A stretch of 64,000 nucleotides of DNA from NCBI GenBank assembly GCA_000701625.1, contig JNJK01000027.1, forward strand, positions 1 through 64,000. The letters are read 5' to 3'. This DNA is from Lachnospiraceae bacterium MC2017. Lineage in GTDB: Bacteria; Bacillota; Clostridia; Lachnospirales; Lachnospiraceae. This document shows positions 1 to 64,000 of this stretch, piece by piece; positions within the stretch are counted from its first letter, which is position 1, and each line of letters begins with the position of its first letter. The notes beneath the pieces were generated by a model, which was not told where the DNA came from, did not search any database, and saw only the letters and a list, made by a program, of their open reading frames with translations. The position numbers and the translations under genes were made by a program.

Positions 1-184
1 TAGATTTGTTTCTAAAAACCAAAGCAAAGGCATAACTCATGATCTTGAGCGGTGTAGTGCCTTTCGATTTCTTTGCATTGGATGCTTTTAGAACAGCTGA
101 TAAATGAAAGCGTTCAAAAAAGTATCTGATTGAATCAGTAATCTGCTTAGAATCGTAGTCGTTCTGTGATATAATCTTAGACAA
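1..184 (-). CDS. Transposase N-terminus (IS4-like DDE family), cut by window edge
   Basis: Reading the minus strand from a TTG at 184-182 gives 61 uninterrupted codons to the window edge. The peptide includes RYFFERFHLSAVLKASNAKK and ends in a phenylalanine-rich stretch (SYAFALVFRNKS). A Shine-Dalgarno AAAGGAG lies about 9 nt upstream, which supports the TTG start. The pattern of an FF-RF-LS-LK-A-A-KKKG block followed by a hydrophobic helix resembles the N-terminus of IS4-like transposases common in Clostridia; this family call is from memory. The DDE catalytic part would lie outside the window, so intactness cannot be judged. It marks the left edge as mobile DNA. Confidence 0.5.
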   Translation of the reverse strand, partial: MSKIISQNDYDSKQITDSIRYFFERFHLSAVLKASNAKKSKGTTPLKIMSYAFALVFRNKS

Positions 185-300
185 GGCGTGAGGCTCCTTT
201 TGTATGGTTTTTGGTGGTACTTAAATTATACCAAAGGCAGAGTTATCACGCCCTTTTTAATGCCAGTTTTTATTGAATTATCAAGGTTCTAATGCACTTT

Positions 301-1029
301 TTAATGTGCGAAGTTTAAGTCATTAATATTTATTTTCCATTTGTCTTCTTTAAATTCAAACTCATGAATTCCATCTTTTTTAGCAACAATAATTACAAAC
401 ACCTTTATATGTTTTACAATCTCGCCCCATTCCATATTTTTTTCTTTTTTAAGATACTCTATATCCTTATACTGCTTGCTATCCTTAAATACAGCTATTG
501 CAGGTTTGAAATCTGAATATGTGTCCGTTGTATAGGTCAGTATTTCTGCCACCATCCTACTTAATGTTTCTTTACTTGATTCTGGCTTGACTTCTACTCC
601 ATATTTTTCCTTTGGCTCAGACTCGCTCTCGATTATCAAATCTATCCCACCAATATTTTTTATCACATATTTTGTAGGCCATTCATATTCAACTATTTTA
701 TACTTCCCAATATTCTTCCATTTCCTTCTCAACTTACAAACATTCTCGCATTTCTTTGGATAGTTATTATTATAATAGAACATGCAACGGCAAATCCGCT
801 TTTCTGTTGCTCTATCATTTCCACATCCTTCACATCTATTATGCTTAGGATCATGCTCCTGTTTTTTCTCAAATGCTTCCGAAATTCCCAGTTCCCTTCG
901 TAAAATTTCACTCGTTTTACTCGCATCAGCAAACGCTTCTCTGCAAATGTCGGCCAAACGGCCTAAATAATACCTTTGATTATCTCGATTCCTGCTGTTA
1001 ATTCCATGTTCATCTTTAAACAGTGTCAT
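301..1029 (-). CDS. Cys-rich hypothetical protein with possible PD-(D/E)XK nuclease core
   Basis: This 242-residue protein starts at an ATG with AAGGAG 9 nt upstream. Residues about 65-100 hold a Cys/His cluster (RCEGCGNDRATEKRICRC, then KKCENVCK), which looks like a structural zinc site. The C-terminal half contains GGIDLII followed about 15 residues later by YGVEVKPE. This D...ExK spacing fits the PD-(D/E)XK nuclease fold, and a helix with conserved-looking polar residues follows, as usual. No signal peptide or membrane segment is seen. It lies between a transposase fragment and a WYL/MBL gene pair, so a defence or mobile-element role is plausible but inferred. I do not recognise the full-length family. 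Confidence 0.55.
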   Translation of the reverse strand: MTLFKDEHGINSRNRDNQRYYLGRLADICREAFADASKTSEILRRELGISEAFEKKQEHDPKHNRCEGCGNDRATEKRICRCMFYYNNNYPKKCENVCKLRRKWKNIGKYKIVEYEWPTKYVIKNIGGIDLIIESESEPKEKYGVEVKPESSKETLSRMVAEILTYTTDTYSDFKPAIAVFKDSKQYKDIEYLKKEKNMEWGEIVKHIKVFVIIVAKKDGIHEFEFKEDKWKININDLNFAH

Positions 1030-1128
1030 TTCAAATACTCCTTATATCAACCCTAAATTTTCCAACTTAAGAAATTCAAATAAATGAATCCTTGATTATT
1101 CTTATCAATATTCAAAATATAACTACTT

Positions 1129-2340
1129 TTAAAACTCAACCTCCACACCATCCTCCACAACTATCTGATTCTCAAACACATTTAACTGTTCCTGAGACTC
1201 CGTATGAATCACAATGACATTCTTCGGATTTATTGTTTTTACAAAGCCTTCTAAATCCTGTATTGTCACATGACCGGAAGAATGGACAATCCTTAATCTA
1301 TTCCTTTCTCTTGCAAAATCTGTTATCTTCTTTAGTTTCCCCCTTTCCATATATCCGGACCACATTGAATAAATCAGTAATGTCTTATCCGTATATTCTG
1401 TCATATATTTCTTAAAAATCTCTTCATGTTCCTGATTATTTGTACGAAGCTGCATTGCAAAACCCTTTTCTTCCATACCTGCATTCAGATTTCGCCCGTA
1501 CTTACTGTGACTCTTAAAACTATATCTATCCGGCGAATACTTTTCTGCAACCTTAAGAAGTTTGTTCTGAAAATCATCAACAAGATAGTATTTTCCCCTT
1601 CTTATTCTTCTGTATTTAGCTCGAAAGCTGTCTATACTTTTTGTTATTCCCTGAAATCTGTCAAAATTTGTAGAAGACAATATAAAGAAGCAATACTTGT
1701 TCTCGTCTATGTACCCTCTAATCAATTCTTCTACCTTTTCTTCCGTATAGTTTTCCTCATCATTTTTCTTTCTGAAAAGAGTCGTACCCTCAGTTATCAA
1801 AAGATCAATTTTTCCAAGATTCGTTAGTCCTTCTATCAACTCATCTCTATACTTCCCATGAAGCCGGAAATCACCGGTATGAAGAATATTAAAGCCATCC
1901 GCCTTAATTAGAAACATAAATGATTCAGCTGCTGAATGATCTGAGCGGATTGGTCGTATCAAAAAAGAACCTATCTTTAATTCTCTGCCGGCAGAAAGAT
2001 TTCTTATATTAGCTGTATCAATTTCTGAATATTGTGTCTTTTTGTTATCCTGATAAGCCTTTATTACTTCTTTAGCAAAATCACTCATATATATCGGTAT
2101 ATCTGAATTAACACGATTTATTTCGCCTATATGGTCACCGTGATAATGCGTGCATAGTACAGCATCAAATTTACTCTCTCCGCAAGTCAGTCCCTGTACA
2201 TTAAGTTTCTTCTTGTCCTCTCCCGGTAAAGGACTCCCCAGATCAATAGCGATACGAGTTCCTTTATAAGTAATTTCCGTACAACATCCACCTATTGTAT
2301 TAGTTCCTCTGTGCACATTAACTTTAACTTTTTCGCTCAT
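1129..2340 (-). CDS. MBL-fold, beta-CASP/RNase J-like hydrolase
   Basis: The 403-residue protein carries the metallo-beta-lactamase signature THYHGDHIGE near residues 63-72, then a later metal-ligand histidine in RSDHSAAESF and the aspartate of LHTGDFRLHG. The C-terminal VHSSGHVTIQDL and NVIVIHTE segments match the beta-CASP arrangement of RNase J and CPSF-type nucleases. Known members of this group cut or chew RNA or DNA using two zinc ions, so a soluble metallo-nuclease is the best guess. The ATG at 2340 was chosen over an upstream TTG because it lies 2 nt after the stop of the WYL regulator gene, so the two are almost certainly co-transcribed and translationally coupled. It is shorter than RNase J (about 550 residues) and so is probably not the housekeeping enzyme. 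Confidence 0.7.
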   Translation of the reverse strand: MSEKVKVNVHRGTNTIGGCCTEITYKGTRIAIDLGSPLPGEDKKKLNVQGLTCGESKFDAVLCTHYHGDHIGEINRVNSDIPIYMSDFAKEVIKAYQDNKKTQYSEIDTANIRNLSAGRELKIGSFLIRPIRSDHSAAESFMFLIKADGFNILHTGDFRLHGKYRDELIEGLTNLGKIDLLITEGTTLFRKKNDEENYTEEKVEELIRGYIDENKYCFFILSSTNFDRFQGITKSIDSFRAKYRRIRRGKYYLVDDFQNKLLKVAEKYSPDRYSFKSHSKYGRNLNAGMEEKGFAMQLRTNNQEHEEIFKKYMTEYTDKTLLIYSMWSGYMERGKLKKITDFARERNRLRIVHSSGHVTIQDLEGFVKTINPKNVIVIHTESQEQLNVFENQIVVEDGVEVEF

Positions 2341-2342
2341 AA

Positions 2343-3350
2343 TCAACCCCGCGTATTTATATCGACATCCCTATACTTTTTCCCAATCTCCAACACCGCT
2401 CTCTTTATCCTGCCCCGCATGCTTTCCGGTTCCAGTACTTCAATATTCTGCCCATACTGCATTGCCCAATAGAAAAAAGCATCCGGGTTGCAATTTAGAT
2501 TAACGGTAATATCGCTTTCATCATCAAGTGCTACCCTGAATTCTTTTCCGAAGGCATCAATAAGTGCATCCATCATGTTTTCATTAGTCCGTAATTTTAT
2601 ATGCACACTTTCTCCGGAATACATATATACGCGTTCCGCAATATGCTTTGCTATGTTAAGCCCTTTTTCAAGACCTTTTATTGTCTTCATCGGCTTACGA
2701 TTTTCTGTAAGTATTTCTACATCCGCTATTCTGTCGAGTCTGTAATGCGATATATTGTCATAATCGTTATAATTAGCCACCAGATAATACTTCCCCTTAT
2801 TGCTTATCATCTGATACGGACTCACGATATATCTGATATTCCTTTTCGGATGCAGCTTAAAATCTATTCCATACTGCAAATATGAAAAACTTATCTTCTT
2901 ACCCTTTGATATTGCGGTATCTATCGCCGCTATTGAATCCATGACTTTTTCGTTCTCGGCATTTTTTCCGCTGACCGAACTGTGTATATGCGAAATATGC
3001 GACTTAAAATATTTATTCGAAAACTTCTCAAGTTTTTTAGCGAGCGTGTGAGCCTCTTTATTTGTAATCGCACCCGATGTAAAAATGCTGTCGATAAGAA
3101 GACGCAGTTCTGCATCGGTAAATTCCCTGCTATTGAGAAAATAGCCTTTATCAGAGACAATATCGTAGCCCATTTCCCGAAGCGAAACTATGTTATTCTT
3201 TACAGCCCTTCTTTCGCATTCCATCCCATAATTTAGTTTCAAAAGATCGATAATATCCTGCTGAAGTAATCGATGCTCACTATCCGAATATTCTTTCAAA
3301 ATATCGAGTATCAGCATGTTCAGCATCTTTTTAGTTCCGGTTCCGTACAT
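2343..3350 (-). CDS. WYL-domain HTH transcriptional regulator
   Basis: This 335-residue protein begins with a DeoR-like winged helix (about residues 8-65, with a recognition-type segment ending in MGYDIVSDKGYFL). A WYL domain follows at about 140-225, seen in YIVSPYQMISNKGKYYLVANY and SHYRLDRIADVEI, and then a WCX-like C-terminal domain. WYL proteins bind nucleic-acid or nucleotide ligands and often repress or activate linked defence genes. It is the first gene of a pair with the MBL hydrolase and is probably its regulator. Its 5' end and upstream region are duplicated at 10781-11069. Confidence 0.8.
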   Translation of the reverse strand: MYGTGTKKMLNMLILDILKEYSDSEHRLLQQDIIDLLKLNYGMECERRAVKNNIVSLREMGYDIVSDKGYFLNSREFTDAELRLLIDSIFTSGAITNKEAHTLAKKLEKFSNKYFKSHISHIHSSVSGKNAENEKVMDSIAAIDTAISKGKKISFSYLQYGIDFKLHPKRNIRYIVSPYQMISNKGKYYLVANYNDYDNISHYRLDRIADVEILTENRKPMKTIKGLEKGLNIAKHIAERVYMYSGESVHIKLRTNENMMDALIDAFGKEFRVALDDESDITVNLNCNPDAFFYWAMQYGQNIEVLEPESMRGRIKRAVLEIGKKYRDVDINTRG

Positions 3351-3525
3351 AACGCATCCCCTATCATCTATATATGCCTATTTGCTCACGTTAATCCCTT
3401 TATTATTTCTTTATAACCGTATAATAAATGTATCCATGTGCGTTTTTTAGCTCATTTCTATATATAATTCTTTTCGGAACTATTCCGGATTAAAACGAGA
3501 GAAAATCTGCCCGAATAGGCAAAAG
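3237..3525. repeat. Direct repeat copy A (5' part of WYL gene plus upstream DNA)
   Basis: This ~289-bp stretch covers the first ~38 codons of the WYL regulator and about 175 bp upstream. It matches 10781-11069 in the same orientation and over almost the same length, with scattered substitutions and small indels. Shared landmarks include GATCGATAATATCCTGCTG, CACTATCCGAATATTC and AACGAGAGAAAATCTGCC. The two copies flank the lipoprotein block. The rest of the 3351-3673 gap holds only a possible plus-strand promoter. Confidence 0.9.
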
Positions 3526-3635
3526 AAATCTGTTCAAGACGTGACTGCGAAGTGATAATGCTCTCGATACGGTTAGACGCCTCCGTACTCTGTTATACTG
3601 AAGGCAATGTAAGTCCTCAAAATCGCGGCTCCTGT

Positions 3636-3664
3636 TTATTTGTAGTCGCCTGCCGTGATATAAT
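3636..3664 (+). promoter_or_regulatory. Possible sigma-A promoter, nearly leaderless
   Basis: The sequence reads TTATTT, a 17-nt spacer, then TATAAT. The start site would fall only a few bases before the ATG at 3674, and no Shine-Dalgarno sequence is visible there. The first plus-strand gene would thus be leaderless, or the second gene is the one translated. Confidence 0.4.
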
Positions 3665-3673
3665 CATCTCACT

Positions 3674-3913
3674 ATGATCGAATTAAGCGGAACACTGATA
3701 GAACGTTTGAATGAAGCAATACGACTGGTCTGCACTCCGGTAAGCGAAAAAGAGGTTGCAGGCTTTATTGCGTTGTACGAAAAAGCCGGGATTGAGCTGC
3801 TTCCTTCGGCTATAGACTATTTCAAACAGTACGGCGGGGCCTATCGCAACAGCTACATCATGCTTACAGATCCAAAACGCAACAAGGTCCCAAGGAGGTC
3901 AGGACAAAGATGA
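3674..3913 (+). CDS. Short SUKH-like immunity fragment
   Basis: This 79-residue frame has a helical N-terminus and the segment PSAIDYFKQYGGAYRNSY, which resembles the start of SUKH-family immunity domains (helix, then [FY]GG). SUKH proteins normally run to 130-180 residues and protect against contact-dependent or polymorphic toxins, so this one is truncated; the remainder (PKRNKVPRRSGQR) looks like a run-on tail. No ribosome-binding site is seen. It overlaps the next gene by 4 nt (ATGA). It is either a decayed immunity gene or a translation-coupling leader ORF. Confidence 0.4.
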   Translation: MIELSGTLIERLNEAIRLVCTPVSEKEVAGFIALYEKAGIELLPSAIDYFKQYGGAYRNSYIMLTDPKRNKVPRRSGQR

Positions 3914-4320
3914 GCACACCCGGTACTGCAAGATTGGAATACGGCGATGACTTTTTTGAGATCAGATGCTTTTCCCACAGCGAGGAAGACGAGAAATCCG
4001 GCAATCCTTATAACTGCTTTTTTACCATGAAGGTTCGTTCCGGGGAGTTTTCGGGGCAGAGTCATTGCTGCGAATGCGATTACAAGGATATCAAGGAACT
4101 GATCACACAGCTTGAAGAACTGGTCAATTTTAAAACCGATGAGGCTGTTTTCCGGGAACTGGCATATGATTCAACGATACGCTTTACAGGAGACGGATGC
4201 GGACATATCACTGTCTCAGGCACCATTTACGGGGATGCGAAGATCCAGTCATTACAATTTGAATTCATGACCGATCAGACGGTGTATCCGTCGTTCATAA
4301 GCAATCTCAAGAGATTATGA
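3910..4320 (+). CDS. Small protein resembling WapI-type immunity proteins
   Basis: The 136-residue soluble protein is preceded by AAGGAGG about 11 nt upstream of its ATG. It is rich in beta-strand-like segments. The C-terminal GHITVSGTIYGD and LQFEFMTDQTVYPSF resemble the closing strands and 'DQT-L-F' helix of WapI-like/DUF6228-type immunity proteins; this is recalled similarity, not a search result. WapI-type proteins neutralise a cognate polymorphic toxin. No toxin gene is in the window, so this would be an orphan immunity gene. It ends 119 bp before the convergent 4440-5279 gene. Confidence 0.45.
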   Translation: MSTPGTARLEYGDDFFEIRCFSHSEEDEKSGNPYNCFFTMKVRSGEFSGQSHCCECDYKDIKELITQLEELVNFKTDEAVFRELAYDSTIRFTGDGCGHITVSGTIYGDAKIQSLQFEFMTDQTVYPSFISNLKRL

Positions 4321-4439
4321 TTCTTTATCCTTTAGCGCCCGCTTTTTAAGCTCGTTAGGAATTCTGACCAGTCAGTCGTGCCAATGTTATCGTCATCCGG
4401 TCACCATCTGATGGCAGTAATTATTGCTACAATAAATAT

Positions 4440-5279
4440 TTAAAATACCATTGCCAACGTGCTTCCAAGGAAAATGAAAAAGATTATCAGTGCCATGCCG
4501 ATACCCAGACCGCCAAGGTCGTGGATCAGCCTGAATACGGTCAATCTCTTTCCATCCTTATCTATGCTTCCGATTCCGAACATTGACAGGACACTGAGCT
4601 TCCTGTCACGCCTTTTGCCTATCAGCTTCGTCTTGCCGTTTGAAAAGAGCTGATAGATGATCGGATGATCATAGGCATCCTTTCGTACTCCCTTTACAAA
4701 GTACAGGAGGACTATGAATGCCGTCAGTGTATACCATGCCGCCCCGTACAAAGGATGAAAACCTTCCATGAACGTTTCCCCCTCTTCCATGGAGCACCAA
4801 CGTAAAAAAGCTCCTATCAGGAGAGGAAGCATTACGGTAATGATACCGTTAAACAGTATGGACAGCCACCTGCCTAAGGTATAGAACCTGATGCGCACGG
4901 GAACCTTCTGCCCCTTGTCATTCATTTCATAGAATACCGGAGTATTGTCATACGGATTTTTCAGTATGTTCTTCGATTCATCAATGACAAGCTCTCCGTC
5001 CACTGTATATGTGCGCGTAACAAGATACTCGTGATTCCTCTTGTTCTCGTCCACATATCCGCCTCTTCTTTCACTTAAGTCCTCATAACTTATAGATTCA
5101 TCTACGAAAAACCTATTCGGTTTTGACATATAGCTGATATAACCCAACCCTTCTTTTGCAGCAAAAACAAATAGTAATACCGCCGCAATCAAACAGCCTA
5201 TCCCGAATACCGGCTTGCCTGCTTTCCTTACCCATTTCGTGACCGATTCGCTTATCGCATCAAATATAAAGTCGCCCAT
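4440..5279 (-). CDS. Integral membrane protein, four predicted TM helices
   Basis: I do not recognise this 279-residue protein. Hydrophobic segments lie at about residues 20-48 (FGIGCLIAAVLLFVFAAKEG), 132-158, 178-196 and 253-278 (the last ends the protein in GSTLAMVF). A roughly 80-residue soluble loop rich in charged residues lies between the first two helices. It is the last gene of the minus-strand operon that begins with the lipoprotein at 10583 and starts 20 nt after the preceding lipoprotein's stop. It could anchor or export the lipoproteins, but that is inference from position only. Confidence 0.6.
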   Translation of the reverse strand: MGDFIFDAISESVTKWVRKAGKPVFGIGCLIAAVLLFVFAAKEGLGYISYMSKPNRFFVDESISYEDLSERRGGYVDENKRNHEYLVTRTYTVDGELVIDESKNILKNPYDNTPVFYEMNDKGQKVPVRIRFYTLGRWLSILFNGIITVMLPLLIGAFLRWCSMEEGETFMEGFHPLYGAAWYTLTAFIVLLYFVKGVRKDAYDHPIIYQLFSNGKTKLIGKRRDRKLSVLSMFGIGSIDKDGKRLTVFRLIHDLGGLGIGMALIIFFIFLGSTLAMVF

Positions 5280-5299
5280 CTGTTTGCCCTCATATCTAA

Positions 5300-6889
5300 C
5301 TATTCAACTTGAGATTCCGCAATCCATCCGATCTCTGTTATTCCCTGTTCATTGGATCCGTCGAGTTGAGATGTTCCCTCGGGATGCCAGTAAGCTACTT
5401 TCAGCCACTTGTTACCCTTTTTATCCGTGGCGGTCTCGCGATATACCTCCATGGAATCGCCGGTCGGTATCTGACATATCACATCATACTCGGTGCCCGG
5501 ACCTGTGCGGAGGTTTGCATATCCGTCAGGTGATATTACATAGATAAAATACTCCGGTATGGTATGATCCTCCGCGGTTTCCTCATGCTGTTTTTCATCA
5601 GAATCGGTCTCAATCTCTTCCCATGAACCATTATGCCACGCCAATAATGCATGATTTTTTACCGAGACATCCGCACTTTCCTTTTGATACGTGGTCACAT
5701 CAAGCGCATACTTAGGATACCCTTCTTTATCCAGTGGTTTGATCATCATATCCGCAACATCATCAGTTAATTCGGGGATATCTCCCATAGGAGAGATATC
5801 TTCAATGTTACCATCTACAAGCTTAAAGACATAGACAATGTTATACTCAGTCGCAGTATTTGAAAAATACTGATTAATAACGATCTCATCCTCGCCGTCA
5901 CCGTCTATATCAACTTCCTCTTTTCCATCCACATAATATCCGAGAGGAACCTGTTTTGTGATGGTCTCACCATTACTCAGCGTGAAATACACTTCTGTTA
6001 CATCCGAATCAGCTTCAATGAACTCCTCGTAACTCCCATGATTCCATGATACATCCGTTATTGTCACGTCCTCTTTGGAAGACTTTTCTGCCTTGCTTAC
6101 GCTTATCGCTGTTATCGCCATACCATACTTTGATCTATCGTTTGCCTCAAGCGTATATGTTACAACATAGTTCGAGTAACCGGGCTTTTGTTCCAGTTCG
6201 CCCCAATATCCCCAGAACATGTTGACTTCGCCAATGTATTTACCGTCTTCTTCCGTGATCGTGCATTCATGATTTTCGAGTGCGATTTCCGTATCAACTT
6301 CCTGATCGACCTGAAGAGCGTGTGTACCGTCTTCATCGGTATAGGAAACCGCATCGAACAGGTCGCATACCGGTTTTTCCGGAAGAGCATCCCAGTCAGC
6401 TTCTTCCCCGAATAGGTCAAGGCAGTTCTCTTCCACGCTTTTATCAGGAACAGACATCCCGTGAAATCCGTCACTGTCCGGCCCGGTCTCGGCATTCTTA
6501 TCCTCTACGAGTTCTCCCTTTTTCAAGCTAAAATAACCGTCGATAACACCATCCGTCTCTGACGCCAGCACGGCTGCTCTGATCTTATCGGAATCAGAAA
6601 GTTTAAGATCCACACTTTCTCCGAGATTGAAAACATCGCCCTCAGATTCCGTCATCAGAGCAACCCACAGGTAACTGACCATGGCATCGCTCATTTCCTT
6701 CAGGTTCTTCTCAGTCTGCTTTACATCAAGGGTAGTTGCATTTTCCTCCTCATTCTCATTTTCTTCCGCATCCTCCCTGATGTTCTCGAGCCTGTCCGTC
6801 AGGCTGCTGTCATCGGACTTCCCACAGCCTGCAAGAAGCATAGCACTGATTAAACAAATGATAATTGTAGCAAATGATTTTCTCTTCAT
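5300..6889 (-). CDS. Lipoprotein with C-terminal SH3b domain
   Basis: The 529-residue protein starts with a lipoprotein signal peptide ending in the lipobox LLAGCG (Cys near residue 22), followed by an acidic Glu/Asn-rich linker. The body is of unknown fold and includes an EF-hand-like DIDGDGEDEI stretch at about 325. Residues about 450-529 form a bacterial SH3 domain (YANLRTGPGTEYDVICQIPT...WLKV...GWI), a module that typically binds cell-wall peptide. It is probably displayed on the outer membrane face and touches peptidoglycan. Its first ~60 coding bases are about 90% identical to those of the gene at 10583, although the mature proteins do not look related. Confidence 0.75.
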   Translation of the reverse strand: MKRKSFATIIICLISAMLLAGCGKSDDSSLTDRLENIREDAEENENEEENATTLDVKQTEKNLKEMSDAMVSYLWVALMTESEGDVFNLGESVDLKLSDSDKIRAAVLASETDGVIDGYFSLKKGELVEDKNAETGPDSDGFHGMSVPDKSVEENCLDLFGEEADWDALPEKPVCDLFDAVSYTDEDGTHALQVDQEVDTEIALENHECTITEEDGKYIGEVNMFWGYWGELEQKPGYSNYVVTYTLEANDRSKYGMAITAISVSKAEKSSKEDVTITDVSWNHGSYEEFIEADSDVTEVYFTLSNGETITKQVPLGYYVDGKEEVDIDGDGEDEIVINQYFSNTATEYNIVYVFKLVDGNIEDISPMGDIPELTDDVADMMIKPLDKEGYPKYALDVTTYQKESADVSVKNHALLAWHNGSWEEIETDSDEKQHEETAEDHTIPEYFIYVISPDGYANLRTGPGTEYDVICQIPTGDSMEVYRETATDKKGNKWLKVAYWHPEGTSQLDGSNEQGITEIGWIAESQVE

Positions 6890-6922
6890 TATTTGTATTC
6901 CTCTATCCCAAGTCGCTATTTG

Positions 6923-8860
6923 TTAATAAGCCCAGTCTTTGTCCGTAACCTTGCCCTTTTTAAACTGACCTGTTTTGCTCTCATATATAAGCTCTGTTAT
7001 CATATACCTGTGACCGTCGGTAAAATCATCGGTCAGAGTGTAGAACCTACCCTGCTCGTTCCGATAGAAGCCCTCCGTCTCCATTGACAGATCAAGTTCG
7101 TAAGGTTCTCCGTTCCTGACACCGAAGATGAACGTCAGCCATCCGCTTCCGTATCCTCCGCATTCTCCGGTAAAGAACCCCACATTCTCGTCAGAATACT
7201 GCTCGTAATAACCGCTCTCATCAGAGTACATGGACAGATCGTTAAAATCATCCCGCATCATTTTTCCTTTTTCGTCACTACCTATGAACCAGATGGATTC
7301 AAGAATACATCCGCCCATATCGTCATCCTTGCCTATTGCAGCAAATGCTTCATTGCGTCCGTCTCCGTCATAATCGTGATACTCAAGAGCGCATACTTTT
7401 CCGTCTGCAACCATTCGGGCAATCTCATATGCATCATCCTTCGTCAGTGACACTCCTGTGCTTCCTTCGTTGTCGGATATCTTTTTACCGGATTCTTCTG
7501 ATGCATCGTCCTTTGTACTTTTCACAGTCATCGTACCATCTGTATCTATGCTCAGATACTGCGGTTTTGCATCCTCTTCCGACTCGCCATCAAGTACAGT
7601 ATGTACCTCTATCGCAGATGGATCTGTGGGAACATATACACCATAACTTGTTGGAGAAGACACCCACGCCAAAGCACCGACCATATTATCTGCTTTGATG
7701 ACCGTATCATTTGTTATATTGAACGTGTCTATGTATGACACAATATCCTCATCATGCGATATCATCAGAACAGCCTTTGCTTCCTTATATATGAGTATCG
7801 CATCATAATTCTCCCATGCGAGCCCGTCACCGGGACAGATATCAGCTGAATCATAATACTGTGCATTGTAATTCACGCATATACCGCTTTGGTATGTCCC
7901 ATTGGAATCGTCATCAAACTCACTGGGACACCATGCGATAGTATCAGTGCTCCCATCCAAACCGTAATCAAACTTTGTCTCTATATAGTGTCCGGGAATC
8001 TGCATTATCCATTCATCCGGAGCATTAGCAGCATATTCCTCCTTAAAGATCGCACCATCAGTATCATCTATGAATAAGACACTTGCAGTTGTATTGGAAA
8101 GCACCGCATTGATATTCTCAAACCAAAAAGTGATACCCTGCGGATCCAGCACCCATCCGGCTCTGTCATCCCTGATGCACTCCTCTATGGATTCCCTGCA
8201 GTCTATCAGCTCCATATCATTCTCGCCCGTATAGGTCATCATCTTTCTTGTGACTACATAGGACAGTTCGGTTGCCAGTGTATCATAAAACAACTCTTCA
8301 TCCTTAACGATATCTTTAAGCTTCAGTTCTCTGCCGTTTCCCATATCATATGAGTGTCCGCGCACCTTAACATATCCACCTTCATATCCCGTCCTGCTGT
8401 ATTCTGTGATAAAGCTCATTACATCCTTATCCGCCCGTCTTACACATATATTCCATTCTTCATCCTTCATTGCCTTTTGCTCCTGTCCTGCGATATCACT
8501 GTTGACCCGGTCAAGCTCATCTTCCAGTGCTTTATAGACATTATCTTCGCTTTCCATATGGATCTGATCGTAGGTGTATTGCCCGATAAAGTCTCCATCG
8601 ACTTCTTTCTCGTCTCTTTCCTTGGATATATAAAACCTTGGAAGCACACTATCTTCCGTTTTTGTCTCTTCCTTTTCCGGCTCCGTAACGGCATCAGCTT
8701 TTACATCTTCTATACCCTCTTCCGTTGTTTTCTCTGTTGCTTCATTACTAGCTTCTTCCAGCCTGTCCCTCAGATCGCTGTCATCCGACTTCCCACAGCC
8801 TGCAAGAAGCATGGTGCTGATAAGGAAGATGATAATTGTTGCAAATGGTTTTCTCTTCAT
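6923..8860 (-). CDS. Lipoprotein with DUF4163/DUF3298-like region
   Basis: This 645-residue protein has the same type of signal peptide and lipobox (TMLLAGCGKSDDS) as its neighbours, then an acidic/Thr-rich linker. Residues about 75-270 follow the pattern of DUF4163 plus DUF3298 (paired beta sheets, with SFITEYSRTGYEGG and GRELKLKDIV), domains found in RsiV-like anti-sigma factors and other envelope proteins. The C-terminal third has an acidic YHDYDGDGRNEAF motif that could bind calcium. It sits 33 nt upstream of the SH3b lipoprotein gene in the same operon. RsiV binds lysozyme, but there is no sigma factor gene here and no evidence for that function. Confidence 0.7.
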   Translation of the reverse strand: MKRKPFATIIIFLISTMLLAGCGKSDDSDLRDRLEEASNEATEKTTEEGIEDVKADAVTEPEKEETKTEDSVLPRFYISKERDEKEVDGDFIGQYTYDQIHMESEDNVYKALEDELDRVNSDIAGQEQKAMKDEEWNICVRRADKDVMSFITEYSRTGYEGGYVKVRGHSYDMGNGRELKLKDIVKDEELFYDTLATELSYVVTRKMMTYTGENDMELIDCRESIEECIRDDRAGWVLDPQGITFWFENINAVLSNTTASVLFIDDTDGAIFKEEYAANAPDEWIMQIPGHYIETKFDYGLDGSTDTIAWCPSEFDDDSNGTYQSGICVNYNAQYYDSADICPGDGLAWENYDAILIYKEAKAVLMISHDEDIVSYIDTFNITNDTVIKADNMVGALAWVSSPTSYGVYVPTDPSAIEVHTVLDGESEEDAKPQYLSIDTDGTMTVKSTKDDASEESGKKISDNEGSTGVSLTKDDAYEIARMVADGKVCALEYHDYDGDGRNEAFAAIGKDDDMGGCILESIWFIGSDEKGKMMRDDFNDLSMYSDESGYYEQYSDENVGFFTGECGGYGSGWLTFIFGVRNGEPYELDLSMETEGFYRNEQGRFYTLTDDFTDGHRYMITELIYESKTGQFKKGKVTDKDWAY

Positions 8861-8921
8861 TCTAAACTCCTATATTAATCCAAGGACGCTCGCCCATTAG
8901 AATCGCTTCGCAAATGGGTCC

Positions 8922-10583
8922 TCAGTCCCACCAGTAGCTTCCGTAATATGTCGTGATCTTATTATTATCAAGGCCGACCTCAAATATGCCGGAAAGGGCC
9001 GGACCGTTCATCAGATACTCATCAGGATCATCGTTCATGAGTTTGCAGTTCCTGACTATCCATTCATATGGCGTGTCTCCCTTTTCGTAGTTACCGAAAG
9101 CTTCAAAATCAGCGGATCTGTCAAATATTGTATCCTTAGTTACGAGCAGATCGGCATCTATAGGTTCACCGTCTGTAGAATATGGTATCGCAAGGGACAC
9201 GCCGCGAATCATTACGCCATCCGATAACACATCAATCTTCTCGCCGCCATACATCGTGTACCAATATCTGTCTCCGGTATAAGAGCCCGCATACTTCACA
9301 TAAGCATCCTTAAAGCCCGCCGCTTTCGCTTCGGAAAGGGCTTCCCTTGCGTCGCTTTCGGATGTGTATAATCCCATTGTCACAACATAGTATGGTTCAG
9401 GGTTAAGCTCCGAAAAATCGGGTGTATATACAACAAAGCTCCTGAAGATGCCTGCTTCCTCAAGCTTATCTATGGTCAGCGTGCAGCCTTCCGGTGATTT
9501 TGCCGATGACACGAACACTCCGTAATAATCCTGTTCTCTAAGCGTATCGTAGCTTAGATAGCCTCCGGACATTCCGAGTGAATCGGAGGAGAGCTCCACT
9601 TCATTCATTGTAGTGACATGAACCCTGCCGTCACCGATCCTCTCATATTTCCCGTTTTCCGGAATCTGCTCCGGTACGTCACCATCAGTGATCTTAAGCG
9701 TCAGGGTGTCACCGTCCACCTTATAATCGCACGAGAACTCAAAAGGCTGCCCGCCGTCATCTATAAAATTTGCCATACAGTCAAATGAGCCGTCATGACA
9801 GTCACACCCACCTGCTGCATAGAACACTTCCGAGCCCGGGTCTTTGCAGTAAATATACATGTCAGAACCGTCAAACCGTATATAGAGGTCGGCTCTCATA
9901 CGGTCAAGTATCCACACGCCTTCAAGCTCGTTATTTCCTTTACCGCCCATGGTGTAGGAGAATGCTTCCTCTACCCGGTCATCCCTTGCAAATTCTCTGC
10001 TTCCTCCACCATCCTCCGTAAGAAAATCGTCATCGAATCCTTCAAAGATGAGTCCGTCGTCCGTAAGAGTGACCGTACCCTTGCAGCCTGCGTCCCAGTA
10101 TTTGCCCGCATTGGACATAATGGAAAAGCGCAGTTCGTTGACTGTCGTCGTATCCCCGTCCGTACTTGTAACCTCATCCGCATCATACGGAATAAACTCG
10201 CTCGTCCAGAAAGTGTATGCTTCAAAGCTGTCGGAATCATCCGCCATGGCTCGTCCGCAAAACGCATAAAGATTATCACCGAACGGAACGACATCCATAA
10301 TATACAGCTCATCGTCACTGTATTGGTAGCTGTACTTTCCCGCCATGCGCTGTGCAAGGGACTTACCGATGGCGGCTGCCTTCTCGTCATTCTCTTCCTT
10401 TTTTTCAGGCTCTTCTACGGTTTCGCTGTCATTTTCCGCATCTTTCTTTTCAGCGGACTCATCCACATTTTTCGGTTTGTCACTCATAGTACTATCAGAA
10501 GCTCCGGTGGTATTTCCGCAGCCGGCAAGAAGCATAGTACTGATTAAGCAAATGATAATTGTTACAAATGTTTTTCTCTTCAT
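8922..10583 (-). CDS. Lipoprotein with SPOR-like segment
   Basis: The 553-residue protein starts with MKRKTF and ends its signal peptide in TMLLAGCGN, then an acidic Glu/Asp/Lys linker to about residue 70. A segment near 400-440 (PYYVVTMGLYTSESDAREALSEAKAAGF, about 28 residues) has the beta-alpha pattern of SPOR domains, which bind denuded peptidoglycan. The rest consists of beta-rich regions I cannot assign. It is the first gene of the four-gene lipoprotein/membrane operon and is followed after 61 bp by the next lipoprotein. Peptidoglycan-binding ends in at least two of the three lipoproteins suggest a shared envelope role. Confidence 0.7.
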   Translation of the reverse strand: MKRKTFVTIIICLISTMLLAGCGNTTGASDSTMSDKPKNVDESAEKKDAENDSETVEEPEKKEENDEKAAAIGKSLAQRMAGKYSYQYSDDELYIMDVVPFGDNLYAFCGRAMADDSDSFEAYTFWTSEFIPYDADEVTSTDGDTTTVNELRFSIMSNAGKYWDAGCKGTVTLTDDGLIFEGFDDDFLTEDGGGSREFARDDRVEEAFSYTMGGKGNNELEGVWILDRMRADLYIRFDGSDMYIYCKDPGSEVFYAAGGCDCHDGSFDCMANFIDDGGQPFEFSCDYKVDGDTLTLKITDGDVPEQIPENGKYERIGDGRVHVTTMNEVELSSDSLGMSGGYLSYDTLREQDYYGVFVSSAKSPEGCTLTIDKLEEAGIFRSFVVYTPDFSELNPEPYYVVTMGLYTSESDAREALSEAKAAGFKDAYVKYAGSYTGDRYWYTMYGGEKIDVLSDGVMIRGVSLAIPYSTDGEPIDADLLVTKDTIFDRSADFEAFGNYEKGDTPYEWIVRNCKLMNDDPDEYLMNGPALSGIFEVGLDNNKITTYYGSYWWD

Positions 10584-10644
10584 TTCTCGAAACCTCCCGC
10601 GCCTGCTTATTACTCAGAAACGTATCGTATTTCCCCTTAATCTC

Positions 10645-10770
10645 CTAAGCATCCGTTACAACGGTAAATGCATTATTCCTGTACATTTCTCCGTCTGCAT
10701 CAGGCTCGGAATACCATGGTGTTCCATCAACATTTTCCACGGTTCCCAGATAGGAATTATCAATCCCCAT
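10645..10770 (-). pseudogene. Orphan C-terminal coding tail fused next to the WYL remnant
   Basis: The minus-strand frame from an ATG at 10770 to TAG encodes 41 residues with coding-like composition (GIDNSYLGTVENVDGTPWYS, ending NAFTVVTDA). No ribosome-binding site precedes the ATG, and the frame is also open a little upstream of it. It abuts the end of repeat copy B at about 10780. It looks like the 3' end of a lost gene, probably one of the secreted proteins of this locus, left by the rearrangement that made the repeat. Confidence 0.45.
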
Positions 10771-10780
10771 ATCATAAAAA

Positions 10781-10893
10781 TTTCAAAAGATCGATAATAT
10801 CCTGCTGCAGTAATCGATGCTCACTATCCGAATATTCTTTCAAAATATCGAGATCAGCATGTTCAGCATCTTTTTAGTTCCGGTTCCATACAT
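10781..10893 (-). pseudogene. 5' remnant of a WYL regulator gene
   Basis: This is a second copy of the first ~38 codons of the regulator gene at 2343-3350. It keeps the ATG and MYGTGTKKMLNMLI, but a 2-base deletion (GAGATCAG where copy A has GAGTATCAG) shifts the frame into a stop three codons later. The homology ends abruptly at 10781. It cannot make a functional regulator. Confidence 0.85.
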
Positions 10894-11069
10894 ATCGCAT
10901 CCCCTATCATCTATATATGTGTAATTGCTTACGAAAAAACCCTTTATTATTTCGTTATATCCGTATAATAAATATAGCCGTGTTCGTTTTTTAGCTCATT
11001 ATTATATATGTTTATTTTCGGAACTAATCCGGATAAAAACGAGAGAAAATCTGCCTGAATAGAAAAAAG
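10781..11069. repeat. Direct repeat copy B
   Basis: This partner of the 3237-3525 repeat has the same orientation and almost the same length. It includes the WYL start-codon region and the AT-rich upstream DNA through AACGAGAGAAAATCTGCC. Its outer end runs into the terminator of the vWA gene. The rest of the 10584-11112 gap holds only the orphan coding tail. Confidence 0.9.
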
Positions 11070-11107
11070 TGGTTGAAAGCCCTTAAAAATCATGCTTTCA
11101 ACCACTT
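11067..11107 (-). terminator. Terminator of the vWA gene
   Basis: Perfect 14-bp arms (AAGTGGTTGAAAGC with its complement) enclose a 13-nt loop. On the minus strand a T-rich run (CTTTTTTCT) follows. It lies directly after the vWA stop codon. Confidence 0.85.
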
Positions 11108-11112
11108 AATAA

Positions 11113-11790
11113 CTAAAAACTGTTTCCACGTCTGCGGTAGTCTTCGTTAATTTCATCACACCAGTCACTATCATCAAGATCTCTTGCAACAGTCTTCGCA
11201 CTTTCAGACTTCATTACGGAGCATACAGCACGTGTCACACCTGCAAATACACCGGCAGTTCCAAGCCCATCACATACGTAATTAACAGCCCTGTCCTCGC
11301 GGATGCCATATTTCTGTGCTTCTGCATAAGCATCTATATTTGCTCCGATGAAAATGAATTCCCAACCGTATTTCTTCTGCTGTTTCTTGATCATCCTTGC
11401 AATCTTTTCACGAGAATACTTTCTGCTCGCATTTTCCATTCCGTCAGTAGTTATTACAACGATCGTCTTTTCCGGTCTGTCCTCTTCTCTCGCGTACTTG
11501 TGAATATTTTTGATATGATGGATCGCGCCTCCGACAGCATCGAGAAGAGCTGTACAACCTCTGACAAAATACTGTTCATCCGTCATCTTTCCGATATCTT
11601 CAATCGGAACCCTGTCATGAATAACTTCACATTCATCATCAAAAAGGACTGTGGATACGATTGCCTTTTCTCCGGTTTTCTTCTGCTTCTCCATCATAGA
11701 GTTAAATCCCCCGATCGTATCTGCTTCAAGACCACTCATTGATCCGCTTCTGTCCAAGATATATATAATTTCTGTTAAACCCTTACTCAT
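11113..11790 (-). CDS. von Willebrand factor A domain protein (TerY-like)
   Basis: This 225-residue protein is almost entirely one vWA domain. The metal-ion-dependent adhesion site is visible as DRSGSMSG near the N-terminus, with the later threonine/aspartate positions in VVITTDGMEN. The ATG at 11790 is 8 nt after GGAGG; upstream starts would sit too close to that site. TerY-like vWA proteins act in stress or phage-response systems as protein-binding switches. There is no signal peptide, so it is cytoplasmic. It lies 125 bp downstream of the macro-domain gene on the same strand. No PP2C phosphatase or kinase gene accompanies it, so a classical TerY-P triad is not present. Confidence 0.75.
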   Translation of the reverse strand: MSKGLTEIIYILDRSGSMSGLEADTIGGFNSMMEKQKKTGEKAIVSTVLFDDECEVIHDRVPIEDIGKMTDEQYFVRGCTALLDAVGGAIHHIKNIHKYAREEDRPEKTIVVITTDGMENASRKYSREKIARMIKKQQKKYGWEFIFIGANIDAYAEAQKYGIREDRAVNYVCDGLGTAGVFAGVTRAVCSVMKSESAKTVARDLDDSDWCDEINEDYRRRGNSF

Positions 11791-11915
11791 TGTCATTACC
11801 TCCGACTTAATAAAAAACAACCAGATATCCTTTACTCGAAGCGCTTCTTGTTTTGATGATCATATGATACCAACTGAGCAAAGAAAAAAGGTCAACCCGA
11901 AGGCGACCTTTATAA

Positions 11916-13022
11916 TCAACCGTTTGAAAGCGGATCTAGTCCGTAATCAAACAGTACCATATCTATTTTTATAACACTGTAATTTTCATGCTCTATAAAA
12001 TACTCTACAACTACATCCGTCTGTGAAATAGGTGACAGCGCATATCCGGCAAGTCGCAAGAAATCAACAGTTTCATCCATATTTAGTCGCAATCCCACTG
12101 CAAGAGAAAGTACCTTTCCCTTTGAAGGCTTTACCTGCCCCTTTAAGAGCTTTGAAAAATACTGCTTTGAAATGTTGGCCGATGCATAAACTTCTGAATT
12201 CTTTAACCCCTTTTTGTTAATCAGCATTTGAAGGTGTTTTTCAAATGACTCCTTATAAATGCCCTTTATAGCATCGTCCAAAGAAGCTGTTGCCTTTAAG
12301 AAAGCTCCCCCTGCTGTACGGGCTGCACTGTCAGTAAATGAAAAACTGGTATTTCCGCATCTACCAGATGAATTATCAGAAGCAAAACGCTTACTGTCGT
12401 ATTCTGATTTACCCTCATCAAAACAAGCAGAATCAGAGGCATCACTATCCTCAGTAAAACTCTCACCCTGGTATTCCTCAGCAATCGTATCGGAGACATA
12501 ATCATCGTCTATGTAGCTAAGAACCGCTTCTCCAAGCTCACCCGATATTTTTACCGACTCCTGACCGAATACAACAAGATAAATCTCAATATCATATTTC
12601 TGAAGAAATCTGGTAAACGCATCTACAGCAATCTCAATCCCAAGTTTTTTTGGAAAGCCATAGGTTCCTGTGGCAAGAAGCGGAAACGCTATTGATTTAC
12701 AGTTATTATCAGCAGCAAGCTGCAGCGACTTATCATAACACTGTCTTAGTATTTCTGCCTCTCCCTGATTGCCGCCCCACCACCAAGGACCGCTCGCATG
12801 GATAATATATTTTGCATCCAGATCAAATGCCGGAGTGATCGCAACTTCTCCCGGTTCCAGTTTCCCAATCTTCTGACGTTCGCGAAGAAGTCTATCCTCT
12901 CCGGCAGCTTTATATATGGCAGAATCAACACCGCTTCCAACTGCAACATCCGGATTGGCTGTATTTACGATAGCATCTGCTTTTACCTTAATGATATCGT
13001 TCCTTATTATCTGAAATGGCAT
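11916..13022 (-). CDS. Macro domain fused to HTH-like domain
   Basis: The 368-residue protein starts with a macro domain (residues 1-175) showing AIVNTANPDVAVGSGVD and FPLLATGTYGFP, which line the ADP-ribose pocket. A low-complexity acidic/Ser linker follows (about 180-235), then a C-terminal Xre-like helix-turn-helix region with NSEVYASANISKQYFSKLL and GLRLNMDETVDFLRLAGYAL. Macro domains bind or hydrolyse ADP-ribose derivatives. The fusion suggests an ADP-ribose-responsive DNA-binding protein, or a hydrolase with a DNA-binding or protein-binding tail. The Shine-Dalgarno AAGGGGAGAG supports the start. The vWA gene follows on the same strand. Confidence 0.75.
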   Translation of the reverse strand: MPFQIIRNDIIKVKADAIVNTANPDVAVGSGVDSAIYKAAGEDRLLRERQKIGKLEPGEVAITPAFDLDAKYIIHASGPWWWGGNQGEAEILRQCYDKSLQLAADNNCKSIAFPLLATGTYGFPKKLGIEIAVDAFTRFLQKYDIEIYLVVFGQESVKISGELGEAVLSYIDDDYVSDTIAEEYQGESFTEDSDASDSACFDEGKSEYDSKRFASDNSSGRCGNTSFSFTDSAARTAGGAFLKATASLDDAIKGIYKESFEKHLQMLINKKGLKNSEVYASANISKQYFSKLLKGQVKPSKGKVLSLAVGLRLNMDETVDFLRLAGYALSPISQTDVVVEYFIEHENYSVIKIDMVLFDYGLDPLSNG

Positions 13023-13223
13023 AACTCTCCCCTTTGTATAGTTTCAAAGATGATCACTGCAACCTTTATTTTAATGATAAAATTATTCATAATGTACTTA
13101 TCGGTTTTATCCCAACTCTTCTCAATCAGTAGGTTCATAAACGATTGTAGACTCTTTTCACACGTAAGAAGCTCTAACGTACATAAAGAAATACTCATAT
13201 CAAAGTATTTGGAGGTGCTTGTT

Positions 13224-13442
13224 TTGGAAATATCACGAGAAAAAATAGATGCTTATTTACAAGAAATATATACTGAAATGAAAAGCCGTAGATTTCAGGC
13301 TGATGAGATTCCAAGGATTATAGAGAAAACCGGATTTATGACAGCACTTGAAAAATATCCGGAAGAACAACTTTATTACGAAATATCAGACGCAGTAGAC
13401 GAAATCATCGCAACTGCCGCAAGATCTTATACATGCTATTGA
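13224..13442 (+). CDS. Small hypothetical protein, 72 residues
   Basis: A TTG start lies 8 nt after a perfect GGAGG. The product begins MEISREKIDAYLQEIYTEMK, appears all-helical, and is followed by a terminator hairpin. Proteins of this kind (short, acidic, two or three helices) are common in Lachnospiraceae accessory regions, but I do not recognise a named family. It is divergent from the macro-domain gene, with a 201-bp intergenic region that probably holds both promoters. A longer upstream frame exists but has no ribosome-binding site. Confidence 0.6.
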   Translation: MEISREKIDAYLQEIYTEMKSRRFQADEIPRIIEKTGFMTALEKYPEEQLYYEISDAVDEIIATAARSYTCY

Positions 13443-13445
13443 AGA

Positions 13446-13490
13446 AATGCAGCAGATTATCGAATTCAATTGATAATCTACGGCATTTTT
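13446..13490. terminator. Hairpin terminator, possibly bidirectional
   Basis: The arms GCAGATTATC and GATAATCTAC (one mismatch) enclose a short AT-rich loop, followed on the plus strand by GGCATTTTTC. It closes the 72-residue gene and may also serve the convergent gene ending at 13526. Confidence 0.65.
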
Positions 13491-13525
13491 CATTTCATTG
13501 ATTATTTGACCAACATACACTACAA

Positions 13526-14182
13526 TTATTTAACTTTCTTTTTTGGCTCTCTGTAATTACTCAGATCAATTATATCCATATACTGAGCCGGAATACTAAG
13601 CTTTTTAAGATTAACACCCTTAGCAACATTCCGAATATTCGAATAAACTGTTTCTTTCAGTTCTGCTTGAAATATAGCCACTACCTGTGATATATCGTTA
13701 CCAAAATTTCTTATATCTTCATTAAGACACGATACCGGAACATAATATCCATCTTTGGTGGAATTAAGCGCAAGGCAATAGTTTGTTGTACCAACAACCC
13801 TGTCACATCTGAGAACAGGCCTTCCATTACTACAAATGAGGGTCATTTTGCTATAATGGATAAAATTTATAAGTGTTGGTAGTATAGCTAGCTTTCGCTC
13901 AGCATCTGTACCATCCGGATCATTTATGTCTTTTGGAGACAATTTTTTCTTACAACAGGCATCATAAAAATCCTTTGAAGAATGTAATTCAGAATCATTA
14001 TCAAGCTTCAATCCGGTCAGATGCATAAAGGCATATTCGGGAAATCTGATTTCAAAACATTGTATGGTTGCATCCTTTTTTCTGAACATTATCAGAAACT
14101 TATTATCTTTAAGATATCTATCATAGTCCACAGCACTGCTTATTGTTTTAGCTATGGCATTTGCTTTTGTAAAAGTTTTCAT
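13526..14182 (-). CDS. Hypothetical protein, possibly PBECR4-type nuclease
   Basis: This 218-residue soluble protein has the order: beta strand KFLIMFRKKD, FEIRFPEYAFMHLTGLKL, then SSKDFYDACCKKKLSPKDI, then a region with NGRPVLRCDRVVGTTNYCLAL. An aromatic-x-HLTG motif followed by an FY-C-K-LS-DI helix is the pattern I associate with PBECR4 (a BECR-fold nuclease-like domain of phage and mobile elements). That assignment is from memory and moderate at best. It is a monocistronic gene between the macro/vWA pair and the large helicase, in line with an accessory or defence setting. A palindromic element lies just upstream. Confidence 0.5.
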   Translation of the reverse strand: MKTFTKANAIAKTISSAVDYDRYLKDNKFLIMFRKKDATIQCFEIRFPEYAFMHLTGLKLDNDSELHSSKDFYDACCKKKLSPKDINDPDGTDAERKLAILPTLINFIHYSKMTLICSNGRPVLRCDRVVGTTNYCLALNSTKDGYYVPVSCLNEDIRNFGNDISQVVAIFQAELKETVYSNIRNVAKGVNLKKLSIPAQYMDIIDLSNYREPKKKVK

Positions 14183-14197
14183 TCTAATCCTAATTCC

Positions 14198-14256
14198 GAC
14201 AAAAAAGCGGAGAGCTGATACACCGCAGTGTAACTAACTCTCCACTTCTTTTTGTC
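14198..14256. repeat. Cruciform-like palindromic element
   Basis: The outer arms GACAAAAAAGCGGAGAG and CTCTCCACTTCTTTTTGTC nearly match, and an inner TACAC-CGCA-GTGTA hairpin sits in the loop. T-runs at both ends mean it can terminate transcription in either direction. It lies directly upstream of the 13526-14182 gene and may end the helicase transcript. Confidence 0.65.
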
Positions 14257-14279
14257 TAATTTTTCTGTTGTCCGATCAA

Positions 14280-14356
14280 CCCTCCGGTCCAAGCCCGGCA
14301 TTGTTCCCCCTTTTTCTGCTGTGGGGCCAGCCCTCCGGTTCAAGCCCGGCATTGTT
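14280..14356. repeat. Pair of 26-bp GC-rich direct repeats
   Basis: Two copies of a sequence starting CCCTCCGGT and ending AAGCCCGGCATTGTT lie 51 bp apart with one mismatch. They are much more GC-rich than their surroundings. Two small hairpins follow (14387-14400 and 14414-14431, the latter CGTATTG-CACG-CAATACG). Their role is unknown, and no gene is visible in this gap. Confidence 0.8.
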
Positions 14357-14469
14357 TCGGATTGGACTCATCTCCCAGCTATTAAGCCTGATAAGTCAGG
14401 TGTTAGACCACCCCGTATTGCACGCAATACGCTTTTGTATATTAATAGTGGCATACATAAATGCTTTTG

Positions 14470-17400
14470 TCAATTAGATAAATGCCTCATCGACACACTC
14501 TCCCCCTCTACCACAACATCATCGAGCAGAGTCAATGCTTCGTCGAGTTTTGCATAGATAGCGTCACCCATACGTGTGAAGCCCAGCTGATTTGCGAGAG
14601 TTTTGTACAGGCCGTCTTTCCCGGCTGTGATGTTCTGCATGAGAAGTACGTGCAGTCCCGCTGCCAGTTCTTCCGGTGCGATATACTTTATGTCCCGCTT
14701 TATTCCGGGCACACGCATCACGAAATCCTCCTGACCTGCAAGATACAGGAAACCGTTTTTCCTAATGATCCCGTTTTTTTCACAGCCTCTCATATCCGCA
14801 TCAAACTGATCCTTAACAACACTCGTCACTTTCTCGCGTCCATATATAAAGCATATCCTCTTTAGAAGATTCTCCTCCGATGTCGGCGCTTCAATTTCAA
14901 GGATGCTCTTTACAAAAACCTTTGTGTCTGACATATGACTATTCCTTAAGCTCTCAACATCTGCTTCCGCATACTCAGGGAATGCCATATGAACCGGCTC
15001 TGCCACCTTTTCAAAATCAATATTTTCAACTTCCGACTCCGTCACCTCGTTCTCAACAAATCCACCAAGTTCTATAGCTTCTGCAGCAGCTTTCAGCAGA
15101 TTTTCCTTTTCAACCTCATTATTCCTAAACCAATCCGTCGACCAGATACGATAAAATCTCCAGCCCATACGCTCGAGGATTTCCTGACGCAGTCTGTCTC
15201 TGTCTCTTGCATTCTTAGACGAATGATATGTCGCACCGTCACACTCTATCGCCAGTACATAGTCCGAGCTGTCAGGTTTCTTAAGTCCCAGATCGATCCG
15301 GAATCCGCTGCATCCAACCTGCGTATCAACATTAAAACCGTTATCCCTGAGAAATTCGCACACTTCCATCTCAAAATCAGAATCAAACTGCTCAAATTGA
15401 TTTACAGAAATCGTTCTCTCAAGCGCAATGCTGCCATTTTCCGCATAGTCAAGATATTCTCTGAGTAAACGCGCTCCCTCGGCAGAAGTGCGGTTCAGAT
15501 CTATATCCGTGCTGTGCATAGAAGAAACCAGTTGCACATTTTCCTTTGCTCGAGTAACGGCAACGTTCAGACGCCTCTCTCCTCCAACACGGTTAAGTGG
15601 ACCGAAATTATGCAGGAGTTTGCCCTGTGCATCCATTCCATACGCGACACTGAATATGATGGTATCTCTCTCATCACCCTGTACGGTTTCCAGATTTTTC
15701 ACAAAGAAAGGCTCTCTCTTTGAATCATCCCGTTTGAAAAACCATTCTTTTGAAGTATCTTCCTGACGCTTTTTTGAAAGAAGTTTTTCTATCAGTTCCT
15801 GCTGCGCCACGCTAAATGCTACTACTCCAAGGCTTCTGTCCGGATATTTGTCGATATTTTTGTAGATCAGTTCAACAATAAACTCCGCTTCCTTCCGATT
15901 TGTGTGGCTCTTTCTGTCAAACAGGCCATCCACATGATAATAATCCACACCTACACCCTCATGATCGATAGTCGATGAAGGGAAGGTGACCAGTGAATTA
16001 TCATAGAAATTCTTATTTGAAAAAGAAATAAGCTGCTCGTAACGGCTTCTGTAATGCCACTTTAAACGAAGCTGAGTAAATGTCGCAGAGCACAGATCAA
16101 GGATCGATTCGAAATCTGTCACATCACCTGTTTCTTCATCTCCATCATCTATCTCAACCGAAGTGTTAAAGAAATTGCTGGGCGGCATCTGTTTTGAATC
16201 GCCGACTACAATGAGCTGGGATGCCCTGTAGATCGCTCCGATCGCATCCTGAGGGAAAATCTGCGATGCCTCATCAAATACTACCGTATCAAAGGAAATA
16301 CTGTTTTCACTTAAGAATGTACTCACGCTAAGCGGAGACATAAGAAAACACGGTTTCAGTACCTGAACCAGTTCTCCGGTCTCTTCCAGAAGTTTCCTTA
16401 TGCTCTTTTGCTTACGTTTTTTCTCACCCTCCCTGAGCAGCACCGAAACAGCGCTTCCGCCTGCCATCATATCAAGGGACGGACGCTTTGCGGAAAGTTC
16501 TGCTCTGATCTGTGCCTTACTGATCTCAAACTGAAGCCTGTCTTTCTCGGAAAACTGTTCTACTGCCTTGTCATGAGAAATCCTGGTAAAGCCTGCAAAT
16601 ACCGTTTTTTCATACATCACATGATTTATCCAGTGCTTATAGAAAAGCTTCTGATATGCAGATACTATCTGCTCTTTATCGATATGCGCCTCAATCGCTC
16701 CATCTACATAAGATATCAGATCATGTCCGGTAAGCTTATCAAGCAAAATATTGAATCTCACCCAGTTTTCTGCTTTCCCCATAGAATCCAGGCACGCCTG
16801 CATCTTTCCAAGTAAAGCTGTGAGAGACATTTCCTCAAAAACAACAATCTTCTCGTCAAAATCATTTTGAATATCTGCCACAGCTTGTCTAAAGGATCCA
16901 AGTACCTTACTTAACTGACCTGCATAATCCCCAAAAGCAGATCTGGCGGAAGCAAACGCATCATCCTGCATTTTTACTATGTTTCCGACACTCAGACCTT
17001 TTGCAAAAAATGCCTTTGCAATTTCCAGTTCTCTGCTAAGCTGATTCCAGTTTGTTTCAGGAGTTACAGCATTTGCATTGAGCAAACCATCTGTCTTACC
17101 TTTTTCTGCATCAAACTGTCCCATAATCGTCTGAAGCTCCATGAGGTTCTTCATATATTCCTTAGCATCGTTGTATCCCGGCTTCTTCCCTGTTTTAGAT
17201 GCGAGACGGATATCCGAAATAATCTTTTTATATTCTGAATTAAAAAGCCTTGAGAAAAATCCGGAATATAATTTTGCAAGCTTATTGTAGTAATCCTGAC
17301 CATCTATCTTGTAGATGCTGTCTTCAAATATTCCCCCTATCTTTAATCTGCGAGCCTTGATCTGTTCGCTGAGCCCCGACAGAGTCTTAACCGAATCACT

Positions 17401-19098
17401 AAGCATTTCTGTCTTTTCCGGTAAAAGCGAGCCAGCTCTTAAAAACATAGTATTTGACAGCACAGATAAGAGATGTGCATATTTTTCTACATCAGACATA
17501 GTATCTATCTTTACAGCGTACTCTGTCTCACATTCTATAGTCTTTAGTATCAGACTCTCTAAACCCGAAACGATCCCCTGCAGATTTTGCCTAAGCTTAT
17601 TCTGCGCTTCAAGTGCCCCGTTCCGGCTCTTATATCCGTACCATTCGTTCTTTCTGTAATCCTCACCGATAGTCGGTACATACTCTGCATATTCCGAAAG
17701 CAGATTTTTGGCTTCGACAAGGTACGCCTCACCTTTATTTACAATATCATTAATTATGATATCCAGATCCGGTGCTTTCCTATTCGCCGCATATGCCTCA
17801 TAAAGCTGGTACATTGATTTATTGATACCTGCAACAGGTGTATGTAATTCTTCTGCATAGGAATCCAGCTGTTCCTGAAGTCTGGCTTTTTCTTCTACCT
17901 CTGCGTATGCTCTTGAAGAAACCGCGCTTCTGTCTGCCTTTAATGTCCTGCACAGCTCAGCGATCACTTCTTTTTTACTGGATTTATGGCTGTGAAGCTC
18001 CAGACAAAATTCTTCCAGTCCGACCTTTTTGAGCTTATCATATACAACATTCAGCGCTGCCAGCTTCTCGGATACAAACAGAACCTTTTTGCCGTCATGC
18101 AGGCATTCCGCAATGATATTTGTGATAGTCTGGCTCTTTCCTGTTCCGGGAGGTCCCTGCAGCACAAAGCTCTTGCCGGACTTTGCCATTTCTATAGCAT
18201 CGATCTGACTGGAATCCGCATCTACTACTGCATGCAGATCTATGATCTCATTGTTAACAAATCTGACATCATCCTGAAGCACCGCTTCTTGCTGATTTCC
18301 CTCTTCTCCAAGAAGTGACCGGACATTTTTATTCTTGAGTATCGTATCTTCGTTATTAACGAGATCGTAATACATATTTATTTTCAAGAATGAAAAAATG
18401 CCCATTTTGCACTCGGATGTAACTTCCCAATGCAGTTTTGAGACTATCTCCTTCACTTTATCAAGGTAAGAAGTTAATGATTCATCGTCCTCATATTCCG
18501 GCAGCTTGATCCCGTACTGTGCTTCTAAAAGAAAGTTAAACGTAGGATTTACTACAACGTCATCCTCCGTTAATTCTATATAGTACGGAGTTATGGAGGA
18601 TTCATTTTTTAACGTGATCGGGACCAGCAGCAGAGGCGCCCTGTTAATCGTGTCCGATGTTTCCTTCTCTTTCCAATGAACAAATCCGAACGCGAGATAT
18701 GCTACATTGACACCTGTTTCCTCCAGAAAGTCTCTTGCCTTTTTATCGATATTTTTGACAGCACTTATTGGGTTCGGTATCTTTGCAAATGCTAGTACCT
18801 GGTTAGCTTTACGCAGTTTTGAAGAATACAGGTCGATATACTCCTCTTTTCTCAATACATCATTTTCACCTGTATCAGGCGTCTCAACATTTTCACTTCC
18901 CTCGTCTTCTTCGTCCATGATCTTTGGATCATAGATTTCAAAAGATGACGCACTGAGACACTTTTCGTAAAATGTCTCTCCATCAGGAAATACTATTTCC
19001 ACCGTTGATGACTTGGTATCTTTGAAATTTATCAGATTGTTCCGCTTACCGGTATCAAGCAGATTTTGAGCCCACCGTTCTAATTTTTTATTCTCCAT
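14470..19098 (-). CDS. DUF4011 - SF1 helicase - endonuclease-like - DUF3320 giant protein
   Basis: This 1542-residue protein begins with a DUF4011-like region (about 1-250, with WAQNLLDTGKRNNLINF). It continues into a superfamily 1 helicase: Walker A GPPGTGKS at about 315, Walker B DEASQ at about 940, the VQGDERDT motif at about 1139 and AVTRAKEN at about 1183. Residues about 1215-1315 form a Vsr/MTES_1575-like endonuclease domain (RIDLGL...LAIECDGATYHSSKNARDRDRLRQ split over the segment, then GWRFYRIWSTDW). A DUF3320-like tail ends the protein. This architecture is known among single-gene anti-phage candidates (recalled as 'hhe'). All helicase motifs and the nuclease D...ExD residues look intact. 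It is monocistronic with its own promoter. Confidence 0.85.
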   Translation of the reverse strand: MENKKLERWAQNLLDTGKRNNLINFKDTKSSTVEIVFPDGETFYEKCLSASSFEIYDPKIMDEEDEGSENVETPDTGENDVLRKEEYIDLYSSKLRKANQVLAFAKIPNPISAVKNIDKKARDFLEETGVNVAYLAFGFVHWKEKETSDTINRAPLLLVPITLKNESSITPYYIELTEDDVVVNPTFNFLLEAQYGIKLPEYEDDESLTSYLDKVKEIVSKLHWEVTSECKMGIFSFLKINMYYDLVNNEDTILKNKNVRSLLGEEGNQQEAVLQDDVRFVNNEIIDLHAVVDADSSQIDAIEMAKSGKSFVLQGPPGTGKSQTITNIIAECLHDGKKVLFVSEKLAALNVVYDKLKKVGLEEFCLELHSHKSSKKEVIAELCRTLKADRSAVSSRAYAEVEEKARLQEQLDSYAEELHTPVAGINKSMYQLYEAYAANRKAPDLDIIINDIVNKGEAYLVEAKNLLSEYAEYVPTIGEDYRKNEWYGYKSRNGALEAQNKLRQNLQGIVSGLESLILKTIECETEYAVKIDTMSDVEKYAHLLSVLSNTMFLRAGSLLPEKTEMLSDSVKTLSGLSEQIKARRLKIGGIFEDSIYKIDGQDYYNKLAKLYSGFFSRLFNSEYKKIISDIRLASKTGKKPGYNDAKEYMKNLMELQTIMGQFDAEKGKTDGLLNANAVTPETNWNQLSRELEIAKAFFAKGLSVGNIVKMQDDAFASARSAFGDYAGQLSKVLGSFRQAVADIQNDFDEKIVVFEEMSLTALLGKMQACLDSMGKAENWVRFNILLDKLTGHDLISYVDGAIEAHIDKEQIVSAYQKLFYKHWINHVMYEKTVFAGFTRISHDKAVEQFSEKDRLQFEISKAQIRAELSAKRPSLDMMAGGSAVSVLLREGEKKRKQKSIRKLLEETGELVQVLKPCFLMSPLSVSTFLSENSISFDTVVFDEASQIFPQDAIGAIYRASQLIVVGDSKQMPPSNFFNTSVEIDDGDEETGDVTDFESILDLCSATFTQLRLKWHYRSRYEQLISFSNKNFYDNSLVTFPSSTIDHEGVGVDYYHVDGLFDRKSHTNRKEAEFIVELIYKNIDKYPDRSLGVVAFSVAQQELIEKLLSKKRQEDTSKEWFFKRDDSKREPFFVKNLETVQGDERDTIIFSVAYGMDAQGKLLHNFGPLNRVGGERRLNVAVTRAKENVQLVSSMHSTDIDLNRTSAEGARLLREYLDYAENGSIALERTISVNQFEQFDSDFEMEVCEFLRDNGFNVDTQVGCSGFRIDLGLKKPDSSDYVLAIECDGATYHSSKNARDRDRLRQEILERMGWRFYRIWSTDWFRNNEVEKENLLKAAAEAIELGGFVENEVTESEVENIDFEKVAEPVHMAFPEYAEADVESLRNSHMSDTKVFVKSILEIEAPTSEENLLKRICFIYGREKVTSVVKDQFDADMRGCEKNGIIRKNGFLYLAGQEDFVMRVPGIKRDIKYIAPEELAAGLHVLLMQNITAGKDGLYKTLANQLGFTRMGDAIYAKLDEALTLLDDVVVEGESVSMRHLSN

Positions 19099-19159
19099 AC
19101 TGTCCCCTTAATACTTCCACTTTTTTCCTTAACTACTTTATGTCTTTTACCCTGACATC

Positions 19160-19188
19160 ATTGTACCATCTACATTTTTTCTGTTAAA
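19160..19188 (-). promoter_or_regulatory. Possible promoter of the helicase gene
   Basis: On the minus strand TTTAAC, a 17-nt spacer and TACAAT lie about 60 bp before the helicase start. The -10 is good and the -35 weak. Confidence 0.4.
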
Positions 19189-19259
19189 CAAAACAAACAA
19201 AAAACTGAACATTTATATCCGATCTGCCGATATGTATTCCGTAAAATACTATTTCCCTA

Positions 19260-19288
19260 TTGACATTAGATTGTGTGCAATGTATTTT
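19260..19288 (+). promoter_or_regulatory. Sigma-A promoter of the flavoprotein gene
   Basis: A perfect -35 TTGACA, a 17-nt spacer and -10 TATTTT lie about 75 bp before the ATG of the flavoprotein. An inverted repeat overlaps the spacer and -10 region. Confidence 0.65.
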
Positions 19289-19301
19289 AATTGCATACAA
19301 T
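19270..19301. promoter_or_regulatory. Operator-like inverted repeat over the promoter
   Basis: ATTGTGTGCAAT and ATTGCATACAAT form an inverted repeat (11 of 12 positions) separated by 8 nt and covering the -10 box. A further half-site (ATTGCAAAT) follows. This layout is typical of MarR/OhrR-type repressor sites, so redox-linked repression is a reasonable inference. No regulator gene lies adjacent. Confidence 0.6.
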
Positions 19302-19362
19302 CGAATTGCAAATTTATAAAAACTATTTATATATCTCTCACCAAGAAAGGACAAACAATATT

Positions 19363-20727
19363 ATGGCAAATTTTGATTACGACGTACTCTACATTGGTTC
19401 CGGACATGCTGCATGGCATGGCGCACTTATCCTTGCAAGAGCAGGTAAGAAAGTTGCTTTTGCCGAGAGGGATCTGACAGGCGGTACCTGCACAAACTAC
19501 GGATGCGATGCAAAAGCTCTTCTTGATGGTCCCGCAGAGCTTGTATCCGCACTTGAAAGATATAAAGATCTCGGTCTCACTGCTGATATAAAGATGGACT
19601 GGCCGAAATTTATGTCCTACAAACATCAGGTGATCGATCCTCTTGCAAACGTAATGACTGGCATGCTCAATAATGCCGGATTCCCCATTATCAGAGGCAG
19701 CGCAGAATTTATTGATGAGCACACCGTAAAGGTTGGAGATCAGACTGTTACTGCAGAAAACATTGTCATCTGCACAGGTCAGAATGATTTTAAGCTCGAT
19801 ATACCGGGCAAGGAATATATGCATACCAGCCGTGAGATCCTTGATCTGCCCGAACTTCCGAAGCACATTACTTTCATCGGTGCAGGTATCATCTCCATGG
19901 AGTTTGCTTCTCTCCTCACTCAGTTTGGAGTTAAAGCTACAGTCATCGAATTTGCAGACAGAGCACTCCTTGCTTACAACGAAGAGTATGCTATGAGGAT
20001 CGTTGATAAGCTTAAGGAAGCCGGTGTAGATTTCCACTTTGGCGAATCCTTAGCATCAGTCGAAAAATCCGGCGACAAGTTTATCGCTAAAACTGCTTCC
20101 GGTCTCACAGTTGAAACAGACTACATCCTCGCTGCAACAGGCCGCCGCGCAAATGTTGAAGGTCTTGGCCTTGAGAATGTCGGCGTAGAATTCAGCCCCC
20201 GCGGTGTGAAAGTTGACGATCACATGCGCACAAATGTGCCTAATATCTATGCAAGTGGTGACGTAGTTGATAAGATGATCCCTCGTCTGACTCCTACAGC
20301 TACGTTTGAATCAAACTACATCGCTCTTGCGATCCTCGGAAATCCGGCACCTATTAAATATCCTGCGGTTCCAAATGTAGTATTTACTCTGCCACGTATC
20401 GCCGCAGTTGGCGTTTCCGTAAATCAGGCGTTGAAAGATCCTGAGAAGTATCATATCGAAAAGATCGCGTACGGTCAGATGCTCTCATTTGAGTTTAGAA
20501 ACGAGACAGACGCTGAAGCAACTATCGTTCTGGATAAAGATAATTACCTCGTCGGAGCCGAGCTCTACGGTGATATGGCAGCAGAAATGATCAATACTGT
20601 CACACTCATCGTCAATGCCCGCATGACAATGGAACAGATGATGGGAACGATCTGGGCATTCCCCACACAGACAGACGGTCTCACGGAATTGCTCGCATCC
20701 AAGCTTCACAGTGATATGGCGAAATAA
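19363..20727 (+). CDS. FAD-dependent pyridine nucleotide-disulfide oxidoreductase
   Basis: This 454-residue flavoprotein has an N-terminal FAD site (IGSGHAAWHGA), the redox disulfide GGTCTNYGC (Cys-x4-Cys), a second nucleotide-binding GAGIISMEFA and the FAD-ribityl motif NIYASGDVV. It belongs with glutathione, mercuric and dihydrolipoyl reductases and would use NAD(P)H to reduce a disulfide or other small substrate. In classical members the C-terminal dimer helix carries HPT-xE, whose His is catalytic; here the equivalent reads WAFPTQTDG, with Phe in place of His. The chemistry may thus differ. The start at 19363 follows GAAAGGA; longer frames lack a site. It is monocistronic. Confidence 0.85.
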   Translation: MANFDYDVLYIGSGHAAWHGALILARAGKKVAFAERDLTGGTCTNYGCDAKALLDGPAELVSALERYKDLGLTADIKMDWPKFMSYKHQVIDPLANVMTGMLNNAGFPIIRGSAEFIDEHTVKVGDQTVTAENIVICTGQNDFKLDIPGKEYMHTSREILDLPELPKHITFIGAGIISMEFASLLTQFGVKATVIEFADRALLAYNEEYAMRIVDKLKEAGVDFHFGESLASVEKSGDKFIAKTASGLTVETDYILAATGRRANVEGLGLENVGVEFSPRGVKVDDHMRTNVPNIYASGDVVDKMIPRLTPTATFESNYIALAILGNPAPIKYPAVPNVVFTLPRIAAVGVSVNQALKDPEKYHIEKIAYGQMLSFEFRNETDAEATIVLDKDNYLVGAELYGDMAAEMINTVTLIVNARMTMEQMMGTIWAFPTQTDGLTELLASKLHSDMAK

Positions 20728-20735
20728 GTACATCA

Positions 20736-20766
20736 GTAAGGGGCAAAATTTACTTTTGACCCTTAC
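20736..20766 (+). terminator. Hairpin after the flavoprotein gene (GGGGCAAAA type)
   Basis: GTAAGGGGCAAAA pairs imperfectly with ACTTTTGACCCTTAC. The inner half (GGGGCAAAA...ACTTTTGACCC) recurs at 46075-46110. No long T-run follows, so it may be a stabilising 3' hairpin or a repeat rather than a strong terminator. Confidence 0.5.
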
Positions 20767-20787
20767 ATCATTATTTGAAGGCATGAC

Positions 20788-20985
20788 GGAAATGGGCAGC
20801 ATTGTTTCCAACGCGTCCCGGAGAACCGACATTACGAAGAGCTAACTGCTTACTTCGACTAAAGCACGCAGGACATTTGCTTTCGGTATCGCTCTTGCCC
20901 TGCGTGCCTAGTCTTCGTATGCAGTGGATCTCTTCTATGCGGTTCCTTATTGGGGCACTTATGGAAATCAATGCTGCCCATTTCC
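20788..20985. repeat. 198-bp imperfect palindrome, MITE-like or structured RNA
   Basis: The ends GGAAATGGGCAGCATTG and its exact complement form a perfect 17-bp terminal inverted repeat. Further matched segments follow inward in register: TTTCCA, GAACCG/CGGTTC, a degenerate ACGAAGA region, and GCACGCAGG/CCTGCGTGC near the centre. Short frames on both strands are by-products of the palindrome. I recall similar 'hypothetical proteins' being scattered through Lachnospiraceae genomes, which would fit a mobile or RNA element; this is unverified. It fills most of the 20728-21133 gap. Confidence 0.75.
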
Positions 20986-21023
20986 TGATAGAGATGATAT
21001 CAACATTATTTTATCTAAAGTTT

Positions 21024-21055
21024 AAAGGGGTTCCGTCCGAAGACAGAACCCCTTT
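21024..21055 (-). terminator. Flagellin terminator
   Basis: AAAGGGGTTC pairs with GAACCCCTTT around a 12-nt loop, 79 bp after the flagellin stop. The T content after it on the minus strand is modest. Confidence 0.6.
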
Positions 21056-21133
21056 CCCAGGTTATATTGTGACGCCTGACGCGTCACTTTCGATTATTAA
21101 ATAATCTGCAATTCATTAGCGAAAAAATTGCTA

Positions 21134-22993
21134 TTAGCCAAGAAGTGACAGGATACCCTGATTGCTCTGGTTTGCCTGCGCAAGCATTGATGTACCTGCC
21201 TGTGAAAGGATATTAGCACTGGAGAACTTAACCATCTCTGTTGCCATATCTGTATCACGGATTTCCTGCTCAGCGGATGTTGTATTTTCAACAACATTAT
21301 CAAGATTCTTGATGGTGTGCTCCAGTCTGTTCTGTGTAGCACCAAGAGCTGATCTCTGAGTAGAAACCTTCTTTATTGCATCTTCGATAGCATCAATTGC
21401 ATACGTAGCTGCTTCGCCTGTCGCATCCTTTACATTGAGACCTTTTATTCCAAGTCCGGATGCATTCATTGTATCAATAGAAACACCAATCTTATTTGTA
21501 AGATCTGCGTCTGCACCTACGTGAAGATTGAATGTAAGCGCATTATCTACAGTAACCGATCCCTTTGTGATCTCGAATGTACCATCACCATTGTTCTTTA
21601 CAACAGCCTTGGAATTTGCATCAGAATCAGTACCAATATTTGAAGCCTGCTCCAATGCTGATGCCATCTTGTCATAAGCCTCGTTTACAGTGATTTCCGT
21701 ATCTTTCTCAGCTGCAGACGGAAGCGCATAGAATGTGTTTGTACCATTATTTACATAGTTACCAGCCTTTACCAGATCAGCAACATCATCTGCCGTATAA
21801 ACTGATCCATCAGCCTTTGTCGTAACTCCAATCGTATATGACTTGTAATCATTTACTGTACCTGTCGAATCGATATTAGAGCCAATCTGAACTACAGTAC
21901 CAGCTGCAAGTCCCTTTATATTTTCCTTAATGGAATCTATTGATGCTATTCCACTAGGAGAAGGAACTGTGCCTGTTGCACCAGATGCTGCAATAGTATA
22001 AGTCTCACCTCCAGCAAGTGTATAATCTGGAGTCGCTGTCCCAGCCACAGCTGCACCTGGCTGTGCTGTATAGAAACCAGGATTTGTAAGGTTCACACCT
22101 GCTGTGGTAGATTCTGTCTGATATGTATATGTATTACCATTAGAATCTGTAACAGTATCACCTGCAGCCCACGAAGGAGTTGCCTCTGGTGAAACATTCA
22201 TTGCCAGACCTGTTGCACCAACCAGAGTCTTCTTCTCACCACCGGTTACAAGTGTGTCACCAGCTCTCAATGTAGTGGTATTTCCGTTAGAATCCTTCCA
22301 AGCGGTATGTGCACTATCATAAGAGTAGGTTACACCATTCTGTATAAGCTTATCGTCCGCTGCAGGAGCTGTGTACTCTGCGATTGACTGATAATCACTG
22401 GACTTTGCTGATCCAACTATAGTATAGTCTGTGCCGCCAATCTTCACTGTATCGCCTACACCAAATGCCTTTGCAGTGAACACTGCCTTTGTAGCATCAG
22501 AAGCATCATCAACCAGTGAGCCTGCAAGACCCGCATCGTGGGCATTTACAGTCTTGACGGATTTATTTCCATTTCCCTTAAGAAGGTATGTTTCATTGAA
22601 CTTTGTTGTTTCTGAAACACGGTCTATTTCTGTAAGGAGAGTATCAACTTCATCCTGCACATTCTTACGATCATCTTCTGAAAGAGATCCATTTGCAGCC
22701 TTGGTTGCAAGCTCATCCATTCTCTGGAGCATGTCATGCACTTCTGTCAGCGCACCTTCAGCAGTCTGTACTGCAGAGATACCGTCCTGAGCATTGGAAG
22801 ATGCCTGTGTGAGGCCCTTGATCTGACGTCTCATCTTCTCAGATATAGAGAGTCCTGCAGCGTCATCAGCTGCTCTGTTGATCTTGTAGCCGGATGAAAG
22901 CTTCTCTGTTGACTTAGCTACTGTTGCCTGTGTGATACCAAAGTTTCTGTTTGCATTAAGTGCTGTAATGTTGTGCTGTACGCTATTTGCCAT
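21134..22993 (-). CDS. fliC: Flagellin with long hypervariable insert
   Basis: The 619-residue protein has the canonical flagellin N-terminus (MANSVQHNITALNANRN, then LSSGYKINRAADDAAGLSIS) for about 165 residues, and the matching C-terminal D1/D0 domain (about 500-619) ending in LSQAGTSMLAQANQSNQGIL. The middle ~330 residues form a Gly/Thr/Asn-rich surface insert with repeated GDT and NGNTYTY-like motifs, larger than the ~270-residue core flagellins of many Firmicutes. It is exported by the flagellar type III system and polymerises into the filament. The start at 22993 follows AAGGAGG by 6 nt. csrA lies directly upstream. Confidence 0.95.
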   Translation of the reverse strand: MANSVQHNITALNANRNFGITQATVAKSTEKLSSGYKINRAADDAAGLSISEKMRRQIKGLTQASSNAQDGISAVQTAEGALTEVHDMLQRMDELATKAANGSLSEDDRKNVQDEVDTLLTEIDRVSETTKFNETYLLKGNGNKSVKTVNAHDAGLAGSLVDDASDATKAVFTAKAFGVGDTVKIGGTDYTIVGSAKSSDYQSIAEYTAPAADDKLIQNGVTYSYDSAHTAWKDSNGNTTTLRAGDTLVTGGEKKTLVGATGLAMNVSPEATPSWAAGDTVTDSNGNTYTYQTESTTAGVNLTNPGFYTAQPGAAVAGTATPDYTLAGGETYTIAASGATGTVPSPSGIASIDSIKENIKGLAAGTVVQIGSNIDSTGTVNDYKSYTIGVTTKADGSVYTADDVADLVKAGNYVNNGTNTFYALPSAAEKDTEITVNEAYDKMASALEQASNIGTDSDANSKAVVKNNGDGTFEITKGSVTVDNALTFNLHVGADADLTNKIGVSIDTMNASGLGIKGLNVKDATGEAATYAIDAIEDAIKKVSTQRSALGATQNRLEHTIKNLDNVVENTTSAEQEIRDTDMATEMVKFSSANILSQAGTSMLAQANQSNQGILSLLG

Positions 22994-22999
22994 ATTTAA

Positions 23000-23061
23000 C
23001 CTCCTTGTTTGGTACTTCAATTCCTTTTGTCAGTACCCGTTCCCTACACTTCCTTGCGTAG
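23000..23061 (-). promoter_or_regulatory. Flagellin leader with candidate CsrA-binding sites
   Basis: The Shine-Dalgarno AAGGAGG (23000-23006) contains a GGA core. About 45 nt upstream on the transcript a small hairpin (CTAC/GTAG arms, 23044-23061) presents AAGGA in its loop. In Bacillus subtilis CsrA represses hag by binding two such sites, one over the ribosome-binding site, so the layout here fits the same control. It is inferred from motif and spacing. Confidence 0.5.
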
Positions 23062-23127
23062 AGAGTGATTTGATTGAAAGTATGTATAATAAACGCTGAC
23101 TCCATGGCTGCCAGTGCTATTATCTGA

Positions 23128-23382
23128 TCAAGCATTTTGTTTTCTCTTTGCCCGCTCCCTCTTGAGAATCTGTCTGATTTCGTTATGTGCTTCTTCCGAT
23201 ATTTCATCCTTTTTATATGGAGATGAATCACCACGATTGATGTCGATCTCACGCGATATCCTGATTTCCCTCGGAGCGTCTATCAGTAAACTAATATTTT
23301 CTTTAGATCCACCCGTGTAGATCACTTTTATGTTTTCTCCAATTGCAACACATTCTGTCGGTTTCAACTTGAGCTTCAACAT
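23128..23382 (-). CDS. csrA: Carbon storage regulator CsrA
   Basis: This 84-residue protein starts MLKLKLKPTECVAIGENIKV and continues with the diagnostic IDAPREIRISREI strand, all typical of CsrA. CsrA is a small dimeric RNA-binding protein that blocks translation by covering GGA-containing ribosome-binding sites; in Firmicutes its chief target is flagellin mRNA and its antagonist is FliW. The start at 23382 has AGGAGG 8 nt upstream. A longer frame adding 14 residues has no site. The tail after residue 50 is longer and more basic than usual (ending KRERAKRKQNA). fliW is not in the window. Confidence 0.85.
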   Translation of the reverse strand: MLKLKLKPTECVAIGENIKVIYTGGSKENISLLIDAPREIRISREIDINRGDSSPYKKDEISEEAHNEIRQILKRERAKRKQNA

Positions 23383-23428
23383 ATTCTCTGCCTCCTGCAT
23401 GATTCCAAATTTAAATCCATTCAAAAAA

Positions 23429-23467
23429 GTAAGGATTCGTAGAAGAACATCTTCTGCGAATCCTTAC
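23429..23467 (-). terminator. Recombinase terminator and left inverted repeat (IR-L)
   Basis: The 18-bp stem GTAAGGATTCGTAGAAGA with its near-complement is followed on the minus strand by a T-run, so it ends the recombinase transcript. Its core (23437-23459, TCG-AGAAGAACATCTTCT-CGA) is the inverted counterpart of the hairpin at 24661-24683, with one mismatch in 23 bp. It may double as a recombination site. Confidence 0.75.
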
Positions 23468-24430
23468 TTAAAACAATTCTTTAAGCTTATTCATATTTTC
23501 ACGTTTCAATTTCATCGTTGGATGAACATACCTGTTTAATGTTATTGTCACACTGGAGTGCCCCAATATTTCTGACAATGATTTGATATCAAAATCCAAT
23601 TCCACACATCGCGTTGCAAATGTATGCCGAGTTGCATGAAAATTTGCATCCTTTATCCCGCATGTTTGAAGTATTTTCTTAAATCTCTTTTGCATCACTC
23701 TTGGCTCAACGAACTTTTCTGTATCACCTGTTAATACAAATGCATCTTTTGTAAAATGTGGTTTTAGAATTCTTACTAAAACCTTAGGTATTGGAATGAT
23801 TCGAACAGAATGGGTGCTCTTGGGATCCAGTATTTTCACTTCAGTCTTATGTTCCTTACCATAAACTCTCAATCTTTGCATCGTTTTACCTATCTTCATA
23901 GTTCTTTCACTTAAATTAACATCGTTCCACTTAAGTGCACACAATTCCCCAATACGTATTCCGGTATAAAGACATATCAAGATACCCACTGATGTCAGAT
24001 CATCCTTCTTTTTCAGATACTTGATCAGCTTATTCTCCTCATAAATACTAAAAACCCTTATATCATGACGATCATGCTTGATATTAACGCAATGAGGATT
24101 AAATAAAACTATCAAGTTTTTCCTCTGTACATAGCTTCTCAGTAAATTCATTGTCGTAATAACTTCTGATATTGTAGCCGGGGAAAGTCCTTGCTTTTTT
24201 ATTCCTCCTGTTCTGCGTAGTTCGTCGACAAAATTCACCAGATCCATATTTGTTATCATCGAAAAATCCATTTCTCCGTATACCGGCAAAATGTAATTTT
24301 TCAATATGTCTTCATACTTTATTATTGATGATTCTTTTAGTGTAAGTGCCGCCTCATTAAGCCATGCAATGCTTACCTCTGACACCTTTCCTGCTTTTTG
24401 TTCATTACCGGAAATTACATCTTTATTCAT
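23468..24430 (-). CDS. Tyrosine recombinase / site-specific integrase
   Basis: The 320-residue protein has an N-terminal SAM-like core-binding domain (about 15-120) and a C-terminal catalytic domain. The active-site residues are visible: Arg in YTGIRIGELCALKWNDV, a central Lys region, HATRHTFATR (His-x2-Arg), HSSVTITLNRY with the HxxR-box His just before it and the nucleophile Tyr in RYVHPT. It should be active. The length matches XerC/D-like and phase-variation recombinases more than conjugative-element integrases (about 400). It has GAGGAGGAG before the ATG. It stands alone, with no excisionase or phage genes, between csrA-flagellin and a truncated gene, and is flanked by near-identical inverted repeats. 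Confidence 0.9.
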   Translation of the reverse strand: MNKDVISGNEQKAGKVSEVSIAWLNEAALTLKESSIIKYEDILKNYILPVYGEMDFSMITNMDLVNFVDELRRTGGIKKQGLSPATISEVITTMNLLRSYVQRKNLIVLFNPHCVNIKHDRHDIRVFSIYEENKLIKYLKKKDDLTSVGILICLYTGIRIGELCALKWNDVNLSERTMKIGKTMQRLRVYGKEHKTEVKILDPKSTHSVRIIPIPKVLVRILKPHFTKDAFVLTGDTEKFVEPRVMQKRFKKILQTCGIKDANFHATRHTFATRCVELDFDIKSLSEILGHSSVTITLNRYVHPTMKLKRENMNKLKELF

Positions 24431-24610
24431 CTTCTCCTCCTCTATGTACTTCTAATTTGAGCAACAAAACTTAGTATGCACAGAAAAGTAAAAAAATGAA
24501 ATTACCCCTATTGGAAATGAAAGAACATGACGATATAAGAAATGAAAGAAGGATGTGATGTTTACAAGTTACCTTTTGTCAGTCTTAATTAATTATTTTC
24601 TTTTTTTGTA

Positions 24611-24639
24611 TTGACATTTGCGTTTTGTAATTGTATACT
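24611..24639 (+). promoter_or_regulatory. Consensus sigma-A promoter pointing away from the recombinase
   Basis: The sequence has a perfect -35 TTGACA, a 17-nt spacer, then TATACT. It drives the plus strand, outward from the recombinase. The next thing it meets, about 20 nt past the predicted start site, is the hairpin at 24659. The surrounding 24431-24610 DNA is AT-rich and holds no gene I can see. Confidence 0.75.
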
Positions 24640-24658
24640 GAATGCAGAATTTAGATTT

Positions 24659-24691
24659 AGTCGCAGAAGATGTTCTTCTGCGACTTTTTTA
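24659..24691 (+). terminator. Terminator hairpin and right inverted repeat (IR-R)
   Basis: A perfect 11-bp stem (AGTCGCAGAAG / CTTCTGCGACT) with loop ATGTT is followed by six Ts, a textbook intrinsic terminator on the plus strand. The 23-bp core is the inverted match of IR-L at 23437-23459. The loop base order (ATGTT here, AACAT at IR-L on the same strand) fixes the two as inverted rather than direct repeats. Confidence 0.8.
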
Positions 24692-24703
24692 TTTTAAAGT
24701 TAA

Positions 24704-24883
24704 ACGACAGGGATAAAAGGACTCCTGATCGTTTTATGGCTTGCGCGCTTTCCGTTGCTGGTCATCGGTACTGCTGTCCTCCACAAAGAAAGAGTAGACA
24801 CCATAGACGGTAAGACTATTTATTACGATATGAACGGAACACAGATCGAGCATCTGACCGACCTGTATGAATTTAATCAATAA
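24704..24883 (+). pseudogene. C-terminal fragment of a membrane-associated protein
   Basis: From 24704 the plus strand is open and coding-like: a hydrophobic helix (LLIVLWLARFPLLVIGTAVL), then ERVDTIDGKTIYYDMNGTQ and a stop at 24881-24883. There is no start codon with a ribosome-binding site; the frame is blocked by a stop at 24701, 16 nt right of IR-R. It overlaps the convergent gene's end by 11 bp. It appears to be the 3' end of a gene whose front was lost where the recombinase segment now begins. Confidence 0.55.
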
Positions 24884-25862
24884 TATCATTCTGAAATCTC
24901 GACAGATGCTCATAGGGCAGGATGAGCCTGCCTCTGTAAAGTCCGCAGCCATCATTTACAAGCTGGTTATTAACTGCTCCAAACATATTTACATCCAGCT
25001 TTGCGAGGTCAAGATTTTGCAGCAGTATCCCTCTGTCATAGGCTTCGTCGAAATAGACACACTCTCCCACCGGTATCTTATCCCTGCGTGCTCTCTCCTT
25101 CTCCTGACGCTTCTCATAGTCAAGGTGATGTGCCGGTCCGATCTCCGAATAATCGTCCATCTCTTTTGTACGCATCTGAACTTCGAAATACGACCTGGAC
25201 AGGTTATCATATAAAGTGATATGAAGCGAACGATATCCAAATGCAGCGGGGTGCATGATATAGTCTCTAAAATAAGGTCGTAACGCCTCATCTATATCAT
25301 CCGACGGATAGCAGTCAGGGAGTACTGATACCTCTGCACTGAACCCTCTTTGTTCCAAAAAACCGGGCAGTGAATTTGCTATCTCATACAAATATTTCAA
25401 CTCTGTCTTTTCACGATCTTCACCCGGTTTCAGATGGCATGCCGGCATGGAGATAACGATACGGTACGCGATAAGATCACGGATATATCCCATCATTTGC
25501 TTTAATAAAGCCTCACTCAGAAACTTATTATTTTCGTTATAATAATTGTAAACATGTTCTACAATATTTCCGTTAAATTTCTGCTCAGCTCTTATCAAAG
25601 ACTTTATCCGCCCTTTAAATGTAAAAGCCAGATACGGATACTTCCCTGACATATATTTATAAAACTCTCTAAGACGCTGCGACTGTGACGTCAGGAAATC
25701 ATTATGCTCCAGTAGTTCCATGAGCTGGAGCAAAAAATTGCAATGTACTATATCAATTTCATTTTGAGTCCTGCCTGCACTCTCCATGAGATCATCATGG
25801 TATCTATGCAGTATTTTTAACACTGTGTCTCCGGAATACAGATAATCATTTAACGCTATCAT
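24873..25862 (-). CDS. RelA/SpoT-domain (p)ppGpp synthetase
   Basis: The 329-residue protein contains a RelA/SpoT nucleotidyltransferase domain at about 85-255. Visible signatures are FKGRIKSLIRAEQKF, the metal-binding DLIAYRIV and GYRSLHITLYDN...YFEVQMRTKEMDDYSE, followed by AHHLDYEKR. It has no HD hydrolase or ACT/TGS regulatory domains, so it is a small or stand-alone alarmone synthetase making (p)ppGpp from ATP and GTP/GDP. It is longer than RelP/RelQ (about 210-260), with an extra N-terminal helical region. The start follows GGAGGGAG. It is monocistronic, downstream of a terminator. Confidence 0.85.
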   Translation of the reverse strand: MIALNDYLYSGDTVLKILHRYHDDLMESAGRTQNEIDIVHCNFLLQLMELLEHNDFLTSQSQRLREFYKYMSGKYPYLAFTFKGRIKSLIRAEQKFNGNIVEHVYNYYNENNKFLSEALLKQMMGYIRDLIAYRIVISMPACHLKPGEDREKTELKYLYEIANSLPGFLEQRGFSAEVSVLPDCYPSDDIDEALRPYFRDYIMHPAAFGYRSLHITLYDNLSRSYFEVQMRTKEMDDYSEIGPAHHLDYEKRQEKERARRDKIPVGECVYFDEAYDRGILLQNLDLAKLDVNMFGAVNNQLVNDGCGLYRGRLILPYEHLSRFQNDIID

Positions 25863-25896
25863 CTACTCCCTCCATTTCTAATATCTAAAACCACGC

Positions 25897-25942
25897 AAAA
25901 AGGCAAAGAACGCACGCATTGAAACGGCGTCTTTGCCTTTTT
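25897..25942 (-). terminator. Terminator of the isochorismatase gene
   Basis: AAAAAGGCAAAGA pairs perfectly with TCTTTGCCTTTTT across a 20-nt loop; T-run on the minus strand. Confidence 0.85.
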
Positions 25943-25946
25943 ACCC

Positions 25947-26474
25947 TTACCTGCTTTCCATCAGTGCTATAGTCTCTTCCACTGAGATACACTGTGCGAA
26001 GCGCTCCGGCCATATCAGGGCATTATAGTATTTATAGGTTCTTTCACGATTCATATAGTCATTATCAAAAGTGGAATTTGTCAGCTCCGGGATAATGACT
26101 TTATACCCTCTCTCAAATGCAGATTTCACGGAAGCATCGATGCAGTAATTTGTCATGAGACCTACGATGACCAGTGTTCCCTCTTCCTTTTCTTTCAAAT
26201 ATTCCGTAAGTTCTCTGTTTCCAAAACAACTATTGATGTTTTTCACAAAGACCCTTTCATCCGGATGAGGTGCTACTCTGTCATCTATTTCAAATGCCTC
26301 ATCTCCATCAGAAAAGCCGCTCCCCGGTCCATCATCATGCTTTACATGTATGACTTCAACGTTATTTGTCCTCGCAGAGCTTATTATCCGCGTCACATTC
26401 CTGATAAATGATTCGTAAGCATATAACCTGTTATCCGTTATCCCCTTCTGGATATCAATAGAAAGAACGATCAT
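25947..26474 (-). CDS. Isochorismatase-family cysteine hydrolase
   Basis: The 175-residue protein has the catalytic triad of the family: Asp in LSIDIQKG, Lys in HVKHDDG and Cys in GLMTNYCIDASVKSAFERGY. A cis-peptide-type GLMTNYC turn is also present. Such enzymes hydrolyse isochorismate, nicotinamide, ureidoacrylate or related amides; the sequence alone does not select one. The start at 26474 lies 7 nt after AAGGGGGA; a 9-residue longer frame lacks a site. It is a single gene. Confidence 0.85.
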   Translation of the reverse strand: MIVLSIDIQKGITDNRLYAYESFIRNVTRIISSARTNNVEVIHVKHDDGPGSGFSDGDEAFEIDDRVAPHPDERVFVKNINSCFGNRELTEYLKEKEEGTLVIVGLMTNYCIDASVKSAFERGYKVIIPELTNSTFDNDYMNRERTYKYYNALIWPERFAQCISVEETIALMESR

Positions 26475-26523
26475 CCCTTCATCCCCCTTGTTAAAGATCA
26501 TCGGTCGTAACTATCCATGATTC

Positions 26524-26553
26524 ATTACTGTTCATTCGCTTACAGCTCGCGTC
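26524..26553. repeat. Short dispersed repeat, copy 1
   Basis: A ~29-bp stretch containing TTACTGTTCATTCGCTTACA and CAGCTCGC recurs at 43981-44010 with about three mismatches. Both copies are intergenic and in the same orientation. Confidence 0.6.
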
Positions 26554-26559
26554 TAAAGT

Positions 26560-27255
26560 TTACATATACCTTGTAGCTTCATATGTATTTTCAATAACAG
26601 AAACTCCGCTCTTTGTGAGTTTATCAGTTATCGCTTTTTCGTAATCTGCCCATACTCCAAGATTAGAAATACTGCTATCAAATGCTGCTTTCCCTATAGT
26701 TCCAATAGTTTTACAGCTAAACTCCAGATTATTAAAGCCCGTAAATACTCCGGCTCCGATAGAAACATTCTCTGCTGCTATTTTTAATGTAAGATCATTA
26801 TTTTGCTTACTTCGGCAGTCAGCAAAAGCGTTTTCACTTATACAGGTATTTGTCTTAAAGATACTGACATTATTAAGTGACTTACATCCCCTAAATGCAT
26901 TCCGGCCAATAGAAAACACTCTGCCGTCATACTTATTACCTATAGTACCGATATATACACCGGTGAGACTCTGATTCCACTGAAATGCTGCTTCTCTTAT
27001 ACCTGTAACAGGAAGTATCTTTCCATTTTTCGATACATCAAAGCTGCTTATGACCAGGCTTTCTTTACATCTTGCCGCATCCGAAAAACCGATCACTTCC
27101 AGTGTACTCTGCTTCGTTACCTCGTATTTTAAGTCCCCATCATCAAAAACCGCTCCTTCTGAAAGAGACTCTCTGTCACTCTTTGCATACCCCTCTGTAT
27201 GCATTACCGCGAACGCAGTAAATACGATGAATAAACCTGCTAGTATTTTCTTCAT
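26560..27255 (-). CDS. Secreted leucine-rich repeat (BspA-like) protein
   Basis: This 231-residue protein has a signal peptide (MKKILAGLFIVFTAFAVMHT, cleavage near GYA-KS). It contains BspA-type LRR_5 units: IREAAFQWNQSLTGVYIG, IGRNAFRGCKSLNNVSI, ISENAFADC and IGAGVFTGFNNLEF. These repeats form curved beta structures used for binding host or plant surfaces. The start at 27255 follows GGAGGGATT. It has no cell-wall anchor and is much shorter than classic BspA proteins. It is probably a single gene. Confidence 0.75.
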   Translation of the reverse strand: MKKILAGLFIVFTAFAVMHTEGYAKSDRESLSEGAVFDDGDLKYEVTKQSTLEVIGFSDAARCKESLVISSFDVSKNGKILPVTGIREAAFQWNQSLTGVYIGTIGNKYDGRVFSIGRNAFRGCKSLNNVSIFKTNTCISENAFADCRSKQNNDLTLKIAAENVSIGAGVFTGFNNLEFSCKTIGTIGKAAFDSSISNLGVWADYEKAITDKLTKSGVSVIENTYEATRYM

Positions 27256-27397
27256 AATCCCTCCACTATATTGTCTAACTAACATGTCTGTATGCATTAT
27301 AAAACACATTCGGGATTTTGCGAAGAAAAATTGTCCAAATTTCTGCACATTATTTTCTTAAGACAGGTTATTTTTTTCTGAAAAGCCTTATACAAAC

Positions 27398-28045
27398 TTA
27401 CTTTTCACCCTCCCACTCAAGCATAAATTCGTCCAGATATTCTCTCATGATCTTTTCACGGTGCTCTGCAAGTTTTTTTGCTGCCTCCGTATTCATCATA
27501 TCCTTGAGTTTGAAGAGTTTCTCATAGAAATGGTTTACCGTTGTCGACATGTGCCTCCTGTATTCTGCAGCGTTCATGTCCATCAACGGTTTCTGATCCG
27601 GATCAAACAATGGTCTTCTGCGGCTGCCTCCATAAGTAAATGCTCTCGCGATGCCTATAGCACCTATTGCATCAAGTCGATCCGCATCCTGCACACACTT
27701 ACCCTCTATTGTCGCAGGTACTACAGAATCAAGTCCTCTAAAAGAATTTTCATCTATTATCTCACAGACCTTATCAATTACATCCTTATCAACATCATGC
27801 TCCGACATAAATACCATTGCATTCAGCTTTCCCGATGCAGTGAGCGGTGAAATCTTTATATCATCTATATCATGCAAAAGTGCTGACAGCTTAACTATAA
27901 AAAGATCTGCCTTTTCTATCTCCGCAAGTTTCACAGCCATACGATAAACACGCATCGTATGCCAGTAGTCATGACCGCTGTATTCATCCACAAAAAAGTC
28001 CTTTATATAATCAATCGCATCCTCGATGATCTTCTCTTCCATCAT
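27398..28045 (-). CDS. HD-domain phosphohydrolase
   Basis: The 215-residue protein carries the HD metal site: HDYWHTMRV, then LLHDIDDIK, and a later Asp in CVQDADRLDAIGAIGIARAF. The family removes phosphates from nucleotides or similar metabolites; the YpgQ/YedJ-like subgroup (this length, this DADRLDAIGA signature) hydrolyses (d)NTPs. It is soluble and starts after GGGGAGAGAG. No operon partners. Confidence 0.85.
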   Translation of the reverse strand: MMEEKIIEDAIDYIKDFFVDEYSGHDYWHTMRVYRMAVKLAEIEKADLFIVKLSALLHDIDDIKISPLTASGKLNAMVFMSEHDVDKDVIDKVCEIIDENSFRGLDSVVPATIEGKCVQDADRLDAIGAIGIARAFTYGGSRRRPLFDPDQKPLMDMNAAEYRRHMSTTVNHFYEKLFKLKDMMNTEAAKKLAEHREKIMREYLDEFMLEWEGEK

Positions 28046-28137
28046 AATAATCTCTCTCCCCCTGATTGATTTTTTATGTCTATTATAAGTCGATGCGAAA
28101 AAATTTGCGAATTTTTTATTAATGATAGAGCAAAAAA

Positions 28138-28169
28138 GAGGTACGTTGTCGTTTTTGACAACGTACCTC
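28138..28169 (-). terminator. Strong terminator after the secreted Ala/Thr-rich protein gene
   Basis: Perfect arms of GAGGTACGTTGT/ACAACGTACCTC flank a short loop, and the minus-strand transcript continues with six Ts. Confidence 0.9.
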
Positions 28170-28193
28170 CATCTGTTTCATAGCTATTTATTC

Positions 28194-28898
28194 TTACCAG
28201 CCCTGTGTACCGTACTCAGAATAATGGTGCATGAATGAGCCCCAGTTTGCCTGGATAGTAGCATCATCAAGTCCCTTTGTATTCTTAAGGTAATTGTATG
28301 CTGTTGCTGCGCCAGCTGCATCTACGCCCTCAAGACCAACAACCCAGCTCGGTACGCCTGCTGCAACTGTTGTAACTGCAGTTGTAACCGGTGCTGTGAT
28401 AGCAGGACCTGTTGTTGCTGTGGGTGTCTCTGTATTCTGCTGTGTAAGTGCAGTCTGAGCTGCCTGCTGTGCACTTGCAGCCTGAGCCGCGATAAGCTGC
28501 AGTAACTGCTGTGTTGCAGCATCTGAAGATGTTGCTGCTGTTGTCGTTGCGTTAGGATCTGCAACAGTTGTAGCTGTAACAGCCGGTGTAGGAAGAGATG
28601 CCTTTGTAGCAGCGATCACTGTATCACCAACTGCTGTAGGTACATAAACTGCATTAAATACAGTATTTACCTGAAGGTTTTTAAGAGACTTATCATATCC
28701 GCAGAATGTATAGCCTGCGATTTCCGGAACTGCCGGAGCTGTTACATTAGAACCCTGCTCAACTGTCTTTGCCTCGGATGTCCCTGCATGGATAAATGCT
28801 GCTACAACCTGATTTGCAGCCATGGTCGGAACTGTCATTGTCATTACCATTGTTGCTGCTGCGATTCCGGCAACAGCCTTCTTAATTGCTTTCTTCAA
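28194..28898 (-). CDS. Secreted Ala/Thr/Gln-rich protein with InlB-type repeat
   Basis: The 234-residue protein starts with a signal peptide (KKAVAGIAAATMVMTMTVPT, cleaving near TMA-AN). Residues about 33-90 resemble one Listeria-Bacteroides (InlB B / flg_new) repeat (IAGYTFCGYDKSLKN...NTVFNAVYVP). A low-complexity Ala/Thr/Gln segment follows, then a C-terminal ~60-residue domain with VDAAGAATAYNYLKNTKG and SFMHHYSEYGTQGW. Translation apparently starts at TTG, 9 nt after AAGGAG. It is a surface or secreted protein of unknown function. Confidence 0.7.
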   Translation of the reverse strand: MKKAIKKAVAGIAAATMVMTMTVPTMAANQVVAAFIHAGTSEAKTVEQGSNVTAPAVPEIAGYTFCGYDKSLKNLQVNTVFNAVYVPTAVGDTVIAATKASLPTPAVTATTVADPNATTTAATSSDAATQQLLQLIAAQAASAQQAAQTALTQQNTETPTATTGPAITAPVTTAVTTVAAGVPSWVVGLEGVDAAGAATAYNYLKNTKGLDDATIQANWGSFMHHYSEYGTQGW

Positions 28899-28991
28899 TT
28901 TCCTTTTCTCCTTCGTAACCGTCAGTTTTTTACTGACTAAATTTTGCGCCCTTCATGACGCCCCTTTTGTTTGTCATACAAAACAATAATT

Positions 28992-29020
28992 ATTATAATT
29001 TACGTTCCCAACTAAAACAA
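28992..29020 (-). promoter_or_regulatory. Sigma-A promoter of the secreted protein gene
   Basis: TTGTTT, a 17-nt spacer and a perfect TATAAT lie about 95 bp before the TTG start, so the leader is about 85-90 nt. Confidence 0.65.
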
Positions 29021-29162
29021 GTGAACAAACTGTGACTATCCACTCACGTTTCAGTCTTAAAATTTGATAAACCAGCCATACATCCTATAGACACAACATT
29101 TTTCTGTACATATTAAACTGATTCATATCCCCAAATTAAAGAAATCTTAAGAATAGTCAAGA

Positions 29163-30821
29163 CTATTCCGAAGCTATGATACGCTTCTGCACTTCATGAT
29201 CCAGGCGATCAACATATGCCTCGACATCAACATTTTCATTATACTCTGCCATATACTGTTCCCACTTATCCTCAAATTCTCCCTCCGGTGACATTATGAT
29301 AAGAGGCAGTGACTTTCGTTTTATCTTTTCCATCTGATCCTTGGCTCTGCCGTAATCTGTATCGCTCTCCCAGTCGGATGTCACAGAATAAAGCGGATAC
29401 CAGGGTTTGCCCTCTGTTTCTTCTCCAAGAAAGTCATTCCAGGTTTTATTTCCATACGCATCCATTATCTTTTTGTCATAATCCGTCAGATCATTGTAAA
29501 ATTCTCCCGGCTGTTCGCTTGGTTTCACTGTGTTTATATTGTCTTCAAGCATTCCTTCATATCCCGGAAACTGTGAATAAGGGCAGCTGTTTTTTTCCAA
29601 AAATTCACCATTAGCCCAGTTTGCCTTCTGTACCGGATCTCTGTAAAAAACACCTTCATCATTTACATTGTAGTCCGTTCCTTCTTCTCCCCAGTTTCTG
29701 AGTATCATAACTTCCGGCGAAAGCAGTCCTTCAAGAAATGCCAGAGCACCTTCCACATCTTTACAGCTTACCGAAATACCAATTCCGGATGCAGTATTCA
29801 GATTTGATTCCGTACAGAGATATTCTCCCTTTATGCTTCTATTCGCTGTTATTGGAAGCGGTACATAATCACACTCATCCATGCCATGTCCATGAAGTGC
29901 TCCTACTGCATCTAGGATATCCCAGTACTGATCTACCATTCCGAGCACTCTTCCGGTCGACAGACGCTGTATATACTGTGTGTAAGAAAGCGTAAAAGCT
30001 TCTTTATCTATAAGTCCTTTATTATAAATCTCGTTCAATTTTTTGTAATACTGCTTTGCTTCCGGCAAAGTATCATAAACTCCTGTTTTTCCGGTCTCAG
30101 GATCAACTATAGCGCAGCCGTTATTTGGATAACCTGCAAGAAACATCGGCGGATTTTCCAGGCAAAAATATCTCCAGTCATCACATAGGATTTCAAACCC
30201 TATGGTTGGTTCACCGTTTGTCATCGGTTCTGCTTTCTGATACTTTTCTATCAGATCAAAGTACTCATCCAGTGTTTTTATCTCCGGATAACCGGCCCAC
30301 ACAAGCACCCGTTTCTGGATCCAAAAAGCCTCTCCTGATGGTTTTGTACTGGTCGAATGTCCCCTTATCACCCCAAATGGAGGTATAAAATAAATATGTC
30401 CGTCCTCTTTCCGAAGTGAATCCCACTGCGCATCAGAAAGATAATTTTTAAGATTTGGATAGTCGTCAAGGTACTCATCCAAGGGTACCAGCGCATTGGC
30501 TTTTATCAAAAGATCTGTAGCTCCGCTCCCATCAATAAAATCAGGGTACTTGTCTCCGGCTATCATACTTTTTATCTTTTCTTCAGGTGTCTGCCCGGCG
30601 AGTCTTTCCACATCCACGACAGCTCCGGTGAGTTCTGCTATCTTTCGCCTTATCCTGCTGTCTCTGTTTTCTGAAGGTCCCGTAACCGCCACAAATGCAG
30701 TGAAATACTTTGTATCATTTGTTCCGCCTTTATTTACGATCTTACCTGCTGCAATTGCCAGTACCGAGGCTCCTATGACCACCGATAAGATCGTGACAGC
30801 GATCTTTCTCTTACTCATCAT
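29163..30821 (-). CDS. Extracellular solute-binding protein, membrane-anchored, no lipobox
   Basis: This 552-residue family-1 solute-binding protein has the LplA/YtcQ-like pattern (SMIAGDKYPDFIDGSG, LVPLDEYLDDYPNLKNYL, GHIYFIPPFG). Its N-terminus is a hydrophobic helix, IAVTILSVVIGASVLAIAAG, without the Cys of a lipobox, so it is probably tethered by an uncleaved signal anchor. The start overlaps the stop of the response regulator gene (ATGATGA), so the two are translationally coupled. No permease or ATPase genes follow. This suggests a sensory role with the neighbouring YesM kinase rather than transport, or use of transporter parts encoded elsewhere. Confidence 0.8.
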   Translation of the reverse strand: MMSKRKIAVTILSVVIGASVLAIAAGKIVNKGGTNDTKYFTAFVAVTGPSENRDSRIRRKIAELTGAVVDVERLAGQTPEEKIKSMIAGDKYPDFIDGSGATDLLIKANALVPLDEYLDDYPNLKNYLSDAQWDSLRKEDGHIYFIPPFGVIRGHSTSTKPSGEAFWIQKRVLVWAGYPEIKTLDEYFDLIEKYQKAEPMTNGEPTIGFEILCDDWRYFCLENPPMFLAGYPNNGCAIVDPETGKTGVYDTLPEAKQYYKKLNEIYNKGLIDKEAFTLSYTQYIQRLSTGRVLGMVDQYWDILDAVGALHGHGMDECDYVPLPITANRSIKGEYLCTESNLNTASGIGISVSCKDVEGALAFLEGLLSPEVMILRNWGEEGTDYNVNDEGVFYRDPVQKANWANGEFLEKNSCPYSQFPGYEGMLEDNINTVKPSEQPGEFYNDLTDYDKKIMDAYGNKTWNDFLGEETEGKPWYPLYSVTSDWESDTDYGRAKDQMEKIKRKSLPLIIMSPEGEFEDKWEQYMAEYNENVDVEAYVDRLDHEVQKRIIASE

Positions 30822-31723
30822 AAATCTTCATTTCTAACCTTATTCTTTATTCTGTATTGATTTGGAGTTATTCCCTTAATCTGCACAAACCTGCTGATAA
30901 AAGCATCTACATTTGCAAATCCTAGTTCCTCGGCTATCTGATACACTCTTTTATTTGTATTTAAGAGATAATTTTCCGCATCATTTATCCTCAGGCTGTA
31001 TATATAATCCTTAAAAAGCATGTTATGACGTCTCTTAAACAATTGTCCGAGGTAAACATTATTAACGTGGAATCTTTCGCTTATCTGTTTCAAACTGATA
31101 TTTTCTTTGTAATGCTGCTTTATATACTCATCAACTTCATAACCGATCTCTCTCTTTTCCTGCTTACGTATATCATCATTTCTCTTAACTTCAGCGATCA
31201 GCGTATTAATATCCTTCTGCTTTTCAAGGACCTGTGACACAACTCCGCTCTCGGATATTTCTTCGTTTTCCTTTTCTTCCAAAAGCTCCATTAAGAGCTT
31301 TTTCTGCTCTTTATATACCTGACTTATCCTGTCCGCATAGTTTTTTTCTGCTTTGGCAAGGATTTCCTTTAATTCTTCTGTTTGTATCGGTTTCAATAGA
31401 TAATCTTTTATGCCGTAACTCATCGCCCGACGAGCTAGCTCAAAGTCTGCAAAACCGGTAAGTATCACTATATGTGCATCTGACAGACCATATTTTTTTA
31501 TCCGCTCGATCATATCGAGTCCTGACATTCCCGGCATTTTTATATCTGCAAATATCAGATCTACTTTTTCACGCTTTAATACATCCAATGCCTCTATACC
31601 GTTTCCGGCTTCGGCTACGACCTTGCAGTCACTTCCGGACAACTCTATCAGCTGCTCCAGACCCTTTCTTATAAATGGCTCATCATCAACGATCATTACT
31701 CTCATCTTCATGATTCTATTCAC
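30818..31723 (-). CDS. YesN-type response regulator (REC + AraC HTH)
   Basis: The 301-residue protein has a receiver domain (VMIVDDEPFIRKGLEQLI; phosphoacceptor Asp in FADIKMPGMSG; Lys in YLLKPI) and a C-terminal AraC-type double helix-turn-helix (ISLKQISERFHVNNVYLGQL, then VYQIAEELGFANVDAFISRF). It would be phosphorylated by the YesM-like kinase just upstream and activate sugar-degradation genes. A GTG at 31723 gives an 8-nt overlap with the kinase gene; an ATG at 31711 is an alternative start with no clear ribosome-binding site either. Confidence 0.9.
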   Translation of the reverse strand: MNRIMKMRVMIVDDEPFIRKGLEQLIELSGSDCKVVAEAGNGIEALDVLKREKVDLIFADIKMPGMSGLDMIERIKKYGLSDAHIVILTGFADFELARRAMSYGIKDYLLKPIQTEELKEILAKAEKNYADRISQVYKEQKKLLMELLEEKENEEISESGVVSQVLEKQKDINTLIAEVKRNDDIRKQEKREIGYEVDEYIKQHYKENISLKQISERFHVNNVYLGQLFKRRHNMLFKDYIYSLRINDAENYLLNTNKRVYQIAEELGFANVDAFISRFVQIKGITPNQYRIKNKVRNEDL

Positions 31724-33488
31724 ACTTCAGCACGATACATATTTCCGTGCCGCCCCCTCTTGAACTGTTTATCTCGATAAAAAATCTGTCTCCGTATATC
31801 TGTCTTAACCGGATAACAGTATTAACAATCCCAATACTCCTTTTTGCAGTTTTCAGATACGAAATATCCGCATTTTTTATATTGTCTCTGAGTACTTCCA
31901 GTTCTTCTTCGCTCATACCGCTGCCGCTGTCCATTATTTCGAGGTATAACATCCCCTCATCCTTAGAAACAACGACCGCAATGGAACCTCCCTCTACACT
32001 ATTCTCTATACCATGAATGCAGGAATTTTCCACAAATGTTATTATGCTGAACTTAGGGATCATGATGTACTTGCACTCATCCTGCACCCGCACAGAAAAA
32101 CTCAGCCTGTTTCCAAAACGGTACTGTTGAAGTTCCAGATACCTCTGCACATTTTTGCACTCTCTTTCAACAGTGACTTTATCACTATCCCACTGAATAT
32201 TTTCACGCAGGAGGACTGAAAAATTTTCGAGAATCTTTGCAGTTTCATTCTCGTTTTTCAAGAGGCTGTGCATCCTGATGCTTTCCAATGCATTAAATAA
32301 AAAGTGGGGATTTATCTGACTCTGGATCGCATGGATCTCCGCCTGTTTTTTTGCGATCTGCAGTTCCTGCTCCCTCTCTTTATTCTTATATACCGTTTCT
32401 ATAAGTTCACGTATCCTCGCTACCATGAGGTTGTAGCTTTGGATCATCATCCCCAGCTCATCATTCGTCTGTTCGATAGTTATTTCATCATAACGGTCAT
32501 TTTTTATGTCTTCTATATTCGCTTTTACGGCTTCAATCCTGTCAGTTATAGAGTGGTAGATCAGATACATTACACAAATAGGCAGAATCAGGTCGAATAA
32601 ATATATCAGGAACAAAATATACTTTTTTTGTCCATTAAGAGTTCCCCAGCGCTTACCTTTGTCTACCATAAGGATGTTCAGTGCCTTTCCATAGATCACA
32701 CATTCCCGCCTAATGGATACTCCATTCTCATTCACGTCATTTATATTTTCGAAAGGCTTATCCTTATTGTCATTTCCACCGGCAGACAAGATGACTTTTC
32801 CGTTTCCGTCGTATATATATCCATTCCTTTCACCACATACACGTGTCAGATTTTTTTGTAACTGCGAATAGTCGAGATCCAGCATTATCACATCGTTTCC
32901 ACCGTGATAGTCAAGTTTTTCCAGGACTACCAGATGCCGTCCGTTTGAGAGATATCCACCCGATTCTCCATTTTCAAAAAAACTGTATACAATGTAGTCT
33001 CTTCCCGACTCTCTGAATTTCTGATACCAGGAAGTTGATGCTACTCTGTCCTTCTGTACAAAATATGTTCCATTCACAATAGTCGGATTTTCTGTACATA
33101 TGGTTATACTCCGGGCAGACTGGGCAGTGTAATAGTATCTGATGGTCTCATTTTCCATAAGCTCATTGTAGGCTTCATAATAATCAGCTTCACTTTCGTA
33201 TTCTTCCTTCAGGAAGTCTGAAAGCCTGTCCATATGATTCAGATAGTCCGCTATAGAAATTGCCTCTCTTACAGAATTTCTGATATCATACTCTATCTGG
33301 TTCGCATAGTTTTTCATGATAGCTTTGCTCTGGTTTTTTCCGTCCCTTTCAATACTCCAGAAAAAAAACACATTTGTCAGGATCATTGGTATAAAGATAC
33401 TGACTACTATTATTATCATGCTCTTTTCTCTGAGCTTCAGGTTGTTGATCCATTTCATCATAAATGTATTCTGCCCGAGTACACACAT
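31716..33488 (-). CDS. YesM-type sensor histidine kinase
   Basis: This 590-residue kinase has TM helices at about 25-45 and 290-312 around a large extracellular sensor (dCache-like), a HAMP region, the His_kinase motif INPHFLFNALESIRMHSLL (phosphoacceptor His about residue 400) and a C-terminal HATPase with NSCIHGIEN and DSGSGMSEEEL. It senses an outside sugar signal, possibly through the neighbouring solute-binding protein, and phosphorylates the YesN regulator. The ATG at 33488 is close behind GAGGG, which lies in a hairpin (see 33491-33516). Confidence 0.9.
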   Translation of the reverse strand: MCVLGQNTFMMKWINNLKLREKSMIIIVVSIFIPMILTNVFFFWSIERDGKNQSKAIMKNYANQIEYDIRNSVREAISIADYLNHMDRLSDFLKEEYESEADYYEAYNELMENETIRYYYTAQSARSITICTENPTIVNGTYFVQKDRVASTSWYQKFRESGRDYIVYSFFENGESGGYLSNGRHLVVLEKLDYHGGNDVIMLDLDYSQLQKNLTRVCGERNGYIYDGNGKVILSAGGNDNKDKPFENINDVNENGVSIRRECVIYGKALNILMVDKGKRWGTLNGQKKYILFLIYLFDLILPICVMYLIYHSITDRIEAVKANIEDIKNDRYDEITIEQTNDELGMMIQSYNLMVARIRELIETVYKNKEREQELQIAKKQAEIHAIQSQINPHFLFNALESIRMHSLLKNENETAKILENFSVLLRENIQWDSDKVTVERECKNVQRYLELQQYRFGNRLSFSVRVQDECKYIMIPKFSIITFVENSCIHGIENSVEGGSIAVVVSKDEGMLYLEIMDSGSGMSEEELEVLRDNIKNADISYLKTAKRSIGIVNTVIRLRQIYGDRFFIEINSSRGGGTEICIVLKCE

Positions 33489-33490
33489 AA

Positions 33491-33516
33491 GCCCTCACTG
33501 AACAACCAGCGAGGGC
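33491..33516 (-). promoter_or_regulatory. Hairpin overlapping the kinase ribosome-binding site
   Basis: GCCCTCGCTGG and CAGTGAGGGC (minus strand) pair around a UUGUU loop. The 3' arm contains the GUGAGGG that precedes the kinase ATG. No T-run follows, so it is better read as a translation-limiting structure between the GH43 gene and the kinase gene than as a terminator. Confidence 0.5.
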
Positions 33517-33570
33517 CTGTGCGTTTAATCTTATGGAGTTAATGGCTATAAACTGCCACCATTACACTAA

Positions 33571-36500
33571 TTACTTAAAAGTTACCCTTGTAGTGTACTT
33601 CTTTCCATTTATTTCTGCAATTACCTTTATGGTTCCTTTCTTACCATAGCTTACGCTTACATGCTTACCGTCCTTAGATACGGAAATCTTAGCGTCTTTT
33701 GTCTTATTTGTGCTCCAAACCGCAGTCTTGATATCTGTTCCTGTAAGAGCGAGTGCTACAGTCTCACTTCTCTTTACCGTAACCTTCTTTTCCATAACAG
33801 GTGTCTCGACATGGATCGACTTGGTTACTTCCCTGCCATCAACCTTGAACTGTACTTCGCAGTCTGATGCACCCTTTTTAAATATGAGCTTACCGGTATT
33901 GCTAACCTTTACCTTCTTGCCCTTTACAACCTTAAATGTACCTTTATCGCCCTTAAGAATCAGTTTCTTTGCTCCTGCGTTTACAGTTACTTTACCAGAT
34001 TCTGCAGATGCGAGTGTGGTTGTGTCACCAGGTGCTGCGATCTGATCTGCAGTTGATGTATTTCCATTACCTGCGGATGCCTTTGCTGCAGGCTCACTTA
34101 CAGGTTTTGTTGTGTCTTCCGGCTTTGTCTCACCCTTTGAAGGATTCTCAGGTGTTACAGGTGTCGGAGCATCCGGTGTCGGTGTGTCCGGTGTGCCCGG
34201 GGTCGGTGTATCCGGTGTGCCCGGGGTCGGTGTGTCCGGTGTACCTGGGGTCGGTGTGTCCGGCGTGCTCGGGGTCGGTGTGTCCGGCGTGCTCGGGGTC
34301 GGCTTGTCCGGTGTGCTCGGAGTCGGCTTATCCGGTGTGCTCGGAGTCGGCTTGTCCGGTGTGCCCGGGGTCGGCTTATCCGGTGTCACAGAACCGCCTT
34401 CTCCCTCAGTAAATACATAGGAATCAACGGTCATTATGTCTGAACCTTCACCCTTGAATACAAAGAATACATTCTTCTCACCTGCAACAGGTGTTACCTC
34501 AGTTGTGATATCTGTGTACTCCTTTGTACCTGCCGGAACCTTAACTGTTCCGATGAGACTTCCTTCAGGACTGTCCAGACGAACTTCTATGCTTCCTCCT
34601 TTGTTGGACTTAACTCTGGCTGTGAACTTGTCAGCTCCCTTTTCACCAAAGTCAACTCCTGCTACGCTCGTCCAGTCGCCATTATCGATGGAACTCAGTT
34701 CCATATGGAAGTCATCAATATTTTTTACCTTGATTCCCTTATTCCATGCGATCGTCTCAGCTTCGATAGTTTCATAAGGATTTACTGTCTCGAGCTGGCT
34801 GATACCTTCATAAGTACCCTTTACAGGCTTGATATTGCCCTTAGGTGTCATCTCGATAGTATCGATATGGGTTGAACGATAGCCCTTCTGCTCACCCTTT
34901 TCTTTTGCTACTGTCTGCGCATGATAGATGAAGTAGCTCTTATCTCTGAATACGAATGTTGCATGATGATTGTTACCCTCTGTACCGAACCATACTCCCG
35001 GATTGTCAAAGATCTCACCTGCATAAGTAAAAGGTCCCATCGGATCATCACTTACCATGTAAGCAATGTTACCCTTTCCCGGATAACCTTCCTTATGAGG
35101 ATCTGTGAAGTTAGAGCAATAGCTGTAGTAATACTTGTCCTTGTACTTAAAGATACCGGAATCCTCAAACATGCAGGGTGCATCGATTTCCTTAGCTTCT
35201 CCTACGATACTGATCATATCGTCACCAAGCTGTGCTACGCGTGCTGTCTTCGGATTATTCTGCTTTCCTGTCGGCACACCACCGCCAAAGTAAATATAAG
35301 CTTTTCCGTCATCATCTACCAGTACAGCCGGATCGAAACACCATACAACGCCGCTGCATCCAGGTGTGCTCTGAGTTAATAGAGGCTTTTTTAAAGGATC
35401 TGTCCATGGTCCGAGCGGTGAATCACCTTCGATTACGCCGATTCCGCTTCCGTTATTTGCAAAGTAAACGAAGAACTTATCCTTGCCATTGATCTTCTTA
35501 TGCGCAATGGCCGGAGCCCATGAATTTGTAGCCCACTTATTAGCAGCGCCATCCTTTCCTGCAACCTTGATCTCACCATGATCTGTCCAGTTTACCATAT
35601 CAGATGATGAGATTACTCTCAGAGTATTGATATATTCATATTCGTTCTTCTTAAGAGTTCCGTTTGCATCATACTGAGCAGCATCCGCTGTCATATAAAC
35701 ATATACTCTGTCGTTATAAACAATAGCATACGGGTCTGCTCCATACTCCTGAGTTACCAGCGGATTTGAAAAGCCTAGCTTCTTTGCGATCGCGCCTGTA
35801 TCGAGATATGTGAGCTTTATCGAAGCCTTTGCGCCAGATGCGTCTACTTCTGCCTTTCCTCCATCAAGCCGTATATAATCAGCAGCGATATCAACAGTCT
35901 TGTCCTCCCTTACGTAACCGTTGAGCTTCAGCTTGATCGTTGCGAATACGCCGTCAGCAGCATCGAATGATACATCATCACCTGTAACCTCAAGTACCAG
36001 ACGATTTTTGCTGAATGTATATGTGGCCTCCCCATTGATTGCTGCATCATTGAACTCTACAGCCTCAACATCCATAAGCTCAGGAATCTCAAATGATGCC
36101 TTGATCTTATTATGTGATGCCTTCTCGATCTTGCCGAGTTTAACTGTTGCCTCGACTTCATTGTTGACTACACCGCTGATCTCAGACTTTGAGAAACTTA
36201 AACCTGCTGACAAATCTTGCTGATCATTTTCTGTGCCGGTTATCGCATCCGAAACTCTGAAGTAATCGAAGTCAACATATCCTCCCTTTGACTTTGTCGC
36301 ATAGTTAAACAGAGCAAATCTGCTTCCCATGAAATGTGTCAGTTCATAGCTGGTTCTTACGGTTTCACCAAGCTGTGTCCACTCTTTGCCATCAAAGCTA
36401 TAGTAGAAACTTACCTTATCACCGCCTGCGAAATCATAATCATCCTTTAAGTAAACAGTATTTCCCTCGCACGGAACAGACGCGATCTCCTTCGGTGAAT

Positions 36501-39084
36501 CCTCTTTCTTTGAATCATTCTGAGTTGCATCTACCATTACGAGCTGTGTCTTGCCGTTTTCTTTCTTAGCTGCGATATAGCTGTAATTGTAGGAGAATGC
36601 TGCGAGACCTGCTACATCTCCATCCTTCATATTCGATATGTCGAGCTTTGTAGTACCTGAACATGTCGGTCCAAATGTTCTCTGAGTAAGAGTATTTCTT
36701 GCATCCAGGATGCTTTCACATTTCTTACCTGTAGTAAGTCGGAGCCAACCGGTTCTGTCTGTAAGCGACCACTTTGTGTTATCCGGATTATGATTCCACT
36801 GCCATGCGAGATCCAGATCAGAACCATAATAATCATCTTCACCCCGTGCAGCCTTCTCTGCTTCTGTCGCACGTGACTTTTCGATTATCGCTACATCGTC
36901 CACATAGATATCTACGAGATCTTCTTTCGTTGTATCTGAATCCTGCTTCCACTTAGTCTCAAAGAAAAGAGTATCGACAGATGTATCATCATCCTCTGAG
37001 AACTTGTATGTTCCTGTAAGCTTTGTCCACTCTCCCTTCTTTACTTCCTTTGAATCGATCGTGCTAAAGTTCTCGCCTTCGCCCTTTCGGACTGTCATTG
37101 CGATCTCTTTAGACTCAACTTCATCCTGTCTTACCCATGCTGTAAATTCATAGGTGTAACCCGGGATAAATACATTCTTAAATACCTGACCGAGACCATC
37201 ATTTGTATGCTCGCGTCCCTTTGTTTTCAAAGCCTTCTCACCGGAATGAGCATCCTCGGTTACTTCAACATCGATCGTGCCCTCTACACTCTTATGCTGG
37301 TACTTGCCCCATCCCTGGGTTCCTTCCTCCATGTCGCCGTTGTCAACGATAGTTCCGCTTTCACCTATCATAGAGAAATCATCAAGGTAGTAGTCCATGA
37401 GGTGCTGATCCTTATTCGCATCTCTTTCGGAATCCTGTACCCACGGTGTCTCAATAAAGATATAGTTCTGATCATCATTGAACTCATAGTCGTTATTTCC
37501 AAGTTTTATACTTGCCGGAACGGTGTATGTTTTTTCAAATTCTGTCCATTCACCCTTCTTTGCAGTAAACTCGATAACATTATCTCTCCACCTATAGTCC
37601 GGACCGTTCTGGATTTCTACACGGAATCTCTTTTCATCCGGTCCGTCAACATACTTAAGTCTTCCCTTAAATGTATATTCCTTACCCGCTTCGATCTTTC
37701 CGCTGATATCCTGCATTGCGCCGCCTGCGCATGCTTTTCTGTTCTTTACCCACAGACAATAGTTCTTATCAGACTCTTCTGCTTCGTTTTCAGACTCTGT
37801 TTTTTCATCCGGAGAGCCATCCTCGAGCGCTACGTCAATATCGGCCTGCTCCATTACCTTCCAGCCTTCTGTAGTTCCTGTGCTCACATCTCCGTTTGTG
37901 AAAAGCTCAACTGTGCTCTTTCCAACAGTCGGAGTCGGCTTATTGTTTTCAATGGTCTCGGAGCCTGAACCTGCATTATCCGATCCTGTATAACCTTCTT
38001 CAAATACTCTGTGTTCTGCGTCGTTATAAAATTCATCTGATTTCATAAGAGACGACTTTCCTGTTGACGGAAGCGGCACATCCATAGTAAGTTCCACGGT
38101 CTTTCCATCACCATTCTTACCGAGCATCGGCCAATCATCTTTAAATACACAATCTGTAAGGACAGGAACACGTCCTACTGCACCATGATCCTGGAAAAGA
38201 TATCCGTACCACTTACCGTCTTCTGTATCAATGATGCCACCCTGTGCAACACCGGCACTTGTTCCGTTATTCTTGAAATTTGCATCAAGGATGACTTTCT
38301 TTTCCCAGTCTTCAGGCGTTCCCGGGAAAGTCTTACTTCTGTGACAGATTTCCTGACGTACTCCACCATTTGGCCATACGATGTTAAATACGTAGTAGTA
38401 GTCACCCTTTTTCATTACATGGGTACCCTCTGCATTTACGATCGTGCTGGCTGTGTCATCAGTGAAAAGTGTGCCGCTCTTGCCATCCTTTTTCAGACCT
38501 GACATGTCGGCTTCGAGTTCCTGATATTGGATATTTCTACCACCCCATACCACATACGGAGTATCTCCATCAAAAAAGATAGCCATATCGTGCATGTTTG
38601 CATTTAATTTTGTACGTGTCCATGAACCATGCTCGATATCATCTGTTTTGAATATATAAGCAGTTCCTGTTGTATTGGAGTTAAATCCTACATAATAGGT
38701 TCCGTTATGATAAACGATACTTGATGCCCACTGTCCTTTACCATACATGGACTTGCCATTACGGAGATTCATTTCATCTCCTTCATCCAGTCTGTCATAT
38801 ACGTAATTAACAGTTTCCCAGTTAACAAGATCTGTTGACTTCATAACCGGTACGCCGGGAGACAAGTGCATAGTCGTACTTACCATATAGTAAGCGCCGT
38901 CAACTCTAATAATGTCGATATCCGGAACATCCGAATAGATAAACGGATTGCTGAATGTTTCTTTTGCCTGGCTGTCCCTTGGTGCAGCGAGCACATTCAT
39001 AGGAACCGCGCCGGTTGCCGAGAGCATCAGTGCCAGACTGACCGCCGTAACGCGATGCCCGATTAACTTAGACTTCCTTCCCAT
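33571..39084 (-). CDS. Secreted two-domain GH43 arabinoxylan-degrading enzyme
   Basis: The 1837-residue protein has a signal peptide (about 1-35, GAVPMNVLAA), then a GH43 domain (43-345, PFIYSDVPDIDIIRVDGAYY, subfamily-12-like). Two CBM4_9-like modules (about 395-575 and 580-735), a GH43 C2-like sandwich (750-945) and a cohesin-like beta domain (960-1095) follow. A second GH43 (1104-1430) shows its catalytic acids in YGADPYAIV, CFDPAVLVDDDG and FEDSGIF. A CBM6-like module (1435-1562), a Thr/Pro linker of TPDKPTPG units and a basic Ig-like/Big tail (1690-1837) end the chain. It likely removes arabinose or xylose side chains outside the cell. An ATG 7 nt after AAGGAG is preferred to a TTG 21 bp upstream. 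Expression is probably under the adjacent YesMN pair. Confidence 0.9.
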   Translation of the reverse strand: MGRKSKLIGHRVTAVSLALMLSATGAVPMNVLAAPRDSQAKETFSNPFIYSDVPDIDIIRVDGAYYMVSTTMHLSPGVPVMKSTDLVNWETVNYVYDRLDEGDEMNLRNGKSMYGKGQWASSIVYHNGTYYVGFNSNTTGTAYIFKTDDIEHGSWTRTKLNANMHDMAIFFDGDTPYVVWGGRNIQYQELEADMSGLKKDGKSGTLFTDDTASTIVNAEGTHVMKKGDYYYVFNIVWPNGGVRQEICHRSKTFPGTPEDWEKKVILDANFKNNGTSAGVAQGGIIDTEDGKWYGYLFQDHGAVGRVPVLTDCVFKDDWPMLGKNGDGKTVELTMDVPLPSTGKSSLMKSDEFYNDAEHRVFEEGYTGSDNAGSGSETIENNKPTPTVGKSTVELFTNGDVSTGTTEGWKVMEQADIDVALEDGSPDEKTESENEAEESDKNYCLWVKNRKACAGGAMQDISGKIEAGKEYTFKGRLKYVDGPDEKRFRVEIQNGPDYRWRDNVIEFTAKKGEWTEFEKTYTVPASIKLGNNDYEFNDDQNYIFIETPWVQDSERDANKDQHLMDYYLDDFSMIGESGTIVDNGDMEEGTQGWGKYQHKSVEGTIDVEVTEDAHSGEKALKTKGREHTNDGLGQVFKNVFIPGYTYEFTAWVRQDEVESKEIAMTVRKGEGENFSTIDSKEVKKGEWTKLTGTYKFSEDDDTSVDTLFFETKWKQDSDTTKEDLVDIYVDDVAIIEKSRATEAEKAARGEDDYYGSDLDLAWQWNHNPDNTKWSLTDRTGWLRLTTGKKCESILDARNTLTQRTFGPTCSGTTKLDISNMKDGDVAGLAAFSYNYSYIAAKKENGKTQLVMVDATQNDSKKEDSPKEIASVPCEGNTVYLKDDYDFAGGDKVSFYYSFDGKEWTQLGETVRTSYELTHFMGSRFALFNYATKSKGGYVDFDYFRVSDAITGTENDQQDLSAGLSFSKSEISGVVNNEVEATVKLGKIEKASHNKIKASFEIPELMDVEAVEFNDAAINGEATYTFSKNRLVLEVTGDDVSFDAADGVFATIKLKLNGYVREDKTVDIAADYIRLDGGKAEVDASGAKASIKLTYLDTGAIAKKLGFSNPLVTQEYGADPYAIVYNDRVYVYMTADAAQYDANGTLKKNEYEYINTLRVISSSDMVNWTDHGEIKVAGKDGAANKWATNSWAPAIAHKKINGKDKFFVYFANNGSGIGVIEGDSPLGPWTDPLKKPLLTQSTPGCSGVVWCFDPAVLVDDDGKAYIYFGGGVPTGKQNNPKTARVAQLGDDMISIVGEAKEIDAPCMFEDSGIFKYKDKYYYSYCSNFTDPHKEGYPGKGNIAYMVSDDPMGPFTYAGEIFDNPGVWFGTEGNNHHATFVFRDKSYFIYHAQTVAKEKGEQKGYRSTHIDTIEMTPKGNIKPVKGTYEGISQLETVNPYETIEAETIAWNKGIKVKNIDDFHMELSSIDNGDWTSVAGVDFGEKGADKFTARVKSNKGGSIEVRLDSPEGSLIGTVKVPAGTKEYTDITTEVTPVAGEKNVFFVFKGEGSDIMTVDSYVFTEGEGGSVTPDKPTPGTPDKPTPSTPDKPTPSTPDKPTPSTPDTPTPSTPDTPTPGTPDTPTPGTPDTPTPGTPDTPTPDAPTPVTPENPSKGETKPEDTTKPVSEPAAKASAGNGNTSTADQIAAPGDTTTLASAESGKVTVNAGAKKLILKGDKGTFKVVKGKKVKVSNTGKLIFKKGASDCEVQFKVDGREVTKSIHVETPVMEKKVTVKRSETVALALTGTDIKTAVWSTNKTKDAKISVSKDGKHVSVSYGKKGTIKVIAEINGKKYTTRVTFK
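34160..34390. repeat. 24-bp tandem repeats coding the Pro/Thr linker
   Basis: About nine near-identical 24-bp units (core GTGTCCGGTGTGCCCGGGGTC on the plus strand read shorter as GGTGTGCCCGGGGT) encode TPDTPTPG or TPDKPTPS. Unit number should vary easily by slippage. GC is much higher than in the rest of the gene. Confidence 0.85.
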
Positions 39085-39412
39085 TGTTCTCTCCTTCTCT
39101 TCCAATACAAAATCAATCAGATGATTCTTTCAAAAAATATATAGCGAACAGCACAACATCTTTGGCATTCTCTATAAAAATTTGTATCATCTGCATCTAT
39201 TTTTGCACATTTAGGAGAACAATCCATCCCTTTAAACTTTATGATTTGGGTATTCTTTACATCAAATCTTTATTTTTAATGTTTTTTTGCACGCAAAACA
39301 CAATACAACTTTCAGTTTATCTCCATTCTTTCGTCATTTATATCCCGATTTGATTGGTTTTGTCCATTACAATTGTGCATTGTGCTTACAAAAACGTTTT
39401 TCTATTAACTCA
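39085..39412. other. AT-rich gap upstream of the GH43 gene
   Basis: No gene is supported here. It should hold the GH43 promoter and YesN-type (AraC) binding sites, but I could not pick out a convincing promoter or operator repeat by eye. Confidence 0.5.
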
Positions 39413-39450
39413 AAAATACCTCCCGGACTTTTCACTGCCGGAAGGTATTT
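39413..39450 (-). terminator. Terminator of the FIST-GGDEF gene
   Basis: AAATACCTTCCGG pairs with CCGGGAGGTATTT (minus strand, one mismatch) and is followed by TTTTGAG. Confidence 0.8.
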
Positions 39451-39477
39451 ATGAATCACACATGATATTTTCAATTA

Positions 39478-41439
39478 TTATGATGCACTACAGCTTCTGT
39501 TCTTTCCTGCATTTTTCGCTACATAAAGCCGTTCATCCGCTTTAATGTACAGATCGCGAAGGTTTGTCATTCTGTCTGTTACCGTATGTGACATTCCTAT
39601 ACTGATAGAAAATCTTATTTCCTTTCCCTTGTAAGAAATTGTCTTTTCCGATACCATATTGCGAACTTCTTCCATTTTTGAAACAAATTCCTTATAGGAA
39701 AGATCGCCGACATTCATTATCATAAATTCATCTCCGCCCATTCTGATGGGATAGACTTTATGATCATTCTTAAAGAAATATATCAGTTCTTCCGCAAGTT
39801 CACTAAGAAGCTTGTCTCCAAAATCGTGTCCGTATTCCGTATTGTAGTGCTTAAAATCATCTATATCAAAGAAAGCTATGGACAGGCCATTTGTTTTTCC
39901 GGCCTCCCTAAAGGCTCTTTCTCCATTGACATTATAAAAGTACCGGTTTAGGAGACCTGTGAGTCCATCTCTGAATATCACATCTCCAACAAGATATTCT
40001 GCCTGATCCAGCATATTGCTTATATCACCGATATGCAGATTCATACGGGCTATATGTTCAAAAACCGACTTACTTCCATACTTTATCGACTTAAGAAACT
40101 CTTTCAGCTTTTCCGGATCATCCTCATCCATCTGCCCGTCTATAAGACGCTGCAGATCAAGGAGATACTGCATGACACTGGTTTCCTGATTTACAAGTTC
40201 ATCCTTTGTCTCCGATACATATTTTAAGAGATAAGAAACAGGGTATATCCGAGCATCCATCGACCCTTTTTCAGGATACTTTTTTATCTCTGCCAACTGC
40301 TTCTCTTTATCACTCTTATCTCTGCTGCGCTCGAAAACAGCACAGATCATTGTCTGATTTACCGCCTGATCCGAGCATTGCTCTCCGGCACCAACAAGTC
40401 CAAAAGTTCTCGTAAAATTAGTATTTAACTCCTGAAGATACTCATCGATATAATCTTCCATCTGAAACAGATAATACCTATGCAGACAGTCTATGGTGAT
40501 AACAGCCGACATATCCGGTATTTCTTTCTTAATATCCCGCAGCTGTTCCCTGATGATCTTTTTATAATCTCCAAGATCCATAATATAGAGCAGATCATTT
40601 CTCTCTACCTGTTTATAAAGGTTTATCCTTCCATCTTCACCTATACTTCTCATCGAGACCGTATAAGTCTTATCACCTACATCTTTGCCAAATGGATGAT
40701 ATGCAAACTTATCCATGATCTGGTCTCTGGTGATATTCATTTCTTCGCAATAAACATCTGCCGCAGGTCTGTTATCAAGTTCTATCAGTGCTCTTGTCTT
40801 TCTGTCTACCTTTGTAACGATATGTCCGCGTCCGCCTGTATGATGACAATATATGTTCTGCATATATGTCCTGATACGTCCACAACAATTATGGATCAGC
40901 ACATATACGCAAGCATCCTCATACACACGTCCATCAAAATAGATCAAAGATTTCCCCTGGGAAGGATCTATATTCCATACAGATGAACCAAATACCTGGA
41001 TCCCGTGTTTCTGCATCACGGAATTCAGAGTCGTTACCAGATATTCTTCACCGCCTGTGCAAAATTCAAGACAAATAGTATCCTCTTTTCCGGGATGAAT
41101 ACTATCAACCTTTTTCTGTATATCAATAATACTGCTCGTAGGATCAGTACTTGCACGGTCTATCAAGCCAAAGGTATATTCAAATTCTTTCTGTGTTTTG
41201 TCAAAGACAGTGAGAATGATACCTTCTTTATCAACTTTTCCCTTCACCAGCATCGTAGAATGTGCACCAAATACTACCGCAGGATGAAAGGTATCACGCA
41301 AAAGATCCGAAATCTCTTCAATCTCCGTTCCTGCCGAGATAAACATCACAGATTCCGCATCAGACGTTCTTCCGTCTTTCCGATACACATTTAACGCACT
41401 TCTCAATTCCCCTATATCGGAAAAATGTTCTAAAATCAT
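39478..41439 (-). CDS. FIST-domain diguanylate cyclase
   Basis: The 653-residue protein has N-terminal FIST and FIST_C domains (about 1-370, with MFISAGTEIEE, VFGSSVWNIDP and the late FGLVGAGEQCSD), a short helical linker (about 430-485), and a GGDEF domain (about 490-653) with the intact active site RMGGDEFMIM. FIST domains are thought to bind small ligands such as amino acids, and there is no membrane segment, so this is a cytosolic ligand-controlled c-di-GMP synthase. The RxxD inhibitory site is not obvious. The ATG at 41439 follows AAAGGTGG; a longer frame by 8 residues lacks a site. Confidence 0.9.
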   Translation of the reverse strand: MILEHFSDIGELRSALNVYRKDGRTSDAESVMFISAGTEIEEISDLLRDTFHPAVVFGAHSTMLVKGKVDKEGIILTVFDKTQKEFEYTFGLIDRASTDPTSSIIDIQKKVDSIHPGKEDTICLEFCTGGEEYLVTTLNSVMQKHGIQVFGSSVWNIDPSQGKSLIYFDGRVYEDACVYVLIHNCCGRIRTYMQNIYCHHTGGRGHIVTKVDRKTRALIELDNRPAADVYCEEMNITRDQIMDKFAYHPFGKDVGDKTYTVSMRSIGEDGRINLYKQVERNDLLYIMDLGDYKKIIREQLRDIKKEIPDMSAVITIDCLHRYYLFQMEDYIDEYLQELNTNFTRTFGLVGAGEQCSDQAVNQTMICAVFERSRDKSDKEKQLAEIKKYPEKGSMDARIYPVSYLLKYVSETKDELVNQETSVMQYLLDLQRLIDGQMDEDDPEKLKEFLKSIKYGSKSVFEHIARMNLHIGDISNMLDQAEYLVGDVIFRDGLTGLLNRYFYNVNGERAFREAGKTNGLSIAFFDIDDFKHYNTEYGHDFGDKLLSELAEELIYFFKNDHKVYPIRMGGDEFMIMNVGDLSYKEFVSKMEEVRNMVSEKTISYKGKEIRFSISIGMSHTVTDRMTNLRDLYIKADERLYVAKNAGKNRSCSAS

Positions 41440-41640
41440 GCAAATACCACCTTTAAAAAACAAGAAGCCGACATGCAGCTATACCGCACGCCCTTCCGGC
41501 TCTTTCCAATACTCTCTGCATAATTTTATCACATTTCTTGTATTGAATACAGTACAATTTATAAGATTATCGACGTCTTTTATATATATGATGTTTGACT
41601 TTCAATCAGAAACCCTTTTTCTGTTTTATATGCCGTCCCT

Positions 41641-42822
41641 TCATAGCACATTTTTTATTCTGCTAAGAGCATCTTCCAGAACACTTCTGGGACATGCCAC
41701 ATTGATCCTTTGGAAACCTTCACCGGATTTTCCGAAAATCTTTCCACTATCAAGCCAAAGTTTAGCCTTATTAATTATCAGATCCTCTATGCCCTCTGTA
41801 TCAAGCCCCGTTCCATTGAAATCAAGCCAGATAAGATATGTTGCATCCGGCTTTCTCATCTTCACTTCAGGCAGTTCTTCATTTACATATTTATTTGCAA
41901 ACTCGATATTTTTTTGTACATAGTCCAGCATAGCACTGTACCACTCATCACCATGTTCGTACGCAGCCTGTGCGGCTGCAATGCCAAAAATATTTGGTTC
42001 ATCAAAACCTGCTATGCCAACCTGTTCTCTGAATTTACGACGTAGTGTCCTATCAGGTATAAAGATATTTGACTGCTGTAATCCTGCGATATTAAATGTC
42101 TTACTTGGTGCTGTTGCAGTAATCGTAAAATCTCTAAATGAGGGATCAAGTTCCTGGAATACGCTATGCTCTCCATTCCATATAAAGTCAAAATGAATCT
42201 CATCACTAAATACTGTAACATTGTGTGCTTTACATATATTTCCAAGTTTTAACAACTCTTCCCTTGTCCAGACGCGCCCCACAGGATTATGTGGATTGCA
42301 CAGGATAAAAAGCTTTACTCTGTTCTCTATGATCTTTCTTTCAAAATCGTCATAATCTATATCATAACTTCCATCTTCATTATGAACGAGATCTGAACTG
42401 ACCGGTTTTCTGCCGTTTTGAAGAATGATGTTATAAAACGGATAATAAACCGGCTGCTGAATTATCACTGCATCTCCCGGTTCAGATGCAGCTCTGACTG
42501 CTGCTGATATTGCAAAACAAACTCCGGGGGTGATCACATGCCATTCAGGTTTTACATCAAAATCATGATGTCTCTTCATCCACCCGCTCACAGCCTCAAA
42601 AAAGCCATCTCCGCGCTGCACATTGGTATAACCATAGATATTGTGTCTGGCAATTTCTGTGATAGCATCTTGAATATATGAAGATGTCCTGAAATCCATA
42701 TCCGCAACCCAAAGCGGAAGCACATCTTCCGGCAGACCGCGCCTCACTGCAAAATCATATTTTAAGCACTTTGTATTTTTTCTATCTACTACTTCATCAA
42801 AATTCAGATTTCTTTCAGGCAT
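41641..42822 (-). CDS. PatB/MalY-type cystathionine beta-lyase (aminotransferase fold)
   Basis: The 393-residue PLP enzyme starts NFDEVVDRKNTKCLKYD, the typical opening of PatB/MalY proteins, and shows LPLWVADMDF, FILCNPHNPVGRVW, SDEIHFDFIW and the PLP-lysine motif ATAPSKTFNIAGLQ. PatB enzymes cleave cystathionine or cysteine-type C-S bonds to yield homocysteine, pyruvate and ammonia. It lies 9 bp downstream of the cystathionine synthase/lyase gene, so the two likely form a transsulfuration operon for methionine synthesis. Confidence 0.9.
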   Translation of the reverse strand: MPERNLNFDEVVDRKNTKCLKYDFAVRRGLPEDVLPLWVADMDFRTSSYIQDAITEIARHNIYGYTNVQRGDGFFEAVSGWMKRHHDFDVKPEWHVITPGVCFAISAAVRAASEPGDAVIIQQPVYYPFYNIILQNGRKPVSSDLVHNEDGSYDIDYDDFERKIIENRVKLFILCNPHNPVGRVWTREELLKLGNICKAHNVTVFSDEIHFDFIWNGEHSVFQELDPSFRDFTITATAPSKTFNIAGLQQSNIFIPDRTLRRKFREQVGIAGFDEPNIFGIAAAQAAYEHGDEWYSAMLDYVQKNIEFANKYVNEELPEVKMRKPDATYLIWLDFNGTGLDTEGIEDLIINKAKLWLDSGKIFGKSGEGFQRINVACPRSVLEDALSRIKNVL

Positions 42823-42831
42823 AATATCTCC

Positions 42832-43935
42832 TTACACCACACTTCCAAAAGCCTGTTCCAGATCCGCTATTATGTCATCAGGATTTTCTATTCCGACAGA
42901 TAGTCTCAAAAGCTTATCGGTAATACCAAGCTTTTCCTTTTGCTCAGCAGGCACGTCAGGATGAGTCTGGCAATAAGGATATGTAAGCAGGCTTTCTGTT
43001 CCTCCAAGGCTTTCTGCAAAAGTGATTAGTTTTATATTCTTAAGTATCTCTACTGCATGTTCTGCAGATTTCACTGCAAATGATATCATACCACTTCCTG
43101 CATAATAAACCTTTTCTACATCTTTTCTCGTGAGTAACCAATTCCTGATCACTTCTGCATTACTCTTATGTCTTTCCATTCTAAGTGCCAGAGTTTTTAA
43201 GCCTCTAAGGCAGAGCCAGCTCTCAAATGGTCCAAGTGTTGCGCCTGTTGTTTTTGAAAGAAGCCTGAATCTTTCTGCCAGTTCTTCATTTGCACTGCTT
43301 AAGAATCCACACACCGTATCATTATGTCCACAAAGATATTTTGTTCCTGATTGAATTACTATATCTGCGCCTTCCAATATAGGATTCTGAAAATATGGCG
43401 TCATAAAAGTATTATCAACAATAACAAGCGCACCCACTGAATGAGCAATTTCCGCAACAGCTTTTATATCCGTCACGTGCATCATGGGATTTGTAGGAGT
43501 TTCAAAATAGATTGCCTTTGTATTTGGCTTTATTGCAGTTCTTAAGGCATCGAGATCGGAAGTTTCCACGTAATCCGTTTCATATCCGTTTTTCGTGCTT
43601 ATCTGAGAAATGAGACGGACAACACCGCCATAAAGATCTTCTCCAAGAATGATATGATCTCCAGACTTAAAGAATTCAAAAGCTGTTGCTATCGCAGCCA
43701 TTCCGGATGCAAAAGCTATTGAATCATATGCATGTTCAAGTGAGCTTATCGTTTCCTCAAGATAAGCTCTTGTCGGATTTGATTCTCTGGAATAATCAAA
43801 TCCATTCGGGTTGTGTCCGGGTGTCAGATGCGAGAAAGACGCAGTCTGATAAATTGGAAAACTGATAGCATTATTTCCATCTACCGTTTTATGTCCTTTC
43901 CCGTGTATACATCGTGTATCAACTGCATATCCCAT
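42832..43935 (-). CDS. Cystathionine gamma-synthase/lyase family PLP enzyme
   Basis: The 367-residue protein shows the family's DTRCIHG opening, YSRESNPTRAYLEETISSLE, the substrate loop ETPTNPMMHVTD, the cofactor-binding DNTFMTPYF and the PLP-lysine SGTKYLCGHNDTVCGF. It could be cystathionine gamma-synthase (joining cysteine to acylhomoserine) or a gamma-lyase. Pairing with a PatB-type beta-lyase favours the synthase: the two steps together convert cysteine to homocysteine. The ATG at 43935 follows AAGGAG by 8 nt; a longer start by 3 codons lacks one. No SAM riboswitch is evident upstream. Confidence 0.85.
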   Translation of the reverse strand: MGYAVDTRCIHGKGHKTVDGNNAISFPIYQTASFSHLTPGHNPNGFDYSRESNPTRAYLEETISSLEHAYDSIAFASGMAAIATAFEFFKSGDHIILGEDLYGGVVRLISQISTKNGYETDYVETSDLDALRTAIKPNTKAIYFETPTNPMMHVTDIKAVAEIAHSVGALVIVDNTFMTPYFQNPILEGADIVIQSGTKYLCGHNDTVCGFLSSANEELAERFRLLSKTTGATLGPFESWLCLRGLKTLALRMERHKSNAEVIRNWLLTRKDVEKVYYAGSGMISFAVKSAEHAVEILKNIKLITFAESLGGTESLLTYPYCQTHPDVPAEQKEKLGITDKLLRLSVGIENPDDIIADLEQAFGSVV

Positions 43936-43980
43936 ATATCTCACTCCTTATTTCAAATGCCTTTTCTCTGACAATTTCTC

Positions 43981-44010
43981 GTTACTGTTCACTCGCTTGC
44001 AGCTCGCTCC
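43981..44010. repeat. Short dispersed repeat, copy 2
   Basis: GTTACTGTTCACTCGCTTGC followed by AGCTCGC; see 26524-26553. The remainder of the 43936-44242 gap holds a possible promoter and nothing else I can assign. Confidence 0.6.
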
Positions 44011-44039
44011 AATAACAACTTTTATCTTTTGCTCATGTC

Positions 44040-44069
44040 ATCATAGTAATATATGCAAAGCGATTTGAA
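44040..44069 (-). promoter_or_regulatory. Possible promoter of the transsulfuration pair
   Basis: On the minus strand TTCAAA, an 18-nt spacer and TATGAT lie about 105 bp before the start of the synthase gene. Confidence 0.35.
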
Positions 44070-44242
44070 AATTCGGGTGATTCTATCATCAGTGATAACT
44101 TTTATTTAAAATGGAAAACACCTGCCCCGGAGCGCTTTCCTCTCAGAACAGATGCCTACCTTGGCTATATGCAGTTGTTCCCAACTTATTTGCTTATTAT
44201 ATCGTCATGTATGCAAAATACTTTAGTGTTTTTGATCCTTTA

Positions 44243-45973
44243 CTACAAGATAAAAACTCGTTCATAGCTTTCGCAGATTTCTTTCCACAGATACTCATCC
44301 TCTATCCTGCGCTTTGCTTTGATTCCGAATTTCTCGATTTCATTTTCATCGAGTTTCTCCACGTACTCAATAAGATCATGCAAGCTCTTATCACTTTTAT
44401 TCCAATAAAGTGCCGCATCTGCTCCGACTTCTGTATTAAAGCTAACATCATTTAAGAGATTCAGCTTTGTACTGCTGAGTGCCTCCAGGAGACTCGGATT
44501 TGTACCACCAACCTCATGACCGTGTATATATGCAAAAGCGTTCTCTCTTATTTTTTTCAAAAGTTCTTCGTTATATACCGTTCCGGTAAACCGGATACGC
44601 TTATCACTTTCAAATCCAAGTTTCTTCTGCAATTCTTCAAGGAACTTACTATTTTCCGTAGTGATGATCGCAAGCTTTCGGTTCGTGTTGCTCTTCATAA
44701 ATTCCCTGATCACTGTTTCAAAGTTGTTTTCCGGTACAAAACGTCCTACAACCAGATAGTACTCACCCGGCTTCATCCTGTTGTATCTCAGCCACCGCTT
44801 GAAATCATTGTCATCATCTTTCAACACCGATGCCCTTATATCACTTCCATATGGGATAAAGGTAGTTTTCGGTTTATAATCCGCATACATCTCATGCATG
44901 TACTTTTCTATGTTTTTGCTGTCACAGATAAGAAGATCCGCATGCTTTACCATTAAACGTTCCGATAATTTCCAATATTTCTTTATGAAACGGTTCCACT
45001 TAGCTCTCTTCCACTCATGTCCATCGGGATTCACATAGAGTTTTCCGCCCAGTTTATGTATTCTATTTTTATAGAATGCGATCATCGGTCCGATCCTGCA
45101 TGCCATTATGAAAAACACAGGATTTTTTATCTCCGGATGTCTTCTGCAGTAACGGATGCTATATTCAAGCGCAGAGCAGTCATAGATTATGGCCTTTGCT
45201 GCTCCTATGTCCGGTACAGGTATATCAAAACAAACCGAATTATTGTACTCAAATCTGATGGCGTCATGGCTTATCCTTGCCACATGATACATGAGCTTAG
45301 AGTCTATCTTGCTCTTTGTGAGATTATCCATAAAGCTCTCAAAGCCGCCGTAGTTCGCAGGGATTCCCTTACATCCTATGGCAAACACATGGCGATAATT
45401 TTCGAAATCTTCTCTGCCCACTGCATCTTCTTCACCTGTGTCTGTTTCTCTAAGCTCCGGCAGCTCATCTCCATACAGCTCCCGAACCACATGCTCATCT
45501 ATGGTAAATGCCGACTGAACTTTTTCCCCATCGGCTTCCCTGCCGCTCATATCATGCCGTGATACATTCTCACAACTACGTCTAAGTATAGACCTCGCTG
45601 CCAGATCCAGCACGAAACTTATTGTAAATGCGTATGCTACAAACCTTCTGGAAAAGCTCATTCCCCGTTGTGTAAAGAATGCAAAGAGGATGATGATCAT
45701 GAGAAGTATCCCATGATTTCTCGTAACATAGATTATCTGCTCCGGGATATTTCGTCCGAGTTTATACCATCCCACTCCTCTGACCGCAAATATGATCAGC
45801 AGATAAAGGATTAAATATAAAAACAGTATGCCTATATTTTGACTATAGTTATAGTCAAAAAAAACACGCCTTGCTTCACCTCCATACCTGATAAGGAGAC
45901 TGCATATAAATGCAATCGCAAAGACCGCGAGATCCGCGAGGATCACTGCATTCTCGCAATACTTCTTACGCAT
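44243..45973 (-). CDS. Membrane-anchored glycosyltransferase (TM domain + DUF1972/GT1 fusion)
   Basis: The 576-residue protein has four or five N-terminal TM helices (about 10-130: ILADLAVFAIAFICSLLIRY, IGILFLYLILYLLIIFAVRG and others) like the anchor of polyprenyl-phosphate sugar transferases, then a linker. A rhamnosyltransferase-like DUF1972 domain (from about 195, FAIGCKGIPANYGGFESFMD) and a glycosyltransferase group 1 half (VVGRFVPENNFETVI, then GTNPSLLEALSS) follow. It would add a sugar, possibly rhamnose, during cell-surface polysaccharide assembly at the inner face of the membrane. The usual anchor carries the phosphosugar-transferase domain instead, so this fusion is odd. It is a single gene, with GGAGGAATT before the ATG. 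Confidence 0.8.
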   Translation of the reverse strand: MRKKYCENAVILADLAVFAIAFICSLLIRYGGEARRVFFDYNYSQNIGILFLYLILYLLIIFAVRGVGWYKLGRNIPEQIIYVTRNHGILLMIIILFAFFTQRGMSFSRRFVAYAFTISFVLDLAARSILRRSCENVSRHDMSGREADGEKVQSAFTIDEHVVRELYGDELPELRETDTGEEDAVGREDFENYRHVFAIGCKGIPANYGGFESFMDNLTKSKIDSKLMYHVARISHDAIRFEYNNSVCFDIPVPDIGAAKAIIYDCSALEYSIRYCRRHPEIKNPVFFIMACRIGPMIAFYKNRIHKLGGKLYVNPDGHEWKRAKWNRFIKKYWKLSERLMVKHADLLICDSKNIEKYMHEMYADYKPKTTFIPYGSDIRASVLKDDDNDFKRWLRYNRMKPGEYYLVVGRFVPENNFETVIREFMKSNTNRKLAIITTENSKFLEELQKKLGFESDKRIRFTGTVYNEELLKKIRENAFAYIHGHEVGGTNPSLLEALSSTKLNLLNDVSFNTEVGADAALYWNKSDKSLHDLIEYVEKLDENEIEKFGIKAKRRIEDEYLWKEICESYERVFIL

Positions 45974-46074
45974 GGTACTTTAATTCCTCCTCTGGTTTCC
46001 ACTTTTTCGTCAGTCATGAACCCATTAATGTTTTTATAACCGCGTAACATTTATAATAACACTTTATATATGAT

Positions 46075-46110
46075 GATGACAGGGGCAAAAAGACTTTTGA
46101 CCCTGTCATC
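46075..46110 (-). terminator. Hairpin after the DUF1846 gene (GGGGCAAAA type)
   Basis: GATGACAGGG and CCCTGTCATC pair as 10-bp arms, with GGGCAAAA/CTTTTGACC forming an inner extension. The inner half matches the hairpin at 20736-20766. It has no T-run. Confidence 0.6.
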
Positions 46111-46117
46111 AATAAAA

Positions 46118-47617
46118 TTAGTTATGATATAACTTATTTCCCTCGTATCTGGGTTCGCAGGTAAGATTTATTCCCAGCTGCTTAAACACTCTCACATCAA
46201 CAGATGAAAGTATTACAGAAGAATGAGCCTCAAGTCCTGCAAGCTTAGGAAGACATGCATAAGCTTTCTTAGCTGCTTCGTTGCTGATAGCTTCCATCGA
46301 AAGTGCGATCAGAAGCTCATTTAAGTGCAGGAGCGGATTATGGTCTCCAAGATAATTAACCTTGAGATTCATAATAGGTGTCAGCACCTCAGGAGAAATC
46401 AGCTTTACATCATTCTCGATACCTGCAAAATACTTCAGAGCATTCAGAATAAGTGCAGAAGATGCTCCGAGCATGGAAGAAGTCTTTCCTGTAAGAACTG
46501 TGCCATCCGGCATTTCCATAGCCGCTGCCGGACTTCCGGTCTGTTCATCTCTCACATTTGCCGCTGCAACAACCGGTCTGTCAGCTACAGAGATACCTGC
46601 CTTGTCCATAAGAAGTTCCAGCTTATTAACCGGCATATCTCCTGCTTCGCCGCGTCTCCTCTGGCAAAGAGCCTCATAATAACGGCGGATGATCTCCTGA
46701 TTAGCAGCCTTGCAGCAAGCATCATCATCAATAATGGCAAAACCAGCCATATTAACGCCCATATCTGTAGGAGACTGATAAGGAGAAGTACCCTGGATCT
46801 TCTCAAACATAGCCTTAAGAACAGGGAAAACCTCTACATCTCTGTTATAGTTAACAGCTTTCTCATTATAAGCCTCCAAATGGAACGGATCGATCATATT
46901 AACGTCATTAAGATCCGCTGTAGCAGCCTCATAAGCAAGATTTACAGGATGATTAAGAGGGATGCTCCAGATAGGGAATGTCTCGAACTTCGCATATCCG
47001 GCCTTTATGCCGCGCTTTGCCTCATGATAAAGCTGTGAAAGGCATGTAGCCATCTTTCCGCTTCCGGGTCCGGGAGCCGTAACGACTACCAACGGACGGG
47101 TCGTTTCGATATAGTCATTTTTTCCAAATCCCTCGTCACTAACAATAAAAGGAATATTAGAAGGATAACCCTGAATAATATAATGACGGAACACCTTCAG
47201 TCCCAATGCCTTAAGTTTTTTCTCATAAGCAACTGCAGCCGGCTGATCCGCAAACTGGGTAAGAACAACGCTGCCAACAAACAGGCCGTTATTTGTAAAC
47301 GCATCAATAAGACGAAGGAGATCCATATCATAAGTTATTCCAATATCCCCTCTAACCTTATTTTTCTCTATGTCTCCTGCCTTAATAGCTATCACGATCT
47401 CTGTCTTGTCTGCGAGATGCTTCAGCATCGTGATCTTAGAATCGGGCTTGAAACCCGGAAGTACACGTGATGCATGAAAATCATCAAAAAGCTTTCCACC
47501 AAACTCAAGATATAGTTTTCCGCCAAACTGGTCGATCCTCTCACGGATCTTCTTTGACTGAAGCTCTGTATATTTCTCATTGCTGAAACCCTTACGGATA
47601 TTTCCTGTATCTGTCAT
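46118..47617 (-). CDS. DUF1846 domain protein
   Basis: The 499-residue protein is full-length for DUF1846 (about 495): GFSNEKYTELQSKKIRERID at the start, GGKLYLEFGGKLFDDFHASR, then VVVTAPGPGSGKMATCLSQL, a P-loop-like motif. Members are widespread in anaerobic Firmicutes and related to nucleotide-dependent enzymes, but the reaction is not established as far as I know. The ATG at 47617 follows GAAGGA; the longer frame starts within an unlikely basic stretch. It lies 155 bp downstream of mtnA on the same strand, so it may be co-transcribed. Confidence 0.85.
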   Translation of the reverse strand: MTDTGNIRKGFSNEKYTELQSKKIRERIDQFGGKLYLEFGGKLFDDFHASRVLPGFKPDSKITMLKHLADKTEIVIAIKAGDIEKNKVRGDIGITYDMDLLRLIDAFTNNGLFVGSVVLTQFADQPAAVAYEKKLKALGLKVFRHYIIQGYPSNIPFIVSDEGFGKNDYIETTRPLVVVTAPGPGSGKMATCLSQLYHEAKRGIKAGYAKFETFPIWSIPLNHPVNLAYEAATADLNDVNMIDPFHLEAYNEKAVNYNRDVEVFPVLKAMFEKIQGTSPYQSPTDMGVNMAGFAIIDDDACCKAANQEIIRRYYEALCQRRRGEAGDMPVNKLELLMDKAGISVADRPVVAAANVRDEQTGSPAAAMEMPDGTVLTGKTSSMLGASSALILNALKYFAGIENDVKLISPEVLTPIMNLKVNYLGDHNPLLHLNELLIALSMEAISNEAAKKAYACLPKLAGLEAHSSVILSSVDVRVFKQLGINLTCEPRYEGNKLYHN

Positions 47618-47772
47618 TCCCAAAATTCCTTCCTCGATAATCATCAGTATTATTGGTCTTCGTTTTTTACGACGACTTATAATAACATAATATGCCTCTG
47701 AAATCATCCATTGGTATGAACAAAATAAAGAGCAACACGTACATCATTTAAGCCGAATGACTACCGATGAGA

Positions 47773-48873
47773 TTATTCGATACCAAATTCCTCAAAAGCC
47801 TTGTCAAATGGAGCTTTCGCTATACCCTTTTCGGTAATGATACCGGTGATGAGCTCATGCTCTGCAAAGTCAAATGCAGGATTAAAAGCATCTATTCCTT
47901 CCGGTGCCATTCTTTCCTTGTACCACATAGTGGTAACTTCCTCAGGATCTCTCATCTCGATCGGAATGTCATTTCCGGTAGCTGTCTTCAGATCGATAGT
48001 TGAAGAAGGTGCACAGATATAGAACGGGATTCCATAATGCTTTGCGAGGATCGCAAGTCCGGACGTTCCGATCTTATTTGCAGAGTCACCATTTTTTGCA
48101 ACTCTGTCGCATCCTACAAATATAATGTCTATCTTGCCCTGCTTCATAAGCATCGAAGCCATGTTGTCACACTGGAGTGTGGTCTTTATGCCTGCATTAT
48201 GAAGCTCAAATGCTGTAAGACGCGCGCCCTGAAGGAGAGGTCTGGTCTCATCGCAGTAAACGTGCATGTCGGTGCCCTTCCAACCATGCTCAAGCGCGGT
48301 ATACATAGGAGCTGTCGCAGTTCCATACTTTGCTGTGGCGATCGTTCCTGCATTACAGTGTGTGAGGATACCGATCTCCTTGCCGTCTTTCTTAAGTTCT
48401 TTCAGGAGTCCGAAACCGAGCTCACCGATATTACGGCTTATTGCCACATCCTCGTCACGGATCTTTTGAGCTTCCTCAAAAAGAAATTCCTTGATCTTGC
48501 TTACAGACTCACCCTTTAATTCCTTCACCTTGTCATCCATTCTGTTCAATGCCCAGAAAAGATTTACTGCAGTCGGTCGGGAAGATGCAAGATAGTCCTT
48601 TAACTCCTTAAATTCTTTATAAAATTCGTCATAATCATCTGTTGCAAATTTATTTGCAAGCACCGCGATACCGTATGCTGCGCTTACACCAATAGCCGGA
48701 GCCCCTCTGACCTTGAGCTTCTTTATTGCGTCCCATACTTCTTCCTTTGTATGAAGATTAATTCTCTTAATTGTCCCAGGCAGAAGCGTCTGATCGAGAA
48801 TATCAATACTTTCTCTGTTCTCTGAAAGCTTTACGGTTATGACTCTCTCAAAAAATTCATCTATGTTTGACAT
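47773..48873 (-). CDS. mtnA: S-methyl-5-thioribose-1-phosphate isomerase
   Basis: The 366-residue protein belongs to the MtnA/eIF2B-like family: LDQTLLPGTI, KKLKVRGAPAIGVSAAYG, the catalytic-Cys motif THCNAGTIAT and the catalytic-Asp motif VGCDRVAKNGDSANKIGT. It converts methylthioribose-1-phosphate to methylthioribulose-1-phosphate in methionine salvage. No other mtn genes are in the window, so this may serve a partial or 'DHAP shunt'-type salvage, or act on a related ribose-1-phosphate. GGAGGTAAACA precedes the ATG. Confidence 0.9.
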   Translation of the reverse strand: MSNIDEFFERVITVKLSENRESIDILDQTLLPGTIKRINLHTKEEVWDAIKKLKVRGAPAIGVSAAYGIAVLANKFATDDYDEFYKEFKELKDYLASSRPTAVNLFWALNRMDDKVKELKGESVSKIKEFLFEEAQKIRDEDVAISRNIGELGFGLLKELKKDGKEIGILTHCNAGTIATAKYGTATAPMYTALEHGWKGTDMHVYCDETRPLLQGARLTAFELHNAGIKTTLQCDNMASMLMKQGKIDIIFVGCDRVAKNGDSANKIGTSGLAILAKHYGIPFYICAPSSTIDLKTATGNDIPIEMRDPEEVTTMWYKERMAPEGIDAFNPAFDFAEHELITGIITEKGIAKAPFDKAFEEFGIE

Positions 48874-48988
48874 TGTTTACCTCCTTGATCTAAACCATTA
48901 TACAACACAAATCTAATTCTTTCTTTCCATGATGAAGGTATATTTTCTTATAATAAACACTACTCAAAAAGAAAATCGAAAATTGCTA

Positions 48989-49017
48989 TTACACAAAAAA
49001 ATTATTTCTGCTATAAT
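48989..49017 (+). promoter_or_regulatory. Sigma-A promoter of the DUF2798 gene
   Basis: TTACAC, a 17-nt spacer and a perfect TATAAT lie about 115 bp before the GTG start. Confidence 0.65.
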
Positions 49018-49023
49018 CACTAG

Positions 49024-49133
49024 CTGTTGAAAAAAGAAGATATGAAGCCGGTCTCATTGGAAACGCACACTTAAGAAAGTGATAACGAACAACACGCTGA
49101 AGTCTTCCCCGTTTAATGAAAGGAGAACCTCAC
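49024..49133 (+). promoter_or_regulatory. Long 5' leader, possible cis-regulatory RNA
   Basis: The predicted transcript has a ~110-nt leader, long for a small membrane-protein gene. It contains a CACTT-AAGA-AAGTG-like hairpin around 49068-49082 and pyrimidine-rich TCTTCCCC upstream of the AAAGGAG ribosome-binding site, with which it can partly pair. It matches no riboswitch class I can name with confidence. Confidence 0.35.
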
Positions 49134-49610
49134 GTGTTACCACAGAATAAGTTTCAGGATGTTATTTTTACTCTCTTCATGGCATTTGTCATGGTTTATG
49201 CAATGATCTGCTACAATATTTCATTGAATGTCGGTGGAATGCAAAATTTTGTATTCCTCGGAGCATTTAAGGAAATGCTGATCATGTGGCCGATAGCTGT
49301 CGTATTAGAACTTTTGTTTGTAGGTAAACTCGCTCAGATACTTGCATTCAGATTTGTAACTCCCGGCAAAGATCCTGCGATAATGCTCATTCTTTCAATC
49401 TCCGCAATGTCTGTATGCCTCATGTGCCCACTTATGAGTCTCGCAGCTACTCTGTTATTTAAGAATGCCGGCAGTGAATTTGTCGCAGTCTGGTTTCAGA
49501 CAACTGCAATGAACTTCCCCATGGCACTCTGCTGGCAGATCTTCTTCGCCGGTCCGCTTGTAAGAAATGTATTTGGCTTTTTTGTAAAAGCTCTTTCAAA
49601 AAATAAATAA
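49134..49610 (+). CDS. DUF2798 membrane protein
   Basis: The 158-residue protein consists of four TM helices: VIFTLFMAFVMVYAMICYN, MLIMWPIAVVLELLFVG, IMLILSISAMSVCLMCPLMS and FPMALCWQIFFAGPLVRNVF. The last, with its WQ-GPL pattern, is characteristic of tandem DUF2798 units. The function is unknown; a transporter-like or small-molecule stress role is sometimes proposed. A GTG start is chosen because it lies 7-8 nt after AAAGGAG; the ATG 18 bp upstream overlaps that site. It is monocistronic and ends at a shared terminator. Confidence 0.8.
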   Translation: MLPQNKFQDVIFTLFMAFVMVYAMICYNISLNVGGMQNFVFLGAFKEMLIMWPIAVVLELLFVGKLAQILAFRFVTPGKDPAIMLILSISAMSVCLMCPLMSLAATLLFKNAGSEFVAVWFQTTAMNFPMALCWQIFFAGPLVRNVFGFFVKALSKNK

Positions 49611-49616
49611 ATGTCA

Positions 49617-49649
49617 AAAGCCGGACAGTTTTGAATCCTGTCCGGCTTT
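49617..49649. terminator. Bidirectional terminator
   Basis: AAAGCCGGACAG pairs perfectly with CTGTCCGGCTTT. A-rich and T-rich flanks let it stop both the DUF2798 gene and the convergent GH32 gene. Confidence 0.9.
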
Positions 49650-49656
49650 ACATATT

Positions 49657-51120
49657 TTAAATAATAAAGTTATCAACCACTGCTGGTCTCAGGTTCCATA
49701 TATGAACCTCTGCCTTTGTATTAATCTCAAAGTGGTGCTCCGTATAATGCGGGAATACTCTTGATGTAAATACCGCATCTCCGTTATTCACAAAGATCTC
49801 AACTGAGCTGTGATCTATGTAGATACGCAGGTGATCCAGCGGATTTTCAAGTTTTCTCGTTCTGATATTTCCGTCATCAGTATTGAAGAGCCTGTCCATT
49901 CCCGAACGGTCAACTGTGAGGATCCTTGATTTACTGTTGAAATAAATCTTGATTCCACCCGTATGATTCTTCTTTGTAAATAGTGCTATGTCCAGATCCT
50001 CTTCCTGATTAAAGACGTTCATCTCACAAGCATCCGGCAGGAATCCCATTGCCGGATCAGCTTCATCGATACGAAGCTGTGTAAGCTCCTGAAGAGGTTC
50101 CTGAATGAGTCGACGGTTACGGACTCTCAAAGTTCTCGGAAGAGTCATGCACCCGCTCCATCCTTCATCATCAGTAGGATACGCCGCATCAGGAATTCCC
50201 ATCCATGCGATCATATTTGTCTCAGCCCATGTACGTTTTCTTGCAGCGCACTCAGCCGCATATGAATCAAATCCAAAATCCAGCTCATGGAACTGGCCTA
50301 TCGGTTGGAATACAAGGTTGTCCCAATCCATAGAACCGATCAGATAGCCATTGTGATTCTGAGACTGACCTCTATACTTAAGTGTGATATGCTGCGGGCA
50401 GAACATCAATACATCATATCCACTGATATGCTGTACAGACGGACACTCCCACATATCTCCAAAGTCCATGAACCCCGGCACATTTATCTCGCCCTTGAAA
50501 TGCCAGTTACTCGTAGGATTATCTGACTCATAAACTATCGCACGTCCCTGCTTGGCATCGTTCTGTGCACCAAGCACTATAACATATCGGTTTTCCTTGA
50601 GCTTTATGATCTTCGGATCTCTCTGATGCTCTGTATAGCCCTCTGCCGGTCCAAAAAGCGGTTCATCCCACTTCTTGATACGCCAGCTGCCTTCAAAAAG
50701 TTCTGCAAGGCAGGTGTATGGGATTCTCTCCCAATTATCATTTCTGTGATTTCCTGTATAGTAAAGATACAGTTTTCCGTCTGTCAAAAGTGCAGATCCG
50801 GAATAAGCGCCCTTATTGTCATACCAACGGTCAGGTGCAACTGCCAGACCTCTGTTATTCCATGTTACCAGATCCTTTGATGACACATGATACCAGTGCT
50901 TCAGTCCATGCACCGGTCCCAACGGAAACCACTGATAAAAAAGATGCCATTCGCCGTTATAGTGAAGGAATCCATTCGGGTCATTCAGAAGTCCCGTTAC
51001 AGGCTGAATATGATAGGACTGCCTGTACACAGATTCTTTTATGCGGCTGTTGTACATCTCCCGGACGTCATCAGGTGACTCCAGTGTTCTATATCTCTCT
51101 TCTCTTGTCCATTCTTTCAT
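49657..51120 (-). CDS. GH32 beta-fructosidase (sucrose-6-phosphate hydrolase-like)
   Basis: The 487-residue protein has the GH32 active-site set: nucleophile Asp in LLNDPNGFLHYNGEWHLFYQW, transition-state Asp in HQRDPKII and acid-base Glu in DMWECPSV. A C-terminal beta-sandwich ends with DHSSVEIFVNNGDAVFTSRV. There is no signal peptide, so it acts in the cytoplasm on sucrose-6-phosphate, sucrose or short fructans brought in by a transporter. No PTS or ABC sugar transporter lies beside it. AAGGAGCAAGCTG precedes the ATG. Confidence 0.93.
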   Translation of the reverse strand: MKEWTREERYRTLESPDDVREMYNSRIKESVYRQSYHIQPVTGLLNDPNGFLHYNGEWHLFYQWFPLGPVHGLKHWYHVSSKDLVTWNNRGLAVAPDRWYDNKGAYSGSALLTDGKLYLYYTGNHRNDNWERIPYTCLAELFEGSWRIKKWDEPLFGPAEGYTEHQRDPKIIKLKENRYVIVLGAQNDAKQGRAIVYESDNPTSNWHFKGEINVPGFMDFGDMWECPSVQHISGYDVLMFCPQHITLKYRGQSQNHNGYLIGSMDWDNLVFQPIGQFHELDFGFDSYAAECAARKRTWAETNMIAWMGIPDAAYPTDDEGWSGCMTLPRTLRVRNRRLIQEPLQELTQLRIDEADPAMGFLPDACEMNVFNQEEDLDIALFTKKNHTGGIKIYFNSKSRILTVDRSGMDRLFNTDDGNIRTRKLENPLDHLRIYIDHSSVEIFVNNGDAVFTSRVFPHYTEHHFEINTKAEVHIWNLRPAVVDNFII

Positions 51121-51219
51121 CAGCTTGCTCCTTATTTAGAAAAATTTGTACCCCTGTATAATCCCACTGTTTTCCCATAAGCCGAACCACATCCATTGTC
51201 TATATCGGCAAAAAAAGAA

Positions 51220-52302
51220 TTACCTTAGAGTTTTTCGAAGCAATACATACTCCAACTTTTCATCCAAAAGATCATTATAATACGCACCGGTCACTTTATT
51301 TTCCTGAATGAGTGCCTTTATTGGTATACAGCCACTTTTATACATCTGTTTTCTTAAAAGTTCTGCCATCACACTGCCAAGTCCCAAATGATCCGGATGC
51401 ACTCCCATATACAAAGCGATCAATTCCTCAGGATGCTTCCTTAGGCGTAAAACCCGCATCATCTTTAGGAAAGTCATTTTCCCGAAAAGGTTTTCATAAA
51501 AATTCGGGATACAAATTGAAAAAGCTGCAAGAGCATTATCCTTGTACACAAGGATCACATCCTCCGGTGCCAATATCAATCTAAGATTACTGAAAAGGCT
51601 GTAAAATGCCTCATAATCAATCCGTTTGTATCCGGGAAATGTTGAGTATAGTTCTATCAATAAATCATATATTTCCCGAAAGACTTTATCAAATCTCTTC
51701 ATATCGAGATTTTTATATTCATATCCTTCACTTAGAAATTTTTTGACCCTCGACTCATACTTCGGATGCCCTGCCTCTTCTGTTATCCTTTTCATTCTAA
51801 AAGAATAATAACGTTTCCATACTTCAAAACCACACTGCTCCCAAAGGCACGGATAATAATCCATATTCCATGGTTCACAGCTATAGGGAACATCAAAATG
51901 ATCCGTCTTAAATCTGTACCCTATCCAAATAGAGGCGTCGATCGGACCGACAAGACTCGTCTTTCCTCCGGAAGATGCTAATTTTTCCGCTGCCTTTATC
52001 AAAGTCCTGCACGCTTCGATATCGTTAATCGAATCAAAGAATCCAAGATACGCCTCAGCTTCTCCGGCATAAAACGTAAGCATCCCCCTTGCAGCAGTCT
52101 TGCCTTTTTCATCTTTTACAAGTAAAGGGACTATCTCAAAATCTCCGCTTAACGGATGACAACCGCTCAACAGTTTTTTCTCCATACCTATGTCCTGCGG
52201 ACACATTTTCCCATTATACAGTTTTTTAGGAAAATTCAAAAACTCTTTGCAAATATGCGGGTCATTTCCACTTAAACACTTATAGTACATTTTAATGCAC
52301 AT
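51220..52302 (-). CDS. GNAT-fold-like acyltransferase at end of lipid operon
   Basis: The 360-residue protein resembles a group of two-domain GNAT-like proteins: EAEAYLGFFDSINDIEACRTLIKAAEKLASSGGKTSLVGPIDASIWIGYRF (read in two pieces) and, near the C-terminus, YMGVHPDHLGLGSVMAELLRKQ, a plausible acyl-CoA-binding loop. Its start overlaps the stop of the PEP-synthase-like gene (TGATG), so it is translationally coupled as the last gene of the seven-gene lipid operon. Known relatives act on lipids or small molecules, but the substrate is not known here. Acylation of a lipid head group is inference from the operon. Confidence 0.65.
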   Translation of the reverse strand: MCIKMYYKCLSGNDPHICKEFLNFPKKLYNGKMCPQDIGMEKKLLSGCHPLSGDFEIVPLLVKDEKGKTAARGMLTFYAGEAEAYLGFFDSINDIEACRTLIKAAEKLASSGGKTSLVGPIDASIWIGYRFKTDHFDVPYSCEPWNMDYYPCLWEQCGFEVWKRYYSFRMKRITEEAGHPKYESRVKKFLSEGYEYKNLDMKRFDKVFREIYDLLIELYSTFPGYKRIDYEAFYSLFSNLRLILAPEDVILVYKDNALAAFSICIPNFYENLFGKMTFLKMMRVLRLRKHPEELIALYMGVHPDHLGLGSVMAELLRKQMYKSGCIPIKALIQENKVTGAYYNDLLDEKLEYVLLRKTLR

Positions 52303-54452
52303 CAAAGAATAGTGACCGTGCCTCTGTCAGCATCCAGTTCTACCCTGTCTCCCGTTTTCAGAATTTTTGTTACATCTTTTACGTTTACGACCGAAGGCTT
52401 CTTTAATTCTCTCGTTATGATAGCCGTGTGGCTCAGCATAGAACCTTTTTCAGCAATGATACCGACAGACTGCCGTATGAGAAATACCCAGCCGGGATCC
52501 GTCATCTTCGTCACTAGTATCTTATCTCTAGTATCGATCGTATGATCCGCCTTATCGATCACGAGTACTTCTCCTGTTACCTTTCCGGGTGAAGAAGGAA
52601 TTCCGGTCAGTACAGAATTATCACCGCAGATTTCCGTCCGGATCTTACAAATAGCTTTATCAACTATTCGATCAGCATATACCAGCCTGCTATAGGACGG
52701 AATATCAGAAAACGCCGTATACCGTTCTTTTCGTTCAGCTATCATTTCCTGTATTTTCTTTTCTGTCGAAAATAGACCACAACCTCCGTCCCTCAGGGAC
52801 CAAAGTTCGTCAATAGTCAGATAAAATACATCCCGTTCATCAGAAATCATCCCATTTTCTGCCAGTCGCTTTCCGATTTCAAGCGAAATATAACGAACGA
52901 TACCAAATATCCTCGTACGATTCATTCTGGATCTTTCTCTGTTTGCTATTCCAATTTTTGCTCTTCGTACAAAGAACGACTTGTCATGCGTTTCTTTTCC
53001 TCTAAAAGCCTGCTCTGCATAACCGTTCAGCCTGCTTTTGATATACTCATCGAGTAGTTCCGGATCTGTTCGGTATGTCTTTGTTTCAAGCTTCAGTTCC
53101 TCAAGACAGCGGTCACCAAATTTGTAGATATAATGTTCTCGTTTCTCTCTGTACTCTCTCGAGTCAAATCCATGTTCCTTTGCTATACCTATCAGATCAT
53201 TCAGCGCACGTACCGGCCTCATGCTCTCCAGATCCTGTATATTTGATATTTCCTTTGGATGACGTTTTTTTGCCATGTACGTATGCAAAAAAGCGTACAT
53301 ATCATTGATAAGCGTGATATCCCAGAGCGGTATAAGTTCCTCTTCTATATCAGCATATACACTCAACAGCTGACTTATACTCTTAGCCGTCTTTATCCGC
53401 CGTATATACTCAGGATAGAGCTCCGTAAATCTATTATTCAGCTTTTCCATTTCCTTCGGTGTCACTCTCAGATAATGGACAAGCGTCAAAAGCATACATG
53501 ATTTTTCAAATATTCCTGCACGAAAATCCAGCGCGATGTCTTTATTATTTACCCCCAGCATTTCCTGCCAGACAGGTATTATCTTTCCTGAAAACGGAAG
53601 CAGGTTCAGGACGTTGTACCAGTTCGTGATGTTATAGTATATCCGGCCGTTCGCTTCCATGACCATGTCTCTAAAGACCGGTTCCATTTTTTTAACAAGC
53701 CGTTCATTTCCCGTGATCCTCTGTACCAGGGCTCTGAATATATCGCGGTATATCTCCTTTACAAAGCTCTGCGTAAGCGGCAGGGAGATACCGGGATAGC
53801 TCTCAACGATATTACTGTTATCGAGAATGATCTTTCGATCATACTTAAGTGTAGTGATCGGTCTTGCCTGGAGGATATATACAATCCCATCCTTAACGGA
53901 AAATTCTATATCCATGTCTTTCTTAAAAATATCACGGATCATTTTACCGTTTTCTATGAGCTTTTGTATGATCTCATTGCTAATAAGAACCGCATCTGCC
54001 TGCTGTTCATAGTAATAAAGATCATCATCAAGATTGTAGTAATAAGCCGTCGTCTCTGTTCTGTCTTCAACTATATTCTCTCCAAGCCCCTTACCTACAA
54101 CGATCACAGTTTCATTAAGGATTCCCATAGGGTTAGCAGTAAATAGTACTCCGGAATAGTCTGAGTCCACCATTTCCTGCACTATGACCTTCATCTTTCC
54201 ACCGTACTTTTTTCCGCTTTTCAGAACCTTTTTTATCGAAACGGATAGATTAATTTTATCTACATTTAATTCCGTAAGGAACTGTCCTGCATATGACTTG
54301 CTGTCACTATCCTCAAGTTCGGATGAAGATCTCACGGCATATCTTCCATCATGCAGCTCTGAAAGCCGTCTGTCTGACGGATCATCTGTTACTATAAATT
54401 CCGGCACCTTTAGTCCGTTCTCCTTGAGAACACGCAGATTTTCTGCTTTCAC
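52302..54452 (-). CDS. PEP-synthase/rifampin-phosphotransferase-like protein
   Basis: The 716-residue protein has an N-terminal PPDK/PEP-synthase ATP-grasp half (about 25-200: YAVRSSSELEDSDSKSYAGQ, VIVQEMVDSDYSGVLFTANP, FSVKDGIVYILQARPI). A large helical middle (about 230-600) follows. The end is the swivelling phosphohistidine domain (GIPSSPGKVTGEVLVI, catalytic His in SMLSHTAIITREL). It lacks the C-terminal PEP-binding barrel of true PEP synthase. That order is the same as in rifampin phosphotransferases and similar enzymes, in which ATP's beta-phosphate passes via His to a small molecule. Its place in a lipid operon suggests a lipid or isoprenoid alcohol as acceptor. GTG start with GAGGTGA upstream. 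Confidence 0.75.
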   Translation of the reverse strand: MKAENLRVLKENGLKVPEFIVTDDPSDRRLSELHDGRYAVRSSSELEDSDSKSYAGQFLTELNVDKINLSVSIKKVLKSGKKYGGKMKVIVQEMVDSDYSGVLFTANPMGILNETVIVVGKGLGENIVEDRTETTAYYYNLDDDLYYYEQQADAVLISNEIIQKLIENGKMIRDIFKKDMDIEFSVKDGIVYILQARPITTLKYDRKIILDNSNIVESYPGISLPLTQSFVKEIYRDIFRALVQRITGNERLVKKMEPVFRDMVMEANGRIYYNITNWYNVLNLLPFSGKIIPVWQEMLGVNNKDIALDFRAGIFEKSCMLLTLVHYLRVTPKEMEKLNNRFTELYPEYIRRIKTAKSISQLLSVYADIEEELIPLWDITLINDMYAFLHTYMAKKRHPKEISNIQDLESMRPVRALNDLIGIAKEHGFDSREYREKREHYIYKFGDRCLEELKLETKTYRTDPELLDEYIKSRLNGYAEQAFRGKETHDKSFFVRRAKIGIANRERSRMNRTRIFGIVRYISLEIGKRLAENGMISDERDVFYLTIDELWSLRDGGCGLFSTEKKIQEMIAERKERYTAFSDIPSYSRLVYADRIVDKAICKIRTEICGDNSVLTGIPSSPGKVTGEVLVIDKADHTIDTRDKILVTKMTDPGWVFLIRQSVGIIAEKGSMLSHTAIITRELKKPSVVNVKDVTKILKTGDRVELDADRGTVTIL

Positions 54453-54461
54453 TCATCTCAC

Positions 54462-54499
54462 CTCAAAGTATCTTTCCGAACTCAAAGTATCTTTCCGAA
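54462..54499. repeat. 19-bp perfect tandem duplication
   Basis: CTCAAAGTATCTTTCCGAA occurs twice head to tail. It duplicates the last codons and stop of the UbiA-like gene (FGKIL-stop) and moves the next gene's ribosome-binding site 19 bp down. The duplicated segment is identical and so appears recent. Confidence 0.9.
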
Positions 54500-55393
54500 C
54501 ATCAAAAACAGCACGACAGTCAGTATCATTGTACTTTCCTGTAAATAAGTATATCTCTCGACCTTTGTAACTATCCTGTATTTAAGCGGATCCTTCTTAT
54601 ACTCAATAAATTTCCAGCTCATCCAGCAAACAAGCAAAAATAATACCACAACTGAAAGTTTATTCAAATTCCACACCAGGATAAAATTTGTAATTATATC
54701 AACCCATGTCACGATAAATACAAAATCAACTGCTTTTTTATATCCGAAAAGTTTTGAATAGGTCACATACTCGGTTTCTTCCTGCGGTGCACGGATTTTT
54801 CGGGATACTTCCCAAATAAGTGCAGGAAAATATAGTGTAAAGCATGCGAGCACATTTGTTAAGTCAAAAGCAGTAATATGGTACTTTATTACTGTGAAAG
54901 AAATGATATATATATTCATCAATATCTGCACAGGGTTATGTGTCACAAGTGCCAATGGCAGTGACTTTGCTATCTTATGCTTCTGGAAGAACCACACTGC
55001 CATCAAAGAACCATAAGTATAAAGTATAAAGCAAAAGATAAAATTCGGCATAAACAAAAAATTGATCGCTACTGTAAAAGCAATAAGTGCGCCGATAAAA
55101 ACAGCAAGATCCTTTTTTTGAACACGCCCCGACGGAAGCGGTCTCGTATTGAAAAGTCTGCAGTCAAGCTCATAATCCTTAAAGTCATCTGCTATTCTGA
55201 GCCAGAAAAGAAAACTGAAAATAGTGAATCCTGCGATCAGTTCCTGAATACCGAGACTAAAATGCGTAACCCCATGATTTAATAAAATAATAAAGTATAT
55301 CTCCGCTGCCACGATATATCCAAGTACCAGTCTCGGAAGCACCGGATACATCTCTTTCTGATAAATGTTTAGTCTTTTTATTGCAGCAACCAT
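54482..55393 (-). CDS. UbiA-family prenyltransferase
   Basis: The 303-residue protein has about eight TM helices and the first Asp-rich motif ADDFKDYELD (DDxxDxxxD), with the partner region EVSRKIRAPQEETEYVTYSKLFGYKKA. This is the UbiA superfamily, which transfers a prenyl or similar group from a diphosphate donor to an aromatic or phospho-lipid acceptor in the membrane. There is no quinone-biosynthesis gene nearby; the neighbours psd, pssA and the CarS-like gene point to a phospholipid-linked role. It lies 2 bp downstream of psd and is followed by the 19-bp tandem repeat. Confidence 0.85.
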   Translation of the reverse strand: MVAAIKRLNIYQKEMYPVLPRLVLGYIVAAEIYFIILLNHGVTHFSLGIQELIAGFTIFSFLFWLRIADDFKDYELDCRLFNTRPLPSGRVQKKDLAVFIGALIAFTVAINFLFMPNFIFCFILYTYGSLMAVWFFQKHKIAKSLPLALVTHNPVQILMNIYIISFTVIKYHITAFDLTNVLACFTLYFPALIWEVSRKIRAPQEETEYVTYSKLFGYKKAVDFVFIVTWVDIITNFILVWNLNKLSVVVLFLLVCWMSWKFIEYKKDPLKYRIVTKVERYTYLQESTMILTVVLFLMFGKIL

Positions 55394-55395
55394 TC

Positions 55396-56247
55396 CTATA
55401 TTCCCCCTATTTTCTCTCCAATCCTTACCTTACACTCGATCCCTCTGCGGCTCATCTCACAGATATCACTATCTATCCTTACGCCATTCTCCATGAGCAA
55501 CACAACCGTGGAACCACCGTATTCAAAGTAGCCCTTTTCCATGAGTTTATTAAAAAAAACTGTTTTTCGATTATGGATCTTCCCAACAAGCAATGCTCCC
55601 ACATCAACTTCCGTAACTTCTCCAAAATGCGCTGTGTCCATAACCGTAACTTCCCGTGCATTTGCAGAAAACACATGATATCGTTCGGAGATACTTCTAA
55701 CTGTATGAAGTACTCCGGGAATCTTGTAGTATCTGCGAATCCTGCCGTCATCTATAAAGTGAAACCTATGGTAGTCATCGACACTTAACCGAAACACGAG
55801 ACACACACCACCGTGATACTTCTCTGCCAGTATCTTGTCACACAGGATATCTTCCACTGAATAAACCGTATTCTTGATTTTAAGTTTCAGTTCATCTGTT
55901 ATCTCATATACGGCAAGTTTACTATCTGCCGGTGCAACCAATTCTCCAGCCTTTAAACTACCAGTCACTTTTCTCTTTCTGGTAAAGAAATCATTAAATG
56001 ATCTGAAATTCTCCATCCTGTAACCGGTCATATCAACATGGTACTTTTTGATAAACGGTGCGATATCCCGTACAGACTTCGATGATCTATAGTACTCTGC
56101 TCTCTTTCTACTGAATGCCGGCTGCGCTATAAATAGTTTTAATAATATCCGCCCCGGAACCGTGTGATAAAGAAACTGCAGCGCTCCCTTTCCATATTCC
56201 TCTTCTGTAACTATTTCTTTTGTTTGCCTGTCATAAATCTGTATCAT
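55396..56247 (-). CDS. psd: Phosphatidylserine decarboxylase
   Basis: The 283-residue proenzyme shows the family order YRMENFRSFNDFFTRKRK, APADSKLAVYEI, LSVDDYHRFHF (catalytic His), TVMDTAHFGEVTEVDVGALLVGKI and the self-cleavage motif YGGSTVV, where the Ser becomes the pyruvoyl cofactor. It turns phosphatidylserine into phosphatidylethanolamine in the membrane. It follows pssA after 3 bp, the usual clostridial order. Confidence 0.95.
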   Translation of the reverse strand: MIQIYDRQTKEIVTEEEYGKGALQFLYHTVPGRILLKLFIAQPAFSRKRAEYYRSSKSVRDIAPFIKKYHVDMTGYRMENFRSFNDFFTRKRKVTGSLKAGELVAPADSKLAVYEITDELKLKIKNTVYSVEDILCDKILAEKYHGGVCLVFRLSVDDYHRFHFIDDGRIRRYYKIPGVLHTVRSISERYHVFSANAREVTVMDTAHFGEVTEVDVGALLVGKIHNRKTVFFNKLMEKGYFEYGGSTVVLLMENGVRIDSDICEMSRRGIECKVRIGEKIGGI

Positions 56248-56250
56248 ATG

Positions 56251-56859
56251 TTATCTCACAATTAAAACGACTATGCTAACTACAGCGATCAACGGAAATA
56301 TCACATACCATACTCCGCGTGGCTTTGGAATACGGATATTCAGTACATAAAAAATCGCTAAACCCATGTAAACTGCACACGACACATATTCAAAGCTAAA
56401 CCCATTTATAAACAATGTCAGAATGTAATACACAGGCACTATGAGCGCTGTATATGTTACAGGCAGCCCCTGAAAAAATCCCTGATTTTTCTCCGTAGTA
56501 ATGTTAAACCATCCAAGCCTTGATACGCCGCAAAGAATATAAAACGCAGCTATGACCATAGAAATAACACCTGTGTGAGTAAGATACTGCAACAATACCG
56601 CAGGAAGCATCAAAAAAGATATCACATCAGCCAAAGTATCGATCTGGATTCCAAACTGCTTCTCCTCTTCTGTCCTCTTGCATCTTCTCGCTATCACTCC
56701 GTCAAAGAGATCACATATACCGGATAATATCAGACACAAAACTGCGTGACGTATATCTGCTCTGTATATTAAGAAACCAATTCCTGTAAATGACGATAAT
56801 ATGCCCACATACGTCAATATTACTGACCTGTTATAAACGCCTATTACCTTATCTCTCAT
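56251..56859 (-). CDS. pssA: CDP-diacylglycerol-serine O-phosphatidyltransferase
   Basis: The 202-residue membrane protein has about six TM helices and an intact CDP-alcohol phosphotransferase motif, CDLFDGVIARRCKRTEEEK followed by FGIQIDTLADVISF (DxxDGxxAR...GxxxDxxxD). With psd directly downstream, serine is the natural acceptor. Its ATG overlaps the stop of the CarS-like gene (ATGA), indicating translational coupling. Confidence 0.88.
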   Translation of the reverse strand: MRDKVIGVYNRSVILTYVGILSSFTGIGFLIYRADIRHAVLCLILSGICDLFDGVIARRCKRTEEEKQFGIQIDTLADVISFLMLPAVLLQYLTHTGVISMVIAAFYILCGVSRLGWFNITTEKNQGFFQGLPVTYTALIVPVYYILTLFINGFSFEYVSCAVYMGLAIFYVLNIRIPKPRGVWYVIFPLIAVVSIVVLIVR

Positions 56860-57422
56860 AAATTTCTCCTGATCTTCGTTTTATAAAGGATAAAATTCAC
56901 GGATATATGCGTAAACCCACCCAGAAATATATAGAACAGATACTTCCACACAGATATTCTGCTTACTGTAAAAAGTATCAGCATGACACCGATAAGGCTG
57001 TCAATCTGATCTATCACGAAAAACAACCTGTTCTCTGTCTTCCCGGGAGTAATGCTGAGTCTCCTTTTTATAAAGCTGTTAGGCAGTTCAAAAAGCATAT
57101 ATGAAAAACCGAAATAAAATCCAACTCCTGCATTATACAGTACAGTGTTATCATAAATTCTATATAATTCATTAAGATTTCCGAAAGAAAAACATGTACA
57201 TAAATATCCCCATAGGATAGTCATTATCATACTTATCAGGATCATACTGAAAAAACCGATCCAGGTTTTATTATCACCAAAGATCCTTTTTCCATCCCTA
57301 TATACATGTCCACCATCCATTGGAGTTCTATGCTTTTTATAAAACCCGGTCTTCACAAATATCATATTAAAAATGCCGGCAAGTATCACCGGCATCATTG
57401 TAATATACATACCCACGATCAT
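56856..57422 (-). CDS. CDP-archaeol synthase-like (CarS/DUF46) CTP-dependent lipid activating enzyme
   Basis: The 188-residue membrane protein carries the signature of the CarS/DUF46 family: KRIFGDNKTWIGFF, then FELPNSFIKRRLSITPGK, FVIDQIDSLIG and THISVNFILY. In archaea this enzyme attaches CTP to unsaturated archaetidic acid; bacterial homologues are less well known and presumably use phosphatidic or related acid. Position between dgkA and pssA, with 4-nt overlap into pssA, suggests it supplies the CDP-lipid consumed by PssA. Whether the cell also has a standard CdsA is not visible here. Confidence 0.82.
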   Translation of the reverse strand: MIVGMYITMMPVILAGIFNMIFVKTGFYKKHRTPMDGGHVYRDGKRIFGDNKTWIGFFSMILISMIMTILWGYLCTCFSFGNLNELYRIYDNTVLYNAGVGFYFGFSYMLFELPNSFIKRRLSITPGKTENRLFFVIDQIDSLIGVMLILFTVSRISVWKYLFYIFLGGFTHISVNFILYKTKIRRNL

Positions 57423-57432
57423 AGTCAGCTCC

Positions 57433-57795
57433 TCAGTTCACAGTCTGGAGTATGATCATTATCTCCACTGCAAAGTATCCAAAGCCCCAAAATAAAACTG
57501 TAGCCGCCGCTATGTCCTTGACTATTCCCAGCTCCGGATGGATTTCTGTGGACACATAATTACAGAGATGTTCTACCGCAGTATTTATAAGCTCTGCGGA
57601 AAACACCCCCGCTGCCGGTATCACATATGCGATGTACAACCAGCTCTTAACACCCAGTTCAATGTTTACGATAAGAAAAAAAATCGCGATCAAAAAATAA
57701 TACTTAAAATTTTTCTCTGTCTTGAATGCATTGATCATGCCACGTACAGCACAGATTATGCTGTCCAGAAATGTTTTGTTCTTAAAATTCTCCAT
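57433..57795 (-). CDS. dgkA: Diacylglycerol/undecaprenol kinase
   Basis: The 120-residue protein is a DgkA-type kinase: three TM helices, with GMINAFKTEKNFKYYF at the start and the signature VFSAELINTAVEHLCNYV in the middle. In Gram-positive bacteria the preferred substrate is usually undecaprenol, with ATP as donor; here it may also make phosphatidic acid for the following CarS-like step. The ATG at 57795 follows GGAGCAGT. A terminator upstream marks it as the first gene of the lipid operon. Confidence 0.88.
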   Translation of the reverse strand: MENFKNKTFLDSIICAVRGMINAFKTEKNFKYYFLIAIFFLIVNIELGVKSWLYIAYVIPAAGVFSAELINTAVEHLCNYVSTEIHPELGIVKDIAAATVLFWGFGYFAVEIMIILQTVN

Positions 57796-57854
57796 ACTGC
57801 TCCTATAAACCAAATACTTAATCCTCACAAATCAACTCTACTATCATACCATAA

Positions 57855-57893
57855 GTAAAAAAGACTGTTATGCGTTTTCCACACATAACAGTC
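57855..57893 (-). terminator. Terminator between diguanylate cyclase and dgkA
   Basis: GACTGTTATG pairs perfectly with CATAACAGTC; six or more Ts follow on the minus strand. Confidence 0.88.
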
Positions 57894-57914
57894 CTCATTA
57901 TTTCATCAACAAAT

Positions 57915-59084
57915 TTATGTACTTTCCTCATTCTTTACGGCATGCCGCCGTTCTCTCTGCGGATTTTCTTCATAATATCGCCGCTTATCCTCATACATAC
58001 GCTGATCCACAAGCTTCATGATATCATCCATTGTATTCTTTTCCAGATTAAAAATACCATAACCCGCAGATACCGAAAGCCTGTATCCTTTTCCACTTCT
58101 ATTATTGTATTCTTCAATATTCTGATTAATAAGATTCTTGAAGGACTCCATGAATTCTTCCCTGTCTGCATAGAGAAGTATCACAAATTCATCACCGGCA
58201 TATCGGATCACAGTTCCATGAACCCACACTGTCTTGCGAAGGATAGCAGCCATCTCTATTAATGCCTGGTCTCCCTCTGAATGACCGAAAAGATCATTTA
58301 TACTCTTAAAATCATTCATATCCAGCATCATAAGACCAAAAGCCTGTTGCTGTTTCAGCTCGCCCTCTATCTTATCAAGATAAAATCTGTTCATAAGACC
58401 TGTAAGACGATCCTTAAATATATTCTCATTCTGAAGCGATATTATCATAGTAGTCATGCCTATCGCCAGCCCCGGCCATATCATCGTGATACCGACAAAC
58501 ATGATCTGTATCACAAGCCCGATCACGACCGGCAGGAAAAACTGCATAACCGGGAAAAATCTGAGTATGCTTCCTCTCGCTCTTCCTATCAGGTAAACGA
58601 CAATACCGTCAATGATATACATCGCCCCCACTGCGGGAAACAGCCAGAAAAGCGGACCACGACAATAGATATTATTTTCATTCACCCAGAAGATCAATGG
58701 ATAGATAAAGTTTATAAGGAGCGCTAAACAACCTACTGTTGACGAGACCATGACTAAGTTACGATGAAATTTGTCATCCGTTCCGCTTACATGCATCTTG
58801 ATCATGGCTATCCATGCCGGACCGATTATCAGATCCGCAATATACGACCAAAAATTACAAACATAGTTAAGCCACCAATAGATGCCTCCCTGCATACCAT
58901 TGACCGTATACGCAATCGGATCGATAACGCATGAGATCATAACTGTCAGGATCATTCTCAGCAGGACCCTGTCCTCACTGTTTTTCTTTTTCATCTTCCA
59001 GGCATTACCAAGATAGACACCTACCATCAGTAAAAAACCCATGAGATTAGAAATATATATTTCAACCAGATTTATCTCATACAT
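57915..59084 (-). CDS. Membrane diguanylate cyclase (7TM + GGDEF)
   Basis: The 389-residue protein has about six or seven TM helices in the first 205 residues (LMGFLLMVGVYLGNAW to GLAIGMTTMIISLQ) and a GGDEF domain (about 215-375) with the active-site variant RYAGDEFVILL, a functional AGDEF form. Preceding signatures DRLTGLMNRFYLDK and MMLDMNDFKSINDLFGHSEGD are intact. It makes c-di-GMP in response to an unknown membrane or outside signal. It starts 38 bp after the last nucleoside-transporter gene and is followed by a terminator, so it may be the last gene of that operon. Confidence 0.9.
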   Translation of the reverse strand: MYEINLVEIYISNLMGFLLMVGVYLGNAWKMKKKNSEDRVLLRMILTVMISCVIDPIAYTVNGMQGGIYWWLNYVCNFWSYIADLIIGPAWIAMIKMHVSGTDDKFHRNLVMVSSTVGCLALLINFIYPLIFWVNENNIYCRGPLFWLFPAVGAMYIIDGIVVYLIGRARGSILRFFPVMQFFLPVVIGLVIQIMFVGITMIWPGLAIGMTTMIISLQNENIFKDRLTGLMNRFYLDKIEGELKQQQAFGLMMLDMNDFKSINDLFGHSEGDQALIEMAAILRKTVWVHGTVIRYAGDEFVILLYADREEFMESFKNLINQNIEEYNNRSGKGYRLSVSAGYGIFNLEKNTMDDIMKLVDQRMYEDKRRYYEENPQRERRHAVKNEEST

Positions 59085-59122
59085 AACGTCGCCTGTTCCC
59101 CTCTGCGAGTTCCTGTGAGTAA

Positions 59123-60061
59123 TTACCTGCGCCCTTTGTCATACGGAATTCCCTCTGCCTTAGGTGCTGCAGAATTCTTTGATGTAAACGCAAGTACCAG
59201 CAGAGAAATAACATATGGCAACATATTATAGACCGTTCCCGGGATATGAAGTGATGCCATCCAGTCAAAGCCGCTGTATACATTGGAAAGAGCTCTGAAA
59301 AATCCAAAAAGAAGAGCTGCCAAACCAATATTTACAGGTTTCCAGGCACCAAAGATCATAACTGCCAGAGCTAAAAAGCCGAATCCCGCAACACCTGTCT
59401 CAAATTTCCACTCAGAGACACCTGCCATGATATAAACGATACCGCCTATACCGCCAAGGATTCCGGATATAAGAACTCCGGCCCAACGATTGCGAAAAAC
59501 ATTTATTCCAACCGAATCAGCAGCCTGAGGATTCTCACCACAGGCTCTTAAATGAACTCCAAACTTTGTACGGTAAAGAACAACATAAGCAATTACAAGT
59601 GCTATTACCGCTACAAGCATGCACCAGTTAAATTCAAAATGGCCAAATCGTAAAATAAAAGCCTTTCTTCCTGCATTATACTTTATGATCGTAGACACAT
59701 TATCTGCATTCTCTGTAGAATTAACAGCTCGCGCGATTATTGAAGCAAGAGCTGTGGCAAGGATATTCAAAGCTGTTCCTACAAGTGTCTGATCTGCCTT
59801 TAAGTTAATACATGCTGTTCCCAGGAGAACCGTATACACAAGTCCGCAGACAGCTGAAACCAAAAGAACTGCAATGACAATAACCGGTGCAGGACTTCCA
59901 TTCATGTATTTAAGTGTCAGGGCACCTCCAAGGGCTCCCATGACCATCACACCCTCGAGTCCCAGATTTATCACACCTGAATGCTCGGAAAAACAGCCTC
60001 CGAGCGCAACCAATGTCAGAACTGCTGCAAAAATAAGCGTATATTGTATCAGAAGTACCAT
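59123..60061 (-). CDS. Nucleoside ABC transporter permease 2
   Basis: The 312-residue BPD_transp_2 permease has about eight to ten TM helices and the typical LGCFSEHSGVINLGLEGVMV-like opening (here GGCFSEHSGVINLGLEGVMV). The end region RWAGVLISGILGGIGGIVYI is also typical. It pairs with the upstream permease to form the channel of a BMP-type purine nucleoside importer (NupQ-like). Confidence 0.9.
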   Translation of the reverse strand: MVLLIQYTLIFAAVLTLVALGGCFSEHSGVINLGLEGVMVMGALGGALTLKYMNGSPAPVIVIAVLLVSAVCGLVYTVLLGTACINLKADQTLVGTALNILATALASIIARAVNSTENADNVSTIIKYNAGRKAFILRFGHFEFNWCMLVAVIALVIAYVVLYRTKFGVHLRACGENPQAADSVGINVFRNRWAGVLISGILGGIGGIVYIMAGVSEWKFETGVAGFGFLALAVMIFGAWKPVNIGLAALLFGFFRALSNVYSGFDWMASLHIPGTVYNMLPYVISLLVLAFTSKNSAAPKAEGIPYDKGRR

Positions 60062-61155
60062 TAATTCTTACCTCCCTTTGATGCCCTTTTAGTATTCATA
60101 AGATGCTTAAAGAAGAGGACAAATCCACAGAGATATATGATGATCGCTGTAATAAGATCTGCTATCTGGGACGGATAAATATTTGTGTCCAGATAAGCGC
60201 CTCCTGATGTTATGTGCTGAATAAAATATGACGCAAATATTGTTCCGATCGGATTCAGACCCCCGAGAAAAGTTGCCGCAATACCATTAAATCCCATTGC
60301 AGGAACTGCACTCTGAGTAGTCTGCCACTGCTCATATCCGGAAAGATAAAGAAAAGACGCTCCAACAGCAGCCAAGGCTCCCCCGATCATCAGAGACATA
60401 ATAACGTTACGTTTTTCATTCATTCCAGAATACTTTGCTGCATTTTTGTTAAATCCGGTCGCACAAAGCTCATAACCAAATTTTGTCTTTGTGAGCACGA
60501 CCCAGACTGCAATAGCTATGATCACAGAAAATGGAATAGCCAGCGTTACATATCTATTTATGAAAAGGCTCCTCATTCCAAGATCCGGTATAAGTGCATC
60601 TGTATTAACTGACTTTATCTGCGTTGTATACGGTGTAGCAGCCTCTGATACCGTTCCAAGCAGCATATTTGTTAAGTAAAGCGCTATCCAGTTAAGCATG
60701 ATACCGGAAATTACTTCATTAACATTACCATACGCCTTTAAGAGACCTACAAGTGATCCCCATATCATTCCCGCTGCCATAGCCATCAATATGCATACAT
60801 ACCACGGCATATGCCAGGCAAGTGCTCCGTATAGAGACGCCGCAGCACCGACAACATACTGTCCTGCAGCACCGATATTGAAAAGACCTGTCTTGTAGCA
60901 AAAATTAACGGATAATGCACACATAAGGAGCGGTGCCACCTTAACAAGCGTATTTCCGAGATACTTCATCTTTGCCGACGCTCTCGGATAATTTGCAAAA
61001 TTACGGATTATATCGAGCATAGCTTCTGTAGCTTCTGCCGGATTAATGATTGCAAGCACAATATATCCAATGAGAAGACCTGCGACAATGCATACCAACG
61101 CAGCAAATACAGACTGAAAGCCTTCATTTTTCAGCATACTTTTATTTTCTTTCAT
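60061..61155 (-). CDS. Nucleoside ABC transporter permease 1
   Basis: This 364-residue permease (NupP-like) shows many TM helices, the YKTGLFNIGAAGQYVVGAAA motif and GMNEKRNVIMSLMIGGALAA. It overlaps the ATPase gene by 4 nt and the second permease by 1 nt, which indicates tight co-translation. Confidence 0.9.
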   Translation of the reverse strand: MKENKSMLKNEGFQSVFAALVCIVAGLLIGYIVLAIINPAEATEAMLDIIRNFANYPRASAKMKYLGNTLVKVAPLLMCALSVNFCYKTGLFNIGAAGQYVVGAAASLYGALAWHMPWYVCILMAMAAGMIWGSLVGLLKAYGNVNEVISGIMLNWIALYLTNMLLGTVSEAATPYTTQIKSVNTDALIPDLGMRSLFINRYVTLAIPFSVIIAIAVWVVLTKTKFGYELCATGFNKNAAKYSGMNEKRNVIMSLMIGGALAAVGASFLYLSGYEQWQTTQSAVPAMGFNGIAATFLGGLNPIGTIFASYFIQHITSGGAYLDTNIYPSQIADLITAIIIYLCGFVLFFKHLMNTKRASKGGKN

Positions 61156-62696
61156 CTGTCTGCCTCCACTGTATTTCGTTTTGCTCCTGACATATACATA
61201 CCAAGTTCTTCATTATCTGTTTTCTTTGGATCAAATTCTCCAACAATTTCTCCCTCATACATAACAAGGATCCTGTCCGAAAGATTCATTACTTCCTCGA
61301 GTTCCAGTGATACCAGCAATACTGCCGCTCCTCTGTCCCTCTCTGCGACGAGCTGCTTATGGATATTTTCTATCGCGCCTACATCAAGACCTCTTGTGGG
61401 CTGTACTGCGACGAGCAGCTTCGGTCCACGGTCGATTTCTCTTGCGATGATCGCTTTCTGCTGATTACCGCCTGACATGCTCCGAACCGTTGTCTGAGCG
61501 CCTTCTCCACTCCGCACATCATATGTATTAATGAGTCTCTCCGCATATTCACGGATAACTTTCTTCTTCAGAAATCCTGCGCCTGAAACAAATTGCGGCT
61601 CAAAGTATCTCTGAAGGACCATGTTGTACTCCAAACTATAATCAAGTACGAGTCCATGCTTATGACGATCCTCAGGGATATGCGACATCTTTTCCGAACG
61701 CTTTCTCACTGATGCATGAGTTATATCCTCTCCACAAAGAGAAATCTTTCCGCCGGACACAGGAGACAGGCCTGTGAGACCATGTACCAGCTCTGTCTGC
61801 CCGTTTCCGTCAATTCCTGCGATACAGACGATCTCACCCGCACGAACCTTAAAGGAAACATTACGAACTTTTTCCCTGCCTTTTTTCTTTCCATGTACAG
61901 AAAGTCCCGATACATCCAGGATAACCTCTCCCGTATTTGATGGCTTCTTATCAACGCTGAGCTTTACATCATGTCCGCACATCATTCTGGAAAGTTCTTC
62001 CGGTGTTGTTTCATCGATATCAACTGTTCCGATATATTTACCACGACGGATCACAGAGCATCTGTCTGCGACTTCCATTATCTCATTAAGCTTATGCGAA
62101 ATAAAAAGAATAGATTTTCCTTCTGCTGCAAGATTCTTGAGTATCTTCATGAGTTCCTCAATTTCCTGCGGCGTGAGAACAGCAGTCGGCTCATCAAAGA
62201 TCAGTACATCACTATCACGATACAACATCTTTAATATTTCTGTTCTCTGCTGCATACCGACTGTTATATCAGAGATTTTTGCGTCAGGATCGATCATGAG
62301 ACCGTACCTGTCGGACAACTCCATGATCTTCTTTCTTGCTTCTTTCTGCTGCAGGAATCCATGCTTCGTTGTCTCTACACCCAGCACGATATTTTCCAGT
62401 ACGGTAAAACATTCCACGAGCTGAAAATGCTGATGAACCATGCCGATCCCCAGGCGATCTGCAGCATTCGGATCTGTAACCTGTACTTCTTTGCCATCCT
62501 TTTTGATGATTCCTTCATCCGGCTGATAAAGACCAAAAAGAATGCTCATCAAAGTTGATTTTCCTGCTCCATTTTCCCCGAGAAGCGCATGGATCTCACC
62601 TTTTTTAAGCTGCAGTGTGATATTGTCATTCGCTGTAATACCAGAAAACCTCTTGGTAATACCAAGCATTTCTATTGCATATGGTGTCTCACCCAT
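61152..62696 (-). CDS. Nucleoside ABC transporter ATPase (two ABC domains)
   Basis: The 514-residue protein carries two ABC modules. The first has Walker A GENGAGKSTLM, a signature VGMQQR and Walker B LIFDEP. The second has signature SGGNQQK and Walker B LLVAVQPTRGLDVGAI, with a degenerate Walker A (GIDGNGQTELV). That asymmetry is normal for the nucleoside/sugar importers (NupO, RbsA type). It energises uptake by the two following permeases. Confidence 0.92.
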   Translation of the reverse strand: MGETPYAIEMLGITKRFSGITANDNITLQLKKGEIHALLGENGAGKSTLMSILFGLYQPDEGIIKKDGKEVQVTDPNAADRLGIGMVHQHFQLVECFTVLENIVLGVETTKHGFLQQKEARKKIMELSDRYGLMIDPDAKISDITVGMQQRTEILKMLYRDSDVLIFDEPTAVLTPQEIEELMKILKNLAAEGKSILFISHKLNEIMEVADRCSVIRRGKYIGTVDIDETTPEELSRMMCGHDVKLSVDKKPSNTGEVILDVSGLSVHGKKKGREKVRNVSFKVRAGEIVCIAGIDGNGQTELVHGLTGLSPVSGGKISLCGEDITHASVRKRSEKMSHIPEDRHKHGLVLDYSLEYNMVLQRYFEPQFVSGAGFLKKKVIREYAERLINTYDVRSGEGAQTTVRSMSGGNQQKAIIAREIDRGPKLLVAVQPTRGLDVGAIENIHKQLVAERDRGAAVLLVSLELEEVMNLSDRILVMYEGEIVGEFDPKKTDNEELGMYMSGAKRNTVEADR

Positions 62697-62716
62697 TATG
62701 TCTATGTCCTCTCTTT

Positions 62717-63895
62717 TTACTTTAAATTTCCCTGATAATTTACGACTACATTTTTTGCAGGTGGTTCATCTGCAGAAACATCATTTGATATCTGGATCTT
62801 TCCATTCAGTATTTCTGAAACAAGTGTACGATAATCATCTTCTGTAAAACTTTCTGTCCACTGTGTTGATTCAAGCGGAAGCTGCACATAATTTTTTTCA
62901 GGATCTTCGGATACAAGTCCCAGGGTCTCGATCTTTCCGCCATATTCATCAAACCTGTTTTCATTAATAGCATCAAGCAGCGTATTGATCGTTGCAGAAA
63001 GCCCCTTCATTGCTGAAGTAACTGTCATACCTTCACCATATGTGCCATCGATAGTTGCTTTCTGATCAACATCTACTCCGATAACCTTTCCGCCAACTTT
63101 AGCTGCCGCCTCGGCAACAGATGTATAGATACTTCCGCCGCATGCAAAAACAACTTCTGTACCATTGTGATACCAGGTATCCATAGCCGCAGTGATATCA
63201 GCATCTCCGCTAAACTGATTTCCGTATGCGTAATTGACTTCTACATCAGTAATCCCCAGTTCAGCTGCCGCATCATCTGCCCCCTGTACAAAGCCGTAAC
63301 CGAAACGCATAACAGCAGGTACTGCCATACCTCCGAGATAACCTATCTTTTTGTGACCACTCTTAACCGCGTACTGACCGGCCATATATCCGTCAACTTC
63401 TTCTGCGTAGATCGCACAATAAACATTATCCGCGTGATAATAATCCTTTACATCCCAATTATCCGGATTATAGTCATACTTATCTCCCAAAGCATCCGAC
63501 AACAGATCTCCTGCAGAAAGATCGAGCACGATAAACTTAACATCATGATAAAGATCCGACTCTTCCACGACCATGCCCGCAAATGCATATCCAGGAGCAA
63601 CGATAACGTTGTAACCGTCTGCCACTGCCTTATCTACCATCGCAACACGATCAGCTGTGGAATCACCGGGAGAACGGTAATATGTAAATTTCTTTCCGTT
63701 TTCCGCAGCCCACTTCTTACACGCTTCATATGTTGTCTGATTAAAAGACATATCTGTTATATCCGCGTAATCAGCGATCATGGCAATCCTAATATCACCA
63801 TCATCCGATGTAGCATTTTCAGATCCTGTTGAAGCACAGGCTGTCAGACTGATCACCAGGAGCAATGTCAGAACTGTCGAAATAAGTTTTTTCAT
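62717..63895 (-). CDS. BMP-family nucleoside-binding lipoprotein
   Basis: The 392-residue protein has a lipoprotein signal peptide (LTLLLVISLTACAS) and the BMP/PnrA fold: IRIAMIADYADITDMSFNQT, VIVAPGYAF, KFIVLD, KIGYLGGMAVPAVMRFGYGF and GVDVDQKATIDG. It captures nucleosides (purines in known members) for the ABC importer that follows. ATG at 63895 is favoured by GGAGG five nt upstream; 63898 is also possible. Confidence 0.92.
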   Translation of the reverse strand: MKKLISTVLTLLLVISLTACASTGSENATSDDGDIRIAMIADYADITDMSFNQTTYEACKKWAAENGKKFTYYRSPGDSTADRVAMVDKAVADGYNVIVAPGYAFAGMVVEESDLYHDVKFIVLDLSAGDLLSDALGDKYDYNPDNWDVKDYYHADNVYCAIYAEEVDGYMAGQYAVKSGHKKIGYLGGMAVPAVMRFGYGFVQGADDAAAELGITDVEVNYAYGNQFSGDADITAAMDTWYHNGTEVVFACGGSIYTSVAEAAAKVGGKVIGVDVDQKATIDGTYGEGMTVTSAMKGLSATINTLLDAINENRFDEYGGKIETLGLVSEDPEKNYVQLPLESTQWTESFTEDDYRTLVSEILNGKIQISNDVSADEPPAKNVVVNYQGNLK

Positions 63896-63994
63896 CATTT
63901 CCTCCAAAAAAATTTATAAATGCCGATACTTTTATCAAAGTTGTGATACAATAGGAAACCCAAAACAATTCTAAAAAGAAACGAGGCTTTTACT

Positions 63995-64000
63995 ATGGCT
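63995..64000 (+). CDS. Start of a further gene, cut by window edge
   Basis: ATGGCT at the right edge is preceded by an AACGAGG-like ribosome-binding site. A TACAAT -10-like box lies about 45 bp upstream. Only two codons are visible, so the product is unknown. The 63896-63994 gap is the divergent promoter region for this gene and the nucleoside transporter. Confidence 0.4.

Follow-up and report, generated by a model that had tools for sequence, protein, structure and literature searches.

A putative self-contained invertible promoter switch beside csrA and flagellin genes in Lachnospiraceae bacterium MC2017

A candidate invertible segment next to csrA and flagellin

A 1.2-kb segment within the 64,000-nt stretch of Lachnospiraceae bacterium MC2017 DNA that we analyzed (contig JNJK01000027.1; here, the window) is probably a self-contained invertible promoter switch that lies beside csrA and a flagellin gene. 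The segment carries a recombinase gene and an outward-pointing promoter-like sequence, and it is bounded by two hairpins, IR-L (23427-23469) and IR-R (24659-24685; neither hairpin is assigned to a strand). We propose that binding of the recombinase to the palindromic sites of both hairpins is followed by strand exchange in their asymmetric centers, which would turn the segment round. The sequence and its predicted folding suggest that the present orientation is OFF: the outward promoter would fire into IR-R and the recombinase transcript would end at IR-L, so that no transcript would cross IR-L toward csrA and flagellin. After inversion (ON), the promoter would read across a hybrid hairpin into both genes. 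Each recombination site would double as a terminator, with a strength set by the outer half that is joined to it.

Sites, recombinase, and promoter of the segment

A previous reading of the window, made from its sequence alone (the sequence-only reading), had placed a recombinase between two hairpins with inverted 23-bp cores that differ by one mismatch. This description is borne out: with one core reverse-complemented, 23437-23459 and 24661-24683 are identical at 22 of 23 positions, compared with 19 of 23 in the direct comparison. On the strand of the recombinase transcript, the left core reads TCGCAGAAGATGTTCTTCTACGA and the right core reads TCGCAGAAGAACATCTTCTGCGA, and, because the center TGT faces ACA, the two sites are inverted. 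IR-L is a long hairpin with a T-tract and a 3-nt loop, inside which the recombination-site core is located; its arms (20 nt, 95% complementary) are slightly longer than the 18-bp stem that had been assigned to it. The arms of IR-R are 12 nt long and 100% complementary, and, on the plus strand, CT completes the hairpin and is followed by TTTTTATTTT.

Within the 4.26-Mb genome, the relaxed pattern TCGYARA-N9-TYTRCGA matches the two window sites only (reversed-pattern control, 0 matches). A genome-wide search for the 19-nt center with up to 3 mismatches found 0 to 1 mismatch only at IR-L and IR-R, and 3 mismatches at three other places.

The recombinase gene (23468-24430, minus strand) has an intact frame of 320 amino acids, and the list of open reading frames (ORFs) holds no further gene of any size in the segment. 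The protein contains a Phage_integrase domain (PF00589) and a SAM-like domain (PF14659), and its R, HxxR, H, and Y motifs, which we take to be the catalytic residues, are in place. It is therefore a tyrosine recombinase, as had been claimed; Pfam detected tyrosine-type domains only in it and no Hin-type serine recombinase fold. The next best match to it in its own genome has 33% identity, and its best solved relatives are the “Int protein” chains 6en0, 6emy, and 6emz, presumably the Tn1549 integrase.

The outward promoter (TTGACA-17-TATACT; 24611-24639, plus strand) is of sigma-70 type, matches the consensus at 11 of 12 positions, and is situated 21 nt from the site core. It has the top score of 21 promoter-like matches in 8 kb. 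Because the number of matches equals that in shuffled sequences (mean, 22.1), the case for an outward promoter at one segment edge, as in an inverton, consists of its consensus score and its conservation, and not of the scan itself. The sequence-only reading had recognized this promoter and its direction, and the same edge recurs in homologous loci (see below).

The same locus in a relative

Lachnospiraceae bacterium NK4A144 (locus L023) has the same two hairpins, recombinase, csrA, and flagellin as the window. Its recombinase is 98% identical to that of the window, with 8 synonymous and 7 nonsynonymous differences, and the dN/dS of ~0.23 indicates that the recombinase is kept under selection. 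The csrA genes differ by 3 synonymous and 1 nonsynonymous changes. Both promoter boxes are conserved in NK4A144, around an 18-nt spacer, and the spacer and the nearby DNA have changed. In the comparison of strains that the sequence-only reading had proposed, the window and NK4A144 share one orientation; related cassettes elsewhere occur in both.

The right-hand flanks of the two genomes differ by ~2.3 kb. The break is located at 24712-24719, 27-34 nt past IR-R, where the window is without ~2.3 kb of NK4A144 DNA that includes a gene for an AAA-type ATPase and the beginning of a further gene.

Predicted termination in the two orientations

For the present orientation, the predicted folding energy is −18.7 kcal/mol on the path of the promoter into IR-R and −24.8 kcal/mol on that of the recombinase transcript into IR-L, each with a T tail. 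We infer that IR-R would stop the outward promoter at present, and that IR-L would be a strong terminator for the recombinase transcript and insulate csrA and flagellin. When the sequences were joined in silico as after inversion, the promoter path to csrA folded with only −7.9 kcal/mol and no adjacent T-tract; the hybrid hairpin would have lost both the long stem and the T-tract next to it. The recombinase path in this arrangement folded with −18.8 kcal/mol and acquired the right-hand T-rich stretch, the T residues of which are partly paired in the predicted fold. These values agree with two earlier claims, that the promoter now runs into a terminator and that flipping weakens the terminator in the direction of csrA. 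Folding of the NK4A144 locus gave the same picture, and the outcome for four NusG-linked loci was less clear-cut than for the window.

The csrA-flagellin side

The csrA gene (23128-23382, minus strand; 84 amino acids from the ATG at 23382, with the ORF listed from the TTG at 23424) is presumed to be the first gene of the candidate target operon, and the flagellin gene (21134-22993, minus strand; ~619 amino acids from the MANSVQHNITALN start, with the ORF listed from 23020) is presumed to be the second. A leader of just 44 nt (23383-23426, minus strand) separates IR-L from the csrA start codon, without any sigma-70 or sigma-28 match in the promoter scan. Hence, csrA is without a visible promoter in the present orientation. 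The absence of a match is weak evidence, because a strict sigma-28 match precedes only 2 of 10 flagellin loci, one locus without a match having just 124 nt of upstream DNA. The best match of the sigma-28 scan before csrA and flagellin scored 9/12. Upstream of flagellin, both the window and NK4A144 have a weak promoter-like match (CTGGCA-17-TATTAT; 23086-23114, minus strand, 9/12) that could be flagellin's own promoter. For these reasons, we read the present state as OFF for csrA and as possibly low for flagellin. With ten flagellin-domain matches in the genome, the main filament gene may be a different one from the window flagellin. In Bacillus subtilis, CsrA is an inhibitor of flagellin gene expression (PMC3720852), and co-switching of csrA and flagellin would therefore alter both.

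The alternative that survives best is that the segment does invert, while csrA and flagellin are under their own promoters and not controlled by it. The weak match upstream of flagellin and the strong insulation at IR-L are both compatible with such independence, but the shortness of the gap between IR-L and csrA, with no promoter match inside it, is not easily reconciled with it. Gene directions at homologous loci also argue against it: in 19 of the 34 loci with a site pair (described below), the layout is as in the window, with the nearest ORF on the recombinase-end side pointing away from the segment and the promoter-side ORF pointing into it. These ORFs were called by a heuristic longest-ORF rule that misses some loci, such as L033 and L083, where we placed the NusG-like gene by tblastn. 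On balance, we regard independent control of csrA and flagellin as unlikely, and favor control by the invertible segment.

Inverted site pairs in homologous loci

Homologs of the recombinase are found in 8 of 48 genomes at the genus level (E ≤ 1e−40) and in 67 of 397 genomes at the family level (E ≤ 1e−55, with at most 5 candidates per genome scored), the window's own genome being included in both counts. We analyzed 72 loci: the window, L023, 10 genus-level loci (L033-L042, including L037 and L038, two identical genes located at contig ends), and 60 regions. The latter are the best-scoring 60 of 85 rows, the window excluded, that were listed at E ≤ 1e−55 and represent a sample rather than the whole family.

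Inversion by a tyrosine recombinase requires shared arms and a private center, matched within the locus in inverted order. In a motif-free search, the recombinase was flanked by a palindromic inverted pair in 20 of the 72 loci and by a direct pair in none, and 400 cross-locus control pairs gave 1 inverted and 3 direct matches. The 19 pairs found through inverted symmetry were used to build a motif matrix, which favors palindromic sites for this reason; its arms are close to TCGYAGAGT / ACTCTRCGA. The matrix search, which also required similarity in inverted order, retrieved a site pair around the recombinase in 34 of the 72 loci, all 34 with reverse-complementary centers. Because the window and L023 form one orthologous pair, these represent fewer independent cases. 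With no condition on similarity or on the center, at least two motif sites were found in 37 of the 72 loci, each with one inverted pair and none with a direct pair; six further pairs, which involve a third weak site, match in neither order. Two inverted repeats with matching asymmetric centers thus surround the segment, as in an inverton, both in the window and in homologous loci. Among 41 pairs of 23-nt sites, 33 centers are distinct, and centers match across loci in 15 of 1640 comparisons.

The remaining 35 loci, which yielded no pair in the motif-site test, may be ordinary integrases or loci with unlike sites. One of them, L036, carries a different inverted pair. The recombinase ORF of this locus (L036:4644-6828, in genome G023) runs through its own site into a downstream domain, for a total of 550 amino acids, and a copy of the downstream stretch (432 nt, 96%) is inverted on the other side, so that a flip would exchange the fusion partners.

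Sixteen of the 397 family genomes contain the exact pattern TCGYAGAGTNNNNNACTCTRCGA (reversed control, 0). The window genome is not among the 16: its arms, TCGCAGAAG, do not match the last two positions of the family consensus TCGYAGAGT, and the exact consensus pattern is therefore absent from it. The matches listed include at least five inverted site pairs that are 234-423 bp apart (G342:C1, G383:C19, G384:C27, and G384:C66). This spacing is too short to hold a recombinase, and these segments are perhaps flipped in trans.

An outward promoter that scores at least 11/12 lies within 110 nt of the upstream site in 19 of the 34 pair loci. At a threshold of 10/12, the number is 24, and the other 10 loci have no such promoter. 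Controls at 11/12 (and at 10/12) gave 0 (2) of 34 for the inward direction, 2 (3) of 34 for the other edge, and 4 (35) of 680 for shuffled sequences. Five target-facing loci read by hand (L033, L083, L088, L106, and L119) have at most 3 T beside the upstream site and at least 6 beside the downstream site; across the 19 loci that share the gene layout of the window, T is more frequent on the promoter side in 13, equal in 2, and more frequent on the opposite side in 4. Because just 13 of the 19 fit, we describe a T-tract opposite the target as a trend.

The window recombinase lacks an N-terminal extension ahead of its aligned part, a region in which most of the paired relatives have an additional ~50-100 amino acids; the recombinases of L119 and L122 are short likewise. 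In the phylogenetic tree, the window recombinase belongs to a supported clade of 13 rows (98/88) that includes L033 and L034. A tree test for a single origin of the pair-bearing recombinases did not support one: they are not one clade with respect to other site arrangements (7 changes, with 62 of 500 shuffles as low; 69 of the 72 rows were long enough, 26 rows without sites were left out, and the bootstrap had not settled).

Related cassettes in opposite orientations

Genome G012 contains two cassettes, L033 and L034, beside NusG-domain genes. From site to site, they align in the plus orientation (93.5% over 1550 nt), and both of their flanks align in the minus orientation. One flank breaks within the site and the other breaks ~40-100 nt outside of it, with a short and weaker piece over the site. 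Between L082 and L083 in genome G160, the segment similarly aligns in the plus orientation (87% over 1322 nt), with the target-side flank in the minus orientation from ~60 nt outside the site; the other flanks do not align, and the inversion in G160 is seen at one flank. The NusG-like gene is located on the promoter side in L033 and L083 and on the opposite side in L034 and L082. In genome G419, CpsB genes adjoin the upstream site at L119 and the downstream one at L122, and neither of these two segments has a good outward promoter. Because the G012 and G160 cassettes are paralogous loci, they show that inversion at the sites has occurred, without giving its present rate. The switch geometry put forward in the sequence-only reading is thus supported by an inverted pair, and never a direct one, in each of the 37 loci with at least two motif sites, the recurring promoter edge, both orientations among related cassettes, and the folding.

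These comparisons leave little room for the explanation that IR-L and IR-R are ordinary intrinsic terminators, alike by chance or descent, that flank a solo integrase. Both hairpins do look like terminators, and terminator-like matches in the region (4) are no more numerous than in shuffled sequences (mean, 4.0). However, inverted pairs with locus-specific centers recur in homologous loci, and never in direct order; the two sites are unique in the genome; flipped cassettes exist in other genomes; and many family sites have few T alongside. We therefore consider the explanation very improbable, and the related-terminator alternative raised in the sequence-only reading falls away. IR-L and IR-R have the appearance of recombination sites with an additional terminator function. 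Marginally less probable still is the insertion before csrA of a small mobile element (an integrase with its attachment sites) that is no switch: the recombinase is of phage or transposon integrase type, as are its best solved relatives, and its homologs adjoin many different genes, but the site pairs are inverted and not in the direct order expected of prophage or mobile-element attachment sites (0 direct pairs in 37 loci), the recombinase is the sole gene in the segment, a search with a reach limited to close relatives confirmed none for the protein in viral contigs, where the consensus site occurs in one stretch, and the site pairs of L103, L104, and L110 bound a short segment to one side of the recombinase.

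Relation to known switches

In the Hin system of Salmonella, the recombinase is inside the segment, the promoter is at one edge, and the target is flagellin; Hin is a serine recombinase that works with an enhancer. The parallel with Hin drawn in the sequence-only reading holds for the layout; as that reading also said, the window recombinase is of tyrosine type, and the window sites, unlike those of Hin, would double as terminators.

Control of flagella through inversion by a tyrosine recombinase, as we propose for the window, is described for the flagellar switch of Clostridioides difficile and RecV (PMC7446863, PMC5903667). That switch is upstream of the flgB operon, unlike the csrA-flagellin position in the window, and the invertible segments of C. 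difficile are 154-230 bp long, with only Cdi7 having a recombinase gene nearby (PMC5903667). The cwpV switch of C. difficile has a terminator at the repeat in its OFF state, as we propose for the window; its promoter is upstream, whereas the window promoter is inside the segment (PMC2784873). Judging by its description, an 844-bp segment near a fimbrial locus of Providencia stuartii resembles the window segment in that it is putatively invertible and encloses a recombinase ORF, between 14-bp imperfect repeats (PMC5903667). Finally, the window cassette family may correspond, as far as the description of the group goes, to inverton group 139 and tyrosine invertase group 35 of PMC11892184. That group comprises 33 invertons, 32 of them from Clostridia, which were identified in read data and classified by their repeats; according to a figure legend, almost every one of them is close to a recombinase from a single tyrosine-type group. 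The string “flagell” has no match in the main text of that article.

Inversion switches that use tyrosine recombinases, a putative example whose segment includes the recombinase (PMC5903667), and a terminator at the repeat, in cwpV (PMC2784873), are therefore already on record. The csrA-flagellin member seems to be new, as do the combination of a single gene with a promoter and site-terminators and the set of genes that neighbor the cassettes in Lachnospiraceae. Our literature search found no csrA-flagellin switch in Lachnospiraceae and no phase variation by DNA inversion of the flagellins of motile gut Lachnospiraceae, which are pro-inflammatory according to the title of PMC3720852.

Genes beside the cassettes in Lachnospiraceae encode NusG-like proteins, CpsB, UDP-GlcNAc 2-epimerase, a PglD-type transferase, a LytTR response regulator, a PP2C phosphatase, and proteins with a pilin-type methylation motif or a helicase domain. 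A broader reading, which we regard as possible but somewhat short of an even chance, is that Lachnospiraceae have a family of one-gene, self-flipping promoter cassettes in which the sites are orientation-dependent terminators. The cassettes would be placed repeatedly before regulators (CsrA, NusG/LoaP-like antiterminators, a response regulator, and apparently nuclease-dead TnpB-like proteins), and csrA-flagellin would be found beside such switches more than once in one genus. If this reading is true, one flip would phase-vary a whole regulon. A single plasmid is enough to test the 1.2-kb cassette, which contains the recombinase, the promoter, and the site-terminators, and the family site motif makes capsule, surface, and regulatory switches in Clostridia searchable from assemblies alone.

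Further observations at related loci

TnpB-like proteins are encoded just past the downstream site in 4 of the 34 pair loci (L075:5076-6425, L077:2554-3879, L123:5182-6498, and L078:5100-5642). The three long ones (L075, L077, and L123) have a Cas12f1-like TNB domain, and that of L078 is a shortened relative (tblastn). Their RuvC acidic residues seem to be replaced, as judged by eye from the alignment, which is also a feature of nuclease-dead TldR-type regulators.

Two other loci touch on csrA. In genome G019, a single family-type site (TCGCAGAGC-N6-GCTCTGCGA; L044:7322-7345) is located just before csrA; it has no partner by pattern in the G019 genome and no recombinase beside it, and is possibly a relic. 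In genome G011, of the same genus as the window, a different tyrosine recombinase of 217 amino acids (L045:6868-7685) precedes csrA between the two copies of an inverted repeat (34 nt, 79%) and may be a second, independent csrA-side switch.
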